From the NCBI RefSeq assembly GCF_003987015.1, contig NZ_PIPQ01000002.1, positions 248,001-312,000 on the forward strand: a stretch of DNA of 64,000 nt. The letters run 5' to 3'. Numbering within the stretch: the stretch's first letter is position 1; each line of letters starts with the position of its first letter. The notes below the pieces were generated by a model that was given only the letters and a program-made list of their open reading frames with translations, did no database searches and was not told the origin of the DNA. Shown here one piece after another: positions 1 through 64,000 of this stretch. The DNA comes from Aliidiomarina taiwanensis. Lineage in GTDB: Bacteria > Pseudomonadota > Gammaproteobacteria > Enterobacterales > Alteromonadaceae. Made by a program: the position numbers and the translations under genes.

Positions 1-405
1 GGCAAGGTCGGTAAGGCTGTCGCTGCCAATGAGTTGGGCGCCGAAAACGCGGCCGTCTTGTAAGGCCACTCGTATTTGGTCCACGTTTGACACCACATGC
101 CGCGCGGTCAGAATAAAGCCCTTGGCATTCATAATCACCCCAGAGCCTAAGCGAAGAGTGGGCGGACCTTGCAAGTGGGCATTGGGGTGGCTGCTTTGGG
201 TCGTGTATATGTTCACCACGGCAGGAGCTGCAAGCTCGACAGCGTCAGCAAAGCTGACCAAGTCACTGGCTGTGGCGACCCGACTGGATTCGGTTGGCTG
301 TTGTACCAAAGGCAAAACGGCCAGCACTAAGGCGGCAACAATAAAGCCAAGCAAAGCGGGCTTAATAAGGTATTGCGTGAGTAATGAAGCGTGTTGCTTA
401 GCCAT
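1..405 (-). CDS. degS: DegS-type periplasmic serine endoprotease, N-terminal part (gene cut by window edge)
   Basis: The reading frame starts at the ATG ending at 405 and is open to the left edge, giving 135 residues. They comprise a short cytoplasmic start (MAKQHASLL), one hydrophobic anchor at about residues 17-31 and the beginning of a trypsin-like Do-family domain. The segment LGSGVIMNAKGFILTARHVV carries the expected catalytic His. In the family, membrane-anchored DegS senses misfolded porins through its PDZ domain and cleaves RseA to release sigma-E; the catalytic Ser and the PDZ domain lie outside the window. The gene follows degQ on the same strand, the usual gammaproteobacterial degQ-degS order. 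A TATAAT-like -10 (427-432, minus strand) lies in the 99-bp gap behind a hairpin, so degS may have its own promoter. DegS rather than a second DegQ is inferred from the uncleaved N-terminal anchor and the gene order. Confidence 0.9.
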   Translation of the reverse strand, partial: MAKQHASLLTQYLIKPALLGFIVAALVLAVLPLVQQPTESSRVATASDLVSFADAVELAAPAVVNIYTTQSSHPNAHLQGPPTLRLGSGVIMNAKGFILTARHVVSNVDQIRVALQDGRVFGAQLIGSDSLTDLA

Positions 406-446
406 GCAGTGTCTTTATGTCGGTGAATTATAAACCGATCTTAACA

Positions 447-475
447 CTGAAAAGAGAGCGGAGGTAGTTCTCCGC
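447..475 (-). terminator. Probable rho-independent terminator after degQ
   Basis: Read on the minus strand, GCGGAG pairs with CTCCGC across a 6-nt loop (458-475) and is followed by TCTCTTTTC. It lies between degQ and degS and probably limits read-through. The stem is only 6 bp, so partial read-through is plausible. Confidence 0.55.
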
Positions 476-504
476 CCTCGAATTCTAGGAAGGGTCCTCA
501 GGTT

Positions 505-1842
505 TTAGTTGGGTAAGAGTAAATAAAGCTGTCGATTGCCTCGAGTAATCGTCAGGGCCGTTACCCCTTTGCTTCGCTCTAACAGGCTGCGTAGCTCAGT
601 GACCGAGTTCACGGGGCGACGGTTCACCGCCACAATAACGTCGCCTTCTGCCAGTCCAATTTGCTCCGCCGGCGACTTGACTTCAATTCCTGTAACTCGC
701 AGGCCATTACCCCCATTGTTTTGCAAGGTAGCTCCGCGTAGAGCAGGGTGCATTGTTGCAGCTGTTACTGTGGTTTCAGCTTCGCTTAACTTGACGTTCA
801 GGCTTAGTTCGCGACCGTCACGAATAATCCCTAGTCGTACTTCACGACCCGCCCCTGCGGCTCCGACTTTGGCGGCAAGCTCCGTCATGGAGTGGAGTTG
901 GGTGCCATTGATGCTAACAATTACGTCGCCCGCTTGCAGGCCTGCTTGCTGGGCAGCACTGTCTTGTATAACTTCACTGACCCAAGCACCTTGGGTGCGG
1001 TCGATGCCTAAGGCGTCGGCTAATTGTTGGTCTAGGTCGCGACCACGCACACCCAGAATGCCACGACGTACCTCGCCGAACTCAAGAATTTGGTCCACCA
1101 GGTTTTTCATCATGTTAGAAGGGATAGCAAAACCAATGCCTATGTTTCCGGTTGACCCTAAAATTGCAGTGTTAATTCCAATGAGGCGGCCGTTCAAGTC
1201 AACCAGAGCACCGCCCGAGTTTCCGCGGTTTATAGCGGCGTCGGTTTGAATGTAATTTTCTAGGCGACCACCGGCAAAACCACCACGACCAAGGGCTGAA
1301 ACAATACCAGAGGTGACCGTTTGACCTAAGCCAAAGGGGTTCCCAATAGCAATCGCAAAGTCGCCCACACGGAGTTCGTCAGAGTTGGCTAGGGGCAGTT
1401 CTTTCAAGTTTGAAGGCTCGTCCAATTTGAGCAGGGCAATGTCGGACTCGGGGTCGGTGCCAAGAATGGTGGCCGAGAAAGTGCGGCCGTCGTTCAAGGT
1501 GACGGTGATATCGGAGGCGCCTTCCACCACATGGTTGTTGGTGACCACATAACCTTCTTGGGCATCAATAATAACGCCAGATCCCAAGCCTTGAAATGGC
1601 TGTTCCCGGGTTTGTTCTTGTTGGCCAAAAAAGTGCCGGAAAGCGTCGGGAATGCGTTGGCGGGTAACGCGCACACCTTCCACGGAAATGTTTACTACAG
1701 CAGGGGTGGCCTGCTCCAGCATGGGCGCTAGTGTGGGAGTGCCCATGCGCTGTTCGAGTTGGGCAAACGGCACTTGAGCAAACGAAGTAATACTAGTCAA
1801 AGAAAGGGCCAAAAGGGCCATGAGAATATAAAGTCGTTTCAT
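505..1842 (-). CDS. degQ: Do-family periplasmic serine endoprotease DegQ/DegP-like
   Basis: A 445-aa exported protease and chaperone that degrades or refolds damaged envelope proteins. A signal peptide covers about residues 1-22 (cleavage after SFA). The trypsin-like domain shows the full triad: His104 in TNNHVVEG, Asp134 in DPESDIALLKL and Ser209 in RGNSGGAL. Two PDZ domains follow, at about 260-350 and 365-440. Length and the short loop region fit DegQ (about 455 aa in E. coli) better than DegP (474 aa, longer Q-linker), though function could be DegP-like. A sigma-E-like promoter lies about 80 bp upstream. Downstream on the same strand is degS, whose product activates sigma-E, so the locus may form a feedback loop (inference). 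Confidence 0.93.
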   Translation of the reverse strand: MKRLYILMALLALSLTSITSFAQVPFAQLEQRMGTPTLAPMLEQATPAVVNISVEGVRVTRQRIPDAFRHFFGQQEQTREQPFQGLGSGVIIDAQEGYVVTNNHVVEGASDITVTLNDGRTFSATILGTDPESDIALLKLDEPSNLKELPLANSDELRVGDFAIAIGNPFGLGQTVTSGIVSALGRGGFAGGRLENYIQTDAAINRGNSGGALVDLNGRLIGINTAILGSTGNIGIGFAIPSNMMKNLVDQILEFGEVRRGILGVRGRDLDQQLADALGIDRTQGAWVSEVIQDSAAQQAGLQAGDVIVSINGTQLHSMTELAAKVGAAGAGREVRLGIIRDGRELSLNVKLSEAETTVTAATMHPALRGATLQNNGGNGLRVTGIEVKSPAEQIGLAEGDVIVAVNRRPVNSVTELRSLLERSKGVTALTITRGNRQLYLLLPN

Positions 1843-1923
1843 GGAATAAAGTACCCCACAGTTAAGTTAGACGTAAAACATTCAGGAGCAGACCCTGTCG
1901 TTGGGTAGACGAGTCGCATATAA

Positions 1924-1951
1924 ACAGACTCATTGATACTAAATAAGTTCT
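1924..1951 (-). promoter_or_regulatory. Sigma-E (RpoE)-type promoter for degQ
   Basis: On the minus strand AGAACTT (1945-1951) is separated by exactly 16 bases from TCTGT (1924-1928). The known RpoE consensus is GGAACTT, then about 16 bases, then TCTGA. The -35 match is 6 of 7, with the core GAACTT intact, and the -10 match is 4 of 5. Transcription would begin about 70 bases before the degQ ATG. Confidence 0.6.
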
Positions 1952-1975
1952 GAAAAAGTGAATTTCAAGCAGCAC

Positions 1976-2004
1976 GAAGAAAAAACCCGGCGCCAAGGCC
2001 GGGT
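1976..2004 (-). terminator. Rho-independent terminator after zapG
   Basis: On the minus strand ACCCGGC and GCCGGGT form a 7-bp GC-rich stem with a 6-nt loop (1985-2004), followed by a run of T. It sits just after the zapG stop and separates zapG from the degQ promoter. Confidence 0.85.
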
Positions 2005-2023
2005 GGAAGGAATAGCGGGGAAG

Positions 2024-2476
2024 TTAGCTTTTTTCTTTGTCTGGCGCCGAGAAGATGCCGCTGCCGGGCTCGGAATAGTCGAGAGGCGCTTCGTCTAGGC
2101 GGGGCTTGGTTTCATTGCTGCGGCTGCGGCGGCGTTCTGTTTCCAGCAGGTTCGACTGCCGGAGTTCTTGCATGGTGCCTTCCGCGAAAAATGGCAAGGG
2201 CTCCTGCCATTCTTTGTCGCTTTGCAGAATCTGTTCACTGTCCCCTAAAAAAGTGTCGAGTTTGCTTTGTACTTCAGCCACTTGTTCGGAAAGAAGTCGA
2301 GCTGTTGCCATATGATCCGCCACATCGCGCCGATAGGCGTCGAACTGCTGTTGTGTGTCGGCCAATTGCGACGCAAGCGCCGAGGAGTTACGGCCGCCAG
2401 GAAATGCATAACGGCTTAGGAAGAACCCAATAACTCCGCCAATAATGACTAAAAGAATACCTATGAGCCAGCCCAT
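2024..2476 (-). CDS. zapG: ZapG / YhcB family inner-membrane cell-division protein (DUF1043)
   Basis: A 150-aa protein with one N-terminal membrane helix (about residues 3-21, GWLIGILLVIIGGVIGFFLS), then a helical, probably coiled-coil, cytoplasmic region (about 35-85) and a charged, low-complexity tail. This is the layout of YhcB/ZapG, an envelope-growth and division factor whose gene stands next to zapE and degQ/degS in many gammaproteobacteria. AAGGAG lies 8 nt before the ATG. It is divergent from zapE across a 93-bp gap. Assignment rests on architecture and synteny; its biochemical role in the family is not settled. Confidence 0.85.
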   Translation of the reverse strand: MGWLIGILLVIIGGVIGFFLSRYAFPGGRNSSALASQLADTQQQFDAYRRDVADHMATARLLSEQVAEVQSKLDTFLGDSEQILQSDKEWQEPLPFFAEGTMQELRQSNLLETERRRSRSNETKPRLDEAPLDYSEPGSGIFSAPDKEKS

Positions 2477-2569
2477 TTAAAAATCTCCTTGGTAACGTAG
2501 TTCGTCTACTATGAATAATGGTATCATGTATTTTTGTTTTCAGTCGTCAGATGTCAGGGTATTTTTTTC

Positions 2570-3721
2570 ATGAATAAACCAGTGACGCAGGCACCCCCAC
2601 CCAGTGAGCTTACTCCGTGGGCCTTGTATCAGCAAGATTTAAAGAAAGAAGGCTTCAGTTACGATGAAGCGCAGGAAAATGCAGTGCGCCATTTACAGCG
2701 GCTGTTTGACGACTTATTAGTAAAGCCCCGCCGCCGTGTGCGTGTGCGCCGCAAGTTAAAGCGCGTGCTAACCGGCAGGGCACAGCTGTTTGGGCAGCAA
2801 ATACGCGGCCTTTACTTTTGGGGTGGCGTTGGTCGAGGGAAAACCTACCTGGTCGACACTTTTTACAATGCCTTGCCCTTTGAACGAAAGTGGCGCGTGC
2901 ACTTCCATCACTTTATGCAGCGTGTTCATGAGGAGCTAAAGAAGCTGAAAGGCCGTTCAGACCCTCTGGCGATTATTGCTGAGCAATTTTCTAAAGATGC
3001 ACGGGTCATCTGTTTCGACGAGTTTTTTGTGCAAGACATTGCCGACGCTATGATTCTTGGCACCTTGTTTCAAGAGCTGTTTAAGCGCGGCGTGGTACTG
3101 GTTGCTACCTCGAACATTGTCCCCGACGACTTATACAAAAACGGTTTGCAGCGGGCACGTTTTTTACCGGCCATCGACTTAATTAAGCAGCACTGTGAAG
3201 TTGTGAACGTAGACAGCGGCATTGACTACCGCCTGCGCACCTTAGAAAAAGCTGAAATATACCACTGGCCTTTGGACGAACAAGCGGACACCAATTTGAA
3301 GCAGTACTTTTGTAGTTTGGCCGGTGAAGAAGAGTCGGCGTGTACTCCTGTTGAGCTGACCATTAACAAGCGCCCGCTTCAGGCGCGAATGGCCGCGGCA
3401 GATGTGGTGATGTTTGACTTTAAAGAGCTGTGTGAAGGGCCACGAAGCCCTTATGACTATATTGCCATAGCTGAAAAATACCAGGCGGTACTGGTCAGCA
3501 ATGTCAGCATAATGAGCGGTAATAACGACGACACGGCCCGACGCTTTATTGCGTTAGTGGATGAATTTTACGAGCGCCGCGTGAAGCTTATTATGTCTGG
3601 GGAAGCTCCCCTAGAAAAACTATACGCAGGCGGTCGGTTAAGTTTTGAGTTTAAGCGTTGTTTAAGTCGATTACTTGAAATGCAGTCGCGCGAGTATTTA
3701 GCGATGGAATATAAATCATAA
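2570..3721 (+). CDS. zapE: Cell division ATPase ZapE (AFG1-like)
   Basis: A 383-aa AAA-type ATPase; ZapE associates with the Z-ring and affects its stability under low oxygen or heat in E. coli. A Walker A loop GGVGRGKT lies near residue 92, with a Walker B-like VICFDEFFVQDIADAM segment and a VATSN sensor-1 motif, all diagnostic of the AFG1/ZapE family. The family length is about 375 aa. The frame also extends upstream to a TTG at 2534, but the ATG at 2570 begins the part that resembles the family. Divergent from zapG and followed by rplM, as in E. coli. Confidence 0.92.
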   Translation: MNKPVTQAPPPSELTPWALYQQDLKKEGFSYDEAQENAVRHLQRLFDDLLVKPRRRVRVRRKLKRVLTGRAQLFGQQIRGLYFWGGVGRGKTYLVDTFYNALPFERKWRVHFHHFMQRVHEELKKLKGRSDPLAIIAEQFSKDARVICFDEFFVQDIADAMILGTLFQELFKRGVVLVATSNIVPDDLYKNGLQRARFLPAIDLIKQHCEVVNVDSGIDYRLRTLEKAEIYHWPLDEQADTNLKQYFCSLAGEEESACTPVELTINKRPLQARMAAADVVMFDFKELCEGPRSPYDYIAIAEKYQAVLVSNVSIMSGNNDDTARRFIALVDEFYERRVKLIMSGEAPLEKLYAGGRLSFEFKRCLSRLLEMQSREYLAMEYKS

Positions 3722-3750
3722 AAAGGGATGATCTTCTAACCAGCTTTCAG

Positions 3751-3890
3751 TATAATCTCGCGCAGCCCACGTTACTTCCCCTGCGTTATCCCAGCGCAGT
3801 CGGCCAAAGGGCCTCGGGAAATTTATTCGGCATGCTCGCGGGGAAGCCCGGAGAAGCCTCGGCTAAGTTCATGAATTCTAGGTAATAAAC
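3751..3890 (+). promoter_or_regulatory. Promoter and structured 5' leader of rplM-rpsI
   Basis: A perfect -10 TATAAT (3751-3756) lacks a good -35. The following roughly 130-nt leader can form several hairpins: CTGCG/CGCAG (3781-3799), GGCC-AAAG-GGCC (3802-3813) and a longer CTCGGG/CCCGGAG pairing. Leaders of rplM in gammaproteobacteria are autoregulated by L13 (known for E. coli); this leader could play that part, but I cannot match a consensus. An AGG-type ribosome site precedes the rplM ATG. Confidence 0.45.
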
Positions 3891-4319
3891 ATGAAAACAT
3901 TTGTTGCAAAACCAGCAACCGTCAAGCGCGACTGGTATGTCGTTGACGCTGAAGGTAAAACACTAGGTCGCATCGCGACTGAAATTGCTACCCGTTTACG
4001 TGGTAAGCACAAGCCTGAATATACACCACACGTTGACACGGGTGACTATATTATTGTTGTAAATGCTGAAAAAGTTACTGTTACCGGTAACAAGGCACAA
4101 GACAAAATATACTACTCGCACAGTGGTTACCCAGGTGGCTTGAAGTCGATGAGCTTTGAAAAGCTACAGGCGAAAAAGCCAGAAATGATTATTGAAGCCG
4201 CCGTGAAAGGTATGCTACCTCGTGGTCCTCTTGGACGTGACATGTTCCGTAAACTAAAAGTTTACGCAGGACCTGAGCACAACCACGCAGCACAGCAACC
4301 TAAAACCCTTGATATTTAA
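3891..4319 (+). CDS. rplM: 50S ribosomal protein L13
   Basis: A 142-aa protein, exactly the usual length. It is an early-assembling large-subunit protein that binds 23S rRNA. The N-terminus ([20 protein letters not shown]) and the motifs [18 protein letters not shown] and [18 protein letters not shown] are typical. First gene of the conserved rplM-rpsI pair; rpsI begins 15 bases after its stop. Confidence 0.99.
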
Positions 4320-4334
4320 TTGGAGCAGATGACT

Positions 4335-4727
4335 ATGGCAGATACTCAATACTACGGTACAGGTCGTCGCAAAAGCTCTACAGCGCGGGTTTTCCTGCGT
4401 CCGGGTAGCGGTGCGATAAAGATCAACAACCACGAAATCGAAGAGTACTTCGGTCGTGAAACAGCACGTATGGTTGTACGTCAGCCACTTGAATTGCTAG
4501 AAATGGCAGACAAGTTCGACGTATACGTAACTGTTTCTGGTGGTGGTACCACAGGTCAGGCGGGTGCAATCCGTCACGGCATTACACGTGCACTTATGCA
4601 GTACGACGAAGCGCTACGTAGCGACTTACGTAAAGCGGGTTATGTTACTCGTGACGCGCGTCGCGTTGAGCGTAAGAAAGTCGGTCTTGCGAAAGCACGT
4701 AAGCGTCCACAGTTCTCAAAACGTTAA
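4335..4727 (+). CDS. rpsI: 30S ribosomal protein S9
   Basis: A 130-aa small-subunit head protein whose C-terminal tail reaches the P-site tRNA; the tail ending RRPQFSKR-like (here KRPQFSKR) is intact. The start is set at the ATG at 4335 because the product then opens [15 protein letters not shown], matching family members of 130 aa, and GGAG lies 9 nt upstream. The TTG at 4320 and the ATG at 4329 are in-frame alternatives but less likely. Co-transcribed with rplM and followed by a strong terminator. Confidence 0.98.
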
Positions 4728-4746
4728 ACGCTTATTTTTACCGACA

Positions 4747-4776
4747 CAAAACCCAGCTTTTGCTGGGTTTTTTATT
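4747..4776 (+). terminator. Rho-independent terminator of rplM-rpsI
   Basis: AACCCAGC pairs with GCTGGGTT around a 4-nt T-rich loop and is followed by T6 (4750-4773). Confidence 0.92.
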
Positions 4777-4909
4777 GCTGCTATCTAGGTGTAGACCTTG
4801 TAAATAGCAAGGGTTTTCATTATTATCAGAAAGCATTTTTTTTAGTCGCGAGTATTCATACTTGTGCTGCGGTATTTTCCGCACAGCGTCCAAAACTGGA
4901 GAAAGATGG

Positions 4910-5497
4910 ATGAGCAATGCGCCTGTAGATAAGGGCCGTCGCCGATTTTTAACTGTTGCCACCTCCGTTGTAGGTGCGGCAGGTGCAGTCGGGGCAGCCG
5001 TACCTTTTATTGCTTCATGGAACCCAAGTGCAAAAGCCCGAATTGCGGGTGCACCGGTTGAAGTGAAAATAGATAAAATAGAGCTAGGTCAACTGGTCCG
5101 TGTAGAGTGGCGTGGCAGTCCTGTATGGATTATTCGCCGCACACCAGAAATGTTAGCAAGCTTGAATGAAACCGAAAAGAACCTGAGAGACCCGGATTCA
5201 CAAGTGGCACAGCAGCCTGTGTATGCGCAAAACCAACACCGTTCTATCAAGCCTGAATGGTTTATTGCTGTTGGTATTTGTACACACTTAGGCTGTTCAC
5301 CGCAGTTTATTCCAAAAAGCTTCTCGGTTGCTGAAGGCGTTGAGTCAGGGTTCTTCTGCCCGTGCCACGGTTCTCGCTTCGACATAGCTGGACGGGTATT
5401 CCAGTCGGTACCTGCACCAACGAACTTAGTCATTCCGCCATACTACTTTGTTGACGACAACACCGTCATCATTGGTGAAGACGAGGGGACAGCTTAA
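4910..5497 (+). CDS. petA: Ubiquinol-cytochrome c reductase iron-sulfur (Rieske) subunit
   Basis: A 195-aa Rieske protein of the bc1 complex; it takes an electron from ubiquinol and passes it to cytochrome c1 at the periplasmic face. The N-terminus has a twin-arginine-type signal/anchor ([10 protein letters not shown] then an alanine/glycine-rich helix). The [2Fe-2S] ligands are in CTHLGC and CPCHGS. The start at 4910 gives this length and has GGAG 8 nt upstream; a longer TTG frame from 4862 is disfavoured. It overlaps petB by one base (TAATG), indicating translational coupling. Confidence 0.97.
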
Positions 5498-6759
5498 TGA
5501 ACCGTATTATTGAGTGGATCGACGCGCGTATTCCAATGTCGAATACGATGAAGCTCCACGTAACCCAATACCCTGCACCGAAGAACTTTAATATTTGGTA
5601 CATTATGGGCTCGTTAGCACTGGTTGTGTTAGTGAACCAAATTGTCACCGGTATTTGGCTCACCATGAACTATGTACCGTCAGCAGAAGGCGCATTCGCC
5701 TCGGTTGAATACATTATGCGTGATGTTGAGTACGGCTGGCTACTGCGCTATATGCACTCCACAGGCGCCTCAGCATTCTTCGTTGTTGTTTATCTGCACA
5801 TGTTCCGGGGCTTAATGTATGGTTCATACCAAAAGCCACGTGAGCTGCTGTGGATTTTCGGTATGCTTATTTTCCTTGTGCTAATGGCAGAAGCCTTTAT
5901 GGGCTACATGCTACCTTGGGGACAAATGTCTTACTGGGGTGCACAGGTTATTATTTCCTTGTTTGGTGCTATTCCAATTGTAGGTGACGAGTTGACCACG
6001 TGGATTCGTGGTGACTATGTTATCTCAGGCGCTACGCTAAACCGTTTCTTCGCTCTGCATGTTATTGCCTTGCCATTAGTGCTGGTTATTCTTGTGTTCT
6101 TACACTTGATTGCTTTGCATGAAGTGGGTTCAAACAACCCAGACGGTATTGACACGAAGCGCAAGAAAGGCAGTGTGCCAAAAGAAGAGCAGTCGCCCTT
6201 TGAATTCCATAAGCACTACGCAGACAAATACGACATTGTTGACTCGGTTCCTTTCCACCCGTACTACACGGTGAAAGACTTAGTTGGATTAGCAGGTTTC
6301 TTAATTCTGTTTGCGCTGGTTATTTTCTACGCGCCAACTATGGGTGGTTTCTTCCTTGAGCCGCCAAACTTTGAAGCCGCAGACCCAATGCGTACGCCAG
6401 AACACATTGCGCCGGTATGGTATTTCACGCCTTTCTATGCCATTTTGCGTGCAGTACCCATTAAGTTACTGGGTGTTATTCTGATGTTCGGTGCTATTGT
6501 ATTGTTGTTCTTGCTACCTTGGATTGACCGTGGCAACACACGTTCCATGCGTTACCGTAGCATTTGGCATAAGCTGAATATCTTCCAGTTTGTCATTAGC
6601 TTTATTGTGTTGGGTTACTTAGGTGTGAAGCCTGCAACCGACATTTATACGATGATGGCGCAAATATTCACCTTCTTGTACTTCGCATTCTTCGTGTTCC
6701 TATGGTTCTACAGTAAGAATGAGAAAACCAAGCCATTACCGGAGAGGTTGACGAAATGA
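5497..6759 (+). CDS. petB: Cytochrome b subunit of the bc1 complex
   Basis: A 420-aa integral membrane protein that holds hemes bL and bH and forms the Qo and Qi sites. Family features seen: MHSTGASAFFVVVYLHMFRG, the WGQMSYWGAQV loop, paired histidines in helices B and D (HSTG.., HVIALPLVLVILVFLHLIALH), and the Qo-site PEHIAPVWYF (a PEWY variant written PVWY). Eight membrane helices are visible. It is the unsplit b-type of proteobacteria. It overlaps petA by 1 base and petC by 4 bases. Confidence 0.97.
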   Translation: MNRIIEWIDARIPMSNTMKLHVTQYPAPKNFNIWYIMGSLALVVLVNQIVTGIWLTMNYVPSAEGAFASVEYIMRDVEYGWLLRYMHSTGASAFFVVVYLHMFRGLMYGSYQKPRELLWIFGMLIFLVLMAEAFMGYMLPWGQMSYWGAQVIISLFGAIPIVGDELTTWIRGDYVISGATLNRFFALHVIALPLVLVILVFLHLIALHEVGSNNPDGIDTKRKKGSVPKEEQSPFEFHKHYADKYDIVDSVPFHPYYTVKDLVGLAGFLILFALVIFYAPTMGGFFLEPPNFEAADPMRTPEHIAPVWYFTPFYAILRAVPIKLLGVILMFGAIVLLFLLPWIDRGNTRSMRYRSIWHKLNIFQFVISFIVLGYLGVKPATDIYTMMAQIFTFLYFAFFVFLWFYSKNEKTKPLPERLTK

Positions 6760-7490
6760 TGAAGCGTATTCTTCTTGCGGTGGCATTCTTAATTCCGTCG
6801 GCTGTATTTGCAGCCGGCCCTAGCATGCCCCTAGACAAAGCGAATTACGATTTAACCGACAATGCTTCATTACAGCGCGGTGCTCAGATTTTTATGAACT
6901 ACTGCCTGGGATGTCATAACGCTCAGTATCAACGTTACCAACGTACCTTTGAAGACATTGGTATTCCTGTCGACTTAGGTGAAGAGCTATTGCAATTTAC
7001 CGGTGACGGTGTTGGTTCGCATATGGTTTCTGCAATTGACAAGTCAGCTGCGGCTGAATGGTTTGGCTTAACACCGCCCGACCTAACACTTGTCTCGCGT
7101 GTTCGTGGTGCCGACTGGCTTTATACTTTTTTCCGCAGCTTTTATGCGGATGAGTCGCGTCCGTTTGGTGTGAACAACGTTATATTTGAAAACGTTGGTA
7201 TGCCATGGATGCTGGAAGAGTTACAAGGTACCCCACGCAAGGTAACAGAAACGAAGGTTGTGAATGGCAAAGAACAAGAAGTAACTGTTCTGACAACGGA
7301 CGGTAACGGCCGTTTGAATGCAGAAGAGTTTGATCAGGCGATGCTTGACCTTACGAACTTCCTTGTTTACGTGGGCGAGCCGGTAAAACTGGAACGTCAG
7401 CGTATGGGCTTATTCGTAATAGGCTTCTTATTTGTACTATTAGTCTTAACAATACTATTGAAGAAAGAGTATTGGAGAGATGTTAAGTAA
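6756..7490 (+). CDS. petC: Cytochrome c1 subunit of the bc1 complex
   Basis: A 244-aa exported c-type cytochrome that accepts electrons from the Rieske centre. A signal peptide spans residues 1-19 (cleavage after VFA), the covalent heme motif is CLGCH at about residue 51, and a C-terminal anchor helix (LFVIGFLFVLLVLTILLKK) leaves a short cytoplasmic tail. Two ATG codons stand in tandem (6756 and 6759); the first overlaps the petB stop. Third gene of petABC, placed between rpsI and sspA as in several marine gammaproteobacteria. Confidence 0.96.
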   Translation: MMKRILLAVAFLIPSAVFAAGPSMPLDKANYDLTDNASLQRGAQIFMNYCLGCHNAQYQRYQRTFEDIGIPVDLGEELLQFTGDGVGSHMVSAIDKSAAAEWFGLTPPDLTLVSRVRGADWLYTFFRSFYADESRPFGVNNVIFENVGMPWMLEELQGTPRKVTETKVVNGKEQEVTVLTTDGNGRLNAEEFDQAMLDLTNFLVYVGEPVKLERQRMGLFVIGFLFVLLVLTILLKKEYWRDVK

Positions 7491-7524
7491 AGCATTCCAA
7501 GCTGTTCATTAATTTGGAATGGAT

Positions 7525-7546
7525 GGGGGCCACTTGTGCCCCCTTT
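7525..7546 (+). terminator. Hairpin after petC, probable terminator
   Basis: GGGGGC and GCCCCC form a 6-bp stem around CACTTGT, followed by TTTGCTGTTT, a weak T tract. It probably attenuates rather than fully separates petC from sspA. Confidence 0.5.
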
Positions 7547-7571
7547 GCTGTTTGCTAAAGTGGAGAAAAAG

Positions 7572-8207
7572 ATGGCTGTATCTGCCAATAAACGCTCAGT
7601 AATGACACTGTACTCAGGACGTGACGACCTATTTAGCCACCAAACACGTATTGTGTTGGCTGAGAAGGGCGTTTCTTATGAAGTTAGTTTTATCGACGAC
7701 GGAAATATTCCGGAAGACTTGCAGCAATTAAACCCGTATCCAGACAATGTTCCAACTTTGGTGGACCGTGAGCTTGTGCTGTACAACTCGCGTATTATTA
7801 TTGAATACCTTGACGAACGCTTCCCACATCCACCGTTAATGCCTGTCTACCCGGTGAACCGTGGTTACAGCCGCTTAATGATGTACCGTTTAGAGCGCGA
7901 CTGGTATGCGTTAGCCGATACCATTCTTAACGGCACCAAGAAAGAAGCGGACCAAGCCCGCCAAGAGCTGCGTGAAAGCATTCTTTCATTAGCTCCTGCG
8001 TTTGCTGACAAACCGTACTTTATGAGTGACGAGTTTACCCTAGTAGACTGCTATTTAGTGCCCTTGTTATGGCGCTTACCTATTTACGGTATTGAACTGT
8101 CTGGTGCAGGCGCCAAAGACATTCAAAACTATATGCTGCGCTTGTTCGAGCGTGAGTCATTCCAAGACTCATTAACGGATGTAGAACGCGAAATGGGTAA
8201 GGCGTAA
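7572..8207 (+). CDS. sspA: Stringent starvation protein A
   Basis: A 211-aa RNA polymerase-associated protein with a glutathione-transferase fold and no GST activity; in E. coli it promotes stationary-phase and acid-tolerance gene expression. The product starts MAVSANKRSVMTLYSG and contains LVDRELVLYNSRIIIEYLDERFPHPPLMPVYP, closely following E. coli SspA (212 aa), including the PHPP pocket motif. The ATG at 7572 has GGAG 8 nt upstream and gives the family length. sspB follows after 11 bases. Confidence 0.97.
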   Translation: MAVSANKRSVMTLYSGRDDLFSHQTRIVLAEKGVSYEVSFIDDGNIPEDLQQLNPYPDNVPTLVDRELVLYNSRIIIEYLDERFPHPPLMPVYPVNRGYSRLMMYRLERDWYALADTILNGTKKEADQARQELRESILSLAPAFADKPYFMSDEFTLVDCYLVPLLWRLPIYGIELSGAGAKDIQNYMLRLFERESFQDSLTDVEREMGKA

Positions 8208-8218
8208 GTTAGGTATTT

Positions 8219-8689
8219 ATGATGACTCCTAAACGCCCTTATTTAGTCCGTGCTTTGTATGAATGGCTATTGGACAATGAGCTCACGCCACACGTGGTGA
8301 TTGATGCAAATTGGCCTGGCACGGAAGTGCCGGCTGAATACGTTCAAGACGGTCAAATTGTATTGAACATTCATCCGGACGCTACCACTGGCCTGCAAAT
8401 GGCTGAGGTAGACATGCAGTTTCAAGCACGGTTTGGGGGTGTTCCTCGGCGTATTACAGTGCCTTATGGTGCTTTGCTTGCTATTTATGCTCGAGAGAAT
8501 GGTGCGGGTTCTATTTTTGAGCCTGAGCCTGCTTATGAAGATCCAGAAGCTGCTTTCATACCGGAAGAGCCAAACCCTGCTGATTTAAAGCCTGTTGAAA
8601 CACCAGAAGGCACACCCGAGAATGAGGGTGACTCAGCAGGAAAAAGCGCCAGAAGTCGTGGTCGGCCTCATTTAAAAGTCATTAAGTAA
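8219..8689 (+). CDS. sspB: ClpXP protease specificity-enhancing factor SspB
   Basis: A 156-aa adaptor that binds ssrA-tagged proteins and hands them to ClpXP. Residues 1-115 form the substrate-binding domain (RPYLVRALYEWLLDNELTPH, DGQIVLNIHP, LLAIYARENGAGSIFEPEPAY). An acidic linker follows, and then a short C-terminal tail GRPHLKVIK, the ClpX-binding module (GGRPALRVVK in E. coli). Two ATG codons (8219, 8222) both suit the upstream AGG. Co-transcribed with sspA. Confidence 0.96.
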   Translation: MMTPKRPYLVRALYEWLLDNELTPHVVIDANWPGTEVPAEYVQDGQIVLNIHPDATTGLQMAEVDMQFQARFGGVPRRITVPYGALLAIYARENGAGSIFEPEPAYEDPEAAFIPEEPNPADLKPVETPEGTPENEGDSAGKSARSRGRPHLKVIK

Positions 8690-8703
8690 TAAGACCTTGT
8701 ATG

Positions 8704-8738
8704 AAAAAGGCAGCCAGCAAAAATGGCTGCCTTTTTTT
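8704..8738. terminator. Bidirectional terminator between sspB and dolP
   Basis: AAAGGCAGCCA and TGGCTGCCTTT pair perfectly over 11 bp around GCAAAAA. It is flanked by A5 on the left and T7 on the right, so it can stop both the sspB (plus) and dolP (minus) transcripts. Confidence 0.92.
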
Positions 8739-8747
8739 GTGCGTTTT

Positions 8748-9311
8748 TTATAATGAAAATGCACGGACAACACGGGTTACCCCAGGGGTATTTCGGGCAA
8801 CACGAACGGCATGTTGCGCTGCTGGTTCGTCCACAATGCCGAGTAAAAACACCTCACTAGCTTCTGTCACAACTTTAACACCGGAAGTGTCAATTTCGTT
8901 ACTGCTTAAAAGGTTGGCTTTAATACGGGTGGTAATCCAGCTGTCTTTTGAGCGGTCAATAAAGCCTTTCGGGTCACCTACTTTTAATTCATTAAACACA
9001 GTGAGTATGGTGGCGCTTTCCACTGCAACCCGTTCAGCCCGTTGTTTAAGCTCAAGAGAGGCCACTTGGCCTACCAGTAGCACATCGCCATTGTAGGCCA
9101 CCACGCGAATGCGCTGGTTCTTCAACCGCTCGTCGCTTTGAATTCCCTGCACCACGTGTAAATGTAAGCCCGAGTCGTCAATTTGGGTATTTACCTGACG
9201 ACTGTCTAAAATAACGGATGTCGTTGCCACCATGCCGCCGACGGCAAGCACAGTACAGCCTGTTAAAGGTATTAAAGCCAATAGCAAAATACATAAACGA
9301 CGCAACAACAT
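8748..9311 (-). CDS. dolP: Outer-membrane lipoprotein DolP (BON domains)
   Basis: A 187-aa lipoprotein. The signal peptide ends in the lipobox LIPLTGC (Cys19). Two BON domains follow at about residues 45-115 and 120-187 (GDVLLVGQVASLELKQRAERVA; VFLLGIVDEPAAQHAVRVARN). E. coli DolP (YraP) binds anionic phospholipid at division sites and supports amidase activation and outer-membrane integrity. It lies 2 bases after diaA, in the conserved lpoA-yraN-diaA-dolP order. E. coli yraP has a sigma-E promoter; I did not find a good one here. Confidence 0.95.
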   Translation of the reverse strand: MLLRRLCILLLALIPLTGCTVLAVGGMVATTSVILDSRQVNTQIDDSGLHLHVVQGIQSDERLKNQRIRVVAYNGDVLLVGQVASLELKQRAERVAVESATILTVFNELKVGDPKGFIDRSKDSWITTRIKANLLSSNEIDTSGVKVVTEASEVFLLGIVDEPAAQHAVRVARNTPGVTRVVRAFSL

Positions 9312-9313
9312 GA

Positions 9314-9877
9314 CTAAACTCCCTGGAAAATACTCGCTTCAATAGCGTCGCAAAAGGTTTGTGCTAAAAATAATTGTTGTTCAATAATACGTGCCCGGAC
9401 ATTGGAAGGAACCCGTATTTCAATATCGTTAGCGCCCAGCAGGCCCGCAATATCCCCCGGGTCGTCTCCGGTAATGGTAATAATGGTCATATCGCGAGAA
9501 ACGGCTGCAGCCATTGCTTGGTGTAACCGTTCATTATGGGTTTGGGTAACAAACACCACCAGTATGTCACCTGCATTGCCTAATGCACTGACCTGACGAG
9601 CAAAACATTCTTGCGCAAGTTCGTCGCGGGCTTGACCGGTTAAATGAATAGCGGCGAAGGGTGGCCGTTCTAGGGCACAGCCATGCAGTAAGAGCTCGGC
9701 AAAGTGCGCGGCCACAAAGCGGTTGGTTTCATCGCCACAGGTAAACACTTTATTACCGGAAAGCAAGGCTTGTACTAGTTTATCAATGGCCGACAGAACA
9801 GGTGTTCCTATGTTGTCTGCGGCGGCAACTTGAATTTGAATACTTTCATTAAAAAGATTTTGAACTGTTTCTTGCAT
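9314..9877 (-). CDS. diaA: DiaA-like SIS-domain protein
   Basis: A 187-aa single SIS domain. DiaA tetramers bind DnaA and aid timely initiation at oriC in E. coli. The start MQETVQNLFNESIQIQVAAAD aligns with E. coli DiaA (196 aa) and sits just after the yraN stop; an in-frame ATG at 9901 would overlap yraN by 22 bases. The C-terminal half (MTIITITGDDPGDIAGLLGANDIEIRVPS) is well conserved. The usual phosphosugar-loop motifs are changed: CGDETNRFVAAHF where DiaA has CGNGTSAANAQHF, and TQTHNERLHQ where SIS proteins have a Ser/Thr-rich STSGNS-type loop. Orthology rests mainly on position between yraN and dolP. Confidence 0.85.
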   Translation of the reverse strand: MQETVQNLFNESIQIQVAAADNIGTPVLSAIDKLVQALLSGNKVFTCGDETNRFVAAHFAELLLHGCALERPPFAAIHLTGQARDELAQECFARQVSALGNAGDILVVFVTQTHNERLHQAMAAAVSRDMTIITITGDDPGDIAGLLGANDIEIRVPSNVRARIIEQQLFLAQTFCDAIEASIFQGV

Positions 9878-9879
9878 GT

Positions 9880-10230
9880 TTAAAATGCGTCCTTTAACCA
9901 TTCAATGTGAAAGGGCTGCCCGGTTATTGCCACAACATCGAAGCGGCAAAGGGTTTGGTGCTCTACCATACCATGTTGATGCATGAAAATTCGGGCAGAG
10001 CGCCTTATGCGTACGAGTTGCCTCTGATCTATTTGTTCTAGAATATCAGCAAAGTGGCCATTCTTACGGTATTTAACTTCAATAAAAACCAAATATGCCT
10101 GGTCATACATAATCAGGTCAATTTCACCATCTCGCAGCCGGTAGTTGCGAGCGAGTAAGCGTAAGCCCTGCTGAGTTAAAAAGCGTAAAGCGGTGTCTTC
10201 TTGTTTAGTTCCTAGGGCGCGTGTCGACAT
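9880..10230 (-). CDS. yraN: YraN family protein (UPF0102, predicted nuclease fold)
   Basis: A 116-aa protein of the UPF0102 family, with a restriction-endonuclease-like core: GEIDLIMYDQAYLVFIEVKYR holds the acidic residues and the ExK motif expected for a metal-binding nuclease site. No firm cellular role is known for the family. It overlaps the lpoA 3' end by 26 bases and precedes diaA by 2 bases, so the block is probably co-transcribed. Confidence 0.92.
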   Translation of the reverse strand: MSTRALGTKQEDTALRFLTQQGLRLLARNYRLRDGEIDLIMYDQAYLVFIEVKYRKNGHFADILEQIDQRQLVRIRRSARIFMHQHGMVEHQTLCRFDVVAITGQPFHIEWLKDAF

Positions 10231-12028
10231 TGTTTAATGGCTCCAAACGAATATGGTCTCCATCAAACATAGCCCAGGTTAGCTCTCGTACCAGTGTTTG
10301 TTCATCAATCCGCAATTGCCCACTTAAACCCTGGTAGCTATAACCTTGCAGTTGCTGCATGCGCGCCAAAAGGGGAGCGAGCCGCATGCTGTCATAACCC
10401 ATAGCGGTCAGGCGCTGCTCGCTTAAACTCCAACCCCGCAGCAACGAGCTTAACTGTTGGTGTAACGGCTGCTTGGCATGTTGTGGGAGCAGCCAAGGTG
10501 CGTCTGCGAAGGAAATGCCAGAAAGGTCGGATTCTCCTTGAGTTTGGGTCTGTTCATTGACCATGGAGTTGGCATACACAGGAATACGCTTGCCAAAGGC
10601 ACTTTGGTTGACGTCAATATAAGGTTTTAACAGGCGCGCTTGGGTTGCGTCGCCCAATAAGTAAATGGCGTCGATATCTTGTCGATTGCGAAACTGCATT
10701 TCAATATCGGTACCAGGAAAGGCTTGCTCTAGCCGCTCTTTTCGCGCTTCGCTGTGGGCTACCTTTAAACGGTCGCTGACCAGTGAACGCATGTCGGCAC
10801 TGCTATTATAAAACCCTGTGCGTATATGCCCTGTTGGTTGCTGTACTTGCCAGTAGCGGGTAAACAAACGGGACAGTTGTCGGCCCCGATTATTGTCTGG
10901 CCCGAGGAGCAAAATGCCTTGGTACCCTTTGTCCTTCATGGCTTTCGCTGCGGCCTGAGTTTCAGCTGCTATATCGAGTGCAAAGTAACTACTGCCAGCA
11001 GGCTTGGTTGCTTGTGGCGGGTGGTTTAAAGCAAGCTGCAACCAAGGTCGTACACTGTGGCTGGCCAAACTGTCGACACGCTCACGCTGCAAAGGGCCAA
11101 TAACAAGTTCGATATTCAGTGCTTCAAGCTCAGCAAGAATGTCTTCGTCGCTATAGGTATTGGTGTCAATAAAGTGCACATCTTGCTGACCTTGTTCGGC
11201 GAGGGCAGCTAACACACCATAACGCACGGCGTTCCCTTGCTTCATTAATGGCCCCGTGAGAGGTAATAACACGGCCACTTGTTGCGGAGGGTTAGCAAAG
11301 TAAGGGGTGTCCAACAGCTGCTGCACTATGGGTTGTGCAGGGTGTTGTGGAAACGCCCTTTGCCACTGGCTTAAAACATCTTCTATGCTTTGTTGGTCGT
11401 CAATGGCCGTGGTGAGCCGGTTGAGCAAGCTATACCAGCCTGGACCGTTCGGGTGCACGCTGCGTGGGTTGCTGCGCCAAACGTCGGCCGGCACTTGGCG
11501 CATATGTTGCCAAATAAGCGCGGTCTGTGACGTTTCTAGATAGGGCTGTAATAAAAGTAATTGGTCGGCGGCACGTAAATGTTGCTGTTGGGCCACCGCC
11601 GCCTGATAATTAAGCTCCAGCACTTGGACCCGCTGTTCGCGTTGAGTAAAGCGTTGGTCCAGGTCTTGTAGCAGGCTGACGACTTGCGCCCAGTCACCCA
11701 AGGCGGCATAAAAGCGAGCGCGTTGAAGTCGTAATAGGCTTTGTTCATGTGCGCCAAACTGCTCCGCCTCAAGTTCAACTAGAATAGCGCCCGCATGTTG
11801 GGGTTGGTCCTGGTCGAGGTAGGCGGCCGCTGCTTGCAATAAATAAGTACGCATAGTGGCGGGCGTAGCTGCAGTTTCTGCAGCTGCTATCAGTTCTTCA
11901 GCGGTTGGTGCCGCCTGTACAGAACTCGGCTCTGCCTGTATAACAGGCGCGGGTGTTTGTTGTTCGGGGGTGCTGCCACAACCTAAAAGGCTCAATACAG
12001 CAATGCACATCAGTAGCTTCTTTGGCAC
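10205..12028 (-). CDS. lpoA: Penicillin-binding protein activator LpoA
   Basis: A 607-aa outer-membrane lipoprotein that reaches through the peptidoglycan to stimulate PBP1A. The signal peptide ends in the lipobox LSLLGC (Cys17). Residues about 40-240 are helical, TPR-like repeats, and residues about 250-600 form the LppC domain with a periplasmic-binding-protein fold (VAVLLPLTGPLMKQGNAVRYGVLAA; GILLLGPDNNRGRQLSRLF). Length falls between the Haemophilus and E. coli proteins. Divergent from rsmI; the 75-bp gap must hold both promoters. Confidence 0.95.
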   Translation of the reverse strand: MPKKLLMCIAVLSLLGCGSTPEQQTPAPVIQAEPSSVQAAPTAEELIAAAETAATPATMRTYLLQAAAAYLDQDQPQHAGAILVELEAEQFGAHEQSLLRLQRARFYAALGDWAQVVSLLQDLDQRFTQREQRVQVLELNYQAAVAQQQHLRAADQLLLLQPYLETSQTALIWQHMRQVPADVWRSNPRSVHPNGPGWYSLLNRLTTAIDDQQSIEDVLSQWQRAFPQHPAQPIVQQLLDTPYFANPPQQVAVLLPLTGPLMKQGNAVRYGVLAALAEQGQQDVHFIDTNTYSDEDILAELEALNIELVIGPLQRERVDSLASHSVRPWLQLALNHPPQATKPAGSSYFALDIAAETQAAAKAMKDKGYQGILLLGPDNNRGRQLSRLFTRYWQVQQPTGHIRTGFYNSSADMRSLVSDRLKVAHSEARKERLEQAFPGTDIEMQFRNRQDIDAIYLLGDATQARLLKPYIDVNQSAFGKRIPVYANSMVNEQTQTQGESDLSGISFADAPWLLPQHAKQPLHQQLSSLLRGWSLSEQRLTAMGYDSMRLAPLLARMQQLQGYSYQGLSGQLRIDEQTLVRELTWAMFDGDHIRLEPLNNVDTRPRN

Positions 12029-12103
12029 AATGCAACTCTCTTCCGTTATCAGCTAGGCTCTACTATAAACCGCTCTGCGGTTACAAACAAACAGAGGTAC
12101 GTA

Positions 12104-12934
12104 ATGAAGCCGGGTATTTTGTATATAGTTCCAACCCCTATCGGCAACTTAGACGATATGACACAGCGGGCGCAGCAGGTGCTGGCGAGTGTTTCTGCCA
12201 TTGCCGCAGAAGACACACGGCACTCACGGGTTTTACTGGAACATTACGGTATAACCACGCCTATGTTTGCTTTGCACGAGCATAACGAGCGAGAAAAAGC
12301 GGCGGGGCTTGTGGCGCGGCTGCAAGGGGGTGAGTCTATTGCTTTAATTTCCGACGCGGGAACGCCGCTAATCAGCGACCCTGGGTTTCCATTAGTACGG
12401 GCGTGCCGCCAAGCAGGCGTGCAAGTGACCGCATTGCCGGGTCCTTCAGCGGTTATTACCGCTTTGTCTGCAAGCGGGTTACCTACCGATAAGTTTTTAT
12501 TTGCAGGTTTTTTACCTGCGAAGCAACAAGCACGGGTGACTGCATTAGAAGCCTTAGCGGACGAAACGGGCACCATGGTGTTTTACGAGTCGCCGCGACG
12601 CATCGCAGAGTCACTTTCTGCTATTTCCGAGGTATTAGGCGCAGCGCGTGAGGTGGTGGTAGCGCGGGAAATTAGTAAGCAATACGAAACATACTTGCAT
12701 GGCAGTGCGGCAGACGTGCTGGCTAAGGTGCAAGCGGACGCGAATCAGCAACGGGGGGAAATAGTGCTGATAGTGGCAGGCAAGCAGCTGAATAAGTCAG
12801 ATATTCCAGCAGAGGCTTTGAAGCTACTCACCGAGTTAACCGCTTTGTTACCCCCGAAGAAAGCGGCAAAAGTGGTGGCGAACCACTATGGCTTGCGTGC
12901 CAATGACTTGTATAAACTTACGCTGAAAGCATAG
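12104..12934 (+). CDS. rsmI: 16S rRNA (cytidine1402-2'-O)-methyltransferase
   Basis: A 276-aa SAM-dependent methyltransferase with a tetrapyrrole-methylase fold. It 2'-O-methylates C1402 in the ribosomal P-site region, paired with RsmH which N4-methylates the same base. Conserved motifs: LYIVPTPIGNLDDMTQRA at the start, AEDTRHS, LISDAGTPLISDPGFPLVRA and ALPGPSAVITALSASGLP. AGAGG precedes the ATG. rsmH lies 1 kb downstream beyond rnpB. Confidence 0.97.
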   Translation: MKPGILYIVPTPIGNLDDMTQRAQQVLASVSAIAAEDTRHSRVLLEHYGITTPMFALHEHNEREKAAGLVARLQGGESIALISDAGTPLISDPGFPLVRACRQAGVQVTALPGPSAVITALSASGLPTDKFLFAGFLPAKQQARVTALEALADETGTMVFYESPRRIAESLSAISEVLGAAREVVVAREISKQYETYLHGSAADVLAKVQADANQQRGEIVLIVAGKQLNKSDIPAEALKLLTELTALLPPKKAAKVVANHYGLRANDLYKLTLKA

Positions 12935-12960
12935 CTCCAGTAGCGGGGCTGGTGTATACT
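12932..12960 (+). promoter_or_regulatory. rnpB promoter
   Basis: The -10 hexamer TATACT (12955-12960), in a GTG-TATACT context, lies 7 bases before the predicted RNA 5' end. The expected -35 window (12932-12937) is weak and overlaps the rsmI stop. Confidence 0.6.
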
Positions 12961-12967
12961 CCTTCGC

Positions 12968-13345
<378 letters not shown>

Positions 13346-13466
13346 TTTCTTTTTAATTTCTTCGCTTTACTCCGTGTTATCAAACAGTTCCATTGCTTAA
13401 TTTACCTTCGTACTTTTTCCACTTGGCAGAGCTGCACCTTTGCGGCATGAAAGTTCTGCTTTTGTC

Positions 13467-13496
13467 TTGACAGTTGTTCATGTAGACACCTAGACT
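13467..13496 (+). promoter_or_regulatory. Promoter of the dcw cluster (Pmra-like)
   Basis: A perfect -35 TTGACA (13467-13472) and -10 TAGACT (13491-13496, one mismatch) are spaced by 18 bp. The predicted start falls just before the first MraZ box, 56 bases before the mraZ ATG. Confidence 0.8.
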
Positions 13497-13504
13497 GTAA
13501 CATT

Positions 13505-13529
13505 GTGGGGAAAAGTGGAGAAAAGTGGA
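13505..13529 (+). promoter_or_regulatory. MraZ operator: three direct repeats
   Basis: GTGGG (13505), GTGGA (13515) and GTGGA (13525) recur at exact 10-bp intervals with A-rich spacers (GGAAAA/GAAAA). MraZ is known to bind GTGGG-type repeats spaced by one helical turn in front of its own gene and to repress the dcw cluster. The boxes cover the predicted +1 region. Confidence 0.8.
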
Positions 13530-13558
13530 TCGGATGACGATCCCGAAAAGTGATCGCT

Positions 13559-14017
13559 ATGTTTCGTGGAGCCAGCTTAATCAATTTAGACGCAAAGGGG
13601 CGCTTAGCTATTCCAGCTAAGTATCGCAACCTGCTGTCTTTAGATTGTGAAGGCAAATTAGTGTGCACCATTGACTTGAAACAACCCTGTTTACTTTTAT
13701 ATCCACTGCCTGAATGGCAAGTCATTGAACAACGTTTGGCTGGCCTTTCAAGCATGATCCCTGCCGAGCGCCGTATGCAGCGCTTACTTCTAGGTTATGC
13801 CGAAGACTGTGATATGGATAAAAGCGGTCGGGTGTTAATAGCTCCTACCTTGCGTCAACACGCAGGGCTTACCAAAAAGCTTATGTTGGTGGGTCAGTTA
13901 AATAAGTTTGAAATTTGGGACGAGCAGGCCTGGAATGAGCAAATAGCCTCAGACATGGAAGCAGAGCAAGCAGACGACAACACTTTGAGCGAACGACTAC
14001 AAGAATTCACATTATAA
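13559..14017 (+). CDS. mraZ: Transcriptional regulator MraZ
   Basis: A 152-aa protein with two AbrB-like (SpoVT) DNA-binding repeats; MraZ forms a ring and represses its own dcw promoter. Starting at the ATG at 13559 the product opens [23 protein letters not shown] and has the E. coli length. A frame extension to 13550 exists but adds only three residues. The second repeat shows [20 protein letters not shown]. No strong Shine-Dalgarno is seen. It overlaps rsmH by one base (TAATG). Confidence 0.97.
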
Positions 14018-14955
14018 TGGCGCAAACTCAACAGCATATACCGGTGTTACTGACCGAGTCGATTCAGGGCTTAGCAATACAGCCGGACCAAATATATATT
14101 GACGCCACGTTTGGACGTGGTGGGCACAGTCGCGCTATTTTAGAACATTTAGGTGAAAATGGGCGTTTAATTTCGCTCGACCGCGACCCAACTGCTGCGC
14201 AGGCTGCCGAACAGCTTGCCGACGATCCTCGTTTTGAATTTATTCACACTCCTTTTTCTGCATTGCCCCACATCATTGCAGAGCGCAATTTAACAGGCAA
14301 AGTGGCCGGTATTCTATTCGACCTTGGTGTTTCTTCCCCACAATTAGACGACGCCGAGCGTGGATTTAGTTTTATGAATGACGGTCCGTTAGATATGCGC
14401 ATGAACCCAGAACAGGGCGAGTCGGCAGCAGACTGGTTAGCCCATGCAAGCCAAGACGAAATGGCCGATGTTTTTCGCCAGTACGGTGAAGAGCGCTATG
14501 CCGGACGTATCGCTCGCGTTATTGTCGAGCGCCGAAGTGAGCAACCACTTACGCGTACGTCTGAGTTGGCCAAACTAATTCAAGAGGTGAGCCCAGCCAA
14601 AGAAAAAAATAAGCACCCGGCGACCCGCGTGTTTCAAGCGGTGCGTATTCATGTAAACCATGAGCTAGAGGAAGCGACAAACGCACTGGAAGCTGCCGTA
14701 AGTGCGCTCAAACCAGGCGGACGTTTGGCGGTAATTAGTTTTCATAGCTTAGAAGACAGACTGACCAAGCATTTTATGCGGAAGTGCAGCCAGCGGGAAC
14801 AACTGCCACCGGGCTTGCCGCTGCGTGAAGACCAAATTGCTGATAACAGAACCCTTAAAACATTGGGCAAGGCAATTAAACCAAGTGCCGAGGAAATAAA
14901 GCAAAACCCGCGCTGCCGCAGTTCGGTATTGAGGGTTGCGGAGCGTTTGCCATGA
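14017..14955 (+). CDS. rsmH: 16S rRNA (cytosine1402-N4)-methyltransferase
   Basis: A 312-aa class I SAM methyltransferase (formerly MraW) that N4-methylates C1402. Motifs seen: [29 protein letters not shown] (SAM loop), [20 protein letters not shown] and [23 protein letters not shown]. Translationally coupled to mraZ; its TGA overlaps the ftsL ATG (ATGA). Confidence 0.98.
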
Positions 14956-15272
14956 AACATTTACCTTTGCATACACACTTGTTGAAACAGGTTGGCCAAG
15001 ACCTTCTGCGGTTTAAAGGCTTACTGTTTTGGACAGCGCTGGCCGTGTTCAGCGCTTTTGTCATTGTGTATCAAACGTATTTGTACCGCGAGTTAATGGC
15101 CGAGCGCGAGGTGTATTTCTCAGAACGTGACGCCCTAGACGTAGAGTGGCGGCACTTAATAATTGAGCAAAATGCCCTGTCAGAACATAGTCGCATCGAC
15201 CGGTTAGCCCGCCAAGAGCTGGGCTTACAGCCCGCTCAAGAGTCGCAGGAGGTGCTTGTGCCATGGCGATAA
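14952..15272 (+). CDS. ftsL: Cell division protein FtsL
   Basis: A 106-aa bitopic membrane protein that with FtsB and FtsQ relays the septation signal to FtsWI. One transmembrane helix (about residues 25-42, [20 protein letters not shown]), then a periplasmic coiled coil ([30 protein letters not shown]) ending in [11 protein letters not shown], typical of the family. It overlaps rsmH by 4 and ftsI by 10 bases. Confidence 0.95.
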
Positions 15273-16999
15273 AGCGCAACCAGAAAATATTACGTCCAGA
15301 AGCACTGCATGGCCGCTTTGTCGTGGTTTGTGTTGCCCTGGGCTTGATGTTTTCTATGTTGGTAGCGCGTGCCGCCTATATACAAGTTGTGTCGCCAGAC
15401 CGGCTGATACATGAGAGTGATTTGCGGACGGTGCGGGTGAGCGAAGACCGAGTTCAACGGGGGAATATTACCGACCGCAACGGGGTTGAGCTTGCAGTGA
15501 GTGTGCCTGTTCATACGGTATGGGCTGACCCGAAGGTTATTCATGAGCGCGGTAGCTTAGCTGACACCCGTCGCTGGGCGGCGTTAGCGGAAGTGTTTAA
15601 TGTACCGGTAGAGCAATTATTAAGTAAAGTGGAAGATCCAACCCGTCGGTTCGTGTACCTTCAGCGCATGGTAACACCAGGCGTGGCCAACTACGTGGCG
15701 CAATTAAGAATACCGGGCGTGTCACTTAAAGAAGAGTCACGCCGCTTTTATCCCACAGGGGAAATATCGGCCCATGTGGTGGGTATTACCAATATTGACG
15801 GGCAAGGTTTAGACGGCATAGAAGCTGTGTTTGATGAGTACCTCACGGGTACGTCCGGTCAGCGCAGATACCGCCGCGACGGCGCAGGGCGCGTGGTTGA
15901 AGAACTCGAAGTAACCGCGTCAGAATTGCCACAGTCCATTCGATTAAGCATCGACCAGCGTGTGCAAGCGATGGCGTACACAGAGCTGAAGCGAGCCGTT
16001 CGTTACCACCAGGCAACGTCTGGCTCTTTGGTGATGGTGAATGTACATACGGGCGAAATTATTGCCATGGTGAATAGCCCTTCGTACAACCCAAATAACC
16101 GAACCGATGTGCAAGCGCACCAGTTGCGTAACCGGGCAATTTCAGACAGTTTTGAGCCAGGCTCTACCGTGAAGCCCTTGGTCATTTTAGGCGCCTTGCA
16201 AAGTGGTGACTTTGACGCAGAGTCCACCTTAAACACCAGCCCGGGCTGGATGACCGTAGGGGGCCGCCGGGTTCAAGATGGCCGCAATGAAGGCGAGCTA
16301 GACCTGGCTGGTATTTTGGCGCGTTCAAGTAACGTAGGGACGTCTAAGCTAGCTCTGCATATCGGTGTGAACAAACTACTTGAGAATTACTACTCGGTAG
16401 GTTTTGGAACAGACACGGGAGTTCCCTTGCTAGGCGAAAGCATGGGGCAAATGCGCCACCGTAACCGTTGGTATGAATTTGAAGTAGCTGCCTTGTCGTA
16501 TGGGTATGGACTTAGCACGACAACTATTCAGTTAGCTCAAATGTACGCCATTCTTGGTAGCGGCGGTATTAAGCGTCCTTTAACAGTATTAGCACAAGAT
16601 CAAGTAGTAGAAGGCGAAAGAGTGTTTGAACAAGAGTATGTGGAAAGTGTGGTGAAAATGCTTGAAAGCGTGACCGGCGAAAATGGAACCGGTCGACGCG
16701 CAGGTGTACCAGGCTACCGCGTAGCAGGTAAAACAGGTACCACACGAAAAGCAATTGCGGGTGGGTATGGCGACGAGTATGTGGCCCTTTTCGCAGGGGT
16801 TATGCCAGCGTCAAACCCTCACTTTGCCATGGCCGTGATGATCAACGAGCCAGCGGGTGATAGGTACCATGGTGGCTCAGTCGCCGCGCCGGTATTCTCA
16901 GCAGTAGCCGAGCAGGCCGCCCGTATTTTGAATTTAACACCCGACAATATAGATGAGCGCGCAATGCGCGTGGCTGGTTTTAGCGGAGGGGCGCAGTAA
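15263..16999 (+). CDS. ftsI: Peptidoglycan D,D-transpeptidase FtsI (PBP3)
   Basis: A 578-aa class B penicillin-binding protein that cross-links septal peptidoglycan together with FtsW. An N-terminal membrane helix (about residues 19-40) is followed by the pedestal domain and the transpeptidase domain with all three active-site motifs: SxxK as Ser301-T-V-Lys304 in FEPGSTVKPL, SxN in ARSSNVGTSK, and KTGT in VAGKTGTTRK. It overlaps ftsL by 10 bases and shares one base with murE (TAATG). Confidence 0.98.
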   Translation: MAIKRNQKILRPEALHGRFVVVCVALGLMFSMLVARAAYIQVVSPDRLIHESDLRTVRVSEDRVQRGNITDRNGVELAVSVPVHTVWADPKVIHERGSLADTRRWAALAEVFNVPVEQLLSKVEDPTRRFVYLQRMVTPGVANYVAQLRIPGVSLKEESRRFYPTGEISAHVVGITNIDGQGLDGIEAVFDEYLTGTSGQRRYRRDGAGRVVEELEVTASELPQSIRLSIDQRVQAMAYTELKRAVRYHQATSGSLVMVNVHTGEIIAMVNSPSYNPNNRTDVQAHQLRNRAISDSFEPGSTVKPLVILGALQSGDFDAESTLNTSPGWMTVGGRRVQDGRNEGELDLAGILARSSNVGTSKLALHIGVNKLLENYYSVGFGTDTGVPLLGESMGQMRHRNRWYEFEVAALSYGYGLSTTTIQLAQMYAILGSGGIKRPLTVLAQDQVVEGERVFEQEYVESVVKMLESVTGENGTGRRAGVPGYRVAGKTGTTRKAIAGGYGDEYVALFAGVMPASNPHFAMAVMINEPAGDRYHGGSVAAPVFSAVAEQAARILNLTPDNIDERAMRVAGFSGGAQ

Positions 17000-18459
17000 T
17001 GAAGTTACAGCAACTACTGCACTTTATAAAAACCCCACTGCCAGACATTGAAGTGGCCGGGCTGAAGTTGGACAGCCGCAAAGTGGCAGCTGGCGATGCG
17101 TTTATTGCGGTGCCTGGGCATGCTGTGGACGGGCGCGAGTTTATTAGCGCTGCGATTGCTGCTGGTGCCAGCGTGATATTAGCTGAAGGTCGTTTGTTTC
17201 GAGTCGACACCGACGGCCCTGTACCTATTGTGTATATTCCAAAACTAGCAATGCAGGTGTCGAGTATTGCGGGCCACTTCTTTAACAACCCGTCAAAACA
17301 TATTCGCGTGACCGGTATTACCGGCACCAACGGCAAAACCACTGTGAGTCATTTATTGGGTCAGCTTTGGCAGCAACTCGAGCCGCCTGCTGCGGTTATT
17401 GGCACCGCGGGAAGTGGCTTAATGAGCCAGTTGTTACCAGAGCAGTTAACCACGCCGGACCCAGTCACCTTGCAACAGCGACTTGCAGCTTTTGTTGCTG
17501 AGGGCGCGCGTTCGGTGACCATGGAGGTGTCGTCCCATGCGTTAGCACAAGGCCGAGTAGAAGGCCTGCAGTTTAATACGGTAATAGCCACCAATGTTAG
17601 CCGAGACCACCTTGACTACCATGGCAGTATGCGCGCGTATGCCAAAGCCAAACAGCGTTTGTATACAGACTTTCCAGCCCTGCACCGGGTATTGAATGCC
17701 GACGACAAGGTGACGGCGAAGTGGGGCACAGAAGACGACTACTGGTTTAGTTTAAAGCCACAGAATATGGGGCGCCCCCATACATTAGTGGCCTCCGACT
17801 GGCAGTTTCAGCAAGACAGCACCCAGATGACGTTAAACTGGGAATACGAAAGCCTGCGAGTGGCCAGCCCTTTGCTTGGCGAATTTAACATTGCCAACGT
17901 GCTGGCCGCGGCAACAGCAGTATTAGCAGCGGGTTACTGCTTAAAAGACATTGCGCCTTTAATCAGCCAACTGCAGTCTGTACCAGGGCGTATGGAAACT
18001 TTCCGGGTACCGTCAGGTCCTTTAGTGATTGTCGACTACGCGCACACGCCGGACGCTTTGCAGCATGTATTGCTGGCCGCACGTAACCACTGCACAGGTA
18101 AGCTGTGGTGTGTGTTTGGTTGTGGCGGTGACCGAGACCGGGGTAAGCGCCCACAAATGGGCCAAACAGCAGCCAAATATGCTGATGTGTCAGTGGTAAC
18201 CGACGATAACCCACGCACGGAAGACCCAGCTCAAATTATAGATGACATTATGACCGGTATGCCCCATGGCACTGAGTATAAGCGTATGCCAGGGCGTACG
18301 GACGCTATTCGCCATGCGATGAGCGAAGCAGGTCCAAACGATGTCATTGTATGCGCTGGGAAAGGGCATGAAACCTATCAAATTATTGGCACCCGTAGTT
18401 ACGACTACGACGAACGTGCTTATGTGGCTTCTTTAGCCGAGGAGCTGCGCCATGATTAA
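16999..18459 (+). CDS. murE: UDP-MurNAc-L-Ala-D-Glu:meso-diaminopimelate ligase
   Basis: A 486-aa cytoplasmic Mur ligase that adds the third stem-peptide residue. ATP loop GITGTNGKTTVSHLL at about residue 110; C-terminal domain with VDYAHTPDAL and DDNPRTEDP, the latter (DNPR) being the signature for meso-DAP rather than lysine. This predicts DAP-type peptidoglycan. It overlaps murF by 8 bases. Confidence 0.98.
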   Translation: MKLQQLLHFIKTPLPDIEVAGLKLDSRKVAAGDAFIAVPGHAVDGREFISAAIAAGASVILAEGRLFRVDTDGPVPIVYIPKLAMQVSSIAGHFFNNPSKHIRVTGITGTNGKTTVSHLLGQLWQQLEPPAAVIGTAGSGLMSQLLPEQLTTPDPVTLQQRLAAFVAEGARSVTMEVSSHALAQGRVEGLQFNTVIATNVSRDHLDYHGSMRAYAKAKQRLYTDFPALHRVLNADDKVTAKWGTEDDYWFSLKPQNMGRPHTLVASDWQFQQDSTQMTLNWEYESLRVASPLLGEFNIANVLAAATAVLAAGYCLKDIAPLISQLQSVPGRMETFRVPSGPLVIVDYAHTPDALQHVLLAARNHCTGKLWCVFGCGGDRDRGKRPQMGQTAAKYADVSVVTDDNPRTEDPAQIIDDIMTGMPHGTEYKRMPGRTDAIRHAMSEAGPNDVIVCAGKGHETYQIIGTRSYDYDERAYVASLAEELRHD

Positions 18460-19894
18460 AGTGTCTTTAAACTGGGTAAATGAACACATTCAAGGCCACT
18501 GGCAGGGTGCAGGTGAACCAACGCCCGAAATAACCGGAGTAAGCATTGACAGCCGCACAGTAAGCCCAGGCGACTTGTTTATTGCCATAAAAGGCCCCAG
18601 CTTTGACGGCCACAATTATGCACAACAAGCCCTTGACCAGGGTGCTGTTGCTGTGGTTGTTAGCCGAGATATGCAGCTAGGCGACCAGCAACTGGTGGTG
18701 CCCGACACTCGCTATGCGTTGGGCCAGTTGGCGGCCGCTGTGAAGCGTGAAGTAGCGCCTGTAACCATAGGTATTACCGGTAGCAGTGGCAAAACCACAG
18801 TGAAGGAAATGCTGGCGCGCATTCTAACCCTGCATTTACAAGGGCGGGGTGAAGTGCTGGCTACAGAAGGCAATTTTAATAATGACATTGGAGTGCCTTT
18901 AACCTTGTTGCGGTTAACCCATGCGCATCAATATGCCGTGGTAGAGCTTGGCGCAAACCACCGAGGTGAAATTGCCTACACCACAGGGCTGACCAAGCCC
19001 GATGTGGCCCTGATTAATAATATTGCACCTGCCCATGTGGAAGGCTTTGGCGGTATTGCGGGTGTGGCCCGGGCCAAAATGGAAATATTTCGGGAGCTCT
19101 CTTCTACAGGCGTAGCGATTACCCCCGCACATTCGGACTTTCATGACCTGTTTGTGCGTGAACTAGAAGGGAAGCAGCACTGGTTATTTAGCTATGAAGG
19201 GGCCGTTGAGAAGCCTGCAAAGCAGGGCCTGACAGTCTGGGCGGAACACATTGAGCTTGACCCTCAAGGCTGTGCTGCCTTTGACCTTTGCACGGCAAAA
19301 AGCCGCGATCGGGTGCAGTTAGCCATGCCTGGTTTGCACAATGTAAGTAATGCCTTAGCTGCTGCAAGCTGTTGTTTGGCTATTGAAATACCTATGACCA
19401 GCATTGTGCAAGGGCTAAGTGAGTTACAACCAGTGCCTGGCCGTATGTGGGTACATCGCCTTGAAAATGGACTGACAGTGATAGACGACAGTTATAACGC
19501 AAATGTTGGTTCAGTGCGGGCTGCCATAGACGTATTAAGCACTTTGCCGGGTCATTGCATTTTTGTGCTGGGTGACATGGGTGAATTAGGTACCGACGCT
19601 CGAGCCTATCATGAAGAAGTAGGCGTGTATGCCCGTGAGGCGGGCGTGAATGAACTGTACACGGTAGGCGTATTAAGCCAAAGCGCCAACGACGCCTTTT
19701 CGGGCGAGCATGGAGCGCGACACTTTGACAATAAAGTCAGTTTAACGAAAGCACTGCTGCAGCTTGTGCAAGAACGACCAGCGCTCACTGTTTTAGTGAA
19801 GGGCTCACGCAGTGCCCATATGGAGCAAGTTGTTGCAGCACTGCTTGCCAATTCCACACATACAAACGAACAAGCAGGAGACACTGTATGTTAA
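18452..19894 (+). CDS. murF: UDP-MurNAc-tripeptide:D-alanyl-D-alanine ligase
   Basis: A 480-aa Mur ligase that attaches D-Ala-D-Ala to the tripeptide precursor. ATP loop [15 protein letters not shown], then [14 protein letters not shown] and [15 protein letters not shown], all typical. Product of ddlB (same cluster) is its substrate. It overlaps murE by 8 and mraY by 7 bases. Confidence 0.97.
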
Positions 19895-20973
19895 TTTGGC
19901 TAGCAGAGTACTTACAAGCAACAGTGGCAACGGGCTTTCACGTTTTAACCTATATCACCATGCGGGTGATATTAAGTATTTTAACCGCACTCACTGTGTC
20001 TTTGTGGCTGGGGCCCCGTTTAATACGTGGGTTGCAAAAGCTGCAAATGGGTCAAGTGGTACGCGACGATGGCCCGCAAACCCATTTAGCCAAAACCGGC
20101 ACGCCGACCATGGGTGGTTTGCTCATTCTGAGTGCCGTAATGCTGTCGGTGCTGCTGTGGACCGACTTAAATAACCGTTATATTTGGGCAGTGATTGTTG
20201 TGCTACTTGGGTTTGGCACCGTTGGCTTTATTGATGACTACCGAAAGGTGGTGCGCAAAGACACACGGGGCTTGCCAGGGAAGTGGAAGTATTTTTGGCA
20301 GTCGGTAATTGCCGCAGGTGTTGCAACCTATTTGTATTACCACGCAGCGCAACCGGCAGAAACCATGCTGTTAATTCCTTTCTTTAAAGACGTGATGCCG
20401 CAACTTGGACTGTTTTATATTGTGCTTGCTTACTTTGTGATGGTGGGCACAAGCAATGCGGTAAACCTGACCGACGGTTTGGACGGGTTAGCGATTATGC
20501 CGACCATTATGGTGGCTGGGGCTTTAGCTGTCTTTGCGTACGTGACGGGTCATGTGAATTTTTCTGCCTACTTGCATATTCCGTATATTCCAGAAGCGGC
20601 GGAGCTAACTGTGGTGTGCGCCGCCATTGTTGGGGCTGGGCTTGGCTTTTTGTGGTTTAACACGTACCCGGCACAAGTATTTATGGGCGATGTAGGCTCT
20701 CTGGCCCTTGGCGGCGTACTCGGCATTATTGCCGTACTCGTTCGACAAGAGTTGGTTTTACTTATTATGGGTGGTGTGTTTGTGCTAGAAACTGTGTCGG
20801 TTATGTTGCAGGTGGGCTCGTACAAGCTACGGGGCAAGCGCATTTTTAGAATGGCACCCATTCACCACCACTATGAATTAAAAGGCTGGCCCGAGCCCCG
20901 TGTTATCGTGCGCTTTTGGATTATTTCATTGGTGCTGGTGCTGATTGGGTTGGCCACCTTGAAACTTAGATAA
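19888..20973 (+). CDS. mraY: Phospho-N-acetylmuramoyl-pentapeptide transferase
   Basis: A 361-aa polytopic membrane enzyme that transfers phospho-MurNAc-pentapeptide to undecaprenyl phosphate, making lipid I. Ten helices are expected, and the catalytic loops are intact: [31 protein letters not shown] and [12 protein letters not shown]. The length matches E. coli MraY (360 aa). Overlaps murF by 7 bases. Confidence 0.98.
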
Positions 20974-20984
20974 CGAAGGAAACC

Positions 20985-22352
20985 ATGGACGAGATGAAGC
21001 GCGACTTACAGCATTACACAAACATAGCCGTTGCCGGGTTTGGCAATACGGGTGTTTCTGCTGTGCGCTTCCTGCTCAGTAAAGGTATTACGCCAACTGT
21101 TGTGGACTCGCGACAGGAGCCGCCCGCACTGACGCAGCATGCCGAGTTAGTAGCGCAGAGCGAGTGCCACTTTGGTGAGCTCAGTGTAGAGCTGCTGTTA
21201 AGCATGGACTTAATTATTGTGAGTCCAGGGCTAGACACGCGCAAGGGGGCCCTGCGGATGGCGCGAGACGCAGGCGTGGTGCTGATTTCCGATATTGAGT
21301 TATTTGCTTGGTATGTACAGACCCCTGTTATTGGTATTACCGGTTCGAATGGCAAGTCGACGGTAACCGAGTTGTGTTACCACCTTTTAAACGCTTCTGG
21401 GCGGAAGGCTGTCATGGGCGGGAATATTGGCACGCCAGCACTGGACTTGTTAAGCACAGAGCACGACTGTGTCGTATTGGAGCTGTCGAGTTTTCAGCTT
21501 GACTTAACGTACCAATTAGAACTAAAAGCGGCCTGCATTTTAAATATAAGCCCAGACCACTTAGACAGATACGACGACACACGCGACTACAGCCGCAGTA
21601 AGCATCGCATTTATGCTCATGCAGAGCACATGGTTTGGAATTTAGACGACATAGGAACACGGCCCCAGGGCACTGCGCCTGGTGTGCGCAAATTGCAAAA
21701 GTCGACCACCTTTGGCAAGAACATGTCGGCGGAAGGGTTTTGCTTACAGCGCAACAAAGGAAAGCATTGGATTTGCTGGCGCGGCACACGTTTAATTGAA
21801 ACCCAAGATTTACCTGTGGTTGGGGTGCACAACTGGTTAAATGTGATGGCTGCTTTAGGGTTGTGTTTGCAGCTAGGCCTGCAACCCGCCAAGGCATTAA
21901 AGCATATAGGCAGTTTTAAACCCTTGCCGCACCGGTGCGAGCTGATAGCCAATCGCTTCAATGTGCGCTGGGTTGATGACTCAAAGGCCACGAACCCAGG
22001 AGCTACGGAAGCCGCCATTCTTGGCTTGCGTCCTGATGTGCCAGAAAAGCTGATTTTGATAGCGGGTGGCGACGCCAAGGGCAGCGATTTACAAGAATTA
22101 GAAGCACCCTTAAGTTCCGTGGACGTACTTATTACCCTTGGCCGCGACGGGCACCGGGTGGCAGCGTTAAAAAACGGTGCCATTCAGGTGGCAAGCATGA
22201 CAGAGGCAGTACAAGTAGCTTTGGAGCATGCTACGCCCGGCAGCTTAGTGTTGCTTTCACCAGCTTGCGCGAGCTTGGATATGTTTGAAAACTACCAAGC
22301 CCGCGGCATGGCCTTTAGAAAAGCTGTGGAGGTGGTGCATGCAGTCTCATGA
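20985..22352 (+). CDS. murD: UDP-N-acetylmuramoyl-L-alanine:D-glutamate ligase
   Basis: A 455-aa Mur ligase adding D-Glu. It opens with a Rossmann-like domain (IAVAGFGNTGVSAVRFLLSKGI); the ATP loop GITGSNGKSTVTEL lies near residue 120, and DDSKATNPGATEAAI is the expected C-terminal motif. The start is 20985 or the ATG at 20994. The 3' end overlaps ftsW by 14 bases. Confidence 0.96.
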   Translation: MDEMKRDLQHYTNIAVAGFGNTGVSAVRFLLSKGITPTVVDSRQEPPALTQHAELVAQSECHFGELSVELLLSMDLIIVSPGLDTRKGALRMARDAGVVLISDIELFAWYVQTPVIGITGSNGKSTVTELCYHLLNASGRKAVMGGNIGTPALDLLSTEHDCVVLELSSFQLDLTYQLELKAACILNISPDHLDRYDDTRDYSRSKHRIYAHAEHMVWNLDDIGTRPQGTAPGVRKLQKSTTFGKNMSAEGFCLQRNKGKHWICWRGTRLIETQDLPVVGVHNWLNVMAALGLCLQLGLQPAKALKHIGSFKPLPHRCELIANRFNVRWVDDSKATNPGATEAAILGLRPDVPEKLILIAGGDAKGSDLQELEAPLSSVDVLITLGRDGHRVAALKNGAIQVASMTEAVQVALEHATPGSLVLLSPACASLDMFENYQARGMAFRKAVEVVHAVS

Positions 22353-23574
22353 ACAGCAACTTGAACTGACCATACCGCGCAGCGAGTCGTTAAAGCAGGG
22401 GCTGGTGAATTTTTGGAATGGTGGTGCTGAACAGCAAGCCTTCGACCGCATGCTGTTATGGTGCGCACTTTTTCTGCTTGGCTTAGGCTTTGTCATGGTG
22501 GCGTCCTCGTCTATGCCAATCGCTGAGCGCTTGGTGGGTAACCCCTTTCACTTTATTACCCGCCACGGCATTTACCTGGTGTTAAGTTTTATTATTGGGG
22601 CCACGTTGCTGATGGTGCCTTCCGCCTTGCTAGACCGCTACAACTATAGTTTGTGTGTGTTAGCCATTGCTTTGTTGGTCTTGGTGTTAGCTATTGGGCA
22701 CCAGGTGAATGGTGCAACGCGGTGGATAAAAGTAGGGCCTATTACCATACAGGCGGCGGAGTTCTCTAAGCTGTTCTTCTTCATCTTCTTAGCGAGTTAC
22801 TTAAATCGGCGCTACGACGAAGTACGGAAAAACGCTCGTGGGTTTATGAAAGCGCTGGCGGTCATGGGGGTTATGAGTGTGCTTCTTATACTCCAACCTG
22901 ACTTAGGAACCGTGGTGGTGCTTTCCTTTACTGCCATGGGAATGCTGTTTATTGCTGGTGCGCGTATGGCGCACTTTATTGCTTTAATGCTGACGTTTCT
23001 TGTGCTGTTTGTCATTTTGATTGTGGTAGAGCCGTACCGAATGCGCCGGGTCACCTCGTTTATGGACCCATGGGAAGACCCTTTTGGCAGTGGTTATCAG
23101 TTAACCCAGTCACTGATGGCGTTTGGCCGGGGCGATATTGCGGGCCAAGGCTTAGGTAACAGTATTCAGAAGCTACAGTTTCTGCCCGAGGCCCATACGG
23201 ACTTTATTCTTGCGGTGATTGGCGAAGAGCTTGGCTTTATGGGCGTACTGCTCACGCTTAGCTTAGTCATGGTGATTGTGGTGAAAGCACTCACTTTAGG
23301 GCAGCGTGCTTTGCGTCAGAAGCGGGCCTTTGGTGGCTACATAGCCCATGGTATTGGCATTTGGTTTTTCTTCCAGGCGTCGGTCAACATGGGGGCTGCC
23401 GCAGGCTTAATTCCCACTAAGGGGCTGACCATGCCGCTAGTTAGTTACGGCGGCAACAGCCTGATGGTGATGACAGCGGCCGTCGCCATTTTATTACGCG
23501 TCGACTATGAAGTGCGTACAGGTTATAAGTTGCCAGAAAGTGATAAGAAAAAAGCGGTAGGGGGTGCCCCATGA
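22339..23574 (+). CDS. ftsW: Lipid II polymerase FtsW (SEDS family)
   Basis: A 411-aa SEDS glycosyltransferase that polymerises septal peptidoglycan with FtsI. Ten membrane helices; motifs GATRWIKVGPITIQAAEFSK, LLILQPDLGTVVVL, and GLIPTKGLTMPLVSYGGNSLM. The ATG at 22339 is chosen because GGAGGTG stands 4 bases upstream inside murD; the frame is open to 22285, which would add 18 residues overlapping murD further. murG overlaps by 4 bases. Confidence 0.96.
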   Translation: MQSHEQQLELTIPRSESLKQGLVNFWNGGAEQQAFDRMLLWCALFLLGLGFVMVASSSMPIAERLVGNPFHFITRHGIYLVLSFIIGATLLMVPSALLDRYNYSLCVLAIALLVLVLAIGHQVNGATRWIKVGPITIQAAEFSKLFFFIFLASYLNRRYDEVRKNARGFMKALAVMGVMSVLLILQPDLGTVVVLSFTAMGMLFIAGARMAHFIALMLTFLVLFVILIVVEPYRMRRVTSFMDPWEDPFGSGYQLTQSLMAFGRGDIAGQGLGNSIQKLQFLPEAHTDFILAVIGEELGFMGVLLTLSLVMVIVVKALTLGQRALRQKRAFGGYIAHGIGIWFFFQASVNMGAAAGLIPTKGLTMPLVSYGGNSLMVMTAAVAILLRVDYEVRTGYKLPESDKKKAVGGAP

Positions 23575-24641
23575 AGCATGTATTAATTACCGCTGGTGGC
23601 ACAGGTGGCCATGTGTTTCCTGCTTTGGCCGTAGCGCAACAATTGCAAGCCGAAGGCTGGCAGGTTAGCTGGCTAGGCACCAACAATAGAATGGAAGCAG
23701 ACGTGGTACCTAAGGCAGGTTTTTCCTTTATTGGGGTCACACAACAAGGCTTGCGAGGGCGTGGTTTCTTCGGTTGGCTCACGGCCCCCTTTCGTTTAGT
23801 GGGCGCAGTGTTTACAATGCGCGGCCACTTGACAAAGCTCAAGCCTGACTTGGTACTGGGGTTTGGTGGTTATACGGCTGGACCAGCAGGGGTCGCTGCA
23901 TGGAGCAAGGGCATTCCTTTGATAATTCATGAGCAAAATGCTGCGGCGGGGCTGACCAATCGATTACTGGCGCGCATAGCGAATAAAGTGTTGCTTGGTT
24001 TTGACGCTGCACAACAGCAGTTTAAGCAGAGTGAGTACGTTGGCAACCCAGTACGAGCAAGTATTCAAGCCCTAAGTCAGCTGCCAATCAAGCCGCCAGC
24101 GCACCCTTTGCGCGTACTGGTAGTAGGTGGCAGCTTGGGTGCAGCGCACTTGAATCAAGTGGTGCCGACGGCGCTGGCGGAATGGACCGATGCCCCTATC
24201 CAGGTATGGCATCAGACAGGGCGAGGCCATTTGGCCACAGTGCAAGCAGGCTATGGTGATCGCCCAGAAACCAAGGTGACAGAATTTATAGACAACATGG
24301 CCGAGGCATACCAGCAAGCCGACTTAATTATTTGTCGAGCAGGCGCCTTAACCTGCAGCGAGCTGGCTTGTGTGGGCCGGGCGAGTATTTTAGTGCCCTA
24401 CCCGCATGCGGTAGACAACCACCAGCTGCTCAATGCGAAAGCGCTGGAAGCAGTCGGTGCGGCCATTGTGATTGAGCAACAGCAGTTCACTGCAGCACGG
24501 TTAGCGGAAGAACTGAAAAGGTTAGTAAAAGCCCCAGCAGACTTGCAAGGAATGGCGGAAAATGCGCGTAAAGCCGCTGTGACCGACGCGACACAAGCCG
24601 TCGTGCATAGATGTAATGAATTAGTAGTGGGGAACAAATAA
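23571..24641 (+). CDS. murG: UDP-N-acetylglucosamine:MurNAc-pentapeptide-undecaprenol GlcNAc transferase
   Basis: A 356-aa peripheral GT-B glycosyltransferase converting lipid I to lipid II. Gly-rich loops [17 protein letters not shown] at the N-terminus and [16 protein letters not shown] mid-protein; the UDP-GlcNAc segment [25 protein letters not shown] is well conserved. Coupled to ftsW (ATGA) and to murC (TAATG). Confidence 0.97.
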
Positions 24642-26113
24642 TGACAAGCAAGGTCGCCAAGCAACCTTTTAAAATTGTAAACGTGCCAGAAATGCGCCGA
24701 GTCCGTTGCATTCACTTTGTGGGTATTGGCGGTGCAGGTATGGCCGGTATTGCCGAGGTTTTACTAAACCAGGGTTACCGGGTGTCTGGTTCGGACATGG
24801 GCGAAAACGCCAATACGTTGCGCCTTAAACGCTTGGGTGCCAAGGTGACCTTAGGCCATGCGGCTGACAACGTGGCAACCGCAAACGTTGTAGTGGTGTC
24901 CAGTGCCATAAAAGAAGACAACGTTGAAATACAAACAGCGAAAGAACAATTCATTCCAATTGTGCGCCGAGCAGAAATGTTGGCAGAGCTTATGCGCTTC
25001 CGACACGGTATTGCCGTTGCAGGGACCCACGGGAAAACCACGACCACCAGCTTGCTGGCTAGTATATTTGCCGAAGCAGGCAGTGACCCAACCTTTGTGA
25101 TTGGTGGTTTGCTAACCAGTGCGGGCACAAATGCGCGCTTGGGCAATAGTAAGTACTTAATTGCAGAAGCCGACGAAAGCGACGCTTCTTTCTTGCACTT
25201 GCAACCTATGGTGGCCGTGGTGACCAATATGGAGCCAGACCATATGGACGCCTACGAAGGCGACTTTAACCGTATGCAAGCAACCTTCATGGAGTTTTTG
25301 CATAACTTACCATTCTATGGGCTGGCGGTGTTGTGTATTGACGACCCAGTGTTAGAAGCACTTCAGGCGGACATAGCTCGCCCTATGATTACCTACGGCT
25401 TCCATGAAGAAGCAGACGTGCGTGGCAAAAACTACCAGCAAGTGGGGAACACCAGTCAGTTCACTGTGGTACGCAAAGGCATGCCAGACTTGGCCATTCG
25501 CTTAAATTTGCCTGGCCAACATAATGCGCTGAATGCCTTAGCAGCTATCGCTGTAGCAACGGACGAAGGGCTGGACGACGCGGCCATTGTCAGCGCGTTG
25601 GAAAAGTTTGAAGGCATTGGTCGCCGGTTTGAACAATACGGGGTCTACCCATGTGACGGCGGCGATGTCATGCTGGTGGATGACTATGGGCACCACCCGT
25701 CAGAAGTGGCAGCCACGATTGCTGCGGTACGTGCTGGCTGGCCCGAGCGTCGTTTAGTGATGTGCTATCAGCCACACCGTTTTTCCCGCACGCGCGATCT
25801 CTATGAAGACTTTGTGGACGTGCTGGCGCAAGTAGATGAATTGTTAATGTTGGAAGTGTATAGCGCAGGGGAAGAGCCTGTTGCAGGAGCCGACAGCCGT
25901 TCCTTATGCCGTTCTATCCGTCAACGGGGACAAGTAGAGCCGCTGTATGTCAAAGGGCCTGAGCAGCTGCCAGAAATTTTGGCGCGGGTTATTCAGCCGG
26001 GCGACTTGGTTCTCACACAAGGGGCCGGAAACGTGGGAGCTTTGGCGAAACAGCTGGCGGAATTGAAACTAGACCGTACCGCCTTGTTGCAATTTGCGGA
26101 GGCGCACTCATGA
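24641..26113 (+). CDS. murC: UDP-N-acetylmuramate:L-alanine ligase
   Basis: A 490-aa Mur ligase catalysing the first stem-peptide addition. [22 protein letters not shown] at the start, ATP loop [13 protein letters not shown], and [12 protein letters not shown] are diagnostic. Like other MurC proteins it is near 490 aa. It overlaps ddlB by 4 bases. Confidence 0.98.
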
Positions 26114-27045
26114 CAAAGACAGTGCACATGCCACAACGGGTTGCAGTATTAGCTGGGGGACATTCGGCCGAGCGTGCGGTGAGCTTACGTTCAGGCCAAG
26201 CTGTGTTTAAGGCGTTGCAAGAGCAAGGCTTGGATGTGCTTTGGTTTGACCCGGCAGAACAGCCGCTTACACAACTAGCCGAGCAGCGGGTAGAGGCGGC
26301 ATTTATTGCCCTCCATGGCCGTGGTGGCGAAGACGGTGAAGCGCAAGCTGTGCTCAATACTTTGGGTATTCCGTTTACGGGTTCTGACGTATTGGCTTGT
26401 GCCTTGGCTATGGACAAGTCGCGTACCAAGTATTTGTGGCAAGGCATGGGGTTACCAACGGCGGCCTCATTCACGGTACGTGCAAAAGACTTGGCCACGT
26501 TAGACACCAGCGCCCTATTGCAGCGCATGGGCGGAAAAGTCATGGTAAAGCCTGCCTGTGAAGGGTCAAGCATTGGTATGGCGGTAGCCGAGTCGGCGCA
26601 AGAGCTTGCCCAGGCATTGAGCCATGCAGCAAAATTTGACGCAGAAGTGCTTGTGGAGCGCTGGTTAGCAGGACCAGAATACACGGTAAGTATTTTAGCG
26701 GATGAGGCATTACCCAGTATTCGCGTACATACCCCGAACGGGTTTTACGACTACCAAGCGAAATATGAAAGCAATACCACGGAATACCATTGCCCCGCTG
26801 GTTTGAGTGAAGCTGAAGAGCAAGCCTTAGGCGCGCTCGCTTTGCAGGCGTTCCAAGCAGTTGGCGGAAAAGGCTGGGGCCGGGTCGACCTGATGTTCGA
26901 CGAGCAGGGCCATGCCCAGTTGTTGGAAGTGAATATGGTGCCGGGAATGACAGAGAAAAGCCTGGTTCCTATGGCCGCGAAACAGCATGGGTTAAGCTTT
27001 TCGCAGTTGGTGATGCGCATTTTGGCATCTGCCGTCGACCAGTAG
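26110..27045 (+). CDS. ddlB: D-alanine:D-alanine ligase
   Basis: A 311-aa ATP-grasp enzyme that makes D-Ala-D-Ala for Mur[20 protein letters not shown] at the N-terminus, [38 protein letters not shown] and the C-terminal [18 protein letters not shown]. The last motif is usually NTSPGMT; here NMVPGMT, a mild change that keeps the metal-binding Asn. It ends 15 bases before ftsQ. Confidence 0.97.
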
Positions 27046-27060
27046 GAAACGAGCAGCGCC

Positions 27061-27798
27061 GTGAAAGGAATGACGAAAAAGCAGCGCTACGAGTTTTTGG
27101 CAGGGCTAAGCGCCTTTATTATTATTTTGCTTGGTCTTGCAGTGGGCTGTGTTTGGCTGTATCAAACCTTGGTGGATGAACAGCAGTTGCCTATTACGGG
27201 TGTGATTATTCAAGGCGAACGCACCTATACCACGAATGCAGATGTGGTAAAGGCTATAGTGGCAGAGCCAACGGGTAGTTTTTTTGCCGCCGATAGCGAC
27301 GCAATTCGACAGCGGGTAGAAGGTTTGCCTTGGGTGTATTCGGCTTCGGTCAGGAAAGAATGGCCAAGCACCCTACGTATTTATGTGGTCGAGCAGGAAC
27401 CCTTGGCCATTTGGAATAAAGAACAATTATTGAATAGCTCGGGTGAGTTATTCGCGGCAGACCCAAGTTATGTGGTGGGGACTGTGCCAGAGCTGGAAGG
27501 GCCAGAAGGTGACGCAGACGAAGTTGTGTTTCAGTTTCAGCGCATTCAGGCACTTCTAGCGCAAGGAGACCACCACATTATTCGGTTTGCCATGACAGAC
27601 CGCTTTGCGGTGCAGTTATGGCTTGAGTCGGGCATAGAATTAAGACTCGGCCGGGAAGCTCGACTAGAGCGAACGCAACGTTTTATGGACTTACTGCCCA
27701 CGATTCGGGCTGAGAGTGAGCGAGACATTGCTTACGTGGATTTACGCTATGACACCGGCGTTGCTGTCGGTTGGCATAACACACAACCAGGTGAATAA
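27061..27798 (+). CDS. ftsQ: Cell division protein FtsQ
   Basis: A 245-aa bitopic divisome protein. A short cytoplasmic start (KGMTKKQRYEFL), one transmembrane helix at about residues 15-38, then the POTRA domain (ITGVIIQGERTYTTNADVVKAI) and the FtsQ/DivIB domain (WVYSASVRKEWPSTLRIYVVEQEPLAIW). The frame begins with GTG at 27061; an ATG at 27070 is possible but has no correctly spaced ribosome site. Sits between ddlB and ftsA as usual. Confidence 0.94.
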   Translation: MKGMTKKQRYEFLAGLSAFIIILLGLAVGCVWLYQTLVDEQQLPITGVIIQGERTYTTNADVVKAIVAEPTGSFFAADSDAIRQRVEGLPWVYSASVRKEWPSTLRIYVVEQEPLAIWNKEQLLNSSGELFAADPSYVVGTVPELEGPEGDADEVVFQFQRIQALLAQGDHHIIRFAMTDRFAVQLWLESGIELRLGREARLERTQRFMDLLPTIRAESERDIAYVDLRYDTGVAVGWHNTQPGE

Positions 27799-27799
27799 C

Positions 27800-29035
27800 G
27801 TGATAGTAAAAAATGAAGAAGGAACCATGATCGTAAGCCTGGATGTTGGCACCAGTAAGGTGACCGCATTAATTGGCGAAATACTCCCTGACGGTGAGTT
27901 AAGTGTGATTGGCGTAGGGGTAACGCCCTCGCGTGGCATGGACAAGGGAGGCGTAAACGACCTCAACCTTGTGGTGCAGTCAATCCAAACGGCCGTCAAT
28001 GAAGCTGAGCTTATGGCAGACTGCCGAGCCTCTGCAGTGTACCTGAATATTTCAGGTCGCCACATTAGCTGCCAGAATGAAAGCGGCATGGTGCCCATAG
28101 GCGACGTGGAAGTAACCCAGGAAGATGTGGAAAACGTGATTCACGCAGCTCAGTCGGTGCCTATTGCCCAAGAGCGTCGAATTTTGCATGTGTTACCACA
28201 AGAGTTTGTTATTGACTCGCAAGAAAGCATTAAAAGCCCGATTGGTATGTCGGGCGTGCGTATGGAAGCCCTGGTACACATTATTACCTGTGCCAACGAT
28301 ATGGCTAAAAACATTATAAAGGCCGTGGAGCGCTGCGAATTACAAGTAGAAGGCTTAGTGTTTTCTGCCTTGTCATCGAGCCATGCGGTATTAACGGACG
28401 ACGAAAAAGAGTTAGGTTGTGCGCTTGTGGATATGGGTGGAGGCACCATCGACATTTGCATATATGCAGGAGGCGTATTACGCCATACGGCGGTTATTCC
28501 AGTTGGCGGTAACCAGGTGACCAATGATATTGCCAAAATTTTCCGCACGCCGTTGGGTAATGCAGAAGACATTAAAGTGCAGTATGCCTGTGCAGTGCGT
28601 CAAATGGTGAGCAACGAAGACACCATAGAAGTGCCTTCTGTCGGAGGCCGTGCCGCCCGCATTATGAGCCGCCACACCCTAGCAGAAGTGGTGGAACCAA
28701 GATATTTAGAGCTGTTTGAACTAGTGCGAGACGAAATTGAACGCACAGGTTTAGACAATCAAATTGCAGCAGGGGTTGTATTAACAGGTGGTACAAGCAA
28801 AATGGAAGGTGCCGTCGACTTTGCTGAGCAAGTATTTCAAATGCCGGTGCGCCTAGGTGGCCCATTAGGTGTGAAAGGATTAACAGATTATGTGAGCGAT
28901 CCTGTTTATGCCACAGCGGTTGGTCTGTTAAAATTCGGACAGCTTGAGTTGGCAGAACAAGAAAAAGAGAGAAGCCGACAAATAGAAGGGCGCATTTGGA
29001 CGCGACTGAAAAGCTGGTTCCGAGGCGAGTTTTAG
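27800..29035 (+). CDS. ftsA: Cell division protein FtsA
   Basis: A 411-aa actin-like ATPase that tethers FtsZ to the membrane and recruits later divisome proteins. GTG at 27800, one base after the ftsQ stop with AGGTGA 5 bases upstream, gives an N-terminus aligned with E. coli FtsA; ATG at 27827 (AAGGA close upstream) would drop nine residues. Motifs: SLDVGTSKVTALIGEILPDG, GMDKGGVNDLN, ALVDMGGGTIDICIY and GVVLTGGTSKMEG. The C-terminus RLKSWFRGEF is the amphipathic membrane-targeting helix. Confidence 0.95.
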   Translation: MIVKNEEGTMIVSLDVGTSKVTALIGEILPDGELSVIGVGVTPSRGMDKGGVNDLNLVVQSIQTAVNEAELMADCRASAVYLNISGRHISCQNESGMVPIGDVEVTQEDVENVIHAAQSVPIAQERRILHVLPQEFVIDSQESIKSPIGMSGVRMEALVHIITCANDMAKNIIKAVERCELQVEGLVFSALSSSHAVLTDDEKELGCALVDMGGGTIDICIYAGGVLRHTAVIPVGGNQVTNDIAKIFRTPLGNAEDIKVQYACAVRQMVSNEDTIEVPSVGGRAARIMSRHTLAEVVEPRYLELFELVRDEIERTGLDNQIAAGVVLTGGTSKMEGAVDFAEQVFQMPVRLGGPLGVKGLTDYVSDPVYATAVGLLKFGQLELAEQEKERSRQIEGRIWTRLKSWFRGEF

Positions 29036-29084
29036 AACGTTGGGGTAACAAGAAGAACTACAGGAAAGTGGAGAGGTAAAAACT

Positions 29085-30269
29085 ATGAACATGTTCGAGA
29101 TAATGGAACAGTTTGAAACAGACGCGGTGATTAAGGTCATTGGTGTTGGTGGCGGGGGCGGTAATGCCGTACAACACATGGTGGCGCAGTCCATTGAAGG
29201 CGTTCAGTTTCTAGCAGCGAATACAGACGCGCAGGCATTACGTCGTAACGATGCGGAAATTACCATCCAATTGGGCGGTGAGATCACCAAGGGCCTCGGA
29301 GCCGGTGCAAACCCAGAAGTGGGACGTTTGGCAGCGGAAGAAAACCGGGAAGAAATTGCCGGTTACCTCGAGGGTTCGGACATGGTCTTTATTGCCGCAG
29401 GTATGGGCGGTGGTACAGGTACTGGTGCTGCACCTATTGTTGCGGAAATTGCCAAAGAAATGGGCATACTCACCGTTGCTGTTGTCACTAAGCCTTTCTC
29501 CTTTGAAGGGAAGAAGCGCATGGCTGCAGCGGAAGAGGGTATGGCTGAGTTAGCAAAACATGTGGACTCGCTGATTACCATTCCAAACGAAAAACTACTA
29601 AAAGTACTTGGCCGAGGCACTTCCTTGCTTGACGCATTTGGTGCGGCAAACAACGTCCTGTTAGGTGCGGTGCAAGGTATTGCAGAACTTATTACCCGCC
29701 CAGGTTTAATTAACGTGGACTTTGCGGACGTGCAAACGGTGATGCGTGAAATGGGCACGGCCATGATGGGAACCGGAATAGCCAGTGGCGAAGAGCGTGC
29801 ACAAGAAGCCGCTGAAATGGCGATTAACAGCCCGTTACTTGAAGACATTGACTTGTCCGGCGCTCGTGGTGTGCTAGTGAATGTCACTGCAGGTATGGAC
29901 ATGAGCATGGAAGAGTTTGACACCGTAGGTCAGACGGTTCGCGCCTTCGCTTCCGACAATGCCAGCGTTATTATTGGTGCTGTTATTGACGTAGACATGT
30001 CTGACGAAATGCGTGTAACCGTTGTTGCTACAGGTATTGGTGCAGAGCGTAAGCCTGACATTTCCCTAGTAGAGCCACGCAAAGCAGAAGCTTCAGGAAC
30101 ACGTGCGCAGCAAACCCCACGCACATACCAGGGCAATACAGCGACAGCGCCTAAACTAGAAGAAGAACCACAAAAAGCGGAAGAGCCGGCAACAGCACCG
30201 CGTACAAAAGGGAACCCAGACCAAGACTTTTTGGACATTCCTGCGTTTTTACGCCGGCAGGCAGATTAG
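29085..30269 (+). CDS. ftsZ: Cell division GTPase FtsZ
   Basis: A 394-aa tubulin homologue that forms the Z-ring. N-terminal [20 protein letters not shown], the tubulin signature [10 protein letters not shown], and the T7 loop region [11 protein letters not shown] are intact. A proline/threonine-rich linker (about 318-375) leads to the conserved C-terminal peptide [14 protein letters not shown], the docking site for FtsA, ZipA and MinC. A GAGAGGT ribosome site lies 7 bases before the ATG. Last gene of the dcw cluster proper. Confidence 0.98.
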
Positions 30270-30275
30270 GCTAAA

Positions 30276-30310
30276 AAATAGCCACTGGCTTGACCAGTGG
30301 TCTGCTATTT
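30276..30310 (+). terminator. Stem-loop between ftsZ and lpxC
   Basis: AAATAGC-CACTGG pairs with CCAGTG-GCTATTT, with a 3-nt bulge in the right arm, giving 13 bp. No uninterrupted T run follows directly (TATTTGTTATGATTTTT), so it may be a weak terminator, a pause or a processing site before lpxC. Confidence 0.45.
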
Positions 30311-30327
30311 GTTATGATTTTTGCCGT

Positions 30328-30359
30328 TTGACAATTTTTTATTGCCGAAAGGGTAAAGC
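30328..30359 (+). promoter_or_regulatory. Candidate lpxC promoter
   Basis: A perfect TTGACA (30328-30333) lies 97 bases before the lpxC ATG, but the only -10-like hexamer nearby, TAAAGC (30354-30359), has a 20-bp spacer and poor match. Listed because lpxC often has its own promoter after ftsZ. Confidence 0.3.
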
Positions 30360-30430
30360 ATAACCTAGTAAAAGGCAGGTAAGCGATTGGTGCACGAGCT
30401 GACTATGCGCCATAGCAAGGGGATATTGTA

Positions 30431-31345
30431 ATGATTAAGCAACGAACACTAAAAGAAGCGATTGCAACCACTGGTGTAGGCCTCCATAAGGGAAATAAGG
30501 TCAACTTGATGTTGCGTCCGGCTGCCCCAGACACGGGTATTGTGTTCCGCCGCACCGATCTCGATCCTGTAGTCGAGATTAAAGCGTCGCCTGAACTAGT
30601 ACGTGACACCCGTATGTGTACTTGCTTAATTAATGACGACAATGTGCGCGTTTCCACCGTAGAGCACTTGCTTGCTGCAGTGGCGGCTATGGGTATCGAC
30701 AACCTGTACGTGGAAATAGACTCCCATGAAATTCCTATTATGGATGGTAGCTCGCATCCGTTTATTTACTTGTTACAGTCTGCTGGTGTGCAAGAACAGT
30801 CAAAACTAAAGCGCTTTATACGGGTGAAAAAGCCAATTCGTGTAGAAGAGGGCGATAAGTGGGCCGAATTGTTACCCCATAACGGTTTCCGCATCGACTT
30901 TGCGATTGAGTTTGATCACCCGGTTATTGCCGGCTCGAACCAAATGGTGTCTATGGACTTCAGCAGCCAGAACTTTATCCGTGACATTAGCCGTGCACGT
31001 ACCTTCGGCTTTATGAAAGACATAGAGTTGTTGCGTGCAAACAATTTGGCCCTTGGTGGTAGCATGGACAACGCCGTGGTCCTCGATGAGTTTCGCGTGT
31101 TAAATAACGACGGCTTACGTTACGACGACGAGTTTGTAAAGCATAAAGTATTAGACGCTGTAGGCGACTTATACATGGCGGGCCACAGTATTCTGGGCCA
31201 TTTGCGTGCCTTCAAGTCAGGCCATGCATTGAATAATCAGCTTCTTGTTGCGCTTATGCAAGAACAGGAAGCGTGGGAGTTTGTAACCTTTGAGGAGCCT
31301 GCAGCTGAGGCTCCAATTAGTTACTTAAGCCCTGTTATTGCTTAA
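30431..31345 (+). CDS. lpxC: UDP-3-O-acyl-N-acetylglucosamine deacetylase
   Basis: A 304-aa zinc deacetylase, the committed step of lipid A synthesis. Zinc ligands are visible: His in STVEHLLAA (residue about 79), and His/Asp in [20 protein letters not shown], with the catalytic His further on in [14 protein letters not shown]. Length matches E. coli LpxC (305 aa). Its stop overlaps the convergent dciA stop by 11 bases with no intervening terminator. Confidence 0.98.
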
Positions 31346-31646
31346 ACAGGGAAGGGTCGACACGTATGTCGATGCTTTTTACTTGAATTTCAGGTGTTTT
31401 CTTGAAATTCTTAAGTATGTTTTTTTCCGTCAGTTTCAAGCGCGTAGCCCAAGCAGCACTTGCTACGGCAACTGACAGTACCCCATCACGAAGCCCTATG
31501 CATCGTGAGGCCGCAGCAAGTTCTTTGGAAATGGCTTGCTGCCAGAGTGCGCTAAGATGCTCGGCCTTGTTCGAACGTTGACTCAATTCAGCAAGCGTTC
31601 CGCGAGCCAGTAGCTGTTGGAGTGTTTTTGGCGGTTTATTTAGCAT
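31335..31646 (-). CDS. dciA: DciA-like protein (DUF721), replicative helicase loader family
   Basis: A 103-aa DUF721 protein: [24 protein letters not shown], then the KH-like core ([39 protein letters not shown]). DciA is the ancestral DnaB loader in bacteria without phage-derived DnaC, and the gene between lpxC and secA in Vibrio-like genomes is this family. The ATG at 31646 is preferred: upstream residues in the frame (to 31691) run into the divergent peptidase gene and are not family-like. Function is inferred. Confidence 0.8.
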
Positions 31647-31678
31647 GTAAAATAACCAACTGAGTGAGTGAATGTTGC

Positions 31679-32608
31679 ATGAGTTTAGCAATCCAAATTA
31701 AAAGCCGGAAGGGCACCTATAAGGTAAACCTTTCTAGGCGGCGTCTACTCACTATATTAGGCGTTACTTTGTTCCTAATTACAAGCTACTACCAACCTTG
31801 GCAAGACCAAGGTGTCCCACCTGCCTATGCGCAAGAGCGTATTCAACAAAAACAAACAGAACTGGCGATGGAGTCGGCTGCATTACAGCAGGTGCGCAGT
31901 CAGGTTCAGCGCGAGCTTTCTGCTTTAACCATGAAAATGGGTGAATTACAGGGTCAGCTACGCCGCCTAGAAGCTTACAGCAAGCAGCTGAGTGCTTCTG
32001 TTGAAGGTGCCCAGCAAGCGCCCCTTTTGGCGCAGTCTGTGCCTATGGGTGGCCCCGAAAGCAATGTAGATGAATGGCCTTTAGTCACCGACCATAGCTT
32101 GCTGAATGAACTAGACGCCATGCTGGCGCAAATAAAAGAGCAACAAAATCAACTCCAGGTCCTTGAGTCTGTGATGGTTCATCACCATATAGATGATGCA
32201 CGCTTCATTGCAGGGCGTCCGATTAGCACGGGTTGGCTAGCTTCTGAATATGGTATTCGCCGTGATCCATTTACCGGAACTCCTACCATGCACCGCGGTA
32301 TAGATTATGCTGCGGACTTAGGAACCCCTGTAGCTGCTACGGGCGCAGGTATTGTGACACATGCTGGCCGTCGCTCCGGCTATGGCTACTTGGTAGAAGT
32401 AGACCATGGTGCAGGACTAAGAACCCGTTATGCGCACTTAGACAGCTACCAAGTTAAAGTGGGTGACGTTGTTACGCGGGGTCAAGTCATTGGTGAAGTT
32501 GGGCAAACAGGTCGAGCAACAGGGCCACATGTGCATTACGAAGTACTGGAAAATGGGCGTCATATAAACCCTGTAAATTACGTATTACGCCGTGCACCTG
32601 AACGTTAG
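31679..32608 (+). CDS. M23-family peptidase / LytM-domain protein
   Basis: A 309-aa membrane-anchored protein: a basic cytoplasmic start, one transmembrane helix (about residues 25-40), a coiled coil (about 52-115, QQKQTELAMESAALQQVRSQ region) and a C-terminal LytM domain. Metal ligands HRGIDYAAD (HxxxD) and HVHYEV are intact, so it may be an active endopeptidase rather than a degenerate EnvC-type activator. The start at 31679 (MSLAIQI) is chosen over a GTG at 31664; no clear ribosome site is present. Position before secA, where E. coli has secM, is common in Alteromonadales and Vibrio. Confidence 0.88.
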   Translation: MSLAIQIKSRKGTYKVNLSRRRLLTILGVTLFLITSYYQPWQDQGVPPAYAQERIQQKQTELAMESAALQQVRSQVQRELSALTMKMGELQGQLRRLEAYSKQLSASVEGAQQAPLLAQSVPMGGPESNVDEWPLVTDHSLLNELDAMLAQIKEQQNQLQVLESVMVHHHIDDARFIAGRPISTGWLASEYGIRRDPFTGTPTMHRGIDYAADLGTPVAATGAGIVTHAGRRSGYGYLVEVDHGAGLRTRYAHLDSYQVKVGDVVTRGQVIGEVGQTGRATGPHVHYEVLENGRHINPVNYVLRRAPER

Positions 32609-32622
32609 GCGCAGCATTTTTA

Positions 32623-32659
32623 AAAACGGCACCTAGATAGGTGCCGTTTTGTTTTTTTT
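32623..32659 (+). terminator. Rho-independent terminator before secA
   Basis: AAAACGGCACCT and AGGTGCCGTTTT pair over 12 bp around AGAT, followed by GTTTTTTTT. Confidence 0.93.
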
Positions 32660-32661
32660 AA

Positions 32662-32667
32662 TATACT
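32662..32667 (+). promoter_or_regulatory. Candidate -10 element for secA
   Basis: TATACT lies 58 bases before the secA ATG, right after the terminator T tract. The -35 region would fall inside the terminator stem and is poor. Confidence 0.35.
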
Positions 32668-32724
32668 ATTGTCCGGCTCATTCGCAGGCAATTCACCGGA
32701 ATTAAACTCAGGAATTCTAAGTAA

Positions 32725-35430
32725 ATGATTGGTAGTTTAGTTAAACGCATATTTGGTAGCCGTAACGATCGCATAATTCGTAAATTAACAAAAGAAACGG
32801 AGCGCATTAATGCGCTTGAGGCAGAATTTGAAGCCTTATCTGACGAAGCGTTACAGGCGAAAACAGCAGAGTTCAAACAGCGCCTAGAAGAAGGTGCAGA
32901 ACTTAATAGTTTGGTTGTAGAAGCATTCGCTGTTGTACGTGAAGCCAGTAAGCGCGTGTTTGGCATGCGCCATTTCGACGTGCAAATGATTGGCGGCATG
33001 ATTCTTAACGACAACCGCATTGCTGAAATGCGCACCGGTGAAGGTAAAACGTTAACGGCCACTTTGCCGGCCTACCTAAACGCACTCACAGGGCGTGGCG
33101 TACATATTATTACGGTGAACGACTACTTAGCCAGCCGTGACGCAGACTGGAGCCGACCCCTCTTTGAATTCCTTGGCATGACAGTAGCCTGCAATATTGC
33201 CGGTATGCACCCACAAGCGAAAAAAGAAGCCTACCAAGCAGACATTTTATACGGCACAAACAACGAGTTTGGCTTTGACTACCTGCGGGACAATATGGCG
33301 TTTTCACCCGCTGAACGCGTACAGCGGGACTTGTACTACGCTGTGATAGACGAAGTAGACTCGATATTAATCGATGAAGCCCGTACCCCGCTCATTATTT
33401 CCGGCCCTGCGGAAGACTCTTCGGAGCTCTACCGTCAAATTAATGCGTTAGTACCGCGCTTAACACGTCAAACCCATGAAGACGGTAAAGAGGAAGAAGG
33501 CGACGAAAGTGGCGACTTTACCATTGACGAGAAAGCGCGCCAGTTGCACTTAACAGAAGCAGGCCAAGAGAACATTGAGAACATTCTGCGTGAAGCAGGC
33601 TTGTTGGAAGAAGCGGACTCCCTGTATTCTGCAGGAAACATTTCATTATTACACCATGTCAATGCGGCGTTACGTGCGCATCACTTGTTCCAGCGCGATG
33701 TAGACTACATAGTCAAAGACGAACAAATCGTGATTGTAGACGAGCACACGGGACGCACAATGGAAGGTCGTCGTTGGTCGGAAGGGCTACACCAAGCTGT
33801 TGAAGCAAAAGAAGGTGTGCCCATTCAAAACGAAAACCAAACATTGGCGTCTATTACATTCCAGAACTACTTCCGCTTGTACGAAAAGCTTTCAGGAATG
33901 ACAGGGACTGCGGACACGGAAGCTTTTGAGTTTCAGCAAATTTATGGCTTGGAAACCATTGTGGTACCCACCAACAAGCCAATGATTCGCGACGACCGTG
34001 CCGACCTTATTTATATTACAGCGGAAGACAAATACAAGGCCATTATTGAAGACATTCGCGAGCAACGTGACGCTGGGCGTCCAGTTCTTGTGGGGACTAG
34101 TTCTATCGAAACGTCTGAGCTTGTTTCTCGCCTGTTAAAGAAAGAAAAAATAAAGCACAAAGTACTGAATGCGAAGTTCCATGAGCAGGAAGCAGAAATC
34201 ATTGAGCAAGCAGGTCAAGCCGGAGCTGTAACCATAGCAACAAACATGGCGGGCCGTGGTACGGACATTGTTCTTGGCGGTAACTTGCAGGCCGAGCTTG
34301 ACCAGCTTGGTGAAGCCGACGAGCAACAAATAACGCGTGTGCGTAAGGCATGGCAAGAACGTCACGACGCGGTTATAGCGGCTGGCGGTTTGCATATTAT
34401 TGGTACTGAGCGCCACGAGTCACGTCGAATTGATAACCAGCTTCGTGGTCGTGCGGGCCGTCAAGGTGACCCGGGCTCTTCACGCTTCTACTTGTCGCTT
34501 GAAGACAGCTTGATGCGCATTTTTGCGTCCGAGCGTATGAGTGCCATGATGCAACGCTTAGGCATGAAGCCAGGTGAAGCAATTGAACACCCGTGGGTAA
34601 CCAAAGCGATTGAAAACGCACAACGTAAAGTGGAAGCGCGTAACTTCGATATTCGTAAACAGCTGCTGGAGTATGACGATGTTGCCAACGACCAGCGTAA
34701 GGTTGTATACAGCCAGCGCAATGAGTTGCTGGATGAAGGGGACGTAGCAGAAACCATTCAAGTGATTCGCAAAGACGTACTCAATAACGTTATTTCTGAA
34801 TACATTCCACCAGAGTCTTTAGAAGAAATGTGGGATGTGCCGAACCTAGAAAAACGTTTGCAAAGCGACTTCGACCTAAACTTGCCATTGCAAGAGTGGT
34901 TAGAGAAAGACGACAAGTTGTTCGAAGAACTGCTGCGTGAACGCATTATTGAAGAAGCTGAGAAAGCTTACCAAGAAAAAGAACAGCAAGTGGGTGAGCA
35001 GGTTCTGCGGAACTTTGAGAAAGCCGTGATGCTACAAAGCTTAGACACGCACTGGAAAGAACACTTGGCGGCGATGGACCATTTACGTCAAGGCATTCAC
35101 TTACGTGGTTACGCGCAAAAGAACCCGAAACAAGAGTATAAGCGTGAAGCTTACGAATTGTTTATGGATATGCTGGAGTCGTTGAAAGTCGACGTGATTA
35201 GCGTATTAAGTAAAGTGAAGGTACGGGCTGAAGAAGATGTGGAAGCCGTTGAGGAACAGCGTCGTAAGGCGGATCAAGTACCTCACCAATACACCCATGC
35301 ATCGGCAGAAGCCGCACCTCAAGCGGATGGCCAGCCTATGGTACGTGAAGGCGAAAAAGTGGGTCGTAACGACCCGTGCCCTTGTGGTTCAGGTAAAAAG
35401 TATAAGCACTGCCACGGTAAGTTAACCTAA
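32725..35430 (+). CDS. secA: Preprotein translocase ATPase SecA
   Basis: A 901-aa motor that drives preproteins through SecYEG. Family landmarks: [20 protein letters not shown] (Walker A), [21 protein letters not shown] (Walker B), [29 protein letters not shown] and the [19 protein letters not shown] helicase motif. The C-terminal zinc motif [14 protein letters not shown] (for SecB and ribosome binding) is intact. No secM-like arrest gene precedes it, so translation-arrest control as in E. coli is not expected. Confidence 0.99.
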
Positions 35431-35841
35431 GTGAGTCAACTTGTGCAGGTAGCGGTTGGCGTTGTGATAAACGCCAACCAGCAGATACTGTTGAGTTTAC
35501 GTGCTGCCCATCAGCACCAGGGCGGGCGTTGGGAGTTTCCGGGCGGTAAAATAGAAGCCCATGAAACGCCCCAGCAAGGATTAACCCGCGAGCTTCATGA
35601 AGAACTAGGGGTGCAGGTGCAGTCTGCCGAGCCCCTTTGTTGTATTACTCATACCTACCCAGAAAAACAGGTAGCGTTAAATGTATGGTGGGTAACAGGC
35701 TTTAGCGGAGACGTGGAAGGGAAAGAAGGTCAGGCGTGGCGCTGGGTACCAGCAAAGGACCTTAGCCAATACCAGTTCCCAGACGCAAACACCCCCATTC
35801 TTCGTGCCATTGAAAAGAAACTAGGCCTGACAGGCCCTTAG
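35431..35841 (+). CDS. mutT: 8-oxo-dGTP diphosphatase MutT
   Basis: A 136-aa Nudix hydrolase that removes 8-oxo-dGTP from the nucleotide pool. The Nudix box reads [20 protein letters not shown] with EELGV following (GX5EX7REUXEEXGU satisfied). It starts with GTG directly after the secA stop, so it is probably translationally coupled to secA, as the secA-mutT order in E. coli suggests. Its 3' end overlaps convergent yacG by 4 bases. Confidence 0.94.
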
Positions 35842-36038
35842 TAGCCCCATTCGTCACTGCCTTCATTGGCGCTCATAGGTAACTCTTCTCCAGGAATGCG
35901 CTTTTCTTCGTTCGCCCATTCGCCTAAATCAATTAGCTTACAACGTTCGCTGCAAAACGGCCGAAAGGTGGAGCTAGGTAGCCATTCAACTTGCTTCTGG
36001 CAGGTGGGGCAATTTACGCGTGTAACCGACTGACTCAT
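35838..36038 (-). CDS. yacG: DNA gyrase inhibitor YacG (zinc-binding)
   Basis: A 66-aa protein with one C4 zinc site: Cys10 and Cys13 (CPTC), Cys29 and Cys33 (FCSERC), followed by the family signature [15 protein letters not shown]. coli YacG binds GyrB and blocks DNA binding by gyrase. Last gene of the minus-strand run that begins with the retropepsin gene; order coaE-yacG is conserved. Confidence 0.95.
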
Positions 36039-36109
36039 AATACTCTCTACTTCTTTTATTAAATGGCTGCGCGCCTATGATAAGGGCGAGACAAGCTTGT
36101 CTTCAAGGT

Positions 36110-36718
36110 TCATTGTTCACTTAGTTGCAAATAGAACTGGTGCAGGGCTTCAACTCGGGCATCGAGGGTGTCGATGGGAAGGCTATTGTCGATGACTTCT
36201 GTGGCTTTGTCTAAACGCTGTTGGCGTGACCACTGGGCTTGCATAATAGCCTGCACCTGCGCTAAATCTACATCGTCCCGTTGCATGGTACGCTCTATTT
36301 GCACTGACTCGGGAACATCCACAACCAAGGTGCGTAAGCAGTAGGTGTCTAACTGATTTTCAAATAATAAAGGGGCAGAAAGAATCACATAAGGGGAACG
36401 TGCTTCTTCAAGCTGGCTGAGTAAACGCGCCCGAATGGCTGGATGCATAAGCTGATTCAGTTGCTCTTTTTTGCTGGAGTCGGAAAAAACCAATTGCCGC
36501 AAGGCCGCTCGGTTTAAGCGCCCATTCGGGTGCAAAATGTCTGTGCCGAAAGTATCGGCGAGTGTGTCGAGTAAAGGCTCGCCCGGCTCGACAACCTCGC
36601 GGGCAACAAGGTCGGCGTCAACCACCACAATTTGTCGGGTAGCAAATAAGTCAGACACTGTGGTTTTGCCGCTGCCTATGCCGCCGGTGAGACCTACTAC
36701 AAATTGTGCTTCAGTCAT
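36110..36718 (-). CDS. coaE: Dephospho-CoA kinase
   Basis: A 202-aa kinase for the last step of coenzyme A synthesis. P-loop GLTGGIGSGKTTVSDLF at residues about 9-25, then VVDADLVAREVVEPG and the lid region IRARLLSQLEEARSPYVILSAPLLFE. It lies 9 bases after pilD, as in E. coli and Pseudomonas. Confidence 0.96.
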   Translation of the reverse strand: MTEAQFVVGLTGGIGSGKTTVSDLFATRQIVVVDADLVAREVVEPGEPLLDTLADTFGTDILHPNGRLNRAALRQLVFSDSSKKEQLNQLMHPAIRARLLSQLEEARSPYVILSAPLLFENQLDTYCLRTLVVDVPESVQIERTMQRDDVDLAQVQAIMQAQWSRQQRLDKATEVIDNSLPIDTLDARVEALHQFYLQLSEQ

Positions 36719-36727
36719 GCAGCCTCC

Positions 36728-37588
36728 TTAAAGCCCAAGCCATTGCCAATAAGCATGGTACAAGCTCTCGCCAAAAAATAAAGCGACCATACCCGCGAAT
36801 GCTAAAAAGGGACCAAAGGGCATTGGGTTGCCCTGCTGGTGTCGTTGAAACCCTATCATAATAAGGCCAAAAGCAGCACCTATTACCGATGACAACAAAA
36901 TGATCATGGGTAACATCTGCCAACCAAGCCAGGCTCCAAGGGCGGCGAGCAATTTAAAGTCGCCATAGCCCATACCTTCTTTGCCGGTTAATAGTTTAAA
37001 AAGCCAAAACACCAACCACAGGCACAAGTACCCTGCTGCAGCACCAATAATTGCGTCGGTCGGCGTCACCGGGGTTACCCAGACACTCGCAAGTAGGCCA
37101 AGCCATACCAAAGGCAAGGTAAGCTGGTCGGGTAGTAGCATGTGCTGTTTGTCGATGCAGGTTAAAATGAGCAGGAGGTAGACAAAAACAGCATAACTCC
37201 AGCCCAGCAGCGAAAACTCAAAGAAATATATGCACAGAGCCGTTAGAAAAGCAGCGCCTGCTTCCACTGCCGGGTAGCGCCATGAAATAGGCTGTTGGCA
37301 GTGGCGACAGGCCCCGCCTTGCAACAGGAAGCTGAGTAGTGGAATGTTTTCATACCAACGTAAGGGGGTTTGGCAGTGAGGGCAGTGAGAGCCGGGAAAA
37401 GCGATATCGAACCGAGCCTGCTCGGATACCTCGCTGCTGTTAGCCTCTGCACATTCTTGTTGCCACTGGCGCTGCATCATAACGGGTAGACGGGCAATAA
37501 CCACATTGGCAAAGCTGCCAAAAAGCAAGCCAATGAAGGCAGCGAGGCTAAGGCCTAGAGCCGGGTAAGATTGAATGAGTTCGAGCAT
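36728..37588 (-). CDS. pilD: Type IV prepilin peptidase / N-methyltransferase PilD
   Basis: A 286-aa integral membrane aspartyl protease that removes prepilin leaders and methylates the new N-terminus. The cytoplasmic loop carries the double CxxC (CPHC and CRHC about 30 residues apart), needed for the methylase part. Catalytic aspartates are in CIDKQHMLLPD and GMGYGDFKLLAALGAWLG. About eight membrane helices. Fourth gene of pilABCD; it could also process type II secretion pseudopilins encoded elsewhere. Confidence 0.95.
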   Translation of the reverse strand: MLELIQSYPALGLSLAAFIGLLFGSFANVVIARLPVMMQRQWQQECAEANSSEVSEQARFDIAFPGSHCPHCQTPLRWYENIPLLSFLLQGGACRHCQQPISWRYPAVEAGAAFLTALCIYFFEFSLLGWSYAVFVYLLLILTCIDKQHMLLPDQLTLPLVWLGLLASVWVTPVTPTDAIIGAAAGYLCLWLVFWLFKLLTGKEGMGYGDFKLLAALGAWLGWQMLPMIILLSSVIGAAFGLIMIGFQRHQQGNPMPFGPFLAFAGMVALFFGESLYHAYWQWLGL

Positions 37589-37608
37589 AAAAGGTCCTTC
37601 TAAATTCG

Positions 37609-38811
37609 CTAGGCTACTGCCAGCCCCAGTTGAAAAAGTGGTAAATATAAAGCAATCATAACAGCAGCTGTCACAATGCTCACCAGAATAAGAATGATAT
37701 TAGGTAACAAAGCCAGCAAGTTAGCCCGGCGGCGTGATATGGCCTGCTGCTGTTGTTGAGCAATATAAAACAGCTTAGTGTCAAGGCGCCCAGTTTGCTC
37801 GCCAACTTGAATGAGGGCTTGTTCTGCAGGGGTTAGCCCTTGCCCTGCAAAAATGGCGCGACTTCCTTGGCCCGCTTGTAATGCCTGCAACCCCTGTAAC
37901 CAAAGAGCCTGGCGGAAGGTGCAGTGGTGGGTATGGGCCACGCTTAACAGGGCCTGCTGTAAGGTCATGCCATGTTGCATGGCCAGTGCCAAGGCATGTA
38001 TGTCTTGTTGCACCAAAGGGCGTTCGTACCAAGAGTACCAAAGGGGCACCCGGCCTAGCCACTGACGCAATGGGTGCCAACGCAAGGCAGGACCCAGCCA
38101 AAGCCGCGTGATAAACAGAAGCGTAACCAGACATGCCCCAGCTAAAACAAGGCGGCCACCGGAAATGGTAGCGCTAGGGCTTAGCAAAAAACGCGTGAGG
38201 GCAGGTAGCTCTGCGGCTGTACTGGCGTAAAGAGCGGCAAATTTAGGCAGAATAAATAGCTTTAACCCCGCACCCAGTATGGCCACCATGAACAGCACAG
38301 CCACTGGGTATAGTAAGGCCTGACGTAGCACTTTTGTTTGCTCGTAAGACTGCTGGGCTGTCTCGCTTAATTGCTGCACCATGACATCGAGTTGTCCGGC
38401 TTGCTCTGCAAAAGCAAGTAAGTGATGGCTTCGTGATGGCAGCGGCAAAGGGGGCTGTTGAAAAAGAGGGGCCAAGGGCTTGCCTTGTTGCAGGGCAAGC
38501 AAACAAGCATGACACAAGCTTGCTTCTTCTTGAAAACGACTTTGCTGTATAAGTTGCTGAAGGCTTTGGGCTAAGTCAAAACCACTGTCTAGCAGCGCAT
38601 GCCAACGCGTGAGCCAGTGGGCCCAGAAACGAGTACGCGCCTGCCGAGATGGGCCCAACTTAGGTAAAGGCTTCACTTTGCGTGCTCGTATGTGCCGCTG
38701 AATCAGCTGAAAGGCCACAGAGTGAGGATGCCGCGCTTGCTGAACGCCGGTATAAACTTGGTGCGTGTCATGCAGGTGGTGGCCTTGCCAATAGTACCAA
38801 GTAAGCTTCAT
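37609..38811 (-). CDS. pilC: Type IV pilus inner-membrane platform protein PilC/HofC-like
   Basis: A 400-aa member of the GspF/PilC family, the membrane platform that the assembly ATPase turns. Two T2SSF repeats are visible (WLTRWHALLDSGFDLAQSLQQL; YERPLVQQDIHALALAMQHGMTLQQALL), with three membrane helices (about 160-185, 210-235, 370-395). Start at the ATG at 38811 overlaps the pilB stop (ATGA); the frame is open 15 codons further but inside pilB. The length equals that of E. coli HofC (400 aa). Sequence outside the repeats is divergent. Confidence 0.9.
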   Translation of the reverse strand: MKLTWYYWQGHHLHDTHQVYTGVQQARHPHSVAFQLIQRHIRARKVKPLPKLGPSRQARTRFWAHWLTRWHALLDSGFDLAQSLQQLIQQSRFQEEASLCHACLLALQQGKPLAPLFQQPPLPLPSRSHHLLAFAEQAGQLDVMVQQLSETAQQSYEQTKVLRQALLYPVAVLFMVAILGAGLKLFILPKFAALYASTAAELPALTRFLLSPSATISGGRLVLAGACLVTLLFITRLWLGPALRWHPLRQWLGRVPLWYSWYERPLVQQDIHALALAMQHGMTLQQALLSVAHTHHCTFRQALWLQGLQALQAGQGSRAIFAGQGLTPAEQALIQVGEQTGRLDTKLFYIAQQQQQAISRRRANLLALLPNIILILVSIVTAAVMIALYLPLFQLGLAVA

Positions 38812-39785
38812 GGGGTGATATGTTTCGGTTTTAAAAGTTGCGCGGTACGCTGCCAATAATCCGCTTGGTGTGGCGAACCAAGCAGTACCTGTTGGGCAGC
38901 TTCATCCACTTGATTTAAGTCGAATACTCCACGGCGCTGCTCACCTACCAGCACAAGTCGCTGATTTATCAGTAAGCTAAGAGAGCCGGCAATTTGGGCG
39001 TGGCTTATATTAAGCTGCTGCAGCCGAATCAGGGCTGCCATGGCATGGCTGGCGTGAAGAGTGGCTAAAACGAGGTGCCCTGTTTGGGCGGCTTGCACTG
39101 TCATTTGGGCTGTTTCTGCGTCGCGAATTTCACCCACCATAATAACGTCAGGATCTTGCCGTAATAAGGCGCGTAAGCAGTCAGCAAAGCGCATGCCGCC
39201 AGACTGACCCACAGCGGTTTGGTTAATACCAGGTAGGGGAATTTCGATTGGATCTTCCACGGTGCTAATGTTTATGTCCGGCTGGTTTAAGTGGGTTAGC
39301 ATAGCGTACAAGGTGTGAGTTTTGCCGCTGCCCGTAGGGCCAGTGACTAGAATAAGCCCGTGCTTTTCTTGCAGGGCATGCGTGACTTGTTGCTGCTGCT
39401 CAGGTAAAAAACCAAGCTGGTTCAGCTTGAGAGCCTGGCTTTGTTGGTTGAATAGTCGCAGTACCACTTTTTCTCCCCAAAGCGTAGGCAACACGCTAAG
39501 CCGACAGTCTATGCTGGTTTCTTGCACTTGCAGATGAAAGCGCCCGTCTTGGGCGATACGGCGCTGAGTTATATCCACCCCAGCGGCGTTTTTCAAAGCG
39601 GCAATCCACTGCTCAGCTCGGTGTGACGCGAGCGACTGATGTTCACGTAACCACCCTAACCGACGCGCCCGAACAAGGTATTGGGTTGGCTGCGCCTCAA
39701 AGTGCACGTCGGATACTTGCTGGTGAGCAAAGCTGTACAAGAGGGTTTGCAATTCGTCAGGGAGCTTGGCGCTTTCCGTTCGCAT
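38808..39785 (-). CDS. pilB: Short type IV pilus assembly ATPase PilB/HofB-like
   Basis: A 325-aa GspE/PilB-type ATPase. It begins directly at the N2-like subdomain (VSDVHFEAQPTQYLVRAR, residue 24 on), so the usual N-terminal MshEN/N1 region of about 170-230 residues is absent. Walker A GPTGSGKT is at 149-156, the Asp box STVEDPIEIPL follows, and Walker B is DPDVIMVGEIRD. The C-terminal four-cysteine zinc insert of PilB/GspE is also missing: LVGEQRRGVFDL runs straight on. Start at 39785 has AGGGG 5 bases upstream and follows the pilA stop; an earlier ATG (39827) overlaps pilA. Full PilB proteins are about 560 aa and E. coli HofB about 460. Confidence 0.88.
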   Translation of the reverse strand: MRTESAKLPDELQTLLYSFAHQQVSDVHFEAQPTQYLVRARRLGWLREHQSLASHRAEQWIAALKNAAGVDITQRRIAQDGRFHLQVQETSIDCRLSVLPTLWGEKVVLRLFNQQSQALKLNQLGFLPEQQQQVTHALQEKHGLILVTGPTGSGKTHTLYAMLTHLNQPDINISTVEDPIEIPLPGINQTAVGQSGGMRFADCLRALLRQDPDVIMVGEIRDAETAQMTVQAAQTGHLVLATLHASHAMAALIRLQQLNISHAQIAGSLSLLINQRLVLVGEQRRGVFDLNQVDEAAQQVLLGSPHQADYWQRTAQLLKPKHITP

Positions 39786-39798
39786 AGCAGCCCCTAAA

Positions 39799-40263
39799 CT
39801 AGGTGGAAGCCGGTAAAGGCCCGGCACAATGCTTTAGTCGGGAGCCAAGGGCGTAGTCAGAACAAAGCAACTGCCAGCTGAGCTGCGTGGTTTGAACCAC
39901 GGGCTGTACTTCTATGGTAAGCAGGTTGCCTTGGCTATCCCGTGCGCTTAAGTTCGCCCGTAATGCTCCAGACACGTTTCCCATGGTGAGCTTCTCAACC
40001 CCTTGCGGATAAGGGTTGGGCTCTGGCGGTATACCAGCACTGCCAAGTTGGTTGCATGGGTCTAAGCTGCCTTGCTCTTGCCAGCATAAGGCAATGGCCG
40101 TTTGCCACGGCTGTAAGGCTAAGTAGGACGTTGTGGCTTGCGCTCGCTGGGTGTAGTCGGTAAAGGCCGGCACCGCAAGGGTACTTAAAATGCCGAGAAT
40201 AGCGACCACTATCATGAGCTCAATTAAGCTAAAGCCACGAAATAAAAAAACAGAATAACGCAT
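39799..40263 (-). CDS. pilA: Type IV major-pilin-like prepilin (PilA/PpdD)
   Basis: A 154-aa prepilin. Short leader MRYSVFLFRG is cut before FSLIELMIVVAILGILSTLAVPAF, with the Gly(-1), Phe(+1) and Glu(+5) needed for PilD processing. The C-terminal domain has cysteine pairs (LCWQEQGSLDPC; LLCSDYALGSRLKHC), the second giving a D-loop-like disulfide. AAGGAGG stands 4 bases before the ATG at 40263, which settles the start; the frame is open 26 codons further upstream. First of pilA-pilB-pilC-pilD. Confidence 0.94.
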   Translation of the reverse strand: MRYSVFLFRGFSLIELMIVVAILGILSTLAVPAFTDYTQRAQATTSYLALQPWQTAIALCWQEQGSLDPCNQLGSAGIPPEPNPYPQGVEKLTMGNVSGALRANLSARDSQGNLLTIEVQPVVQTTQLSWQLLCSDYALGSRLKHCAGPLPAST

Positions 40264-40334
40264 GCTGCCTCCTTGTGATGTGCAAAACACGTAAGGAGGT
40301 ATAGAGGAAGAAGTTAGGTTAGGCGAGGGGAAAG

Positions 40335-40356
40335 GGGGCAATTCAGAGATTGCCCC
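40335..40356. terminator. Hairpin between nadC and pilA
   Basis: GGGGCAAT and ATTGCCCC form a perfect 8-bp stem with a 6-nt loop, 10 bases after the nadC stop. On the minus strand it is followed by CTTTCCCC, a poor T tract, so it is a weak terminator or a transcript-stabilising structure. Confidence 0.45.
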
Positions 40357-40365
40357 ATAAATTAG

Positions 40366-41256
<891 letters not shown>

Positions 41257-41281
41257 TTAGGGTTTATAAACATCAATTGGA

Positions 41282-41797
41282 TTATTGGCGAATGGTTAGT
41301 TGACCATCGCGTTGGGTGAATTCTAACGCTCTTAGGGCACTCATGCCCAATAGAATATGCTCACTGTGGTAGTCGGGCACTATGGTTGCGGCGACTTGAT
41401 ACAAGTGAATGTCGCCTAATTGTAAATGGTCTAGCTGGGTTTGATAAGCCACAGCAATCCCATTGGCAGTACGCACTTGCACTTGGCGGCCTTGGGATAA
41501 CCCCAAAGACTTCGCCATCGAGCCCGGAATAGCAACTTGTGTAGCGCCTGTGTCGAGTAAGAAGGTCACAGGGCGTTCATTAATAGCACCATTGGCAAGG
41601 TAATGGCCGGCCCGATTTTGTTGCAATACTACCACAGCATGCCCCCCTTGGTGATAACTTGTCACCTGTTGGTTGGGGTTCAGCTGCTTGTTTAAGGCAC
41701 CATCGAAAAAATAATACAGAAGGCCGAGAGCTGCGACCCAAGCGAACCAGATAAAAAAGCGCCCCAGGGTTTGGCTGCTATCGCGGTGAGTTTGCAT
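41282..41797 (-). CDS. Retropepsin-like aspartic protease, membrane-anchored (TIGR02281-type)
   Basis: A 171-aa protein with one N-terminal membrane helix (about residues 13-30) and a single retropepsin-like domain facing the periplasm. The active-site motif FLLDTGATQVAIP (Asp-Thr-Gly) is intact and a flap-like HILLGMSALRALEF segment closes the domain. A single such domain must dimerise to be active. No substrate is known to me for this family. It is divergent from ampD and 37 bases ahead of nadC. Confidence 0.85.
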   Translation of the reverse strand: MQTHRDSSQTLGRFFIWFAWVAALGLLYYFFDGALNKQLNPNQQVTSYHQGGHAVVVLQQNRAGHYLANGAINERPVTFLLDTGATQVAIPGSMAKSLGLSQGRQVQVRTANGIAVAYQTQLDHLQLGDIHLYQVAATIVPDYHSEHILLGMSALRALEFTQRDGQLTIRQ

Positions 41798-41886
41798 GGT
41801 CAGTTCCTAGCATATTGGCCAAGGGTGTATTTGTTTGGGCTACGGGGGTAATATCGTGCTATGACAAGCGAAAGAAGGTACACCCT

Positions 41887-42450
41887 GTGCTTAGTATTAG
41901 CGATGATAAGATAAATGGCGTGATATTTCACCCTTCTCCCCACTATGACGCCCGCCCTGATCCCACGGATATTAGTTTACTGGTTGTGCATGGCATTAGC
42001 TTGCCAGCTGGGAAATTTGGAGGCCCTTATGTACATGACTTGTTTATGGGCTGCTTAGATTGTCAGGCAGACGCTAGCTTTATTGCGCTTGAAGGGCTGC
42101 GTGTGTCAGCGCACTGCTTTATCCGTCGAGATGGCCAGCTCATTCAATATGTGCCGTTTCACCAACGTGCCTGGCATGCTGGCGTGTCGAGCTGGCAGGG
42201 GCGAGAGCGGTGCAACGACTTCTCGATTGGGGTCGAACTTGAGGGAACCGATGATGCACCCTACACTGAAGAACAATACACCCAATTGGTAGCTTTAAGT
42301 AAAGCGTTAATGGGCAGTTACCCGGCCATTACAACCAACCGCATTGTGGGCCACGAGCATATAGCGCCAGGGCGTAAAACAGACCCAGGCCCGGCATTCA
42401 ATTGGGATACGTTTAAGCAACGGTTAACGCACTCGTTGGAGTGTTCATAG
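41887..42450 (+). CDS. ampD: 1,6-anhydro-N-acetylmuramyl-L-alanine amidase AmpD
   Basis: A 187-aa cytoplasmic zinc amidase that strips stem peptides from anhydro-muropeptides during cell-wall recycling. Zinc ligands: His in LLVVHGISLP, His in VGHEHIAPGRKTDPG and the following Asp. RCNDFSIGVELEGTDD is a family signature. No ATG exists upstream of the conserved region; GTG at 41887 gives the usual length and has AGAAGG 10 bases upstream. ampE follows after 20 bases. Confidence 0.95.
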   Translation: MLSISDDKINGVIFHPSPHYDARPDPTDISLLVVHGISLPAGKFGGPYVHDLFMGCLDCQADASFIALEGLRVSAHCFIRRDGQLIQYVPFHQRAWHAGVSSWQGRERCNDFSIGVELEGTDDAPYTEEQYTQLVALSKALMGSYPAITTNRIVGHEHIAPGRKTDPGPAFNWDTFKQRLTHSLECS

Positions 42451-42470
42451 CACCACATTAGGAAACAACT

Positions 42471-43259
42471 ATGATTGTGTTCTCATTATTTATTGCACTG
42501 GTACTTGAGCGGTTACGAATAACGCCTGAAGGTTGGCAAGTAAATGACGCAGCGCGCCGTTTTGACACTTGGTTAAGCGAGCACGAAACCTATGGGAAAG
42601 CGCGCGGGCATGCAACCTTCGGCCCTTTTTTATTGTTGCTTCCCGCATTTTTGCTGGCAGTTCTGATGCTTTTTAATATCAGTGGCTTTGCAATATTGTT
42701 GCTGAATATTCTGGTACTAACGTTGGCATTTAATTGCCGGCCATACCGAGAGGCACTGAAGCGATGGTACTTAGCAACGGAGCGAGATGACACGGAAAGC
42801 CAAGCGACAGCGCGGCGAGAGCTATTGCCAGATGACAGCGCCTTGAGCTTGGGGCAACAATTGGTTTGGCTCAACTTTCGTTATTTCTTTGCTGTGATTG
42901 TGTGGTTCATCCTGCTCGGTGCACCGGGCGTGCTAGGTTACATTTTCTTGCGAGCCAATGCGGAGCGCATCTCTCGCTTTATGGGCTGGGTTGACTGGTT
43001 GCCCGTGCGAATTGCAGGGGTGGCATTTTTGCTTGTGGGGCATTTTAGTAATGCGTTGCAGCCTTGGCTTAGTAGTTTAAAGGCCACGCCGGATAACCAA
43101 GACGTTCTGCTGAGCCTAGCAGAGGCTGCGGAAGCTTTTCCTGGCGACAGCGAAGAAGAGTCGGCTGAGCCGCAAGCAATGCTTGGCCTAGCGCGTCGCG
43201 CCACTATTATTCTGCTCGTCGCTGTGGCCGTGGCCACACTGATGGGCTGGTTAGTATAG
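42471..43259 (+). CDS. ampE: AmpE-like inner-membrane protein
   Basis: A 262-aa membrane protein of the AmpE/CobD-like family. It begins MIVFSLFIALVLERLRITPEGWQ and has about four helices (about 50-70, 72-88, 140-158, 240-260). In E. coli ampE is co-transcribed with ampD and its role in beta-lactamase regulation is unclear; no ampC or ampR is seen in the window. Confidence 0.92.
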   Translation: MIVFSLFIALVLERLRITPEGWQVNDAARRFDTWLSEHETYGKARGHATFGPFLLLLPAFLLAVLMLFNISGFAILLLNILVLTLAFNCRPYREALKRWYLATERDDTESQATARRELLPDDSALSLGQQLVWLNFRYFFAVIVWFILLGAPGVLGYIFLRANAERISRFMGWVDWLPVRIAGVAFLLVGHFSNALQPWLSSLKATPDNQDVLLSLAEAAEAFPGDSEEESAEPQAMLGLARRATIILLVAVAVATLMGWLV

Positions 43260-43263
43260 CTTA

Positions 43264-43278
43264 AGTGGTATTACCAAT
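43264..43278 (+). promoter_or_regulatory. PdhR-type operator, upstream copy
   Basis: AGTGGTATTACCAAT matches the PdhR consensus ATTGGTNNNACCAAT at 11 of 12 defined positions. It lies five bases after the ampE stop and about 41 bp upstream of the -10. Confidence 0.6.
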
Positions 43279-43318
43279 AGATTGATAAACTCTGCTAGGA
43301 AGTGAAGAAGCGACACGT

Positions 43319-43324
43319 TATACT
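43319..43324 (+). promoter_or_regulatory. Candidate -10 of the pdhR-aceEF promoter
   Basis: TATACT lies between the two PdhR boxes, 52 bases before the pdhR ATG. The -35 window (around 43296-43301, TAGGAA) is weak, which would fit an activator-assisted or repressor-dominated promoter. Confidence 0.5.
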
Positions 43325-43339
43325 ATATGGTAGAGTCAA

Positions 43340-43354
43340 ATTGGTCTGACCAAA
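43340..43354 (+). promoter_or_regulatory. PdhR-type operator, downstream copy
   Basis: ATTGGTCTGACCAAA matches ATTGGTNNNACCAAT at 11 of 12 defined positions and is palindromic over 16 bases when flanks are counted. It starts 15 bases after the -10, inside the expected initial transcribed region, so binding would block transcription. Confidence 0.75.
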
Positions 43355-43375
43355 TAACCACTGTAGGGTTGAGGA

Positions 43376-44137
43376 ATGAACACGCTAAGTCGAGTGGAGC
43401 ACACCAAACTGTCGGATGTTATCGTCAAGCAAATAGAAGCGCTGATTATTGACGGTAGTTGGGCAGCGGGTGAACGCATACCCTCGGAGCGGGAGCTCGC
43501 CAAACGTTTTGAGGTGTCACGCCCTTCCGTGCGAGAAGCCATACAAAAACTGGAAGCTTTAGGACTTGTGACCCGACGCCAAGGAGGCGGCACTTTTGTT
43601 GCTAGTGCCCTCGACAAACAAGTGGTAGACCCCTTGTTTGATTTATTGGCCCGGCATCCCGAGTCGCAGTTTGACCTACTGGAGTTTCGGCACGCCTTAG
43701 AGAGTGTGTCGGCCTATTTTGCGGCATTACGCGGGACAGACACTGACCTTGCGCGTATTGGCGAAAGTTTTGAAGCAGCATCAGTAAAAGGTTTAACAAC
43801 CACAGAGCATGCACACGCATTGGTTACTTTTTACGTGGCCGTGGCGGAAGCGTCTCATAACTTAGTGTTGCTGCACCTCGTGCGTGGGATGAACGACTTA
43901 CTGTACGAGAACATCAAGAAAAATTTAGACCAACTGAAAGACAGAAGTGACGTGCTGGCGCAAATGCAAGTGCATCGCGAAGCCTTAGTTCATGCCATTA
44001 TGGAACGGCAGCCGGAACAAGCGCGGGAAGCGTGCCATGAACACTTGGCCTATATTGAAAATATTTTATTGCAACTTAATCGGGAGCAAAGCCGAATTCA
44101 GCGAGCGTTACGACGCACAGAAAAGGCCGATGCTTAA
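43376..44137 (+). CDS. pdhR: Pyruvate dehydrogenase complex repressor PdhR
   Basis: A 253-aa GntR/FadR-family regulator; pyruvate releases it from DNA. The N-terminal winged helix-turn-helix has the family signature GERIPSERELAKRFEVSRPSVREAIQKLEALGLV, followed by the helical FCD effector domain (FRHALESVSAYFAALRGTD; HREALVHAIMERQPEQAREACHEHL). It heads pdhR-aceE-aceF and the two boxes upstream indicate autoregulation. Confidence 0.95.
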   Translation: MNTLSRVEHTKLSDVIVKQIEALIIDGSWAAGERIPSERELAKRFEVSRPSVREAIQKLEALGLVTRRQGGGTFVASALDKQVVDPLFDLLARHPESQFDLLEFRHALESVSAYFAALRGTDTDLARIGESFEAASVKGLTTTEHAHALVTFYVAVAEASHNLVLLHLVRGMNDLLYENIKKNLDQLKDRSDVLAQMQVHREALVHAIMERQPEQAREACHEHLAYIENILLQLNREQSRIQRALRRTEKADA

Positions 44138-44171
44138 GATATTCAACACGTAGTAAGTGAAGGGAACCATT

Positions 44172-46838
44172 ATGGCAGAACAAGAACGTATGGATATCGA
44201 TCCACAAGAAACACGTGAGTGGCTTGATTCCTTAGAAACCTTATTCGACGCTGGTGGACCAGAACGTGCCCACTTTATTCTCGAAACGCTGATAGATAAA
44301 GCGCGTCGCAGCGGTGCGTATTTACCCTATGAAGCCACCACCGCATACTTAAACACCATCCCGGTTAGTCAAGAGCCGGTTATGCCTGGCGATCAAACCA
44401 TAGAAAACCGAGTGCGTGCAGCCATTCGTTGGAACGCTTTGGCTATGGTATTGCGTGCGTCTAATAAAGAGCTTGAGCTGGGTGGTCATATTTCCACGTT
44501 TGCTTCTTCAGCAATGTTGTACGACGTTGGCTTTAACCACTTCTTCCGCGCGCCAGGCGAAGACGGTGGCGACTTCCTGTTTATTCAAGGCCATGGTTCG
44601 CCAGGTATTTATGCCCGTGCTTTCCTTGAAGGGCGCTTAACGGAAGAACAACTGAACAACTTCCGCCAGGAAATTGATGGTAATGGCCTTTCAAGCTACC
44701 CGCACCCACACTTAATGCCAGACTTCTGGCAGTTCCCAACCGTGTCCATGGGTTTGGGACCAATGCAAGCTATTTACACGGCCCGTTTCTTAAAGTACCT
44801 CACAGACCGTGGCATTAAGGACTGCTCGAAGCAGCGTGTTTACTGTTTCCTCGGTGACGGTGAAGTGGATGAGCCAGAAAGCTTAGGCGCTATTGGTTTG
44901 GCGAGCCGTGAAGGGCTCGACAACCTGACCTTTATTGTGAACTGTAACTTACAGCGCTTAGACGGTCCTGTGCGCGGAAACGGCAAAATTATCCAAGAGC
45001 TGGAAGGTACTTTCCGTGGCGCTGGCTGGGAAGTAATTAAGGTTATTTGGGGTCGCTATTGGGACCCATTGCTATACCGCGACACGGAAGGAAAGCTTGC
45101 TGAAATTATGCAAGAAAGCGTTGACGGTGAGTACCAGAACTATAAAGCCAAAGGTGGTGCGTACACGCGTGAACACTTCTTTGGTAAAACAGAAGAAACC
45201 AAAGCCATGGTGGCCAACCTGTCTGACGACGACATTTGGCGCTTAAACCGTGGCGGCCATGACCCTGTAAAAGTATACGCAGCCTACGATCGTGCGATTA
45301 ACACGAAAGGACGTCCGCAAGTCATTCTTGCGAAAACCGTGAAAGGCTACGGTATGGGTGAAGCGGGTGAGGGTAAGAACGTTGCTCACGGCGTGAAAAA
45401 CATGGACTTAGACGACATTAAGTATTTCCGTGACCGTTTCAATATTCCGATTTCTGACGAAGATATTGCGGATATTCCGTACTACCGCTTCCCAGAAGAC
45501 AGCGAAGAAGCGAAGTACTTAAAAGAGCGTCGTGAAAAGCTAGGTGGCTTTATGCCACAGCGCCGCGCAAAAACGTCGGTGGAGCTTGAAACGCCTCCAC
45601 TAAGCGCTTTTGACGCAGTGCTAAAAGGCTCAGGCGACCGTGAAATTTCAACCACCATGGCCTTTGTACGTGTTCTTACAGCCATGTTGCGTGACAAGAA
45701 AATTGGTAAGCGTGTGGTACCTATTATTCCAGACGAAGCCCGTACTTTTGGTATGGAAGGCTTGTTCCGTCAGGTAGGTATTTACTCGAGCCAAGGGCAA
45801 AAGTACACACCACAAGACGCCGACCTCGTTGCTTACTACCGCGAAGACAAGAAGGGTCAGGTACTTCAGGAAGGTATTAACGAGCTAGGCTCTATGGCTT
45901 CTTGGGTCGCTGCGGGTACCAGTTACTCCACGAACAACGAGCCGATGATACCTGTCTACATTTACTACTCCATGTTTGGGTTCCAGCGTGTGGGTGACTT
46001 AGTGTGGGCCGCCGGTGATAGCCATGCACGTGGTTTCTTAGTGGGCGGTACGGCAGGTAGAACCACCCTAAACGGTGAAGGCTTGCAGCACCAAGACGGC
46101 CACAGCCACTTACACTTTGGCACGGTGCCTAACTGTATTACATATGACCCAACCTACGGGTATGAAGTCGCCGTTATTGTACAAGACGGTATGCGCCGAA
46201 TGTTTGCTGAACAAGAGAACGTGTTCTACTACATTACGGTGATGAACGAGAACTATAAGCAACCTGAAATGCCAGAGGGCGTTGAAGAAGGTATTCTGCG
46301 TGGTATTTACAAGCTAGACGAAGTGAAAGCGAGTAAAGCCAAAGGCCAGGTACGCTTAATGGGTTCGGGCACTATTTTACAGCAGGTACGTAAAGCGGCA
46401 GAAATTCTAAAAGACCAGTTTGGTATTTCTTCAACGGTCTTTAGCGCCACCTCGTTTAACGAATTGGCCCGCGACGGCTTGAACGTTGAGCGTGAAAACA
46501 TGCTAAATCCAACGAAGAAAGAGAAAAAAGCCTACATTACGGGTGTGCTAGAACAAGGCGAAGGTCCAGTGATTGCAGCGACTGACTACATGAAGCTGTA
46601 CGCAGACCAAGTACGCGCATGGGTGCCAGGTGCATACCGTGTGCTAGGTACCGACGGGTATGGCCGTTCTGACAGCCGTGAAAACCTGCGCCGTCACTTT
46701 GAAGTGAACGCAGAGTACATTGTGATTGCAGCGCTTGCAGAGCTTGCTAAAGCAGGCGACATAGACAAAAAAGTAGTGGCACAAGCTTTGAAAGACTTCA
46801 ATATTGAAGTTGATAAACTGAACCCACTGTACGCGTAA
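44172..46838 (+). CDS. aceE: Pyruvate dehydrogenase E1 component (homodimeric type)
   Basis: An 888-aa thiamine-diphosphate enzyme that decarboxylates pyruvate and acetylates the lipoyl domains of AceF. The length matches E. coli AceE (887). The ThDP motif begins [12 protein letters not shown] and continues to [37 protein letters not shown] and [10 protein letters not shown] are also typical. The ATG at 44172 ([17 protein letters not shown]) is preferred over an in-frame TTG/ATG-less extension at 44157; AAGGGA lies 7 bases upstream. Confidence 0.98.
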
Positions 46839-46848
46839 GGAGCAAACG

Positions 46849-48516
46849 ATGGCCGATGTAACAGAAGTCAAAGTTCCCGACGTTGGTGGGGACGAAGTAG
46901 AAGTAATTGAAGTACTGGTAAGTGCAGGCGACGACATTGAAGTGGAAGACGGCCTAGTAACGGTAGAAACCGACAAGGCGTCGATGGATATTCCTTCGCC
47001 CATTGCAGGAACCGTGAAAGAGCTAAAAGTTGCCGTAGGCGACAAGTTAAACCAAGGCGATTTACTCGCCTTGGTTGCCTCAGCCGCTGAAGCTGAAGAA
47101 GAAACTGCGGAAGAAGCCCCTGCGGAAGAACCAGAACAAGAAGAAAAGCCGGCTGAAGAGCCAGCAGCAGAGCCTGCACCTGCTGCGAAAAAGTCGGGTG
47201 GCACGGACGTTATTAGCATCGAAGTGCCCGACTTAGGGGAAGACGGCGATGTTGACGTCATTGAAGTGTTGGTAAGCGAAGGCGACAGCGTTGAAGTGGA
47301 AGACGGCTTAATTACCGTAGAAACGGATAAGGCCACCATGGATGTGCCCAGCACGCATGCGGGTGTGATTAAAAGCATGAGTGTGTCGGTGGGCGACAAA
47401 GTGCGCAAAGGCAGCAAGCTGGTTGAGCTAGAAATAACGCTTGAAGGTGAAGCGGAAGAAGCGCCGGCAGCGGAGAGTGCACCTAAGCAAGCGGCAGAGC
47501 CTGCTGCTGAGCGGGCAGCACCGCAACCAACGGAAGAGCGCCAACCACCGGTGCCAGACCACCCACTGGACAAAAAAGGCCCAAGTGGACAAGCGGCCCA
47601 TGCTTCGCCAGCCGTTCGACGTTTAGCCCGTGAGTTTGGTGTTGACTTAGCCCAAGTGAAAGGCTCAGGTCCGAAAGAGCGCGTGTTAAAAGAAGACGTA
47701 CAAAGCTATGTGAAGTATGAATTGTCACGTCCGAAAGCGTCGGCAGCGCCTATGTCGGGTGGTGCTGGTGGCTTGCAAGTCATTGCTCAGCCGAAGGTCG
47801 ACTTTAGTAAGTTTGGTGAAATTGAAGAAGTACAGCTTACCCGTATTCAACGAATTTCTGGGCCGAACCTGCACAGAAACTGGGTCACTATTCCACATGT
47901 AACCCAATTCGACGAAGCAGACATTACCGAGCTTGAAGCCTTCCGCAAGTCCGAAAACGCACAGCTTGCAAAACGCAAGGCCGACGTGAAGTTCACGCCA
48001 CTGGTCTTCATTATGAAAGCCGTAGCGAAAGCACTGCAAGAATACCCTGTGTTCAACTCGTCACTGAGTGAAGATGGTGAGCACCTGATCATGAAGAAGT
48101 ACGTGCATATTGGAATTGCCGTAGACACGCCGAATGGTTTGGTGGTTCCGGTTATTCGCGATGTGGACAAGAAAGGCATTGTGGAGCTGTCCTACGAATT
48201 GACAGAAATGAGTGCAAAAGCTCGTGACGGTAAACTCAAAGTAACCGACATGCAGGGTGGCTGCTTCTCTATTTCGAGCTTGGGCGGCATTGGAGGTACA
48301 GCCTTTACACCTATCGTGAATGCACCTGAAGTTGCTATTCTTGGCGTTTCGAAAAGTGACATGAAGCCCGTATGGAATGGTAGCGAATTTGAGCCACGCT
48401 TAATGTTACCGTTGAGCCTGTCTTACGACCACCGAGTGATTGACGGTGCCGTAGCGGCGCGCTTCACTGTGTACTTGAGCCAAGTGCTTTCAGACATTCG
48501 CAAATTAATTTTGTAA
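46849..48516 (+). CDS. aceF: Pyruvate dehydrogenase E2, dihydrolipoamide acetyltransferase
   Basis: A 555-aa core subunit. Two tandem lipoyl domains: the modified lysines are Lys43 (VETDKASMD) and Lys161 (VETDKATMD). Each is followed by an acidic or Ala/Pro-rich swinging linker. A peripheral subunit-binding domain ([22 protein letters not shown]) comes next, then the catalytic domain with [10 protein letters not shown] (His and Asp of the CoA-dependent site). E. coli has three lipoyl domains; two is common elsewhere. It lies 10 bases after aceE. The acidic linker creates a 309-codon antisense frame that is not a gene. Confidence 0.97.
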
Positions 48517-48523
48517 TAAAACT

Positions 48524-48555
48524 CAGCGCGTTTTCACAAGACGCGCTGCCTTTTT
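48524..48555 (+). terminator. Rho-independent terminator after aceF
   Basis: CAGCGCGT and ACGCGCTG form an 8-bp stem with a 9-nt loop, followed by CCTTTTTC. lpdA beyond it probably uses its own promoter in part. Confidence 0.8.
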
Positions 48556-48629
48556 CTCGCTACAATAACTGCACGTAAAAACCAAGATATGCGGTTATTT
48601 GAACAGACAGAACCAAAACAGGGGTCAAA

Positions 48630-50060
48630 ATGAGCAACGAAGTGAAAACACAGGTTGTTGTATTAGGTGGTGGTCCAGGCGGTTACTCAGCTGCATTCCG
48701 TGCTGCCGACTTAGGTTTAGATGTGGTCATTGTTGAGCGCTACAGCACCTTAGGTGGTGTGTGCTTGAACGTTGGGTGTATTCCGTCAAAAGCACTTTTA
48801 CACGTCGCTAAAACCATCGAAGACTCAGCCACTATGGGAGCTGCAGGTGTAGAGTTTGGCAAGCCGAAAATTGACCTCGACAAAATTCGCGCCCACAAAG
48901 ACAAGGTGATCAACCAGCTAACAGGTGGTTTATCGCAAATGTCGAAAATGCGTAAAGTCAAGGTTGTGAATGGTTTAGGTGAGTTTGTCAGCGCCAATGA
49001 ACTGAAGGTAACGGGCGAAGAAGAAACCACAGTAAAGTTTGAGCACGCCATTATTGCTGCCGGTTCTCAGCCAGTGAAGCTACCATTTATTCCTCACGAC
49101 GACGAGCGCATTTGGGACTCAACCGACGCTCTTGAGCTACCCTTTATTCCTAAGAAAATGCTTGTATTAGGTGGTGGTATTATCGGCCTTGAAATGGGCT
49201 GCGTATATAAAGCGCTTGGTGCTAGCCTGGACGTGGTTGAGTTTATGGACCAACTTATTCCAGCTGCCGACAAAGACATTATTCGTGTGTTCAACAAGTC
49301 AATGAAGTCGAAGTTCGACAACATTATGTTGGAAACCAAAGTGACCAAGGTAGAAGCCAAGAAAGACGGTATTCACGTTACTTTTGAAGGCAAGAAAGCA
49401 CCTGCAGAGCCTGTGGTTTACGACGCAGTACTCGTTGCTGTTGGTCGTACTCCAAACGGGAATAAGCTAGGCGCTGACAAAGCCGGTGTGAAAGTAACAG
49501 ACCGTGGCTTTATTGAAGTCGACAAACAAATGCGTACCAGCGTGAAAAACATTTTCGCTATTGGTGACATTGTCGGCCAGCCAATGCTTGCCCACAAAGC
49601 GGTTCACGAAGGCCACGTAGCTGCAGAAGTTATTGCGGGTAAGAAGCACTTCTTTGACCCGAAAGTGATTCCTTCCATTGCCTACACAGACCCAGAAGTG
49701 GCTTGGACAGGTGTAACGGAAAAAGAAGCGAAAGAGCAAGGCTTAAACTATGAAGCAGTGACCTTCCCATGGGCTGCCTCAGGCCGTGCCATTTCTTCAG
49801 GTGCTACCGACGGCTTTACCAAGCTGATTTTCGACAAAGACACAGACCGTGTGATTGGTGGTGCGCTTGTTGGTTCACACGCAGGTGAATTGCTTGGTGA
49901 AATCTCGCTCGCCATTGAAATGGGCAGCGACGCGGAAGATATCGCACTCACAGTTCATGCTCACCCGACCTTATACGAAACAATTGGTCAGGCGGCTGAG
50001 GTTTATGCCGGTTCAATTACCGACATTCCGAACAAAAAAGCAGTGAAAAAGAAGAAGTAA
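48630..50060 (+). CDS. lpdA: Dihydrolipoamide dehydrogenase (E3)
   Basis: A 476-aa FAD-dependent disulfide oxidoreductase that reoxidises lipoamide for pyruvate and 2-oxoglutarate dehydrogenase. FAD loop VVVLGGGPGGYSAAFRAADLG; redox disulfide Cys45-Cys50 in GGVCLNVGCIPSK; NAD loop LVLGGGIIGLEMG; C-terminal catalytic HAHPTLYETIGQAAE. A 69-bp gap from the aceF terminator holds its 5' region. Confidence 0.98.
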   Translation: MSNEVKTQVVVLGGGPGGYSAAFRAADLGLDVVIVERYSTLGGVCLNVGCIPSKALLHVAKTIEDSATMGAAGVEFGKPKIDLDKIRAHKDKVINQLTGGLSQMSKMRKVKVVNGLGEFVSANELKVTGEEETTVKFEHAIIAAGSQPVKLPFIPHDDERIWDSTDALELPFIPKKMLVLGGGIIGLEMGCVYKALGASLDVVEFMDQLIPAADKDIIRVFNKSMKSKFDNIMLETKVTKVEAKKDGIHVTFEGKKAPAEPVVYDAVLVAVGRTPNGNKLGADKAGVKVTDRGFIEVDKQMRTSVKNIFAIGDIVGQPMLAHKAVHEGHVAAEVIAGKKHFFDPKVIPSIAYTDPEVAWTGVTEKEAKEQGLNYEAVTFPWAASGRAISSGATDGFTKLIFDKDTDRVIGGALVGSHAGELLGEISLAIEMGSDAEDIALTVHAHPTLYETIGQAAEVYAGSITDIPNKKAVKKKK

Positions 50061-50080
50061 TAGCTGCTTAAGTTGCTGAT

Positions 50081-50118
50081 AAAAACCCTTGCTGCTCGCT
50101 GAGTGCAAGGGTTTTTTT
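50081..50118 (+). terminator. Rho-independent terminator after lpdA
   Basis: AAAAACCCTTGC pairs with GCAAGGGTTTTT over 12 bp (12-nt loop) and ends in T7. Confidence 0.92.
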
Positions 50119-50172
50119 GTGCCTGTTTTTTGTTCGCTGGTTGAAATTGAAGCTTCAAGCCCAATCTCTAAG

Positions 50173-50181
50173 TGATATAAT
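50173..50181 (+). promoter_or_regulatory. Extended -10 promoter of ribA
   Basis: TGATATAAT is a perfect extended -10 (TGnTATAAT), 45 bases before the ribA ATG. The -35 (around 50153-50159, CTTCAA/TTCAAG) is weak, as is usual for extended -10 promoters. No FMN riboswitch-like structure is visible. Confidence 0.7.
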
Positions 50182-50225
50182 CGTTTTTAATCTCTTATTC
50201 ATACCTCAACCAAAGAAGTAGTCTG

Positions 50226-50816
50226 ATGTCGAATGCGAATGTAACTCTAGCTGCACGTACGAAATTACCCACCCAATTTGCCGAGTTCGAGCTGGTCGGC
50301 TTTACCGATGCCACTGGGAAAGAGCATGTGGCGCTCGTGCTAGGTGAAGTGGACGATGGGGCCCCTGTGTTAGCGCGGGTACACTCTGAGTGTTTGACGG
50401 GCGACGCTTTGTTTAGCCAACGTTGTGACTGTGGCCCACAGCTCGAAGCCGCCATGCAAAAAATAGCCAATGAAGGGCGTGGCGTTATTGTGTATTTGCG
50501 ACAAGAGGGGCGGGGTATTGGCCTGATCAATAAATTACGTGCATACGCCGAACAGGACAAAGGGCTAGACACAGTAGAAGCCAATGAAATATTGGGCTTT
50601 GCTGCGGACGCTCGAGAATATGACATTGCGGCGGCCATGTTTGCAGCCCTTGGGGTGCGCGAAGTACGGTTAATGACCAACAACCCGAAAAAACTAGAAG
50701 CGTTAAGCGAACTGGGTGTGCACGTGGTGGAACGTGTTGAGCACACCACCGAAGGTACACCGCATAATAAGCACTATTTAGCGACAAAAAGTGCGAAGTT
50801 CGGTCACTTATTCTAA
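50226..50816 (+). CDS. ribA: GTP cyclohydrolase II
   Basis: A 196-aa zinc enzyme opening the guanine ring of GTP, the first step of riboflavin synthesis. Zinc ligands Cys56, Cys67, Cys69 in [18 protein letters not shown]; substrate loop [19 protein letters not shown] near the C-terminus. It is the stand-alone form, without a fused RibB domain, and appears monocistronic. Confidence 0.97.
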
Positions 50817-50887
50817 GCTTTCTGGTCAGAGTAGCTAGAAGGGTTTACACTGATTTTCTTTCCAACAATAAGAACGAGGCAAGCTTC

Positions 50888-52948
50888 ATGTTAAAAATTA
50901 AACTCGCAGCTGCAAGTGTCGCTATGGCGTTAAGCCTAGTTGGCTGTAGCCAAGAAACCAACACCAGCACACAGCAGGTGGCGCAAGAGCAGCAACAACT
51001 GACGTCGGGCTTGAACCTACAAGACTTCGACCGAAGTGTACGCCCGCAAGACGACCTTTTTATGTTCGTAAACGGTACTTGGTATGAAAATGTGGAAATT
51101 CCTTCCGATCGTCCACGTTTTGGTGCCTTTGACTTGTTGGCACAAGAAAACGAACGTCGTCTGCGGACTATTATAGAAACAGCTGCAGAGCAAGACGCAG
51201 AATTTGGTTCAAACAACCAAAAAATTGGCGACTTCTACAACAGCTTTATGGACGAAGCGCACATTGAAGAACTGGGCATGCAGCCCGTTGAAGCGACCCT
51301 TGCAAAAGTACAAGCGGTACAGAACCATGAAGAGCTCACCGCTTTGACGGCGACCTTGCGTCGTGACGGTGTGGGCATTCCGTTAAGCTTCTATGCCTAT
51401 GCAGATGCCAAAAACCCTGACTTTTACGCGCTATACGTAGGGCAAGCGGGTTTAGGTTTACCAGACCGTGATTACTACTTCCGCGACAACGAAGCCTTTG
51501 AAAATAACCGCCAGGCTTATGTGAAGTATATAGCAGACATGTTAGCCGCATCAGGCCATGACAATGCAGAAGATGCAGCCAAGCGTATTTATGCTTTGGA
51601 AGAGTCGCTTGCAGAGCACCACTGGACGCGTGCCCAACGGCGTGACGCAGAAGCGTCTTACAATAAAATGACCGCTGAAGAATTCGACGCCTTACTGGGT
51701 GGCTTCAACTTTGCAGCCTTTGCCGAGCAGGCAGGTATTACCGCAGCTGAAGAGCTGATTGTGCGGACGCCTTCTTACTTTGAAGCCTTTGGTGCAATTT
51801 TCGAGGACGTAAGCATTGAAACCTGGAAAGACTACATGCACTTGCGTGTCATGTCGTCGGCGGCTTCACGTTTATCAAGCACCTTTGCAGACATTCAGTT
51901 CAACTTCTACTCAAAAACCTTGAACGGTATTCCTGAGCAGCAAGAGCGTTGGAAGCGTGCAGTACAAGCCACTAACGGTGCGTTAGGTGAGGTGTTAGGG
52001 CAAGAGTATGTGGCTCAGTACTTCCCACCAGAAGCCAAAGCGCGCATGGAAGAGCTCATTGACAATCTGATCATTGCATTTGAAGGCTCCATTAAAGAGC
52101 TAGACTGGATGACGCCAGACACGAAAGAAAAAGCCCTGGACAAGTTAAGCAAATTTACTCCTAAGGTAGGTTACCCGAATGTATGGCGTGACTATTCAGA
52201 CCTTGAAGTGTTGCCAGGTGACTTATTCGGGAATAGCGTGCGCGTAGCAAACTTTAGCTACGACAGAAACATTGCCGACATTGGCCAGCCGGTTGACCGT
52301 GAGCGTTGGGGCATGAACCCGCAGCGAGTGAATGCTTACTACAGCCCAGTCAGTAATGAAATTGTGTTCCCGGCTGGTATTTTACAGCCACCATTCTTCG
52401 ATATGAATGCGGAAGACGCCGTGAACTACGGTGGTATTGGTGCGGTTATTGGTCATGAAATTGGCCACGGCTTCGACGACCAAGGGTCACGCTACGACGG
52501 TGACGGTAACTTACGTAACTGGTGGACCGAGCAAGACCGTGAGCAGTTTGATGCTCGCACAGGCATGCTGGTAGAACAGTACAATCAGTTTGAACCCCTG
52601 CCAGGCCTGCATGTTGATGGCCAGGTGTCTCTTGGTGAAAACATCGGTGACCATGTGGGCTTAATTAGTGCCTACCGTGCTTATCAGCAGTCTCTTGACG
52701 GCCAGCCTTCGCCAGTAATGGACGGCTTCACCGGTGAGCAACGCCTGTTCTTAAGCTGGGCGCAGATTTGGAAAATTAAGTTCCGCGACGACGCCATGCG
52801 TGAGCAACTGGCTCGTGGTCCCCATGCGCCAGGTCAGTACCGTGCTTTAGGTGCGCCACGTAACATTCCAGGTTTCTACGAAGCCTTTGATGTGAAGCCT
52901 GGCGACGGCATGTACCTAGCGCCAGAAGACCGAGTGGTGCTTTGGTAA
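50888..52948 (+). CDS. M13-family zinc metallopeptidase, lipoprotein
   Basis: A 686-aa neprilysin-like (PepO-type) peptidase. The signal peptide ends in the lipobox LSLVGC (Cys20), so it is likely anchored in the envelope. The N-terminal M13_N domain begins about residue 48 (DFDRSVRPQDDLFMFVNGTWYE). The catalytic domain has VNAYYSPVSNEIVFPAGILQ, the zinc motif HEIGH (His523, Glu524, His527) and ENIGDHVG (Glu584, Asp588). Family members cleave oligopeptides; the substrate here is unknown. The start ATG has GAGG about 8 bases upstream. Confidence 0.93.
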   Translation: MLKIKLAAASVAMALSLVGCSQETNTSTQQVAQEQQQLTSGLNLQDFDRSVRPQDDLFMFVNGTWYENVEIPSDRPRFGAFDLLAQENERRLRTIIETAAEQDAEFGSNNQKIGDFYNSFMDEAHIEELGMQPVEATLAKVQAVQNHEELTALTATLRRDGVGIPLSFYAYADAKNPDFYALYVGQAGLGLPDRDYYFRDNEAFENNRQAYVKYIADMLAASGHDNAEDAAKRIYALEESLAEHHWTRAQRRDAEASYNKMTAEEFDALLGGFNFAAFAEQAGITAAEELIVRTPSYFEAFGAIFEDVSIETWKDYMHLRVMSSAASRLSSTFADIQFNFYSKTLNGIPEQQERWKRAVQATNGALGEVLGQEYVAQYFPPEAKARMEELIDNLIIAFEGSIKELDWMTPDTKEKALDKLSKFTPKVGYPNVWRDYSDLEVLPGDLFGNSVRVANFSYDRNIADIGQPVDRERWGMNPQRVNAYYSPVSNEIVFPAGILQPPFFDMNAEDAVNYGGIGAVIGHEIGHGFDDQGSRYDGDGNLRNWWTEQDREQFDARTGMLVEQYNQFEPLPGLHVDGQVSLGENIGDHVGLISAYRAYQQSLDGQPSPVMDGFTGEQRLFLSWAQIWKIKFRDDAMREQLARGPHAPGQYRALGAPRNIPGFYEAFDVKPGDGMYLAPEDRVVLW

Positions 52949-52995
52949 TATGACCCTAGGTTCGGCACAGCCGCCCCTATAGGCAAAGTTGGATG

Positions 52996-53035
52996 AAAAC
53001 CCCCGACTGTGAAAACAGCGGGGGTTTTGTTTTTT
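52996..53035 (+). terminator. Rho-independent terminator after the M13 peptidase gene
   Basis: AAAACCCCCG..CTGT pairs with ACAG.CGGGGGTTTT, giving a long, slightly interrupted stem, followed by GTTTTTT. Confidence 0.88.
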
Positions 53036-53051
53036 GAGCGGTCTGGGCATG

Positions 53052-53081
53052 GTTACAATGTTTGCAGGATTACCGCATAAT
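53052..53081 (+). promoter_or_regulatory. Candidate promoter of the DUF2058 gene
   Basis: GTTACA (53052-53057, 4 of 6 to TTGACA) and CATAAT (53076-53081) are spaced by 18 bp, 42 bases before the ATG. Confidence 0.45.
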
Positions 53082-53122
53082 ACCCCCATGTATTTTTTGG
53101 CACAGATAATGAGTGAGCCTTT

Positions 53123-53668
53123 ATGTCAAAGTCATTAGCAGAACAACTTCTTGGTGCTGGCTTGGTGGATGAAAAAAAAATCAAGAAAGCCCGCCAAGAA
53201 AAACGTAAGCAGAAGAAAAAAATTAAAAGTGGTCAAGCTGTGGAAGACACCAGCCAGCAAGAAGAGCTTGCACGGAAGCGAGAAGAGCAGCGTGAACGCG
53301 ATCGCCAACTGAACCTTGAAAGGCAGGCGCAAGCGGATGAAAGAGCGCGTATGGCGCAAGTGCTGCAAATGCTGCAGCAAAGCCAACAGCCGACTGAAGG
53401 CGATATTCGCTTTAACTTTAACGACCCACGCAGCAACGTGATAAAAAGCCTGTATGTGGACGCGACCATGCAAAAGCACTTAGCCAATGGCAAGCTTGCT
53501 ATTTGTGCCTATGAAGACAGCTACTTTGTGGTGCCCGTTCATGTGGCAGACAAAGTTGCGGAGCGTTATGCCGCGTCGGTTATTTTTATAGCTGACGACA
53601 GCCAGCAAGAGCCCGACGAGGACGACCCGTACAAAGACTATCAAATACCCGACGACTTAATGTGGTAA
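53123..53668 (+). CDS. DUF2058 family protein (YaiL-like)
   Basis: A 181-aa cytoplasmic protein. The first 80 or so residues are very basic and coiled-coil-like (KKARQEKRKQKKKIKSG, then many Glu/Arg/Gln), suggesting nucleic-acid or ribosome contact. The C-terminal half (IRFNFNDPRSNVIKSLYVD; GKLAICAYEDSYFVVPVHVADKVAER) is the globular DUF2058 core. The family was annotated as a nucleoprotein/polynucleotide-associated enzyme, but its role is not established. Monocistronic, between two terminators. Confidence 0.88.
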   Translation: MSKSLAEQLLGAGLVDEKKIKKARQEKRKQKKKIKSGQAVEDTSQQEELARKREEQRERDRQLNLERQAQADERARMAQVLQMLQQSQQPTEGDIRFNFNDPRSNVIKSLYVDATMQKHLANGKLAICAYEDSYFVVPVHVADKVAERYAASVIFIADDSQQEPDEDDPYKDYQIPDDLMW

Positions 53669-53670
53669 TA

Positions 53671-53706
53671 AAAAAGGTGACGTTTTGAATAAAACGTCAC
53701 CTTTTT
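53671..53706 (+). terminator. Rho-independent terminator after the DUF2058 gene
   Basis: AAAAAGGTGACGTTTT and AAAACGTCACCTTTTT form a perfect 16-bp stem with a GAAT loop; A and T runs on both sides allow action on both strands. Confidence 0.93.
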
Positions 53707-53712
53707 ATTATA

Positions 53713-53774
53713 TTCCGTAGGTGTGGCACCGTCAGGCGATGCCTTCAACGTCATGCAATGCATGACCTACGGAA
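53713..53774. repeat. REPIN-like inverted-repeat element, 62 bp
   Basis: Perfect 10-bp ends TTCCGTAGGT (53713-53722) and ACCTACGGAA (53765-53774). Each end carries a GTAG tetranucleotide followed inward by a hairpin: GGCA..TGCC (imperfect, 19 nt) from the left, and GTCATGC-ATT-GCATGAC (read on the minus strand) from the right. Two GTAG-headed palindromes facing each other is the layout of a REP doublet (REPIN), mobilised by RAYT transposases elsewhere. It lies between two convergent genes, a favoured REP location. Only one copy is in the window. Confidence 0.55.
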
Positions 53775-53785
53775 CAATGCCTGAA

Positions 53786-56308
53786 TTACTGGGTCATGGC
53801 ATTTTCAATCATTCGCTTTAAGTAGTCGAAGTGGGCTACCAAAGCAAACTCAGAACGGCGCGGTGCGCGCATGGCTTTAATACGCTCAAGTTGAGCATAA
53901 GCAGCCGTACGGGCCACGTTGTCGTAAGACGACTCTTCCGCTAATCCTGTCATGTGAATTAACCGCTTCACGTACTCAACCTGAAGGTTCTGGCTGGTTG
54001 TTGTGAGGGTTTTCGCACTTGGGAAAATCGCATCTGTTAAGTCCGTCATGACAGCGTGGAGTGGATACTCGTTGCCATAACGGGTCGAGTCGGTAATACG
54101 TTTCACCGTTGCAGGGTGCATTAATTGGTTCAGCACGTTGCCCTGCATCATGAGTACCATGTCGTGGAACTTAGGATCTTCGTTATTTCCGTAGTGGTTA
54201 AAGCCACGGCGCTGGCGCTGCATATAAGCTAGCACAGGCTCCATTTGTTCAAGCACATTCGGGGCAAAAACAAAGTTCGCTAGGGTTTCCATGGCGTCTT
54301 TTTGCTTCGCAAGCGGCACAGGAGTGAAGGGCGCTTTATCAGAGCCTTGACCAACAGTTGCGCGTTCAACGTAAACACCGCCCACTTGGCGAGAAATTAC
54401 ACCGGCCTGACCGTAATATGTGCCGAATAAACGGCTGGCAAGGGTGGTGAGCTTCTGGTGCGAGTCACCGTCTTGGCGCGCGTCGTCGAGCAGGGTGCCA
54501 AAGGTCTTATTCACTACTTCAAAACGACCGCGGGCATAGGCCACAGGGTTCGACGACATATCGCCAATCATCACTTGTGGGTCAATATGACGACCGGGTG
54601 CACGCATATCGTCGGCGTCGTTACCGAAGGCTAAGCCGTGCTCGTGGGAGCGGCTTAAAATAGCTTCTAAACGCGCTTCCTCAGCGTCTGCGTCCTCTGC
54701 TGCAGGGCTGTAGCCATATTCAATGGCCCACTCGTCGTAAGGACCTACCACCCACTGATAATAGTCGCCTTGTTCATAACCTGGTGGCGCAATATTCACT
54801 GGCGCATAGTCCATGACAGAGCCTGTTAAGACCCCTTGAGTGAGCGCTTGGTTATGCACTTCTTCGTGGTCCCACAAAATAGAAGCTTTCATGTTGTGGT
54901 TTAGTCCAAGAGTATGGCCCACTTCGTGCAAGATCACGTGGATCATGCCTTGGCGTAGTAGCTCATTGTCGTCAATCGACTCAACCCCAAGCAAGCCAGC
55001 CATGGCGTTACCGGCTACGAGACCTTCATGCATCATGTAACCTTGGCTACAGTACACAGCGTCGTTTGCGCCTGTGTCGTGACGGTTAATACCGTTTGCG
55101 TCATATAACTCACCCTCTATCCAACGGTTTGTCATATAGACATATTCCATCATGATGTCGGCAGCAATAATTTGCCCGGTGAGTGGGTTTGCTAAAGACG
55201 GGCCATAGCCACCAAAAGGCGGGTTCGGTGACGAGGTCCAGCGAATGACGTTATAGCGTATGTCACCAGCATCCCAGTCGGCGTCGTCTGGTTGAATGCG
55301 TACTTCAATGGCATTGCTGAAGCCTGCTTTTTCAAAGGCCTTATTCCAACCAAGTACACCTTCTGTAATCACGTCGCGCCATTCCTCAGGCGTGGTATTC
55401 TCCAAGTAGAAAACAATGGGCTCGACAGGGTCGGAAATAGCGGCCGAAGGGTCTTTTTTCACTAAGTGCCAGCGGTTAATAATGTCGTTGTATGGGGCCC
55501 AGTCAGCCGACGTCATGTCGTCATATTGGCTACCAAAGTAACCGACGCGAGCGTCGTCACGGCGCGGCTGGAAGTCATTATCAGGCAGCTGTATAAAAGA
55601 GTGCTGCAGAGTAACAGAGGTAGAGCGTGCGTCAGCAACAGCTGGGCTAGCACCTACGGTTGGGTTCGGGTTATTGAAAACATAATTAACAACGACGTCA
55701 ATGTTTTCCGGGTATACGCGGTCGTTGACAATGCGCGACTGGTCCTTTTTAAAGCCACCCACACTAAAGCCTTCTGAGCCTGGGCGGCTGTATGGAGAAA
55801 CTTTATGCAGAGACTCACTTAAAAACAGGTCGTCGGCAGCAAAAACAATGCGGCCGTCTTCTTCATGTTTGATTTTTACACTGGCGAGCACCGAAGTACT
55901 CATGTTGGCATCAGCGGCACGGCTAAGCGCACTGTCTTCATTGAATTGATAACGAATCGGCTTTTGAATAATGTCGATCCGGTCGAAATAACGGCGGAAC
56001 TCAATAATCTTTTCATCGCGATAGCTGCCACGGAAGTGGCCGGCCTCGAGTACACCGTCTGTTGAGAGAGCAAAATATAAGAAAGGCGTGTCGAGTTGTG
56101 ACTCCTCGATGGACATCATAAGAGCGCCGTCTTCTTCATTGCGGTAAAGATTAAACAAACCTTCTTGCACCTGTAGGTCTTCAATGAGCGACGCATAGGT
56201 GACTTCCTCTTCTTTATTTTCTGGCTCGTCTGCAAGCATAGGCGAACTATAAGCAGTAAGCCCGAGCGCTAAAGCTACAGCAGCGCTCACGGTTATTTTT
56301 TTAAACAT
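53786..56308 (-). CDS. Large exported zinc-dependent metalloprotease (DUF5117/DUF5118-type)
   Basis: An 840-aa secreted protein. A signal peptide covers about residues 1-27 (cleavage after MLA). The N-terminal part (EEEVTYASLIEDLQVQEGLFNLY; DTPFLYFALSTDGVLEAGHF) is the DUF5118/5117 region. The metzincin-like zinc site is HEVGHTLGLNHN: His461, Glu462, His465 and His471. The family is widespread in marine Gammaproteobacteria and Bacteroidetes, with no defined substrate known to me. The ATG at 56308 (GAGGA upstream) is preferred to a frame extension to 56353 because it begins the signal peptide. It converges on the DUF2058 gene. Confidence 0.9.
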   Translation of the reverse strand: MFKKITVSAAVALALGLTAYSSPMLADEPENKEEEVTYASLIEDLQVQEGLFNLYRNEEDGALMMSIEESQLDTPFLYFALSTDGVLEAGHFRGSYRDEKIIEFRRYFDRIDIIQKPIRYQFNEDSALSRAADANMSTSVLASVKIKHEEDGRIVFAADDLFLSESLHKVSPYSRPGSEGFSVGGFKKDQSRIVNDRVYPENIDVVVNYVFNNPNPTVGASPAVADARSTSVTLQHSFIQLPDNDFQPRRDDARVGYFGSQYDDMTSADWAPYNDIINRWHLVKKDPSAAISDPVEPIVFYLENTTPEEWRDVITEGVLGWNKAFEKAGFSNAIEVRIQPDDADWDAGDIRYNVIRWTSSPNPPFGGYGPSLANPLTGQIIAADIMMEYVYMTNRWIEGELYDANGINRHDTGANDAVYCSQGYMMHEGLVAGNAMAGLLGVESIDDNELLRQGMIHVILHEVGHTLGLNHNMKASILWDHEEVHNQALTQGVLTGSVMDYAPVNIAPPGYEQGDYYQWVVGPYDEWAIEYGYSPAAEDADAEEARLEAILSRSHEHGLAFGNDADDMRAPGRHIDPQVMIGDMSSNPVAYARGRFEVVNKTFGTLLDDARQDGDSHQKLTTLASRLFGTYYGQAGVISRQVGGVYVERATVGQGSDKAPFTPVPLAKQKDAMETLANFVFAPNVLEQMEPVLAYMQRQRRGFNHYGNNEDPKFHDMVLMMQGNVLNQLMHPATVKRITDSTRYGNEYPLHAVMTDLTDAIFPSAKTLTTTSQNLQVEYVKRLIHMTGLAEESSYDNVARTAAYAQLERIKAMRAPRRSEFALVAHFDYLKRMIENAMTQ

Positions 56309-56400
56309 GAGGGTTCCTCGTAAGTTAGCAATACCGTTCGATTCTATACACACTTCAGACCTGTTGACAAAAAAAACCAGTATTAAAGTGTAACCAGACT

Positions 56401-56429
56401 TTGCATTAGTGCAGGGGAAGTGCTATTTA
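56401..56429 (+). promoter_or_regulatory. Candidate promoter of the metal-efflux locus
   Basis: TTGCAT (56401-56406, 4 of 6) and TATTTA (56424-56429) are spaced by 17 bp, about 47 bases before the first gene. No clear CueR or CusR operator was recognised around it. Confidence 0.45.
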
Positions 56430-56475
56430 TAGCCCGCTTAAATCAAATGGTGAAGTTGTAGGTATACAGAGACCT

Positions 56476-56856
56476 GTGAAAAAACTTTGGGTATGGTTCA
56501 CATTATGCGCGCTCTTGCTGGCCCCCTTATCGGCGGGACAGGCCTTTAGCATGGACATGAACCAAGCCCATTCAGGCCACACCAGTCATTGTCCAATGCA
56601 TGGGAAAACAGCCGAGCCCATGGCCATGCAGCATGACTGCTGTGATGGGCAAACCATGCCCGCCAGCCTGTTTGACCTGTGTGAAAGCATGGACTGTGAA
56701 CAAAGCTGTACGCCTTGTTTTGCCACCAGTGTTGCCACGCTCGAAGGGCTTAGCTTTGCCGTACCGCTAGCTCTTGCCGGCGCACTATCTCCTTATCAAT
56801 TCTCGTTGCAAGTGGTAGCGCCTTCGCTACACACACCACCGCCAAACGCAACCTAA
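56476..56856 (+). CDS. Exported Cys/His/Met-rich small protein, CopL-like
   Basis: A 126-aa protein with a signal peptide (about residues 1-23). The mature part is rich in metal ligands: MDMNQAHSGHTSHCPMHG, MAMQHDCCDG and LCESMDCEQSCTPC. A second hydrophobic stretch (about 88-105) and a proline-rich end follow. It resembles the CopL/DUF2946 group of small proteins found in front of copper and silver efflux genes. It begins with GTG at 56476 with no strong ribosome site. It could act as a periplasmic metal-binding protein or as a leader gene; direct function is unknown. cusB-like starts 77 bases downstream. Confidence 0.65.
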   Translation: MKKLWVWFTLCALLLAPLSAGQAFSMDMNQAHSGHTSHCPMHGKTAEPMAMQHDCCDGQTMPASLFDLCESMDCEQSCTPCFATSVATLEGLSFAVPLALAGALSPYQFSLQVVAPSLHTPPPNAT

Positions 56857-56862
56857 ACAAAA

Positions 56863-56884
56863 CCTAGCTAGGGCCAAATTGGCC
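56863..56884. repeat. Two adjoining palindromes between the CopL-like gene and cusB
   Basis: CCTAGCTAGG (56863-56872) is a perfect 10-bp palindrome and GGCCAA-A-TTGGCC (56872-56884) is a 13-bp one sharing its end base. No T tract follows, so a terminator is unlikely; an operator or a weak attenuator are possibilities. Confidence 0.35.
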
Positions 56885-56933
56885 GCGTTCTTATATTTCT
56901 TATTAGCTTTCTGTTTATGGTAGGAGTGCCTGT

Positions 56934-58709
56934 ATGGCGACCCTTGTGCGTTTTCTTTTCGTTTTAAGTATTTCTTTGTTTGTTTTAACTGGCTGTGGTG
57001 AAACCCGCACACAGACGGCCCTTGCTGAGCAGGTGGAAAGGGCCAGTGTGAATGAATATACCTGCTCCATGCACCCTTCGGTGCGAACCACCGACCCAAA
57101 TGCCCGCTGCCCCATTTGTGGCATGGACCTGATACCGGTGCAAACCAGTGTGGCCACTGACAGCCATGACCTTGAAGTGCAACTAGACTTAAGCCAACGT
57201 GGCAAAGCACTTGCAGATGTGGGCACTACACCGGTGCAATTACGAAACCTGAGCAAAGTGCTTACAGCCGTAGGCAAAGTGACTTGGAATAGCCGCACCA
57301 TGCGTACCCTGTCGGCCTGGACCGATGGCCGTTTAGACACCTTGTATATCAATGCGGTGGGCGACCAGGTGACCAAAGGGCAAGCAGTGGCGCAGCTATA
57401 TAGCCCGGAATTAATTACCGCTCAGCAAGAATACTTAGACGCCTTGCGACAAACACAGCAGGTAGCCGATAAACCAACGCTTTCTGAGTCGGCGCAGCGT
57501 ATTTTGCAAGCGGCCGAGCGCCGTTTGGCGTTGCTCGGTGTACCAACAAGTCATATTCAGGCATTGGCACAGCAGCCGCACGTAAGCACGCATATAGATA
57601 TCCAGTCCCCTTTGGCGGGCGTTGTGACAGAAACCTTTGTCCGTGAAGGCCAGTATGTAAAAACCGGAGAGCCTATTGCGACAGTCGCTGACCCCAGTGT
57701 TATGTGGGTGGTATTGGATGTGTTTCAGCACGACTTACAATGGGTGCATACGGGCCAGCAGGTTCGCTTACAGCTGCCTCACCAAAGTGAACCTGTGGTA
57801 GCGAACGTGGTGGAGGTCTTGCCTGAACTGAATGGTCAGCAAATTGGTCAGGTGCGGGTTGAGTTTGATGCCCGTGACATGTCTGTTCGACCGGGTAGCT
57901 TTGTGACCGCCGAAATAGCTGTGGTAGAAGATGAACAGACCCTAGCTGTTCCACACAGTGCCGTACTTTTCACCGGGCCACGTTCTTTAGTGTATGTGGC
58001 AGACCCTGACCAGCCAGGGGTGTTTGCTCAGCGCCAAGTGGTGTTAGGCGCACGCTTTGACGACTATTACCAAGTGGTAGAAGGGCTTGCAGAAGGGGAG
58101 TTCGTGGTGAACAAAGGTAACTTCCGCATTGACAGTGAGCTACAACTGCAAGGGAACGAAAGCATGATGTCGCAAACAGCGGCGGGCTCCGCTCAACATG
58201 ACCATAGCCTGCATAAACAGGACCAACACGCGGAGCATGTAATGCACGCCATGGACATGCCTGCCATGGACCAGACGGTTATGCTTGACCATGAAGCGGC
58301 CCACATTTTTCCACCTTACTTTGCTATGTGGGAGGCGCTGAAAAGTGATCAGCTCGACGCTTGGCATCAGGCTGCCGCAGACTTTTTTGCCGCGGTTGAG
58401 ACGGTTGAATGGCCAACGGAGCTTGCGGCTATTCAAGCGGACTTGTTGTACGCTCGTGAGCACTTACATCATGTTTCAGACATTGCACAAGCACGGGATC
58501 AGTTCTTTATCCACTCAAAAGGCATGATCAAACTTGCTCGTATGGGCGTGCATGAGGGAGAGGTGTACCGTGCTCATTGCCCGATGGCGCGAGCAAACCA
58601 AGGAGCCGACTGGCTGCAACCAACCAACGAATTACTCAATCCTTATTACGGTTCTTCCATGCTCCGTTGTGGCAGCGTGGAAGAACACTTAGGAGGTCAC
58701 ACACAATGA
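56934..58709 (+). CDS. cusB: CusB-like RND efflux adaptor with N-terminal metal-binding and C-terminal DUF3347-like domains
   Basis: A 591-aa periplasmic membrane-fusion protein, longer than E. coli CusB (about 407). Parts in order: lipoprotein signal ending VLTGC (Cys21); a heavy-metal-binding module YTCSMHP..CPICGMDLIPV (Cys44, Met46, His47, Cys59, Cys62, Met64); barrel-sandwich and helical hairpin with GQAVAQLYSPELITAQQEYLDAL; then a His/Met-rich linker (about 415-450, HDHSLHKQDQHAEHVMHAM). Last, a C-terminal DUF3347-like helical domain (about 455-585) with HFHH-type ligands replaced by REHLHHV and HCPMA. It links metal capture to the pump encoded next (TGA overlaps cusA ATG). Metal identity (Cu(I)/Ag(I)) is inferred. 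Confidence 0.88.
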   Translation: MATLVRFLFVLSISLFVLTGCGETRTQTALAEQVERASVNEYTCSMHPSVRTTDPNARCPICGMDLIPVQTSVATDSHDLEVQLDLSQRGKALADVGTTPVQLRNLSKVLTAVGKVTWNSRTMRTLSAWTDGRLDTLYINAVGDQVTKGQAVAQLYSPELITAQQEYLDALRQTQQVADKPTLSESAQRILQAAERRLALLGVPTSHIQALAQQPHVSTHIDIQSPLAGVVTETFVREGQYVKTGEPIATVADPSVMWVVLDVFQHDLQWVHTGQQVRLQLPHQSEPVVANVVEVLPELNGQQIGQVRVEFDARDMSVRPGSFVTAEIAVVEDEQTLAVPHSAVLFTGPRSLVYVADPDQPGVFAQRQVVLGARFDDYYQVVEGLAEGEFVVNKGNFRIDSELQLQGNESMMSQTAAGSAQHDHSLHKQDQHAEHVMHAMDMPAMDQTVMLDHEAAHIFPPYFAMWEALKSDQLDAWHQAAADFFAAVETVEWPTELAAIQADLLYAREHLHHVSDIAQARDQFFIHSKGMIKLARMGVHEGEVYRAHCPMARANQGADWLQPTNELLNPYYGSSMLRCGSVEEHLGGHTQ

Positions 58710-61700
58710 TCAGTTGGTTGTTACGCCACCCATTTTTGGCGGTGGCCGCAGTCACTCTTGTGATAGCCGGTGGGCTTGTGACGACACCTTTCCAGTCACC
58801 AGAAGGGCTGCCCAGTTCTCCTGTGGCGGTGGACGCCTTACCCAACTTAGGTGAAAACCAGCAAATTGTGTTTACCGAATGGCCTGGGCGCTCACCGCAA
58901 GACGTGGACGACCAGGTTAGTTATCCCTTGAGTTTGGCTTTAATGGGGGTGCCAGGCGTACGCGATGTGCGCACCTTGTCCATGTTTGGCTTTTCCAGTA
59001 TCGCCGTTATTTTCGACGATGGCGTCGACTTTTATTGGTCACGCTCGCGCTTGTTGGAAAAGCTCAGCGCGCTGCCAGCGGGCACCTTACCCGCGGGTGT
59101 GCAGCCAACCCTGGGTCCCGATGCAACAGGTTTAGGCCAAGTCTATTGGTACACCTTAGAAGGGCGTGACCGAACGGGGGCTCCCGTAGGTGGTTGGTCT
59201 TTAGAGGAAGTTCGCAGTGTTCAAGACTGGTTGGTGTCCTACGCACTGCTCGGTGTTTCTGGAGTCACGGAAGTGGCTTCTGTGGGTGGCTTCGTGAAAG
59301 AGTACCAAATAGACGTAGACGCCAATGCACTGCGCCTTTACCAAGTGACCTTGGCCGAAATTGTACAAGCGGTGGCCAGCGCAAACTTAGACATAGGTGC
59401 ACGAACGACTGAGATTAACCGAGCGGAATACTTAGTGCGGGGGGTTGGCTTCCTTCAGTCTACCACGGACATTGAACAAGCAGTGGTGGCGTACCGAGGA
59501 GAGCAAACGCCAGTGCGTGTTGCCGATCTGGCAAAAGTTAGTATAGGCCCAGCAACGCGCCGTGGGGCACTGGATGTAGACGGAGTGGAAGCCGTGGGCG
59601 GCGTGGTGACCATTCGCGAAGGGGCCAACGCGCTGGACGTGATTGAGCGGGTGCAAAAGAAAATAGAACAGCTAGCCCCTAGCTTGCCTCGTAAGGCCGT
59701 GATTGACTGGTCCCGTGTCGAGCAGGGGCAGGTAGAAACCTTTGCTCAGCAACAAGGTCTGCCTTCTTGGCAAGCTGGCGCACCGGTGGACATGGCGGCA
59801 ACGGCAAATGAAGCTTGGCGACAGTGGTTAGCACAGCACCCAGTGGAGCTATGGCCTGCATGGTTAACGGAAAGCCAGCTTACCCTTGTGCCTTTCTACG
59901 ACCGCTCGGTGCTGATTGACGAAACCCTAAGCACATTAAGTCAAACCTTGTACCAGCAAATTTTGGTGACCGCAGCCATTATTCTGTTGCTGCTAGTGCG
60001 GTTGCGGGCGGCTGTGGTGGTTGTGGTGATGCTGCCGTTAACCGTGTTAATGACATTTATTGCCATGCGTTTGCTGCACATTGAAGCCAATATTGTGGCC
60101 ATTGCGGGCATCGCAATCGCCATAGGAACCATAGTGGACATGGCCATTATTATGACCGACAACGTTATGCGCAAGCGCGCGGCACACCCTGATTGGTCCA
60201 GCTTTGAGCAGGTCAAACAAGGCTGTCAGGAGGTGGCTCCTGCGGTGGTCACAGCTATTAGCACCACGGTCATTAGTTTCCTTCCGGTATTCGCTTTAAC
60301 GGGAGCTGAAGGCAAATTATTTTCGCCTTTGGCTTACACCAAAACCTTGGTGCTACTGTGCTCTGTGGTATTAGCTTTGGTTGTTTTGCCCGTATTACTA
60401 AAGTTGGTGCTAAACCCACGGTTGAATGCATGGTCTGAAAGCATAGCTCGCTTTCGATCAGCCCGGCGCAGCTTGTTTATTGGTTTGCTCCTGCTGGTGG
60501 TATGGGCATTAAGTCAAGCTTGGATGCCACTTGGCCCGAACAGTGCGTTTAAGAACCTGCTTTTTGTCGGGCTTATCTTCGCTGTAGTCGCCAGTGGTGT
60601 ATGGCTTTTATTGCATTATTATCGACGGATACTGGCGTGGCTCTTGCGCTATAAAAGCGCAGCTATGTTAGTACCTTTGGTGCTCGTGGTGGTGGCATTA
60701 ATTATTGTGCCGCGCTTGGGCCGAGAGTTTATGCCTGCACTCGACGAAGGCACGTTTTTATATATGCCAACCACCATGCCCCACGCCTCCATAGGCGAGG
60801 TGCTAGAAGTACTGAGCGAACAGGACAAAGCGATTCGCGCGATTCCAGAAGTAGATCGCGTGGTGGGCAAGCTGGGCCGCGCAGAAACGGCACTAGACCC
60901 TGCCCCCGTGTCTATGATTGAAACCATTATTCAATATAAACCAGAGTACGGTGTGAATGCCGACGGTGAGCGAGTTCGCCAGTGGCGAGACCATATTCAG
61001 TCGCCAGATGACATCTGGCAGGAAATTGTGGCTGCAGCGCAGGTGTTGGGAGTGACCTCTGCGCCTAAGTTACAGCCTATCGAAACCCGTCAAATCATGC
61101 TGCAAACAGGCATGCGTGCCAGCATGGGGATTAAGGTGCAGGGACCGGACCTAGCCAGCATGGAACAAAGTGTGATAGCCATTGAAGAGCTGGTGCGCAC
61201 ATCCCCTGTGGTTAGCCCTGGCTCGGTGAATGGCGAGCGTATTGTTGGGCAGCCTTATTTAGAAATTCACTTGAAACGCGATCAGCTGGCCCGTTATGGC
61301 TTACAAATTAATGATGTGCAACACACCATTAGCACGGCCATAGGGGGCGTGGAAGCAACAAAAACCGTGACCGGGCGAGAGCGTTACAGTGTGCGGGTGC
61401 GTTACCAACGTGAACAGAGGGACAGTATAGAAGCGATGGAGCAGGTGTTGTTAGCAACGCCCGCAGGGCAATATATTCCACTGCATTATGTAGCGGACAT
61501 TGAATATGCCCGTGGACCGCAAATGATCCGCTCGGAAAACACCTTCTTAACGGCCTATGTAACCTTTGGTGCAAAACCTGGGATGGCCGATGTAGATGTG
61601 GTGGAGTCGGTTCAGGCTCTGCTGACTTCCGCCCTTGCCGAAGGGCAATTGCAATTACCAGAAGGTGTGCAATATAGCTTTGCTGGCAGCTACCAACAGC

Positions 61701-62314
61701 AACAGCGTGCTAGCGCTACGTTAACCTGGGTTCTCCCTTTGGCCTTGCTGCTTATTTTCGCTGTGCTGTATGTGCAGTTTAAACAGCTGTCTACGGCACT
61801 TATGGTGTTTAGTGGCATTGCAGTAGCATGGTCCGGTGGCTTTATTCTACTGTACTTGTACGGCCAGTCATGGTTTATGAATTGGAGTATTCCATGGCTG
61901 ATGGAGGGGGTAACTTTCCAGTCGGTGTTCCAAGTAGACACAGTGCACCTGAGTATTGCTGTTTGGGTGGGTTTTCTTGCCCTGTTTGGTATTGCTGTAG
62001 ATGACGGTGTGATTATGGCCAGTTATCTCAAACAGCGCTTTGATCAACACGTTGAGCCTACGCGGGAAGCCATTCATCAGGCGGTGATTGAGGCAGGACA
62101 AAAGCGGGTTCGACCTTGCTTAATGACCAGTGCGACCACCATTATTGCGTTATTACCTGTGCTATCAGCTTCTGGCCGCGGTGCTGATATTATGTTGCCT
62201 ATGGCAATTCCTACCGTAGGTGGGTTATTGTGTGTAGGATTTAGCATGTTTTTAGTACCCGTGTTATGGAGTTGGCGCGAAGAGCGACGAATAAAAAAGG
62301 CAGAAACAGCATAA
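58706..62314 (+). CDS. cusA: CusA-like heavy-metal efflux RND permease, long form
   Basis: A 1202-aa inner-membrane proton antiporter of the HME-RND class; E. coli CusA is 1047 aa. Family hallmarks: FTEWPGRSPQDVDDQVSYPL near the N-terminus, MPTTMPHASIGE, and the TM4 proton relay VAIAGIAIAIGTIVDMAIIM. C-terminal GFLALFGIAVDDGVIMASYL is the TM10-11 match. Extra length comes from about 70 residues before TM2 (DWSRVEQGQVETFAQQQGLP region), two additional hydrophobic helices between the halves (FIGLLLLVVWAL; LLFVGLIFAVVASGVWLLL), and an insertion in the C-terminal helices. ATG at 58706 overlaps the cusB stop; an upstream frame extension to 58577 lies inside cusB. No cusC or cusF is adjacent. Confidence 0.9.
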   Translation: MISWLLRHPFLAVAAVTLVIAGGLVTTPFQSPEGLPSSPVAVDALPNLGENQQIVFTEWPGRSPQDVDDQVSYPLSLALMGVPGVRDVRTLSMFGFSSIAVIFDDGVDFYWSRSRLLEKLSALPAGTLPAGVQPTLGPDATGLGQVYWYTLEGRDRTGAPVGGWSLEEVRSVQDWLVSYALLGVSGVTEVASVGGFVKEYQIDVDANALRLYQVTLAEIVQAVASANLDIGARTTEINRAEYLVRGVGFLQSTTDIEQAVVAYRGEQTPVRVADLAKVSIGPATRRGALDVDGVEAVGGVVTIREGANALDVIERVQKKIEQLAPSLPRKAVIDWSRVEQGQVETFAQQQGLPSWQAGAPVDMAATANEAWRQWLAQHPVELWPAWLTESQLTLVPFYDRSVLIDETLSTLSQTLYQQILVTAAIILLLLVRLRAAVVVVVMLPLTVLMTFIAMRLLHIEANIVAIAGIAIAIGTIVDMAIIMTDNVMRKRAAHPDWSSFEQVKQGCQEVAPAVVTAISTTVISFLPVFALTGAEGKLFSPLAYTKTLVLLCSVVLALVVLPVLLKLVLNPRLNAWSESIARFRSARRSLFIGLLLLVVWALSQAWMPLGPNSAFKNLLFVGLIFAVVASGVWLLLHYYRRILAWLLRYKSAAMLVPLVLVVVALIIVPRLGREFMPALDEGTFLYMPTTMPHASIGEVLEVLSEQDKAIRAIPEVDRVVGKLGRAETALDPAPVSMIETIIQYKPEYGVNADGERVRQWRDHIQSPDDIWQEIVAAAQVLGVTSAPKLQPIETRQIMLQTGMRASMGIKVQGPDLASMEQSVIAIEELVRTSPVVSPGSVNGERIVGQPYLEIHLKRDQLARYGLQINDVQHTISTAIGGVEATKTVTGRERYSVRVRYQREQRDSIEAMEQVLLATPAGQYIPLHYVADIEYARGPQMIRSENTFLTAYVTFGAKPGMADVDVVESVQALLTSALAEGQLQLPEGVQYSFAGSYQQQQRASATLTWVLPLALLLIFAVLYVQFKQLSTALMVFSGIAVAWSGGFILLYLYGQSWFMNWSIPWLMEGVTFQSVFQVDTVHLSIAVWVGFLALFGIAVDDGVIMASYLKQRFDQHVEPTREAIHQAVIEAGQKRVRPCLMTSATTIIALLPVLSASGRGADIMLPMAIPTVGGLLCVGFSMFLVPVLWSWREERRIKKAETA

Positions 62315-62809
62315 ATGAAAGCACAGCAACACTGGCAACGTCTTCATATCGCCCCTATCGGGGCGATGCATGCCTGCGTAGAAAACGGCGCGCTGACTGT
62401 ATTGGAGTTTGCTGCCCAAGAGGCCCCTTTGCCAAAGGGAAGTGGGCAAAGCGCCGCTTCGGACAAGCTTTTCGTGCAGCTACAGCAGGAGTTAGAGCGC
62501 TATTTTGCTGGCGAGCTTACCCAATTTAACCTGCCCCTGCGCCCTCATGGCACTGTGTTTCAACAGGCTGTGTGGGCCGCTTTAGAAACCATTCCGTACG
62601 GCACCACCTGGTCTTATAAAACCTTGGCAGAAGCCGTGGGTAGGCCAAAAGGATACCAGGCCGTCGGCCAAGCCAACGGCAAAAACCCGATAGTGATCCT
62701 AATACCCTGCCATCGCGTGATTGCCGCCGACGGCAGTTTAGGTGGCTATGGTGGTGGTTTGCCTCGGAAAAAACAGTTATTAGCAGTGGAGAAGTGTACA
62801 TGGCGATAA
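62315..62809 (+). CDS. ogt: Methylated-DNA:protein-cysteine methyltransferase
   Basis: A 164-aa suicide repair protein that removes O6-alkyl groups from guanine. Active-site IPCHRVIAADGSLGGYGGG with nucleophile Cys132; GTVFQQAVWAALETIPYGTTWSYKTLAEAVGRP is the typical helix-turn-helix region. Length suits Ogt rather than the larger Ada. It begins at the base after the cusA stop, so it is carried on the efflux transcript, and overlaps the next gene by 10 bases. Confidence 0.95.
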   Translation: MKAQQHWQRLHIAPIGAMHACVENGALTVLEFAAQEAPLPKGSGQSAASDKLFVQLQQELERYFAGELTQFNLPLRPHGTVFQQAVWAALETIPYGTTWSYKTLAEAVGRPKGYQAVGQANGKNPIVILIPCHRVIAADGSLGGYGGGLPRKKQLLAVEKCTWR

Positions 62810-63363
62810 AGCGACTTGCCCTAGTCTTGAGTTGTGGGGTCCTGCTAGCGGCCTGCCAAGCAGATGAGCCAGCGCCGCTTAAAGTGTTAGATGCGCCAGA
62901 AGCTGTGGCGAAACTGGAAGATTTTCAAACCAGCGCTTGGCGTGGTTGTAATCAAACGATGCAGCAGTCGGTACGGCCCGACGAAATGCTCGATGGTACA
63001 GCCGGGTTACCTTTCTGGGAATGCAGCGGGGTGTTTGAGAACTCCTACCCCTATGAGTTTGCTTTAGTATTGAACCCGCAAAACAAGCAGCAGGTATTGT
63101 TTACCCAGCTTGAATTTCGTCGTGGCCACCAAGACTCTTTTAATGCCCTGTTGCGCTACTTTTTACGCCTGCAAGGGGTGCAAAACGAACAACAGCGCCT
63201 CGACATTCGTTCGCAAGTGACCAGTGTGATTGCCTCGAACCCGCGTCGGCGTGAATTTACGCCCATCATGTTTTTACCCGATGGGCGACAAATTGAAATG
63301 GCGCACAACTATCCCAAGTCTGCGTTTACGACTCTGCGGGTTCGGAATCAGACGGCGGACTAG
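62800..63363 (+). CDS. Hypothetical lipoprotein
   Basis: A 187-aa protein I do not recognise. The signal peptide ends in the lipobox GVLLAAC (Cys19). The mature part is mixed alpha/beta without obvious motifs; two cysteines (GCNQTM, WECSG) could form a disulfide. ATG at 62800 is favoured by GGAG 8 bases upstream; a GTG at 62794 is in frame. It overlaps ogt by 10 bases, and its last 38 bases overlap the convergent RND gene. Confidence 0.75.
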   Translation: MAIKRLALVLSCGVLLAACQADEPAPLKVLDAPEAVAKLEDFQTSAWRGCNQTMQQSVRPDEMLDGTAGLPFWECSGVFENSYPYEFALVLNPQNKQQVLFTQLEFRRGHQDSFNALLRYFLRLQGVQNEQQRLDIRSQVTSVIASNPRRREFTPIMFLPDGRQIEMAHNYPKSAFTTLRVRNQTAD

Positions 63364-64000
63364 TTGTTGGTTTGCCAATAGGTAACACCAAGCTGTACAT
63401 AACGGGCACCACAATGAGTGTGAGCAAGGTGGCAAAGCCAAGTCCGAACATAATGGTTACTGCCATACTGGCAAAAAACTCGTCAAATAAAAGCGGGATC
63501 ATACCAAGGATGGTGGTAAGCGCCGCCATCGTCACTGGACGTACCCGCTTTACGGAGGCATCCGTAAGGGCGGTATAACCTGTCTTGCCCGCGTCTTCTT
63601 CTGTTTTAATTTGCTCTAGCAGCACAATACCGTTTTTAATAAGCATACCGGACAAACTTAAAATACCCAGTAACGCCATAAAACTAAAGGCTTGCTGAGT
63701 CAGCAGTAAACCAAAGCTTACACCCACAATAGAAAGGGGCACTGTGGTCCAAATAACGGCTGCTTTACGGGCCGAGCTAAACAGCAACACCGTAATAATA
63801 AACATAATTAAATAGCCAATTGGAATGGAGCTAAACACAGCGGCTTTCGCTTTACTCGACGCTTCGTGTTCACCCCCCCAAGACAGGGTATAACCTTTAG
63901 GCAAGGGCATGGCTTCAAGAGGCCCGCGCACTTGGCTGAAAATATCCGCCGGCGTGGCGTCATCTAAAGGATCGGGGTCTGCCATGACAGTCATGGTGCG
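63326..64000 (-). CDS. RND efflux permease, C-terminal part (gene cut by window edge)
   Basis: The frame is open to the right edge, giving the last 224 residues of a HAE-1/AcrB-like RND pump. Seen: RTMTVMADPDP then GYTLSWGGEHEASSKAKAAVF (the porter-to-membrane junction) and helices 8-12 with the conserved MALLGILSLSGMLIKNGIVLLEQ, and RVRPVTMAALTTILGMIPLL. The tail is short and Pro/Ser-rich. It differs from the cusA product nearby (GILSLSGMLIKN versus a GVDDGV-type helix), so it is a separate, probably drug- or solvent-type pump. Its 5' part lies beyond 64000. Confidence 0.92.
   Translation of the reverse strand, partial: RTMTVMADPDPLDDATPADIFSQVRGPLEAMPLPKGYTLSWGGEHEASSKAKAAVFSSIPIGYLIMFIITVLLFSSARKAAVIWTTVPLSIVGVSFGLLLTQQAFSFMALLGILSLSGMLIKNGIVLLEQIKTEEDAGKTGYTALTDASVKRVRPVTMAALTTILGMIPLLFDEFFASMAVTIMFGLGFATLLTLIVVPVMYSLVLPIGKPTTSPPSDSEPAES

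Follow-up and report, generated by a model that had tools for sequence, protein, structure and literature searches.

The roles of methionine residues in the Escherichia coli permease CusA have been described (PMC8092243, PMC3637150), and according to extracts of the former paper, one mutation in its methionine network is enough to abolish transport by CusA, and cytoplasmic metal is also picked up by ZneA and CzcA. For the HME1/HME2 permeases (CzcA, CnrA, NccA), an extract of PMC3637150 gives the TM4 motif DFG-x3-DGA-x3-VEN. Whether CusA-type pumps draw cytosolic copper through a methionine ladder or only sweep the periplasm matters for how metal export from the envelope is modelled as a whole. 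In literature titles and abstract openings we recognised no description of a long or 14-helix CusA subfamily, and nothing was found for HYC_CC_PP as a literature term.

The window analysed here is a stretch of 64,000 nucleotides from Aliidiomarina taiwanensis (contig NZ_PIPQ01000002.1, positions 248,001 to 312,000). The operon of interest comprises the following elements:

56476..56856, + strand: Cys/His/Met-rich small protein of 126 aa with a GTG start (ORF)
56934..58709, + strand: CusB-like periplasmic adaptor of 591 aa (HlyD_D23, E 7.2e-55, plus CusB-type matches)
57057..57140, + strand: heavy metal binding domain (HMBD, PF19335) at the adaptor N-terminus, residues 42-69
58305..58541, + strand: DUF3347 (PF11827) at the adaptor C-terminus, residues 458-536, 26.3 bits, barely above the cut-off of 25.5
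58691..58696, + strand: AGGAGG, ribosome-binding site of the permease gene
58706..62314, + strand: long CusA-like HME-RND permease of 1202 aa (open frame, TIGR00914 score, AlphaFold2 model)

The permease frame is open throughout, as a sequence-only reading of this DNA had reported, and the TIGR00914 (CusA/CzcA family) profile scored 778.9 bits against its product (cut-off 701.45). Its ATG sits 9 bases past the AGGAGG and overlaps, as ATGA, with the stop codon of the adaptor gene, whose product is the top HlyD_D23 match of the genome. The gene of the small protein, likely the first of the operon, encodes a product that looks secreted when the sequence is judged by eye; family scans gave no credible match for it, the one chance-level match being to a biotin ligase model (E 0.035), and the nearest relative (locus L009) has a counterpart. 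The gene order is thus small gene, adaptor, permease, and an outer-membrane channel gene is absent beside the operon. A CusB-type adaptor with HMBD and DUF3347, together with a small Cys/His/Met-rich protein, agrees with Cu(I)/Ag(I) as the metal.

The AlphaFold2 model of the permease, built from an alignment of the window protein and 67 of 80 relatives, had a mean pLDDT of 84.7 and an RND fold with two large periplasmic loops. Its top structure matches were CusA (3ne5_A; Z 49.9, 1010 residues aligned, rmsd 2.0, 38% identity) and ZneA (4k0e_A; Z 45.6, 971 aligned, rmsd 2.3, 30% identity). The two extra hydrophobic helices that the earlier reading had placed between the halves are reproduced by the model, so that the protein is predicted to depart from the usual 12-TM RND layout, in which TM6 is joined directly to TM7. 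Further inserts relative to CusA, also claimed there, are borne out by the alignment; the larger ones occupy residues 330-390, 748-757 and 1054-1079 and part of 570-636, with smaller ones besides:

59693..59875, + strand: 61-aa insert ahead of TM2, residues 330-390, short in the median long relative
60455..60649, + strand: extra membrane hairpin between TM6 and TM7, residues 584-648 (AlphaFold2 helices 584-606 and 614-648; two hydropathy segments)
60521..60535, + strand: W606-x-P608-x-G610 loop of the extra hairpin, with W, P and G in 81/81 long sequences
61865..61942, + strand: insert between TM9 and TM10, residues 1054-1079, with a GQSWFMN motif; F1057 is Phe in 80/81

The oversized form with two additional helices characterises an entire clade and is not special to this gene. 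Among 167 relatives confirmed in genome contigs the best 80 were kept, and all 80 were of the long kind; they had been picked by means of peptide patterns that were taken from the window protein. The 81 long sequences considered below are the window protein plus these best 80 of 167. This sample is biased towards the window sequence, since both the patterns and the retention of the best 80 favour it. Within the genus the long form was found in 17/17 genomes; in 15 the match was split into two pieces belonging to a single frame, the second of which contained one counted stop codon in genome G306. Nine more genus loci carry the signature of the long clade. A one-off oversized gene was therefore rejected. 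In the order sample of 295 genomes, with two candidates scored per genome, a full-length match was obtained in the window's own genome only, the next best reaching 341 bits. A second sample came from tblastn on plasmids, from which 6 of the 7 listed long genes (the partial H7 was left out) and 3 of many short genes were fetched. A FastTree phylogeny of 117 sequences, with few other HME references, placed the 81 long sequences in one clade (support 1.0) and the CusA/SilA group in a separate one (0.999) that excludes the window protein; the two types together were set apart from CzcA/NimA (1.0). In this tree, which did not contain the genome's own RND loci L002, L003, L005 and L006, nor L007 (no ORF extracted) or ZneA, the long pumps appear as a well-supported clade sister to CusA/SilA.

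The binding site and its surroundings in the long permease are as follows, counts for the site referring to the long relatives (best 80 of 167):

60764..60766, + strand: M687 (in YMPTT), equivalent to CusA M573, binding triad; Met in 80/80
60776..60784, + strand: M691 and H693, soft ligands specific to the clade and close to the triad in sequence; 79/81 and 75/81 long, 0/31 short
60914..60922, + strand: M737 and E739 (SMIET), equivalent to CusA M623 and E625, binding site; each in 80/80
61097..61099, + strand: M798 (in QIMLQTG), equivalent to CusA M672, binding triad; 80/80
61112..61126, + strand: M803 and M807, clade-specific soft ligands right after the M798 helix; 77/81 and 73/81 long, 0/31 short

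Two MAFFT methods agreed on the triad, so the HME4 feature M573-M623-M672 with E625 is present in the window permease. The same triad and Glu occurred in 29/29 short relatives fetched from the order (sequences clipped at the locus ends), and the triad in 6/6 long and 3/3 short plasmid genes. M/M/E/M is the CusA/SilA pattern; in the same alignment columns CzcA reads Q/I/D/E and NimA S/A/D/E. Since the triad and Glu are kept, and identical in all 80 long relatives, the metal of the window pump is most likely Cu(I)/Ag(I). The sequence-only reading had correctly taken the Met of QIMLQTG for a retained substrate methionine, but had sought the other two at ARYGLQINDV and LLATPAGQ, which align with CusA M738 and M792, both outside the binding site; the M738 column is Leu in 28/29 of the short CusA-type relatives compared. 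Proper alignment, set beforehand as the test, puts three methionines in the binding site. Loss of substrate methionines was thus rejected, and the suggestion of a different metal, a tempting but wrong guess, is unsupported.

All four gained residues (M691, H693, M803, M807) occur together in 63/81 long sequences and in 0/31 short ones, as well as in 5/6 long plasmid genes, the Prevotella protein reading M, H, L, I. From their distance in sequence, they may be located at the metal. Met, His or Cys accounted for 4/9 clade-specific columns near the triad versus 1/53 elsewhere (Fisher p 0.001, computed post hoc on positions already seen and for a nine-residue span of our own choosing). Near the triad, the long clade has also lost one Met present in 94% of short pumps (Q790 in the window protein).

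The membrane part differs from CusA at the following positions, again with counts from the best 80 of 167 relatives where 80 is the denominator:

60095..60097, + strand: V464, equivalent to CusA M391, relay residue lost; Val in 77/80 long relatives
60131..60133, + strand: I476, equivalent to CusA M403, relay residue lost here; Met in 52/80 and Ile in 22/80
60353..60355, + strand: L550, equivalent to CusA M486, relay residue lost; Leu in 69/80
60398..60400, + strand: L565, equivalent to CusA M501, relay residue lost; Ala in 67/80 and Leu in 7/80
62000..62005, + strand: D1099-D1100 in TM10, D1099 being equivalent to CusA E939 of the proton relay; each Asp in 76/81
62201..62203, + strand: M1166 in TM12, clade-specific; in 100% of the long sequences with a residue there, 0/31 short

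At the CusA pairs 410-501, 403-486 and 391-1009 the window permease reads M/L, I/L and V/M, and the HME4 pair feature is therefore absent. No complete pair remains in 71/81 long sequences, the window protein among them, and one remains in 10/81, against three in 31/31 short CusA/SilA-type pumps; the long plasmid genes have none in 6/6. The loss of the M271-M755 pair was rejected as a clade feature, as position 755 is not Met in 28/29 short order relatives and in SilA, although M271 itself is Met in 27/29 short order relatives, against about 1% of long-clade sequences. Of the proton relay D405/E939/K984, the window permease keeps D478 and has D1099 for E939 and C1138 for K984, with CusA K482 and T987 retained as K546 and T1141. 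The loss of K984 is no special feature, the column being Lys in 3/29 and Val or Ile in 26/29 short order relatives. The earlier remark that the route may differ from that of CusA is plausible, because the transmembrane pairs are broken here and in most long sequences, which is not the reason it had given.

By sequence and model, the permease has an RND fold, the M-M-E-M site, the TM4 aspartate, a CusB-type adaptor with HMBD, and broken transmembrane methionine pairs. We consider it probable that it is a proton-driven, CusA-like inner-membrane exporter of Cu(I)/Ag(I) loaded from the periplasm. The small Cys/His/Met-rich protein and the HMBD of the adaptor would gather Cu(I) and hand it to the Met/His-enriched cleft around M687/M737/M798, from which it would be released on closure of the porter domain, powered by protons via D478 and D1099/D1100. 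It would then pass through the adaptor to a TolC-like outer-membrane channel encoded elsewhere in the genome, with P-type ATPases presumably bringing cytosolic copper into the periplasm. Together with the inserts, the additional hairpin and its W-x-P-x-G loop may enlarge the surface at the pump's periplasmic base, to which a partner or a metal donor could bind. A broader proposal is more tentative, and we would sooner expect it to fail than to hold: that the long pumps form a major Cu(I)/Ag(I) lineage of their own which abandoned the cytosolic methionine route for loading solely from the periplasm at a Met/His cleft, its hairpin with the invariant W-x-P-x-G loop docking an adjacent-encoded small Cys-rich protein (of HYC_CC_PP type in Bacteroidota) that replaces CusF as donor.

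It seems unlikely that the pump exports Cu(I)/Ag(I) while continuing to draw metal from the cytosol, by a path rerouted through M483, M1163, M1166 and, in many relatives, the M403 equivalent. Such a path is conceivable because M483 and M1163 are kept in the window permease (the latter is Met in 96% of the long clade), the M403 equivalent is Met in most of the 80 relatives and M1166 is new in TM12, fixed in the long clade and missing from the short pumps; one pair is also kept in the ten sequences mentioned. Against it, most long sequences have no complete pair, and in TM6 (residues 534-568) no column is at least 85% Met in the long clade, so that there is no conserved replacement for M486 and M501, where Leu and Ala prevail. 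The favoured periplasmic loading, for its part, is weakened by the report that ZneA and CzcA, the latter with one of the six relay methionines, pick up cytoplasmic metal as well (PMC8092243).

Equally unlikely is the view that lineage drift accounts for the helices, the inserts and the lost relay, with route and metal unaffected and the pump functionally CusA. The porter domain and triad do resemble CusA, and insert length varies within the clade (92 to 149 residues between TM6 and TM7, 23 to 75 between PN2 and TM2). Other methionines of short pumps, outside the relay, are missing in the long clade too (window L79, L243, T284, Q790, Q999 and T1170), and the relay loss may for this reason belong to a wider drift of Met content. 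Drift sits poorly with the identity of W606, P608 and G610 in all long sequences, with some relay loss in 81/81 and never more than one pair kept, and with the reported effect of a single network mutation on CusA transport (PMC8092243).

Two annotated plasmid loci have copper genes beside the pump: in Bernardetia it is surrounded by genes for a multicopper oxidase and a copper P-type ATPase, and DUF3347, heavy-metal-associated and SCO genes lie near it in Pontibacter. The model for Cu-type P1B ATPases gave three above-cut-off matches in the window's genome, which also has one multicopper oxidase; such ATPases are above cut-off in 13/14 control genomes too. Export of another metal or metal complex, such as a divalent ion, is very unlikely, for although the proton relay is altered (D1099-D1100, Cys for K984) and new His/Met lie near the site in sequence, the M-M-E-M site is invariant where the divalent pumps CzcA and NimA differ, copper genes adjoin the two plasmid pumps, and residues 472-486 read AIG-DMA-TDN instead of the HME1/HME2 motif known from the extract of PMC3637150.

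With the site invariant in our sample and at most one of three pairs kept, the long clade lends itself as a natural test for the place of metal uptake in pumps of this kind. If the long pumps, as we favour, export Cu(I), periplasmic export would not require the membrane ladder, and comparison of natural proteins could tell the two functions apart.

With E. coli CusA (HME4; PDB 3ne5, 3k07) the window permease shares the RND fold, the M573/M623/E625/M672 site, the TM4 Asp and a CusB-type adaptor. It is 155 aa longer than the 1047 aa of CusA, with two more helices between TM6 and TM7, and differs in its three broken Met pairs, in Asp for E939 and in Cys for K984. E. coli has cusRS and cusCF beside cusBA, whereas the window operon has none of these. 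According to an extract of PMC8277102, TolC cannot stand in for CusC with the E. coli CusAB proteins, which, like the lack of a channel gene beside the window operon, counts against the TolC-like outlet proposed above. SilA of pMOL30 (Cupriavidus metallidurans), named here by its adjacency to SilD as its record is titled "efflux RND transporter permease subunit", has the M-M-E-M triad in common with the window pump but, at 1056 aa, retains all six relay methionines. CzcA and NimA of pMOL30 and ZneA are, like the window pump, RND heavy-metal pumps, of the divalent HME-RND kind; in CzcA and NimA the relay is missing except M391 (one of six), the triad is replaced, and both fall outside the group of long and CusA/SilA-type pumps. 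On Bacteroidota plasmids the permease gene precedes those of TolC and the adaptor, whereas the window has small gene, adaptor and permease, and no TolC gene. The long permeases of these plasmids (Bernardetia, Pontibacter, Parabacteroides) nevertheless share with the window pump its length class, triad, gained Met/His, WxPxG loop, DD and zero complete transmembrane Met pairs, with W/P/G, M1166 and DD in 6/6 long plasmid genes.

The long CusA-like permease is the third of three adjacent open reading frames (ORFs); with the adaptor it forms an operon, of which the small ORF is likely the first gene:

56476-56856: small Cys/His/Met-rich ORF, 126 residues, at the head of the operon, ahead of the adaptor
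56934-58709: CusB-type adaptor, directly before the permease, with HlyD_D23, an N-terminal HMBD and a C-terminal DUF3347
58706-62314: long CusA-like permease, open frame of 1202 residues

The permease frame and start chosen by the sequence-only reading are backed by an AGGAGG 9 bases upstream of the ATG and by the overlap of this ATG with the stop codon of the preceding gene (ATGA). The mechanical ORF list gives a longer frame of 1245 codons, for which the support is therefore poorer. The DUF3347 match of the adaptor was only just above the cut-off of the profile search; in Pontibacter (locus L139) DUF3347 is a gene of its own, directly after the adaptor gene. Family profile scans gave no credible match for the small ORF, and a counterpart is present in the nearest relative (L009). 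Its CC and PPP motifs recall, by eye, HYC_CC_PP and CopL proteins. No outer-membrane factor was found among the neighbouring ORFs examined around the permease. OEP-type matches occur on other contigs of the genome, the best in a 451-residue frame on C26; C12 has one weak match that stays under the cut-off. A second RND permease gene (63326-64000, minus strand) lies past the downstream genes and is clipped by the end of the window.

The permease scored 778.9 bits against the curated CusA/CzcA family profile (cut-off 701.45). An AlphaFold2 model of residues 1-1200, based on an alignment with 67 relatives (mean pLDDT 84.7, pTM 0.81), has the predicted fold of such a pump. Its best structure match was CusA (3ne5_A; Z 49.9, 1010 residues at 2.0 A, 38% identity), followed by ZneA (4k0e_A; Z 45.6), with multidrug RND pumps behind both (Z 40.8 and lower).

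The sequence-only reading had proposed that two of the three substrate methionines of CusA are changed and that the metal or its route may differ. In the alignment with E. coli CusA, the Cu(I) ligands M573, M623 and M672 (the triad) and the helper residue E625 correspond to M687, M737, M798 and E739, each identical in all 80 long relatives (the best 80 of 167 confirmed in the genome contig collection). The substrate methionines are thus unchanged. The two sites thought to differ align with CusA M738 and M792, which are not among the binding-site or relay methionines named in the available text of PMC8092243 and PMC3637150; the M738 position is Leu in 28 of the 29 short CusA-type relatives from the order. 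By its own terms, that reading would be refuted by an alignment placing other methionines in the binding site, and the proper alignment does this with M687, M737 and M798. In contrast to the Met/Met/Glu/Met of the window protein, the four positions are Gln/Ile/Asp/Glu in CzcA and Ser/Ala/Asp/Glu in NimA, both of pMOL30, and the site therefore speaks for Cu(I)/Ag(I), which we infer to be the substrate. Judged by these residues, a different metal is most likely not handled.

What has changed is the membrane part. Three methionine pairs of CusA (410-501, 403-486 and 391-1009) are proposed to hand metal over from the cytosol to the triad, and one mutation in this network is reported to abolish transport (PMC8092243, in the part available). 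The window protein has M/L, I/L and V/M at these pairs. Complete pairs are absent from 71 of the 81 long sequences (the 80 relatives and the window protein), with one pair in the other 10; all three are complete in all 31 short sequences (E. coli CusA, SilA of pMOL30 and the 29 from the order).

Methionines and histidines have also been gained. M691 (79/81), H693 (75/81), M803 (77/81) and M807 (73/81) occur together in 63 of the 81 long sequences, and M1166 is fixed at 100%; none of the five is found in the 31 short sequences, and four lie at most 9 residues from a triad member. Of the 62 columns fixed specifically in the clade, 9 lie near the triad, and 4 of these are Met/His/Cys, compared with 1 of the remaining 53 (post hoc Fisher test, p 0.001). 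Against this gain must be counted that the long clade also lacks methionines common to the short pumps outside the relay (window L79, L243, T284, Q790, Q999 and T1170). CusA K482 (K546) is Lys in 80/80 relatives, T987 (T1141) is Thr in 79/80, and E939 corresponds to D1099, followed by D1100, with Asp at each in 76/81. The K984 position is Cys in the window protein (Ala in 45/80 and Cys in 30/80 long relatives); this change was given no weight because 26 of 29 short relatives are also non-Lys.

The TM6-TM7 segment measures 98 residues in the window protein, 92 to 149 in the long relatives and 48 in CusA and all 29 short relatives. The two extra hydrophobic helices noticed earlier are present here in the model (584-606 and 614-648). 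By hydropathy, the 80 relatives have three hydrophobic segments in this region in 56 cases, two in 17, four in 6 and one in 1, and the 29 short relatives have none. Between the two helices, W606-x-P608-x-G610 is identical in 81/81; N617 is also invariant, yet in the alignment it is common to CusA as well. In RND topology the end of TM6 is cytoplasmic, and the W-x-P-x-G loop would therefore face the periplasm. The TM9-TM10 insert (F1057, Phe in 80/81) and the pre-TM2 insert would lie on the same side. As measured, the segment before TM2 has 75 residues in the window protein, 23 in the median relative and 14 in CusA.

By record title, the best 80 relatives come from Bacteroidota, Planctomycetota, Zixibacteria and others, and also from a few Gammaproteobacteria. 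In a tree built with FastTree from 117 sequences, which included few HME subfamilies beyond the long, CusA/SilA, CzcA and NimA types, the 81 long sequences formed one group (support 1.0) and the 31 short ones a separate group (0.999), and the two groups together were separated from CzcA, NimA and a CzcA-like pump of the window's genome (1.0). The window protein grouped with Aliidiomarina, Arsukibacterium and Alishewanella (1.0). The long form was found in 17/17 searched genomes of the genus, one counted with a stop codon inside. One of these (G299) has a near full-length match and, elsewhere (C23:268050-270455), a second match in several pieces within an 820-residue frame. In the order sample, with two candidates scored per genome, 1 of 295 genomes gave a full-length match, the window's own. 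This distribution is consistent with the genus and a few neighbours having acquired the gene laterally. In a second sample, the signature of the long clade was seen in six long plasmid-borne genes and that of CusA in three short ones. Two short CusA-type pumps of the order (L095, L114) are oversized in a different way, by a 249-residue C-terminal extension with hydrophobic stretches by eye.

Many of the Bacteroidota loci contain a small Cys-rich ORF, then the long pump, and after it an adaptor and an ORF roughly 410-500 residues long; the gene after the pump is of the TolC family in annotated Bernardetia, Pontibacter and Parabacteroides records. HYC_CC_PP (NF047658) was matched by 39 of 57 small ORFs (56 of 57 picked by rule from the 80 loci, L034 being dropped as an adaptor fragment, plus that of the window); the window's own gave no match to this profile. 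The window's adaptor was matched somewhere in 72/80 loci and E. coli CusB in 68/80, some loci stopping near the pump. A Bernardetia plasmid (L138, 29.8 kb) carries multicopper oxidase, heavy-metal-associated protein, long pump, TolC, copper P-type ATPase and adaptor genes, and a Pontibacter plasmid has pump, TolC, adaptor, DUF3347, heavy-metal-associated and SCO genes. The Parabacteroides locus has pump, TolC and adaptor, with no further copper genes of these kinds. The window's genome has one multicopper oxidase match and three above-cut-off matches to the Cu-type P1B ATPase model, one of which lies about 2 kb from the oxidase match at C27:64469-68705, away from the pump operon. The ATPase matches lend weak support, since 13 of 14 control genomes also pass the cut-off.

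The fold, the metal site, the adaptor in the operon, the broken membrane pairs and the added Met/His are seen in the sequence and the model. Beyond this, we suggest that the pump may be loaded with Cu(I)/Ag(I) from the periplasm, that the extra hairpin may have a role, and that the outer-membrane channel would be supplied from elsewhere. Loading from the periplasm only is more tentative, because uptake of cytoplasmic metal is also reported for HME pumps that lack the relay methionines (PMC8092243, in part). The family is described as exporting metal out of the periplasm, with inner-membrane crossing seen in vitro (PMC8277102, in the part available). Idiomarina loihiensis is placed among genomes without CusC in the accessible part of PMC3548706, where the repertoire core includes CusABC; in this group, a Cus system that lacks a channel gene of its own was thus already noticed. 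A description of the long clade was not found in the literature searched at title and abstract level. The window pump is a member of this widespread sister clade of CusA/SilA, in which the membrane part has been rebuilt.
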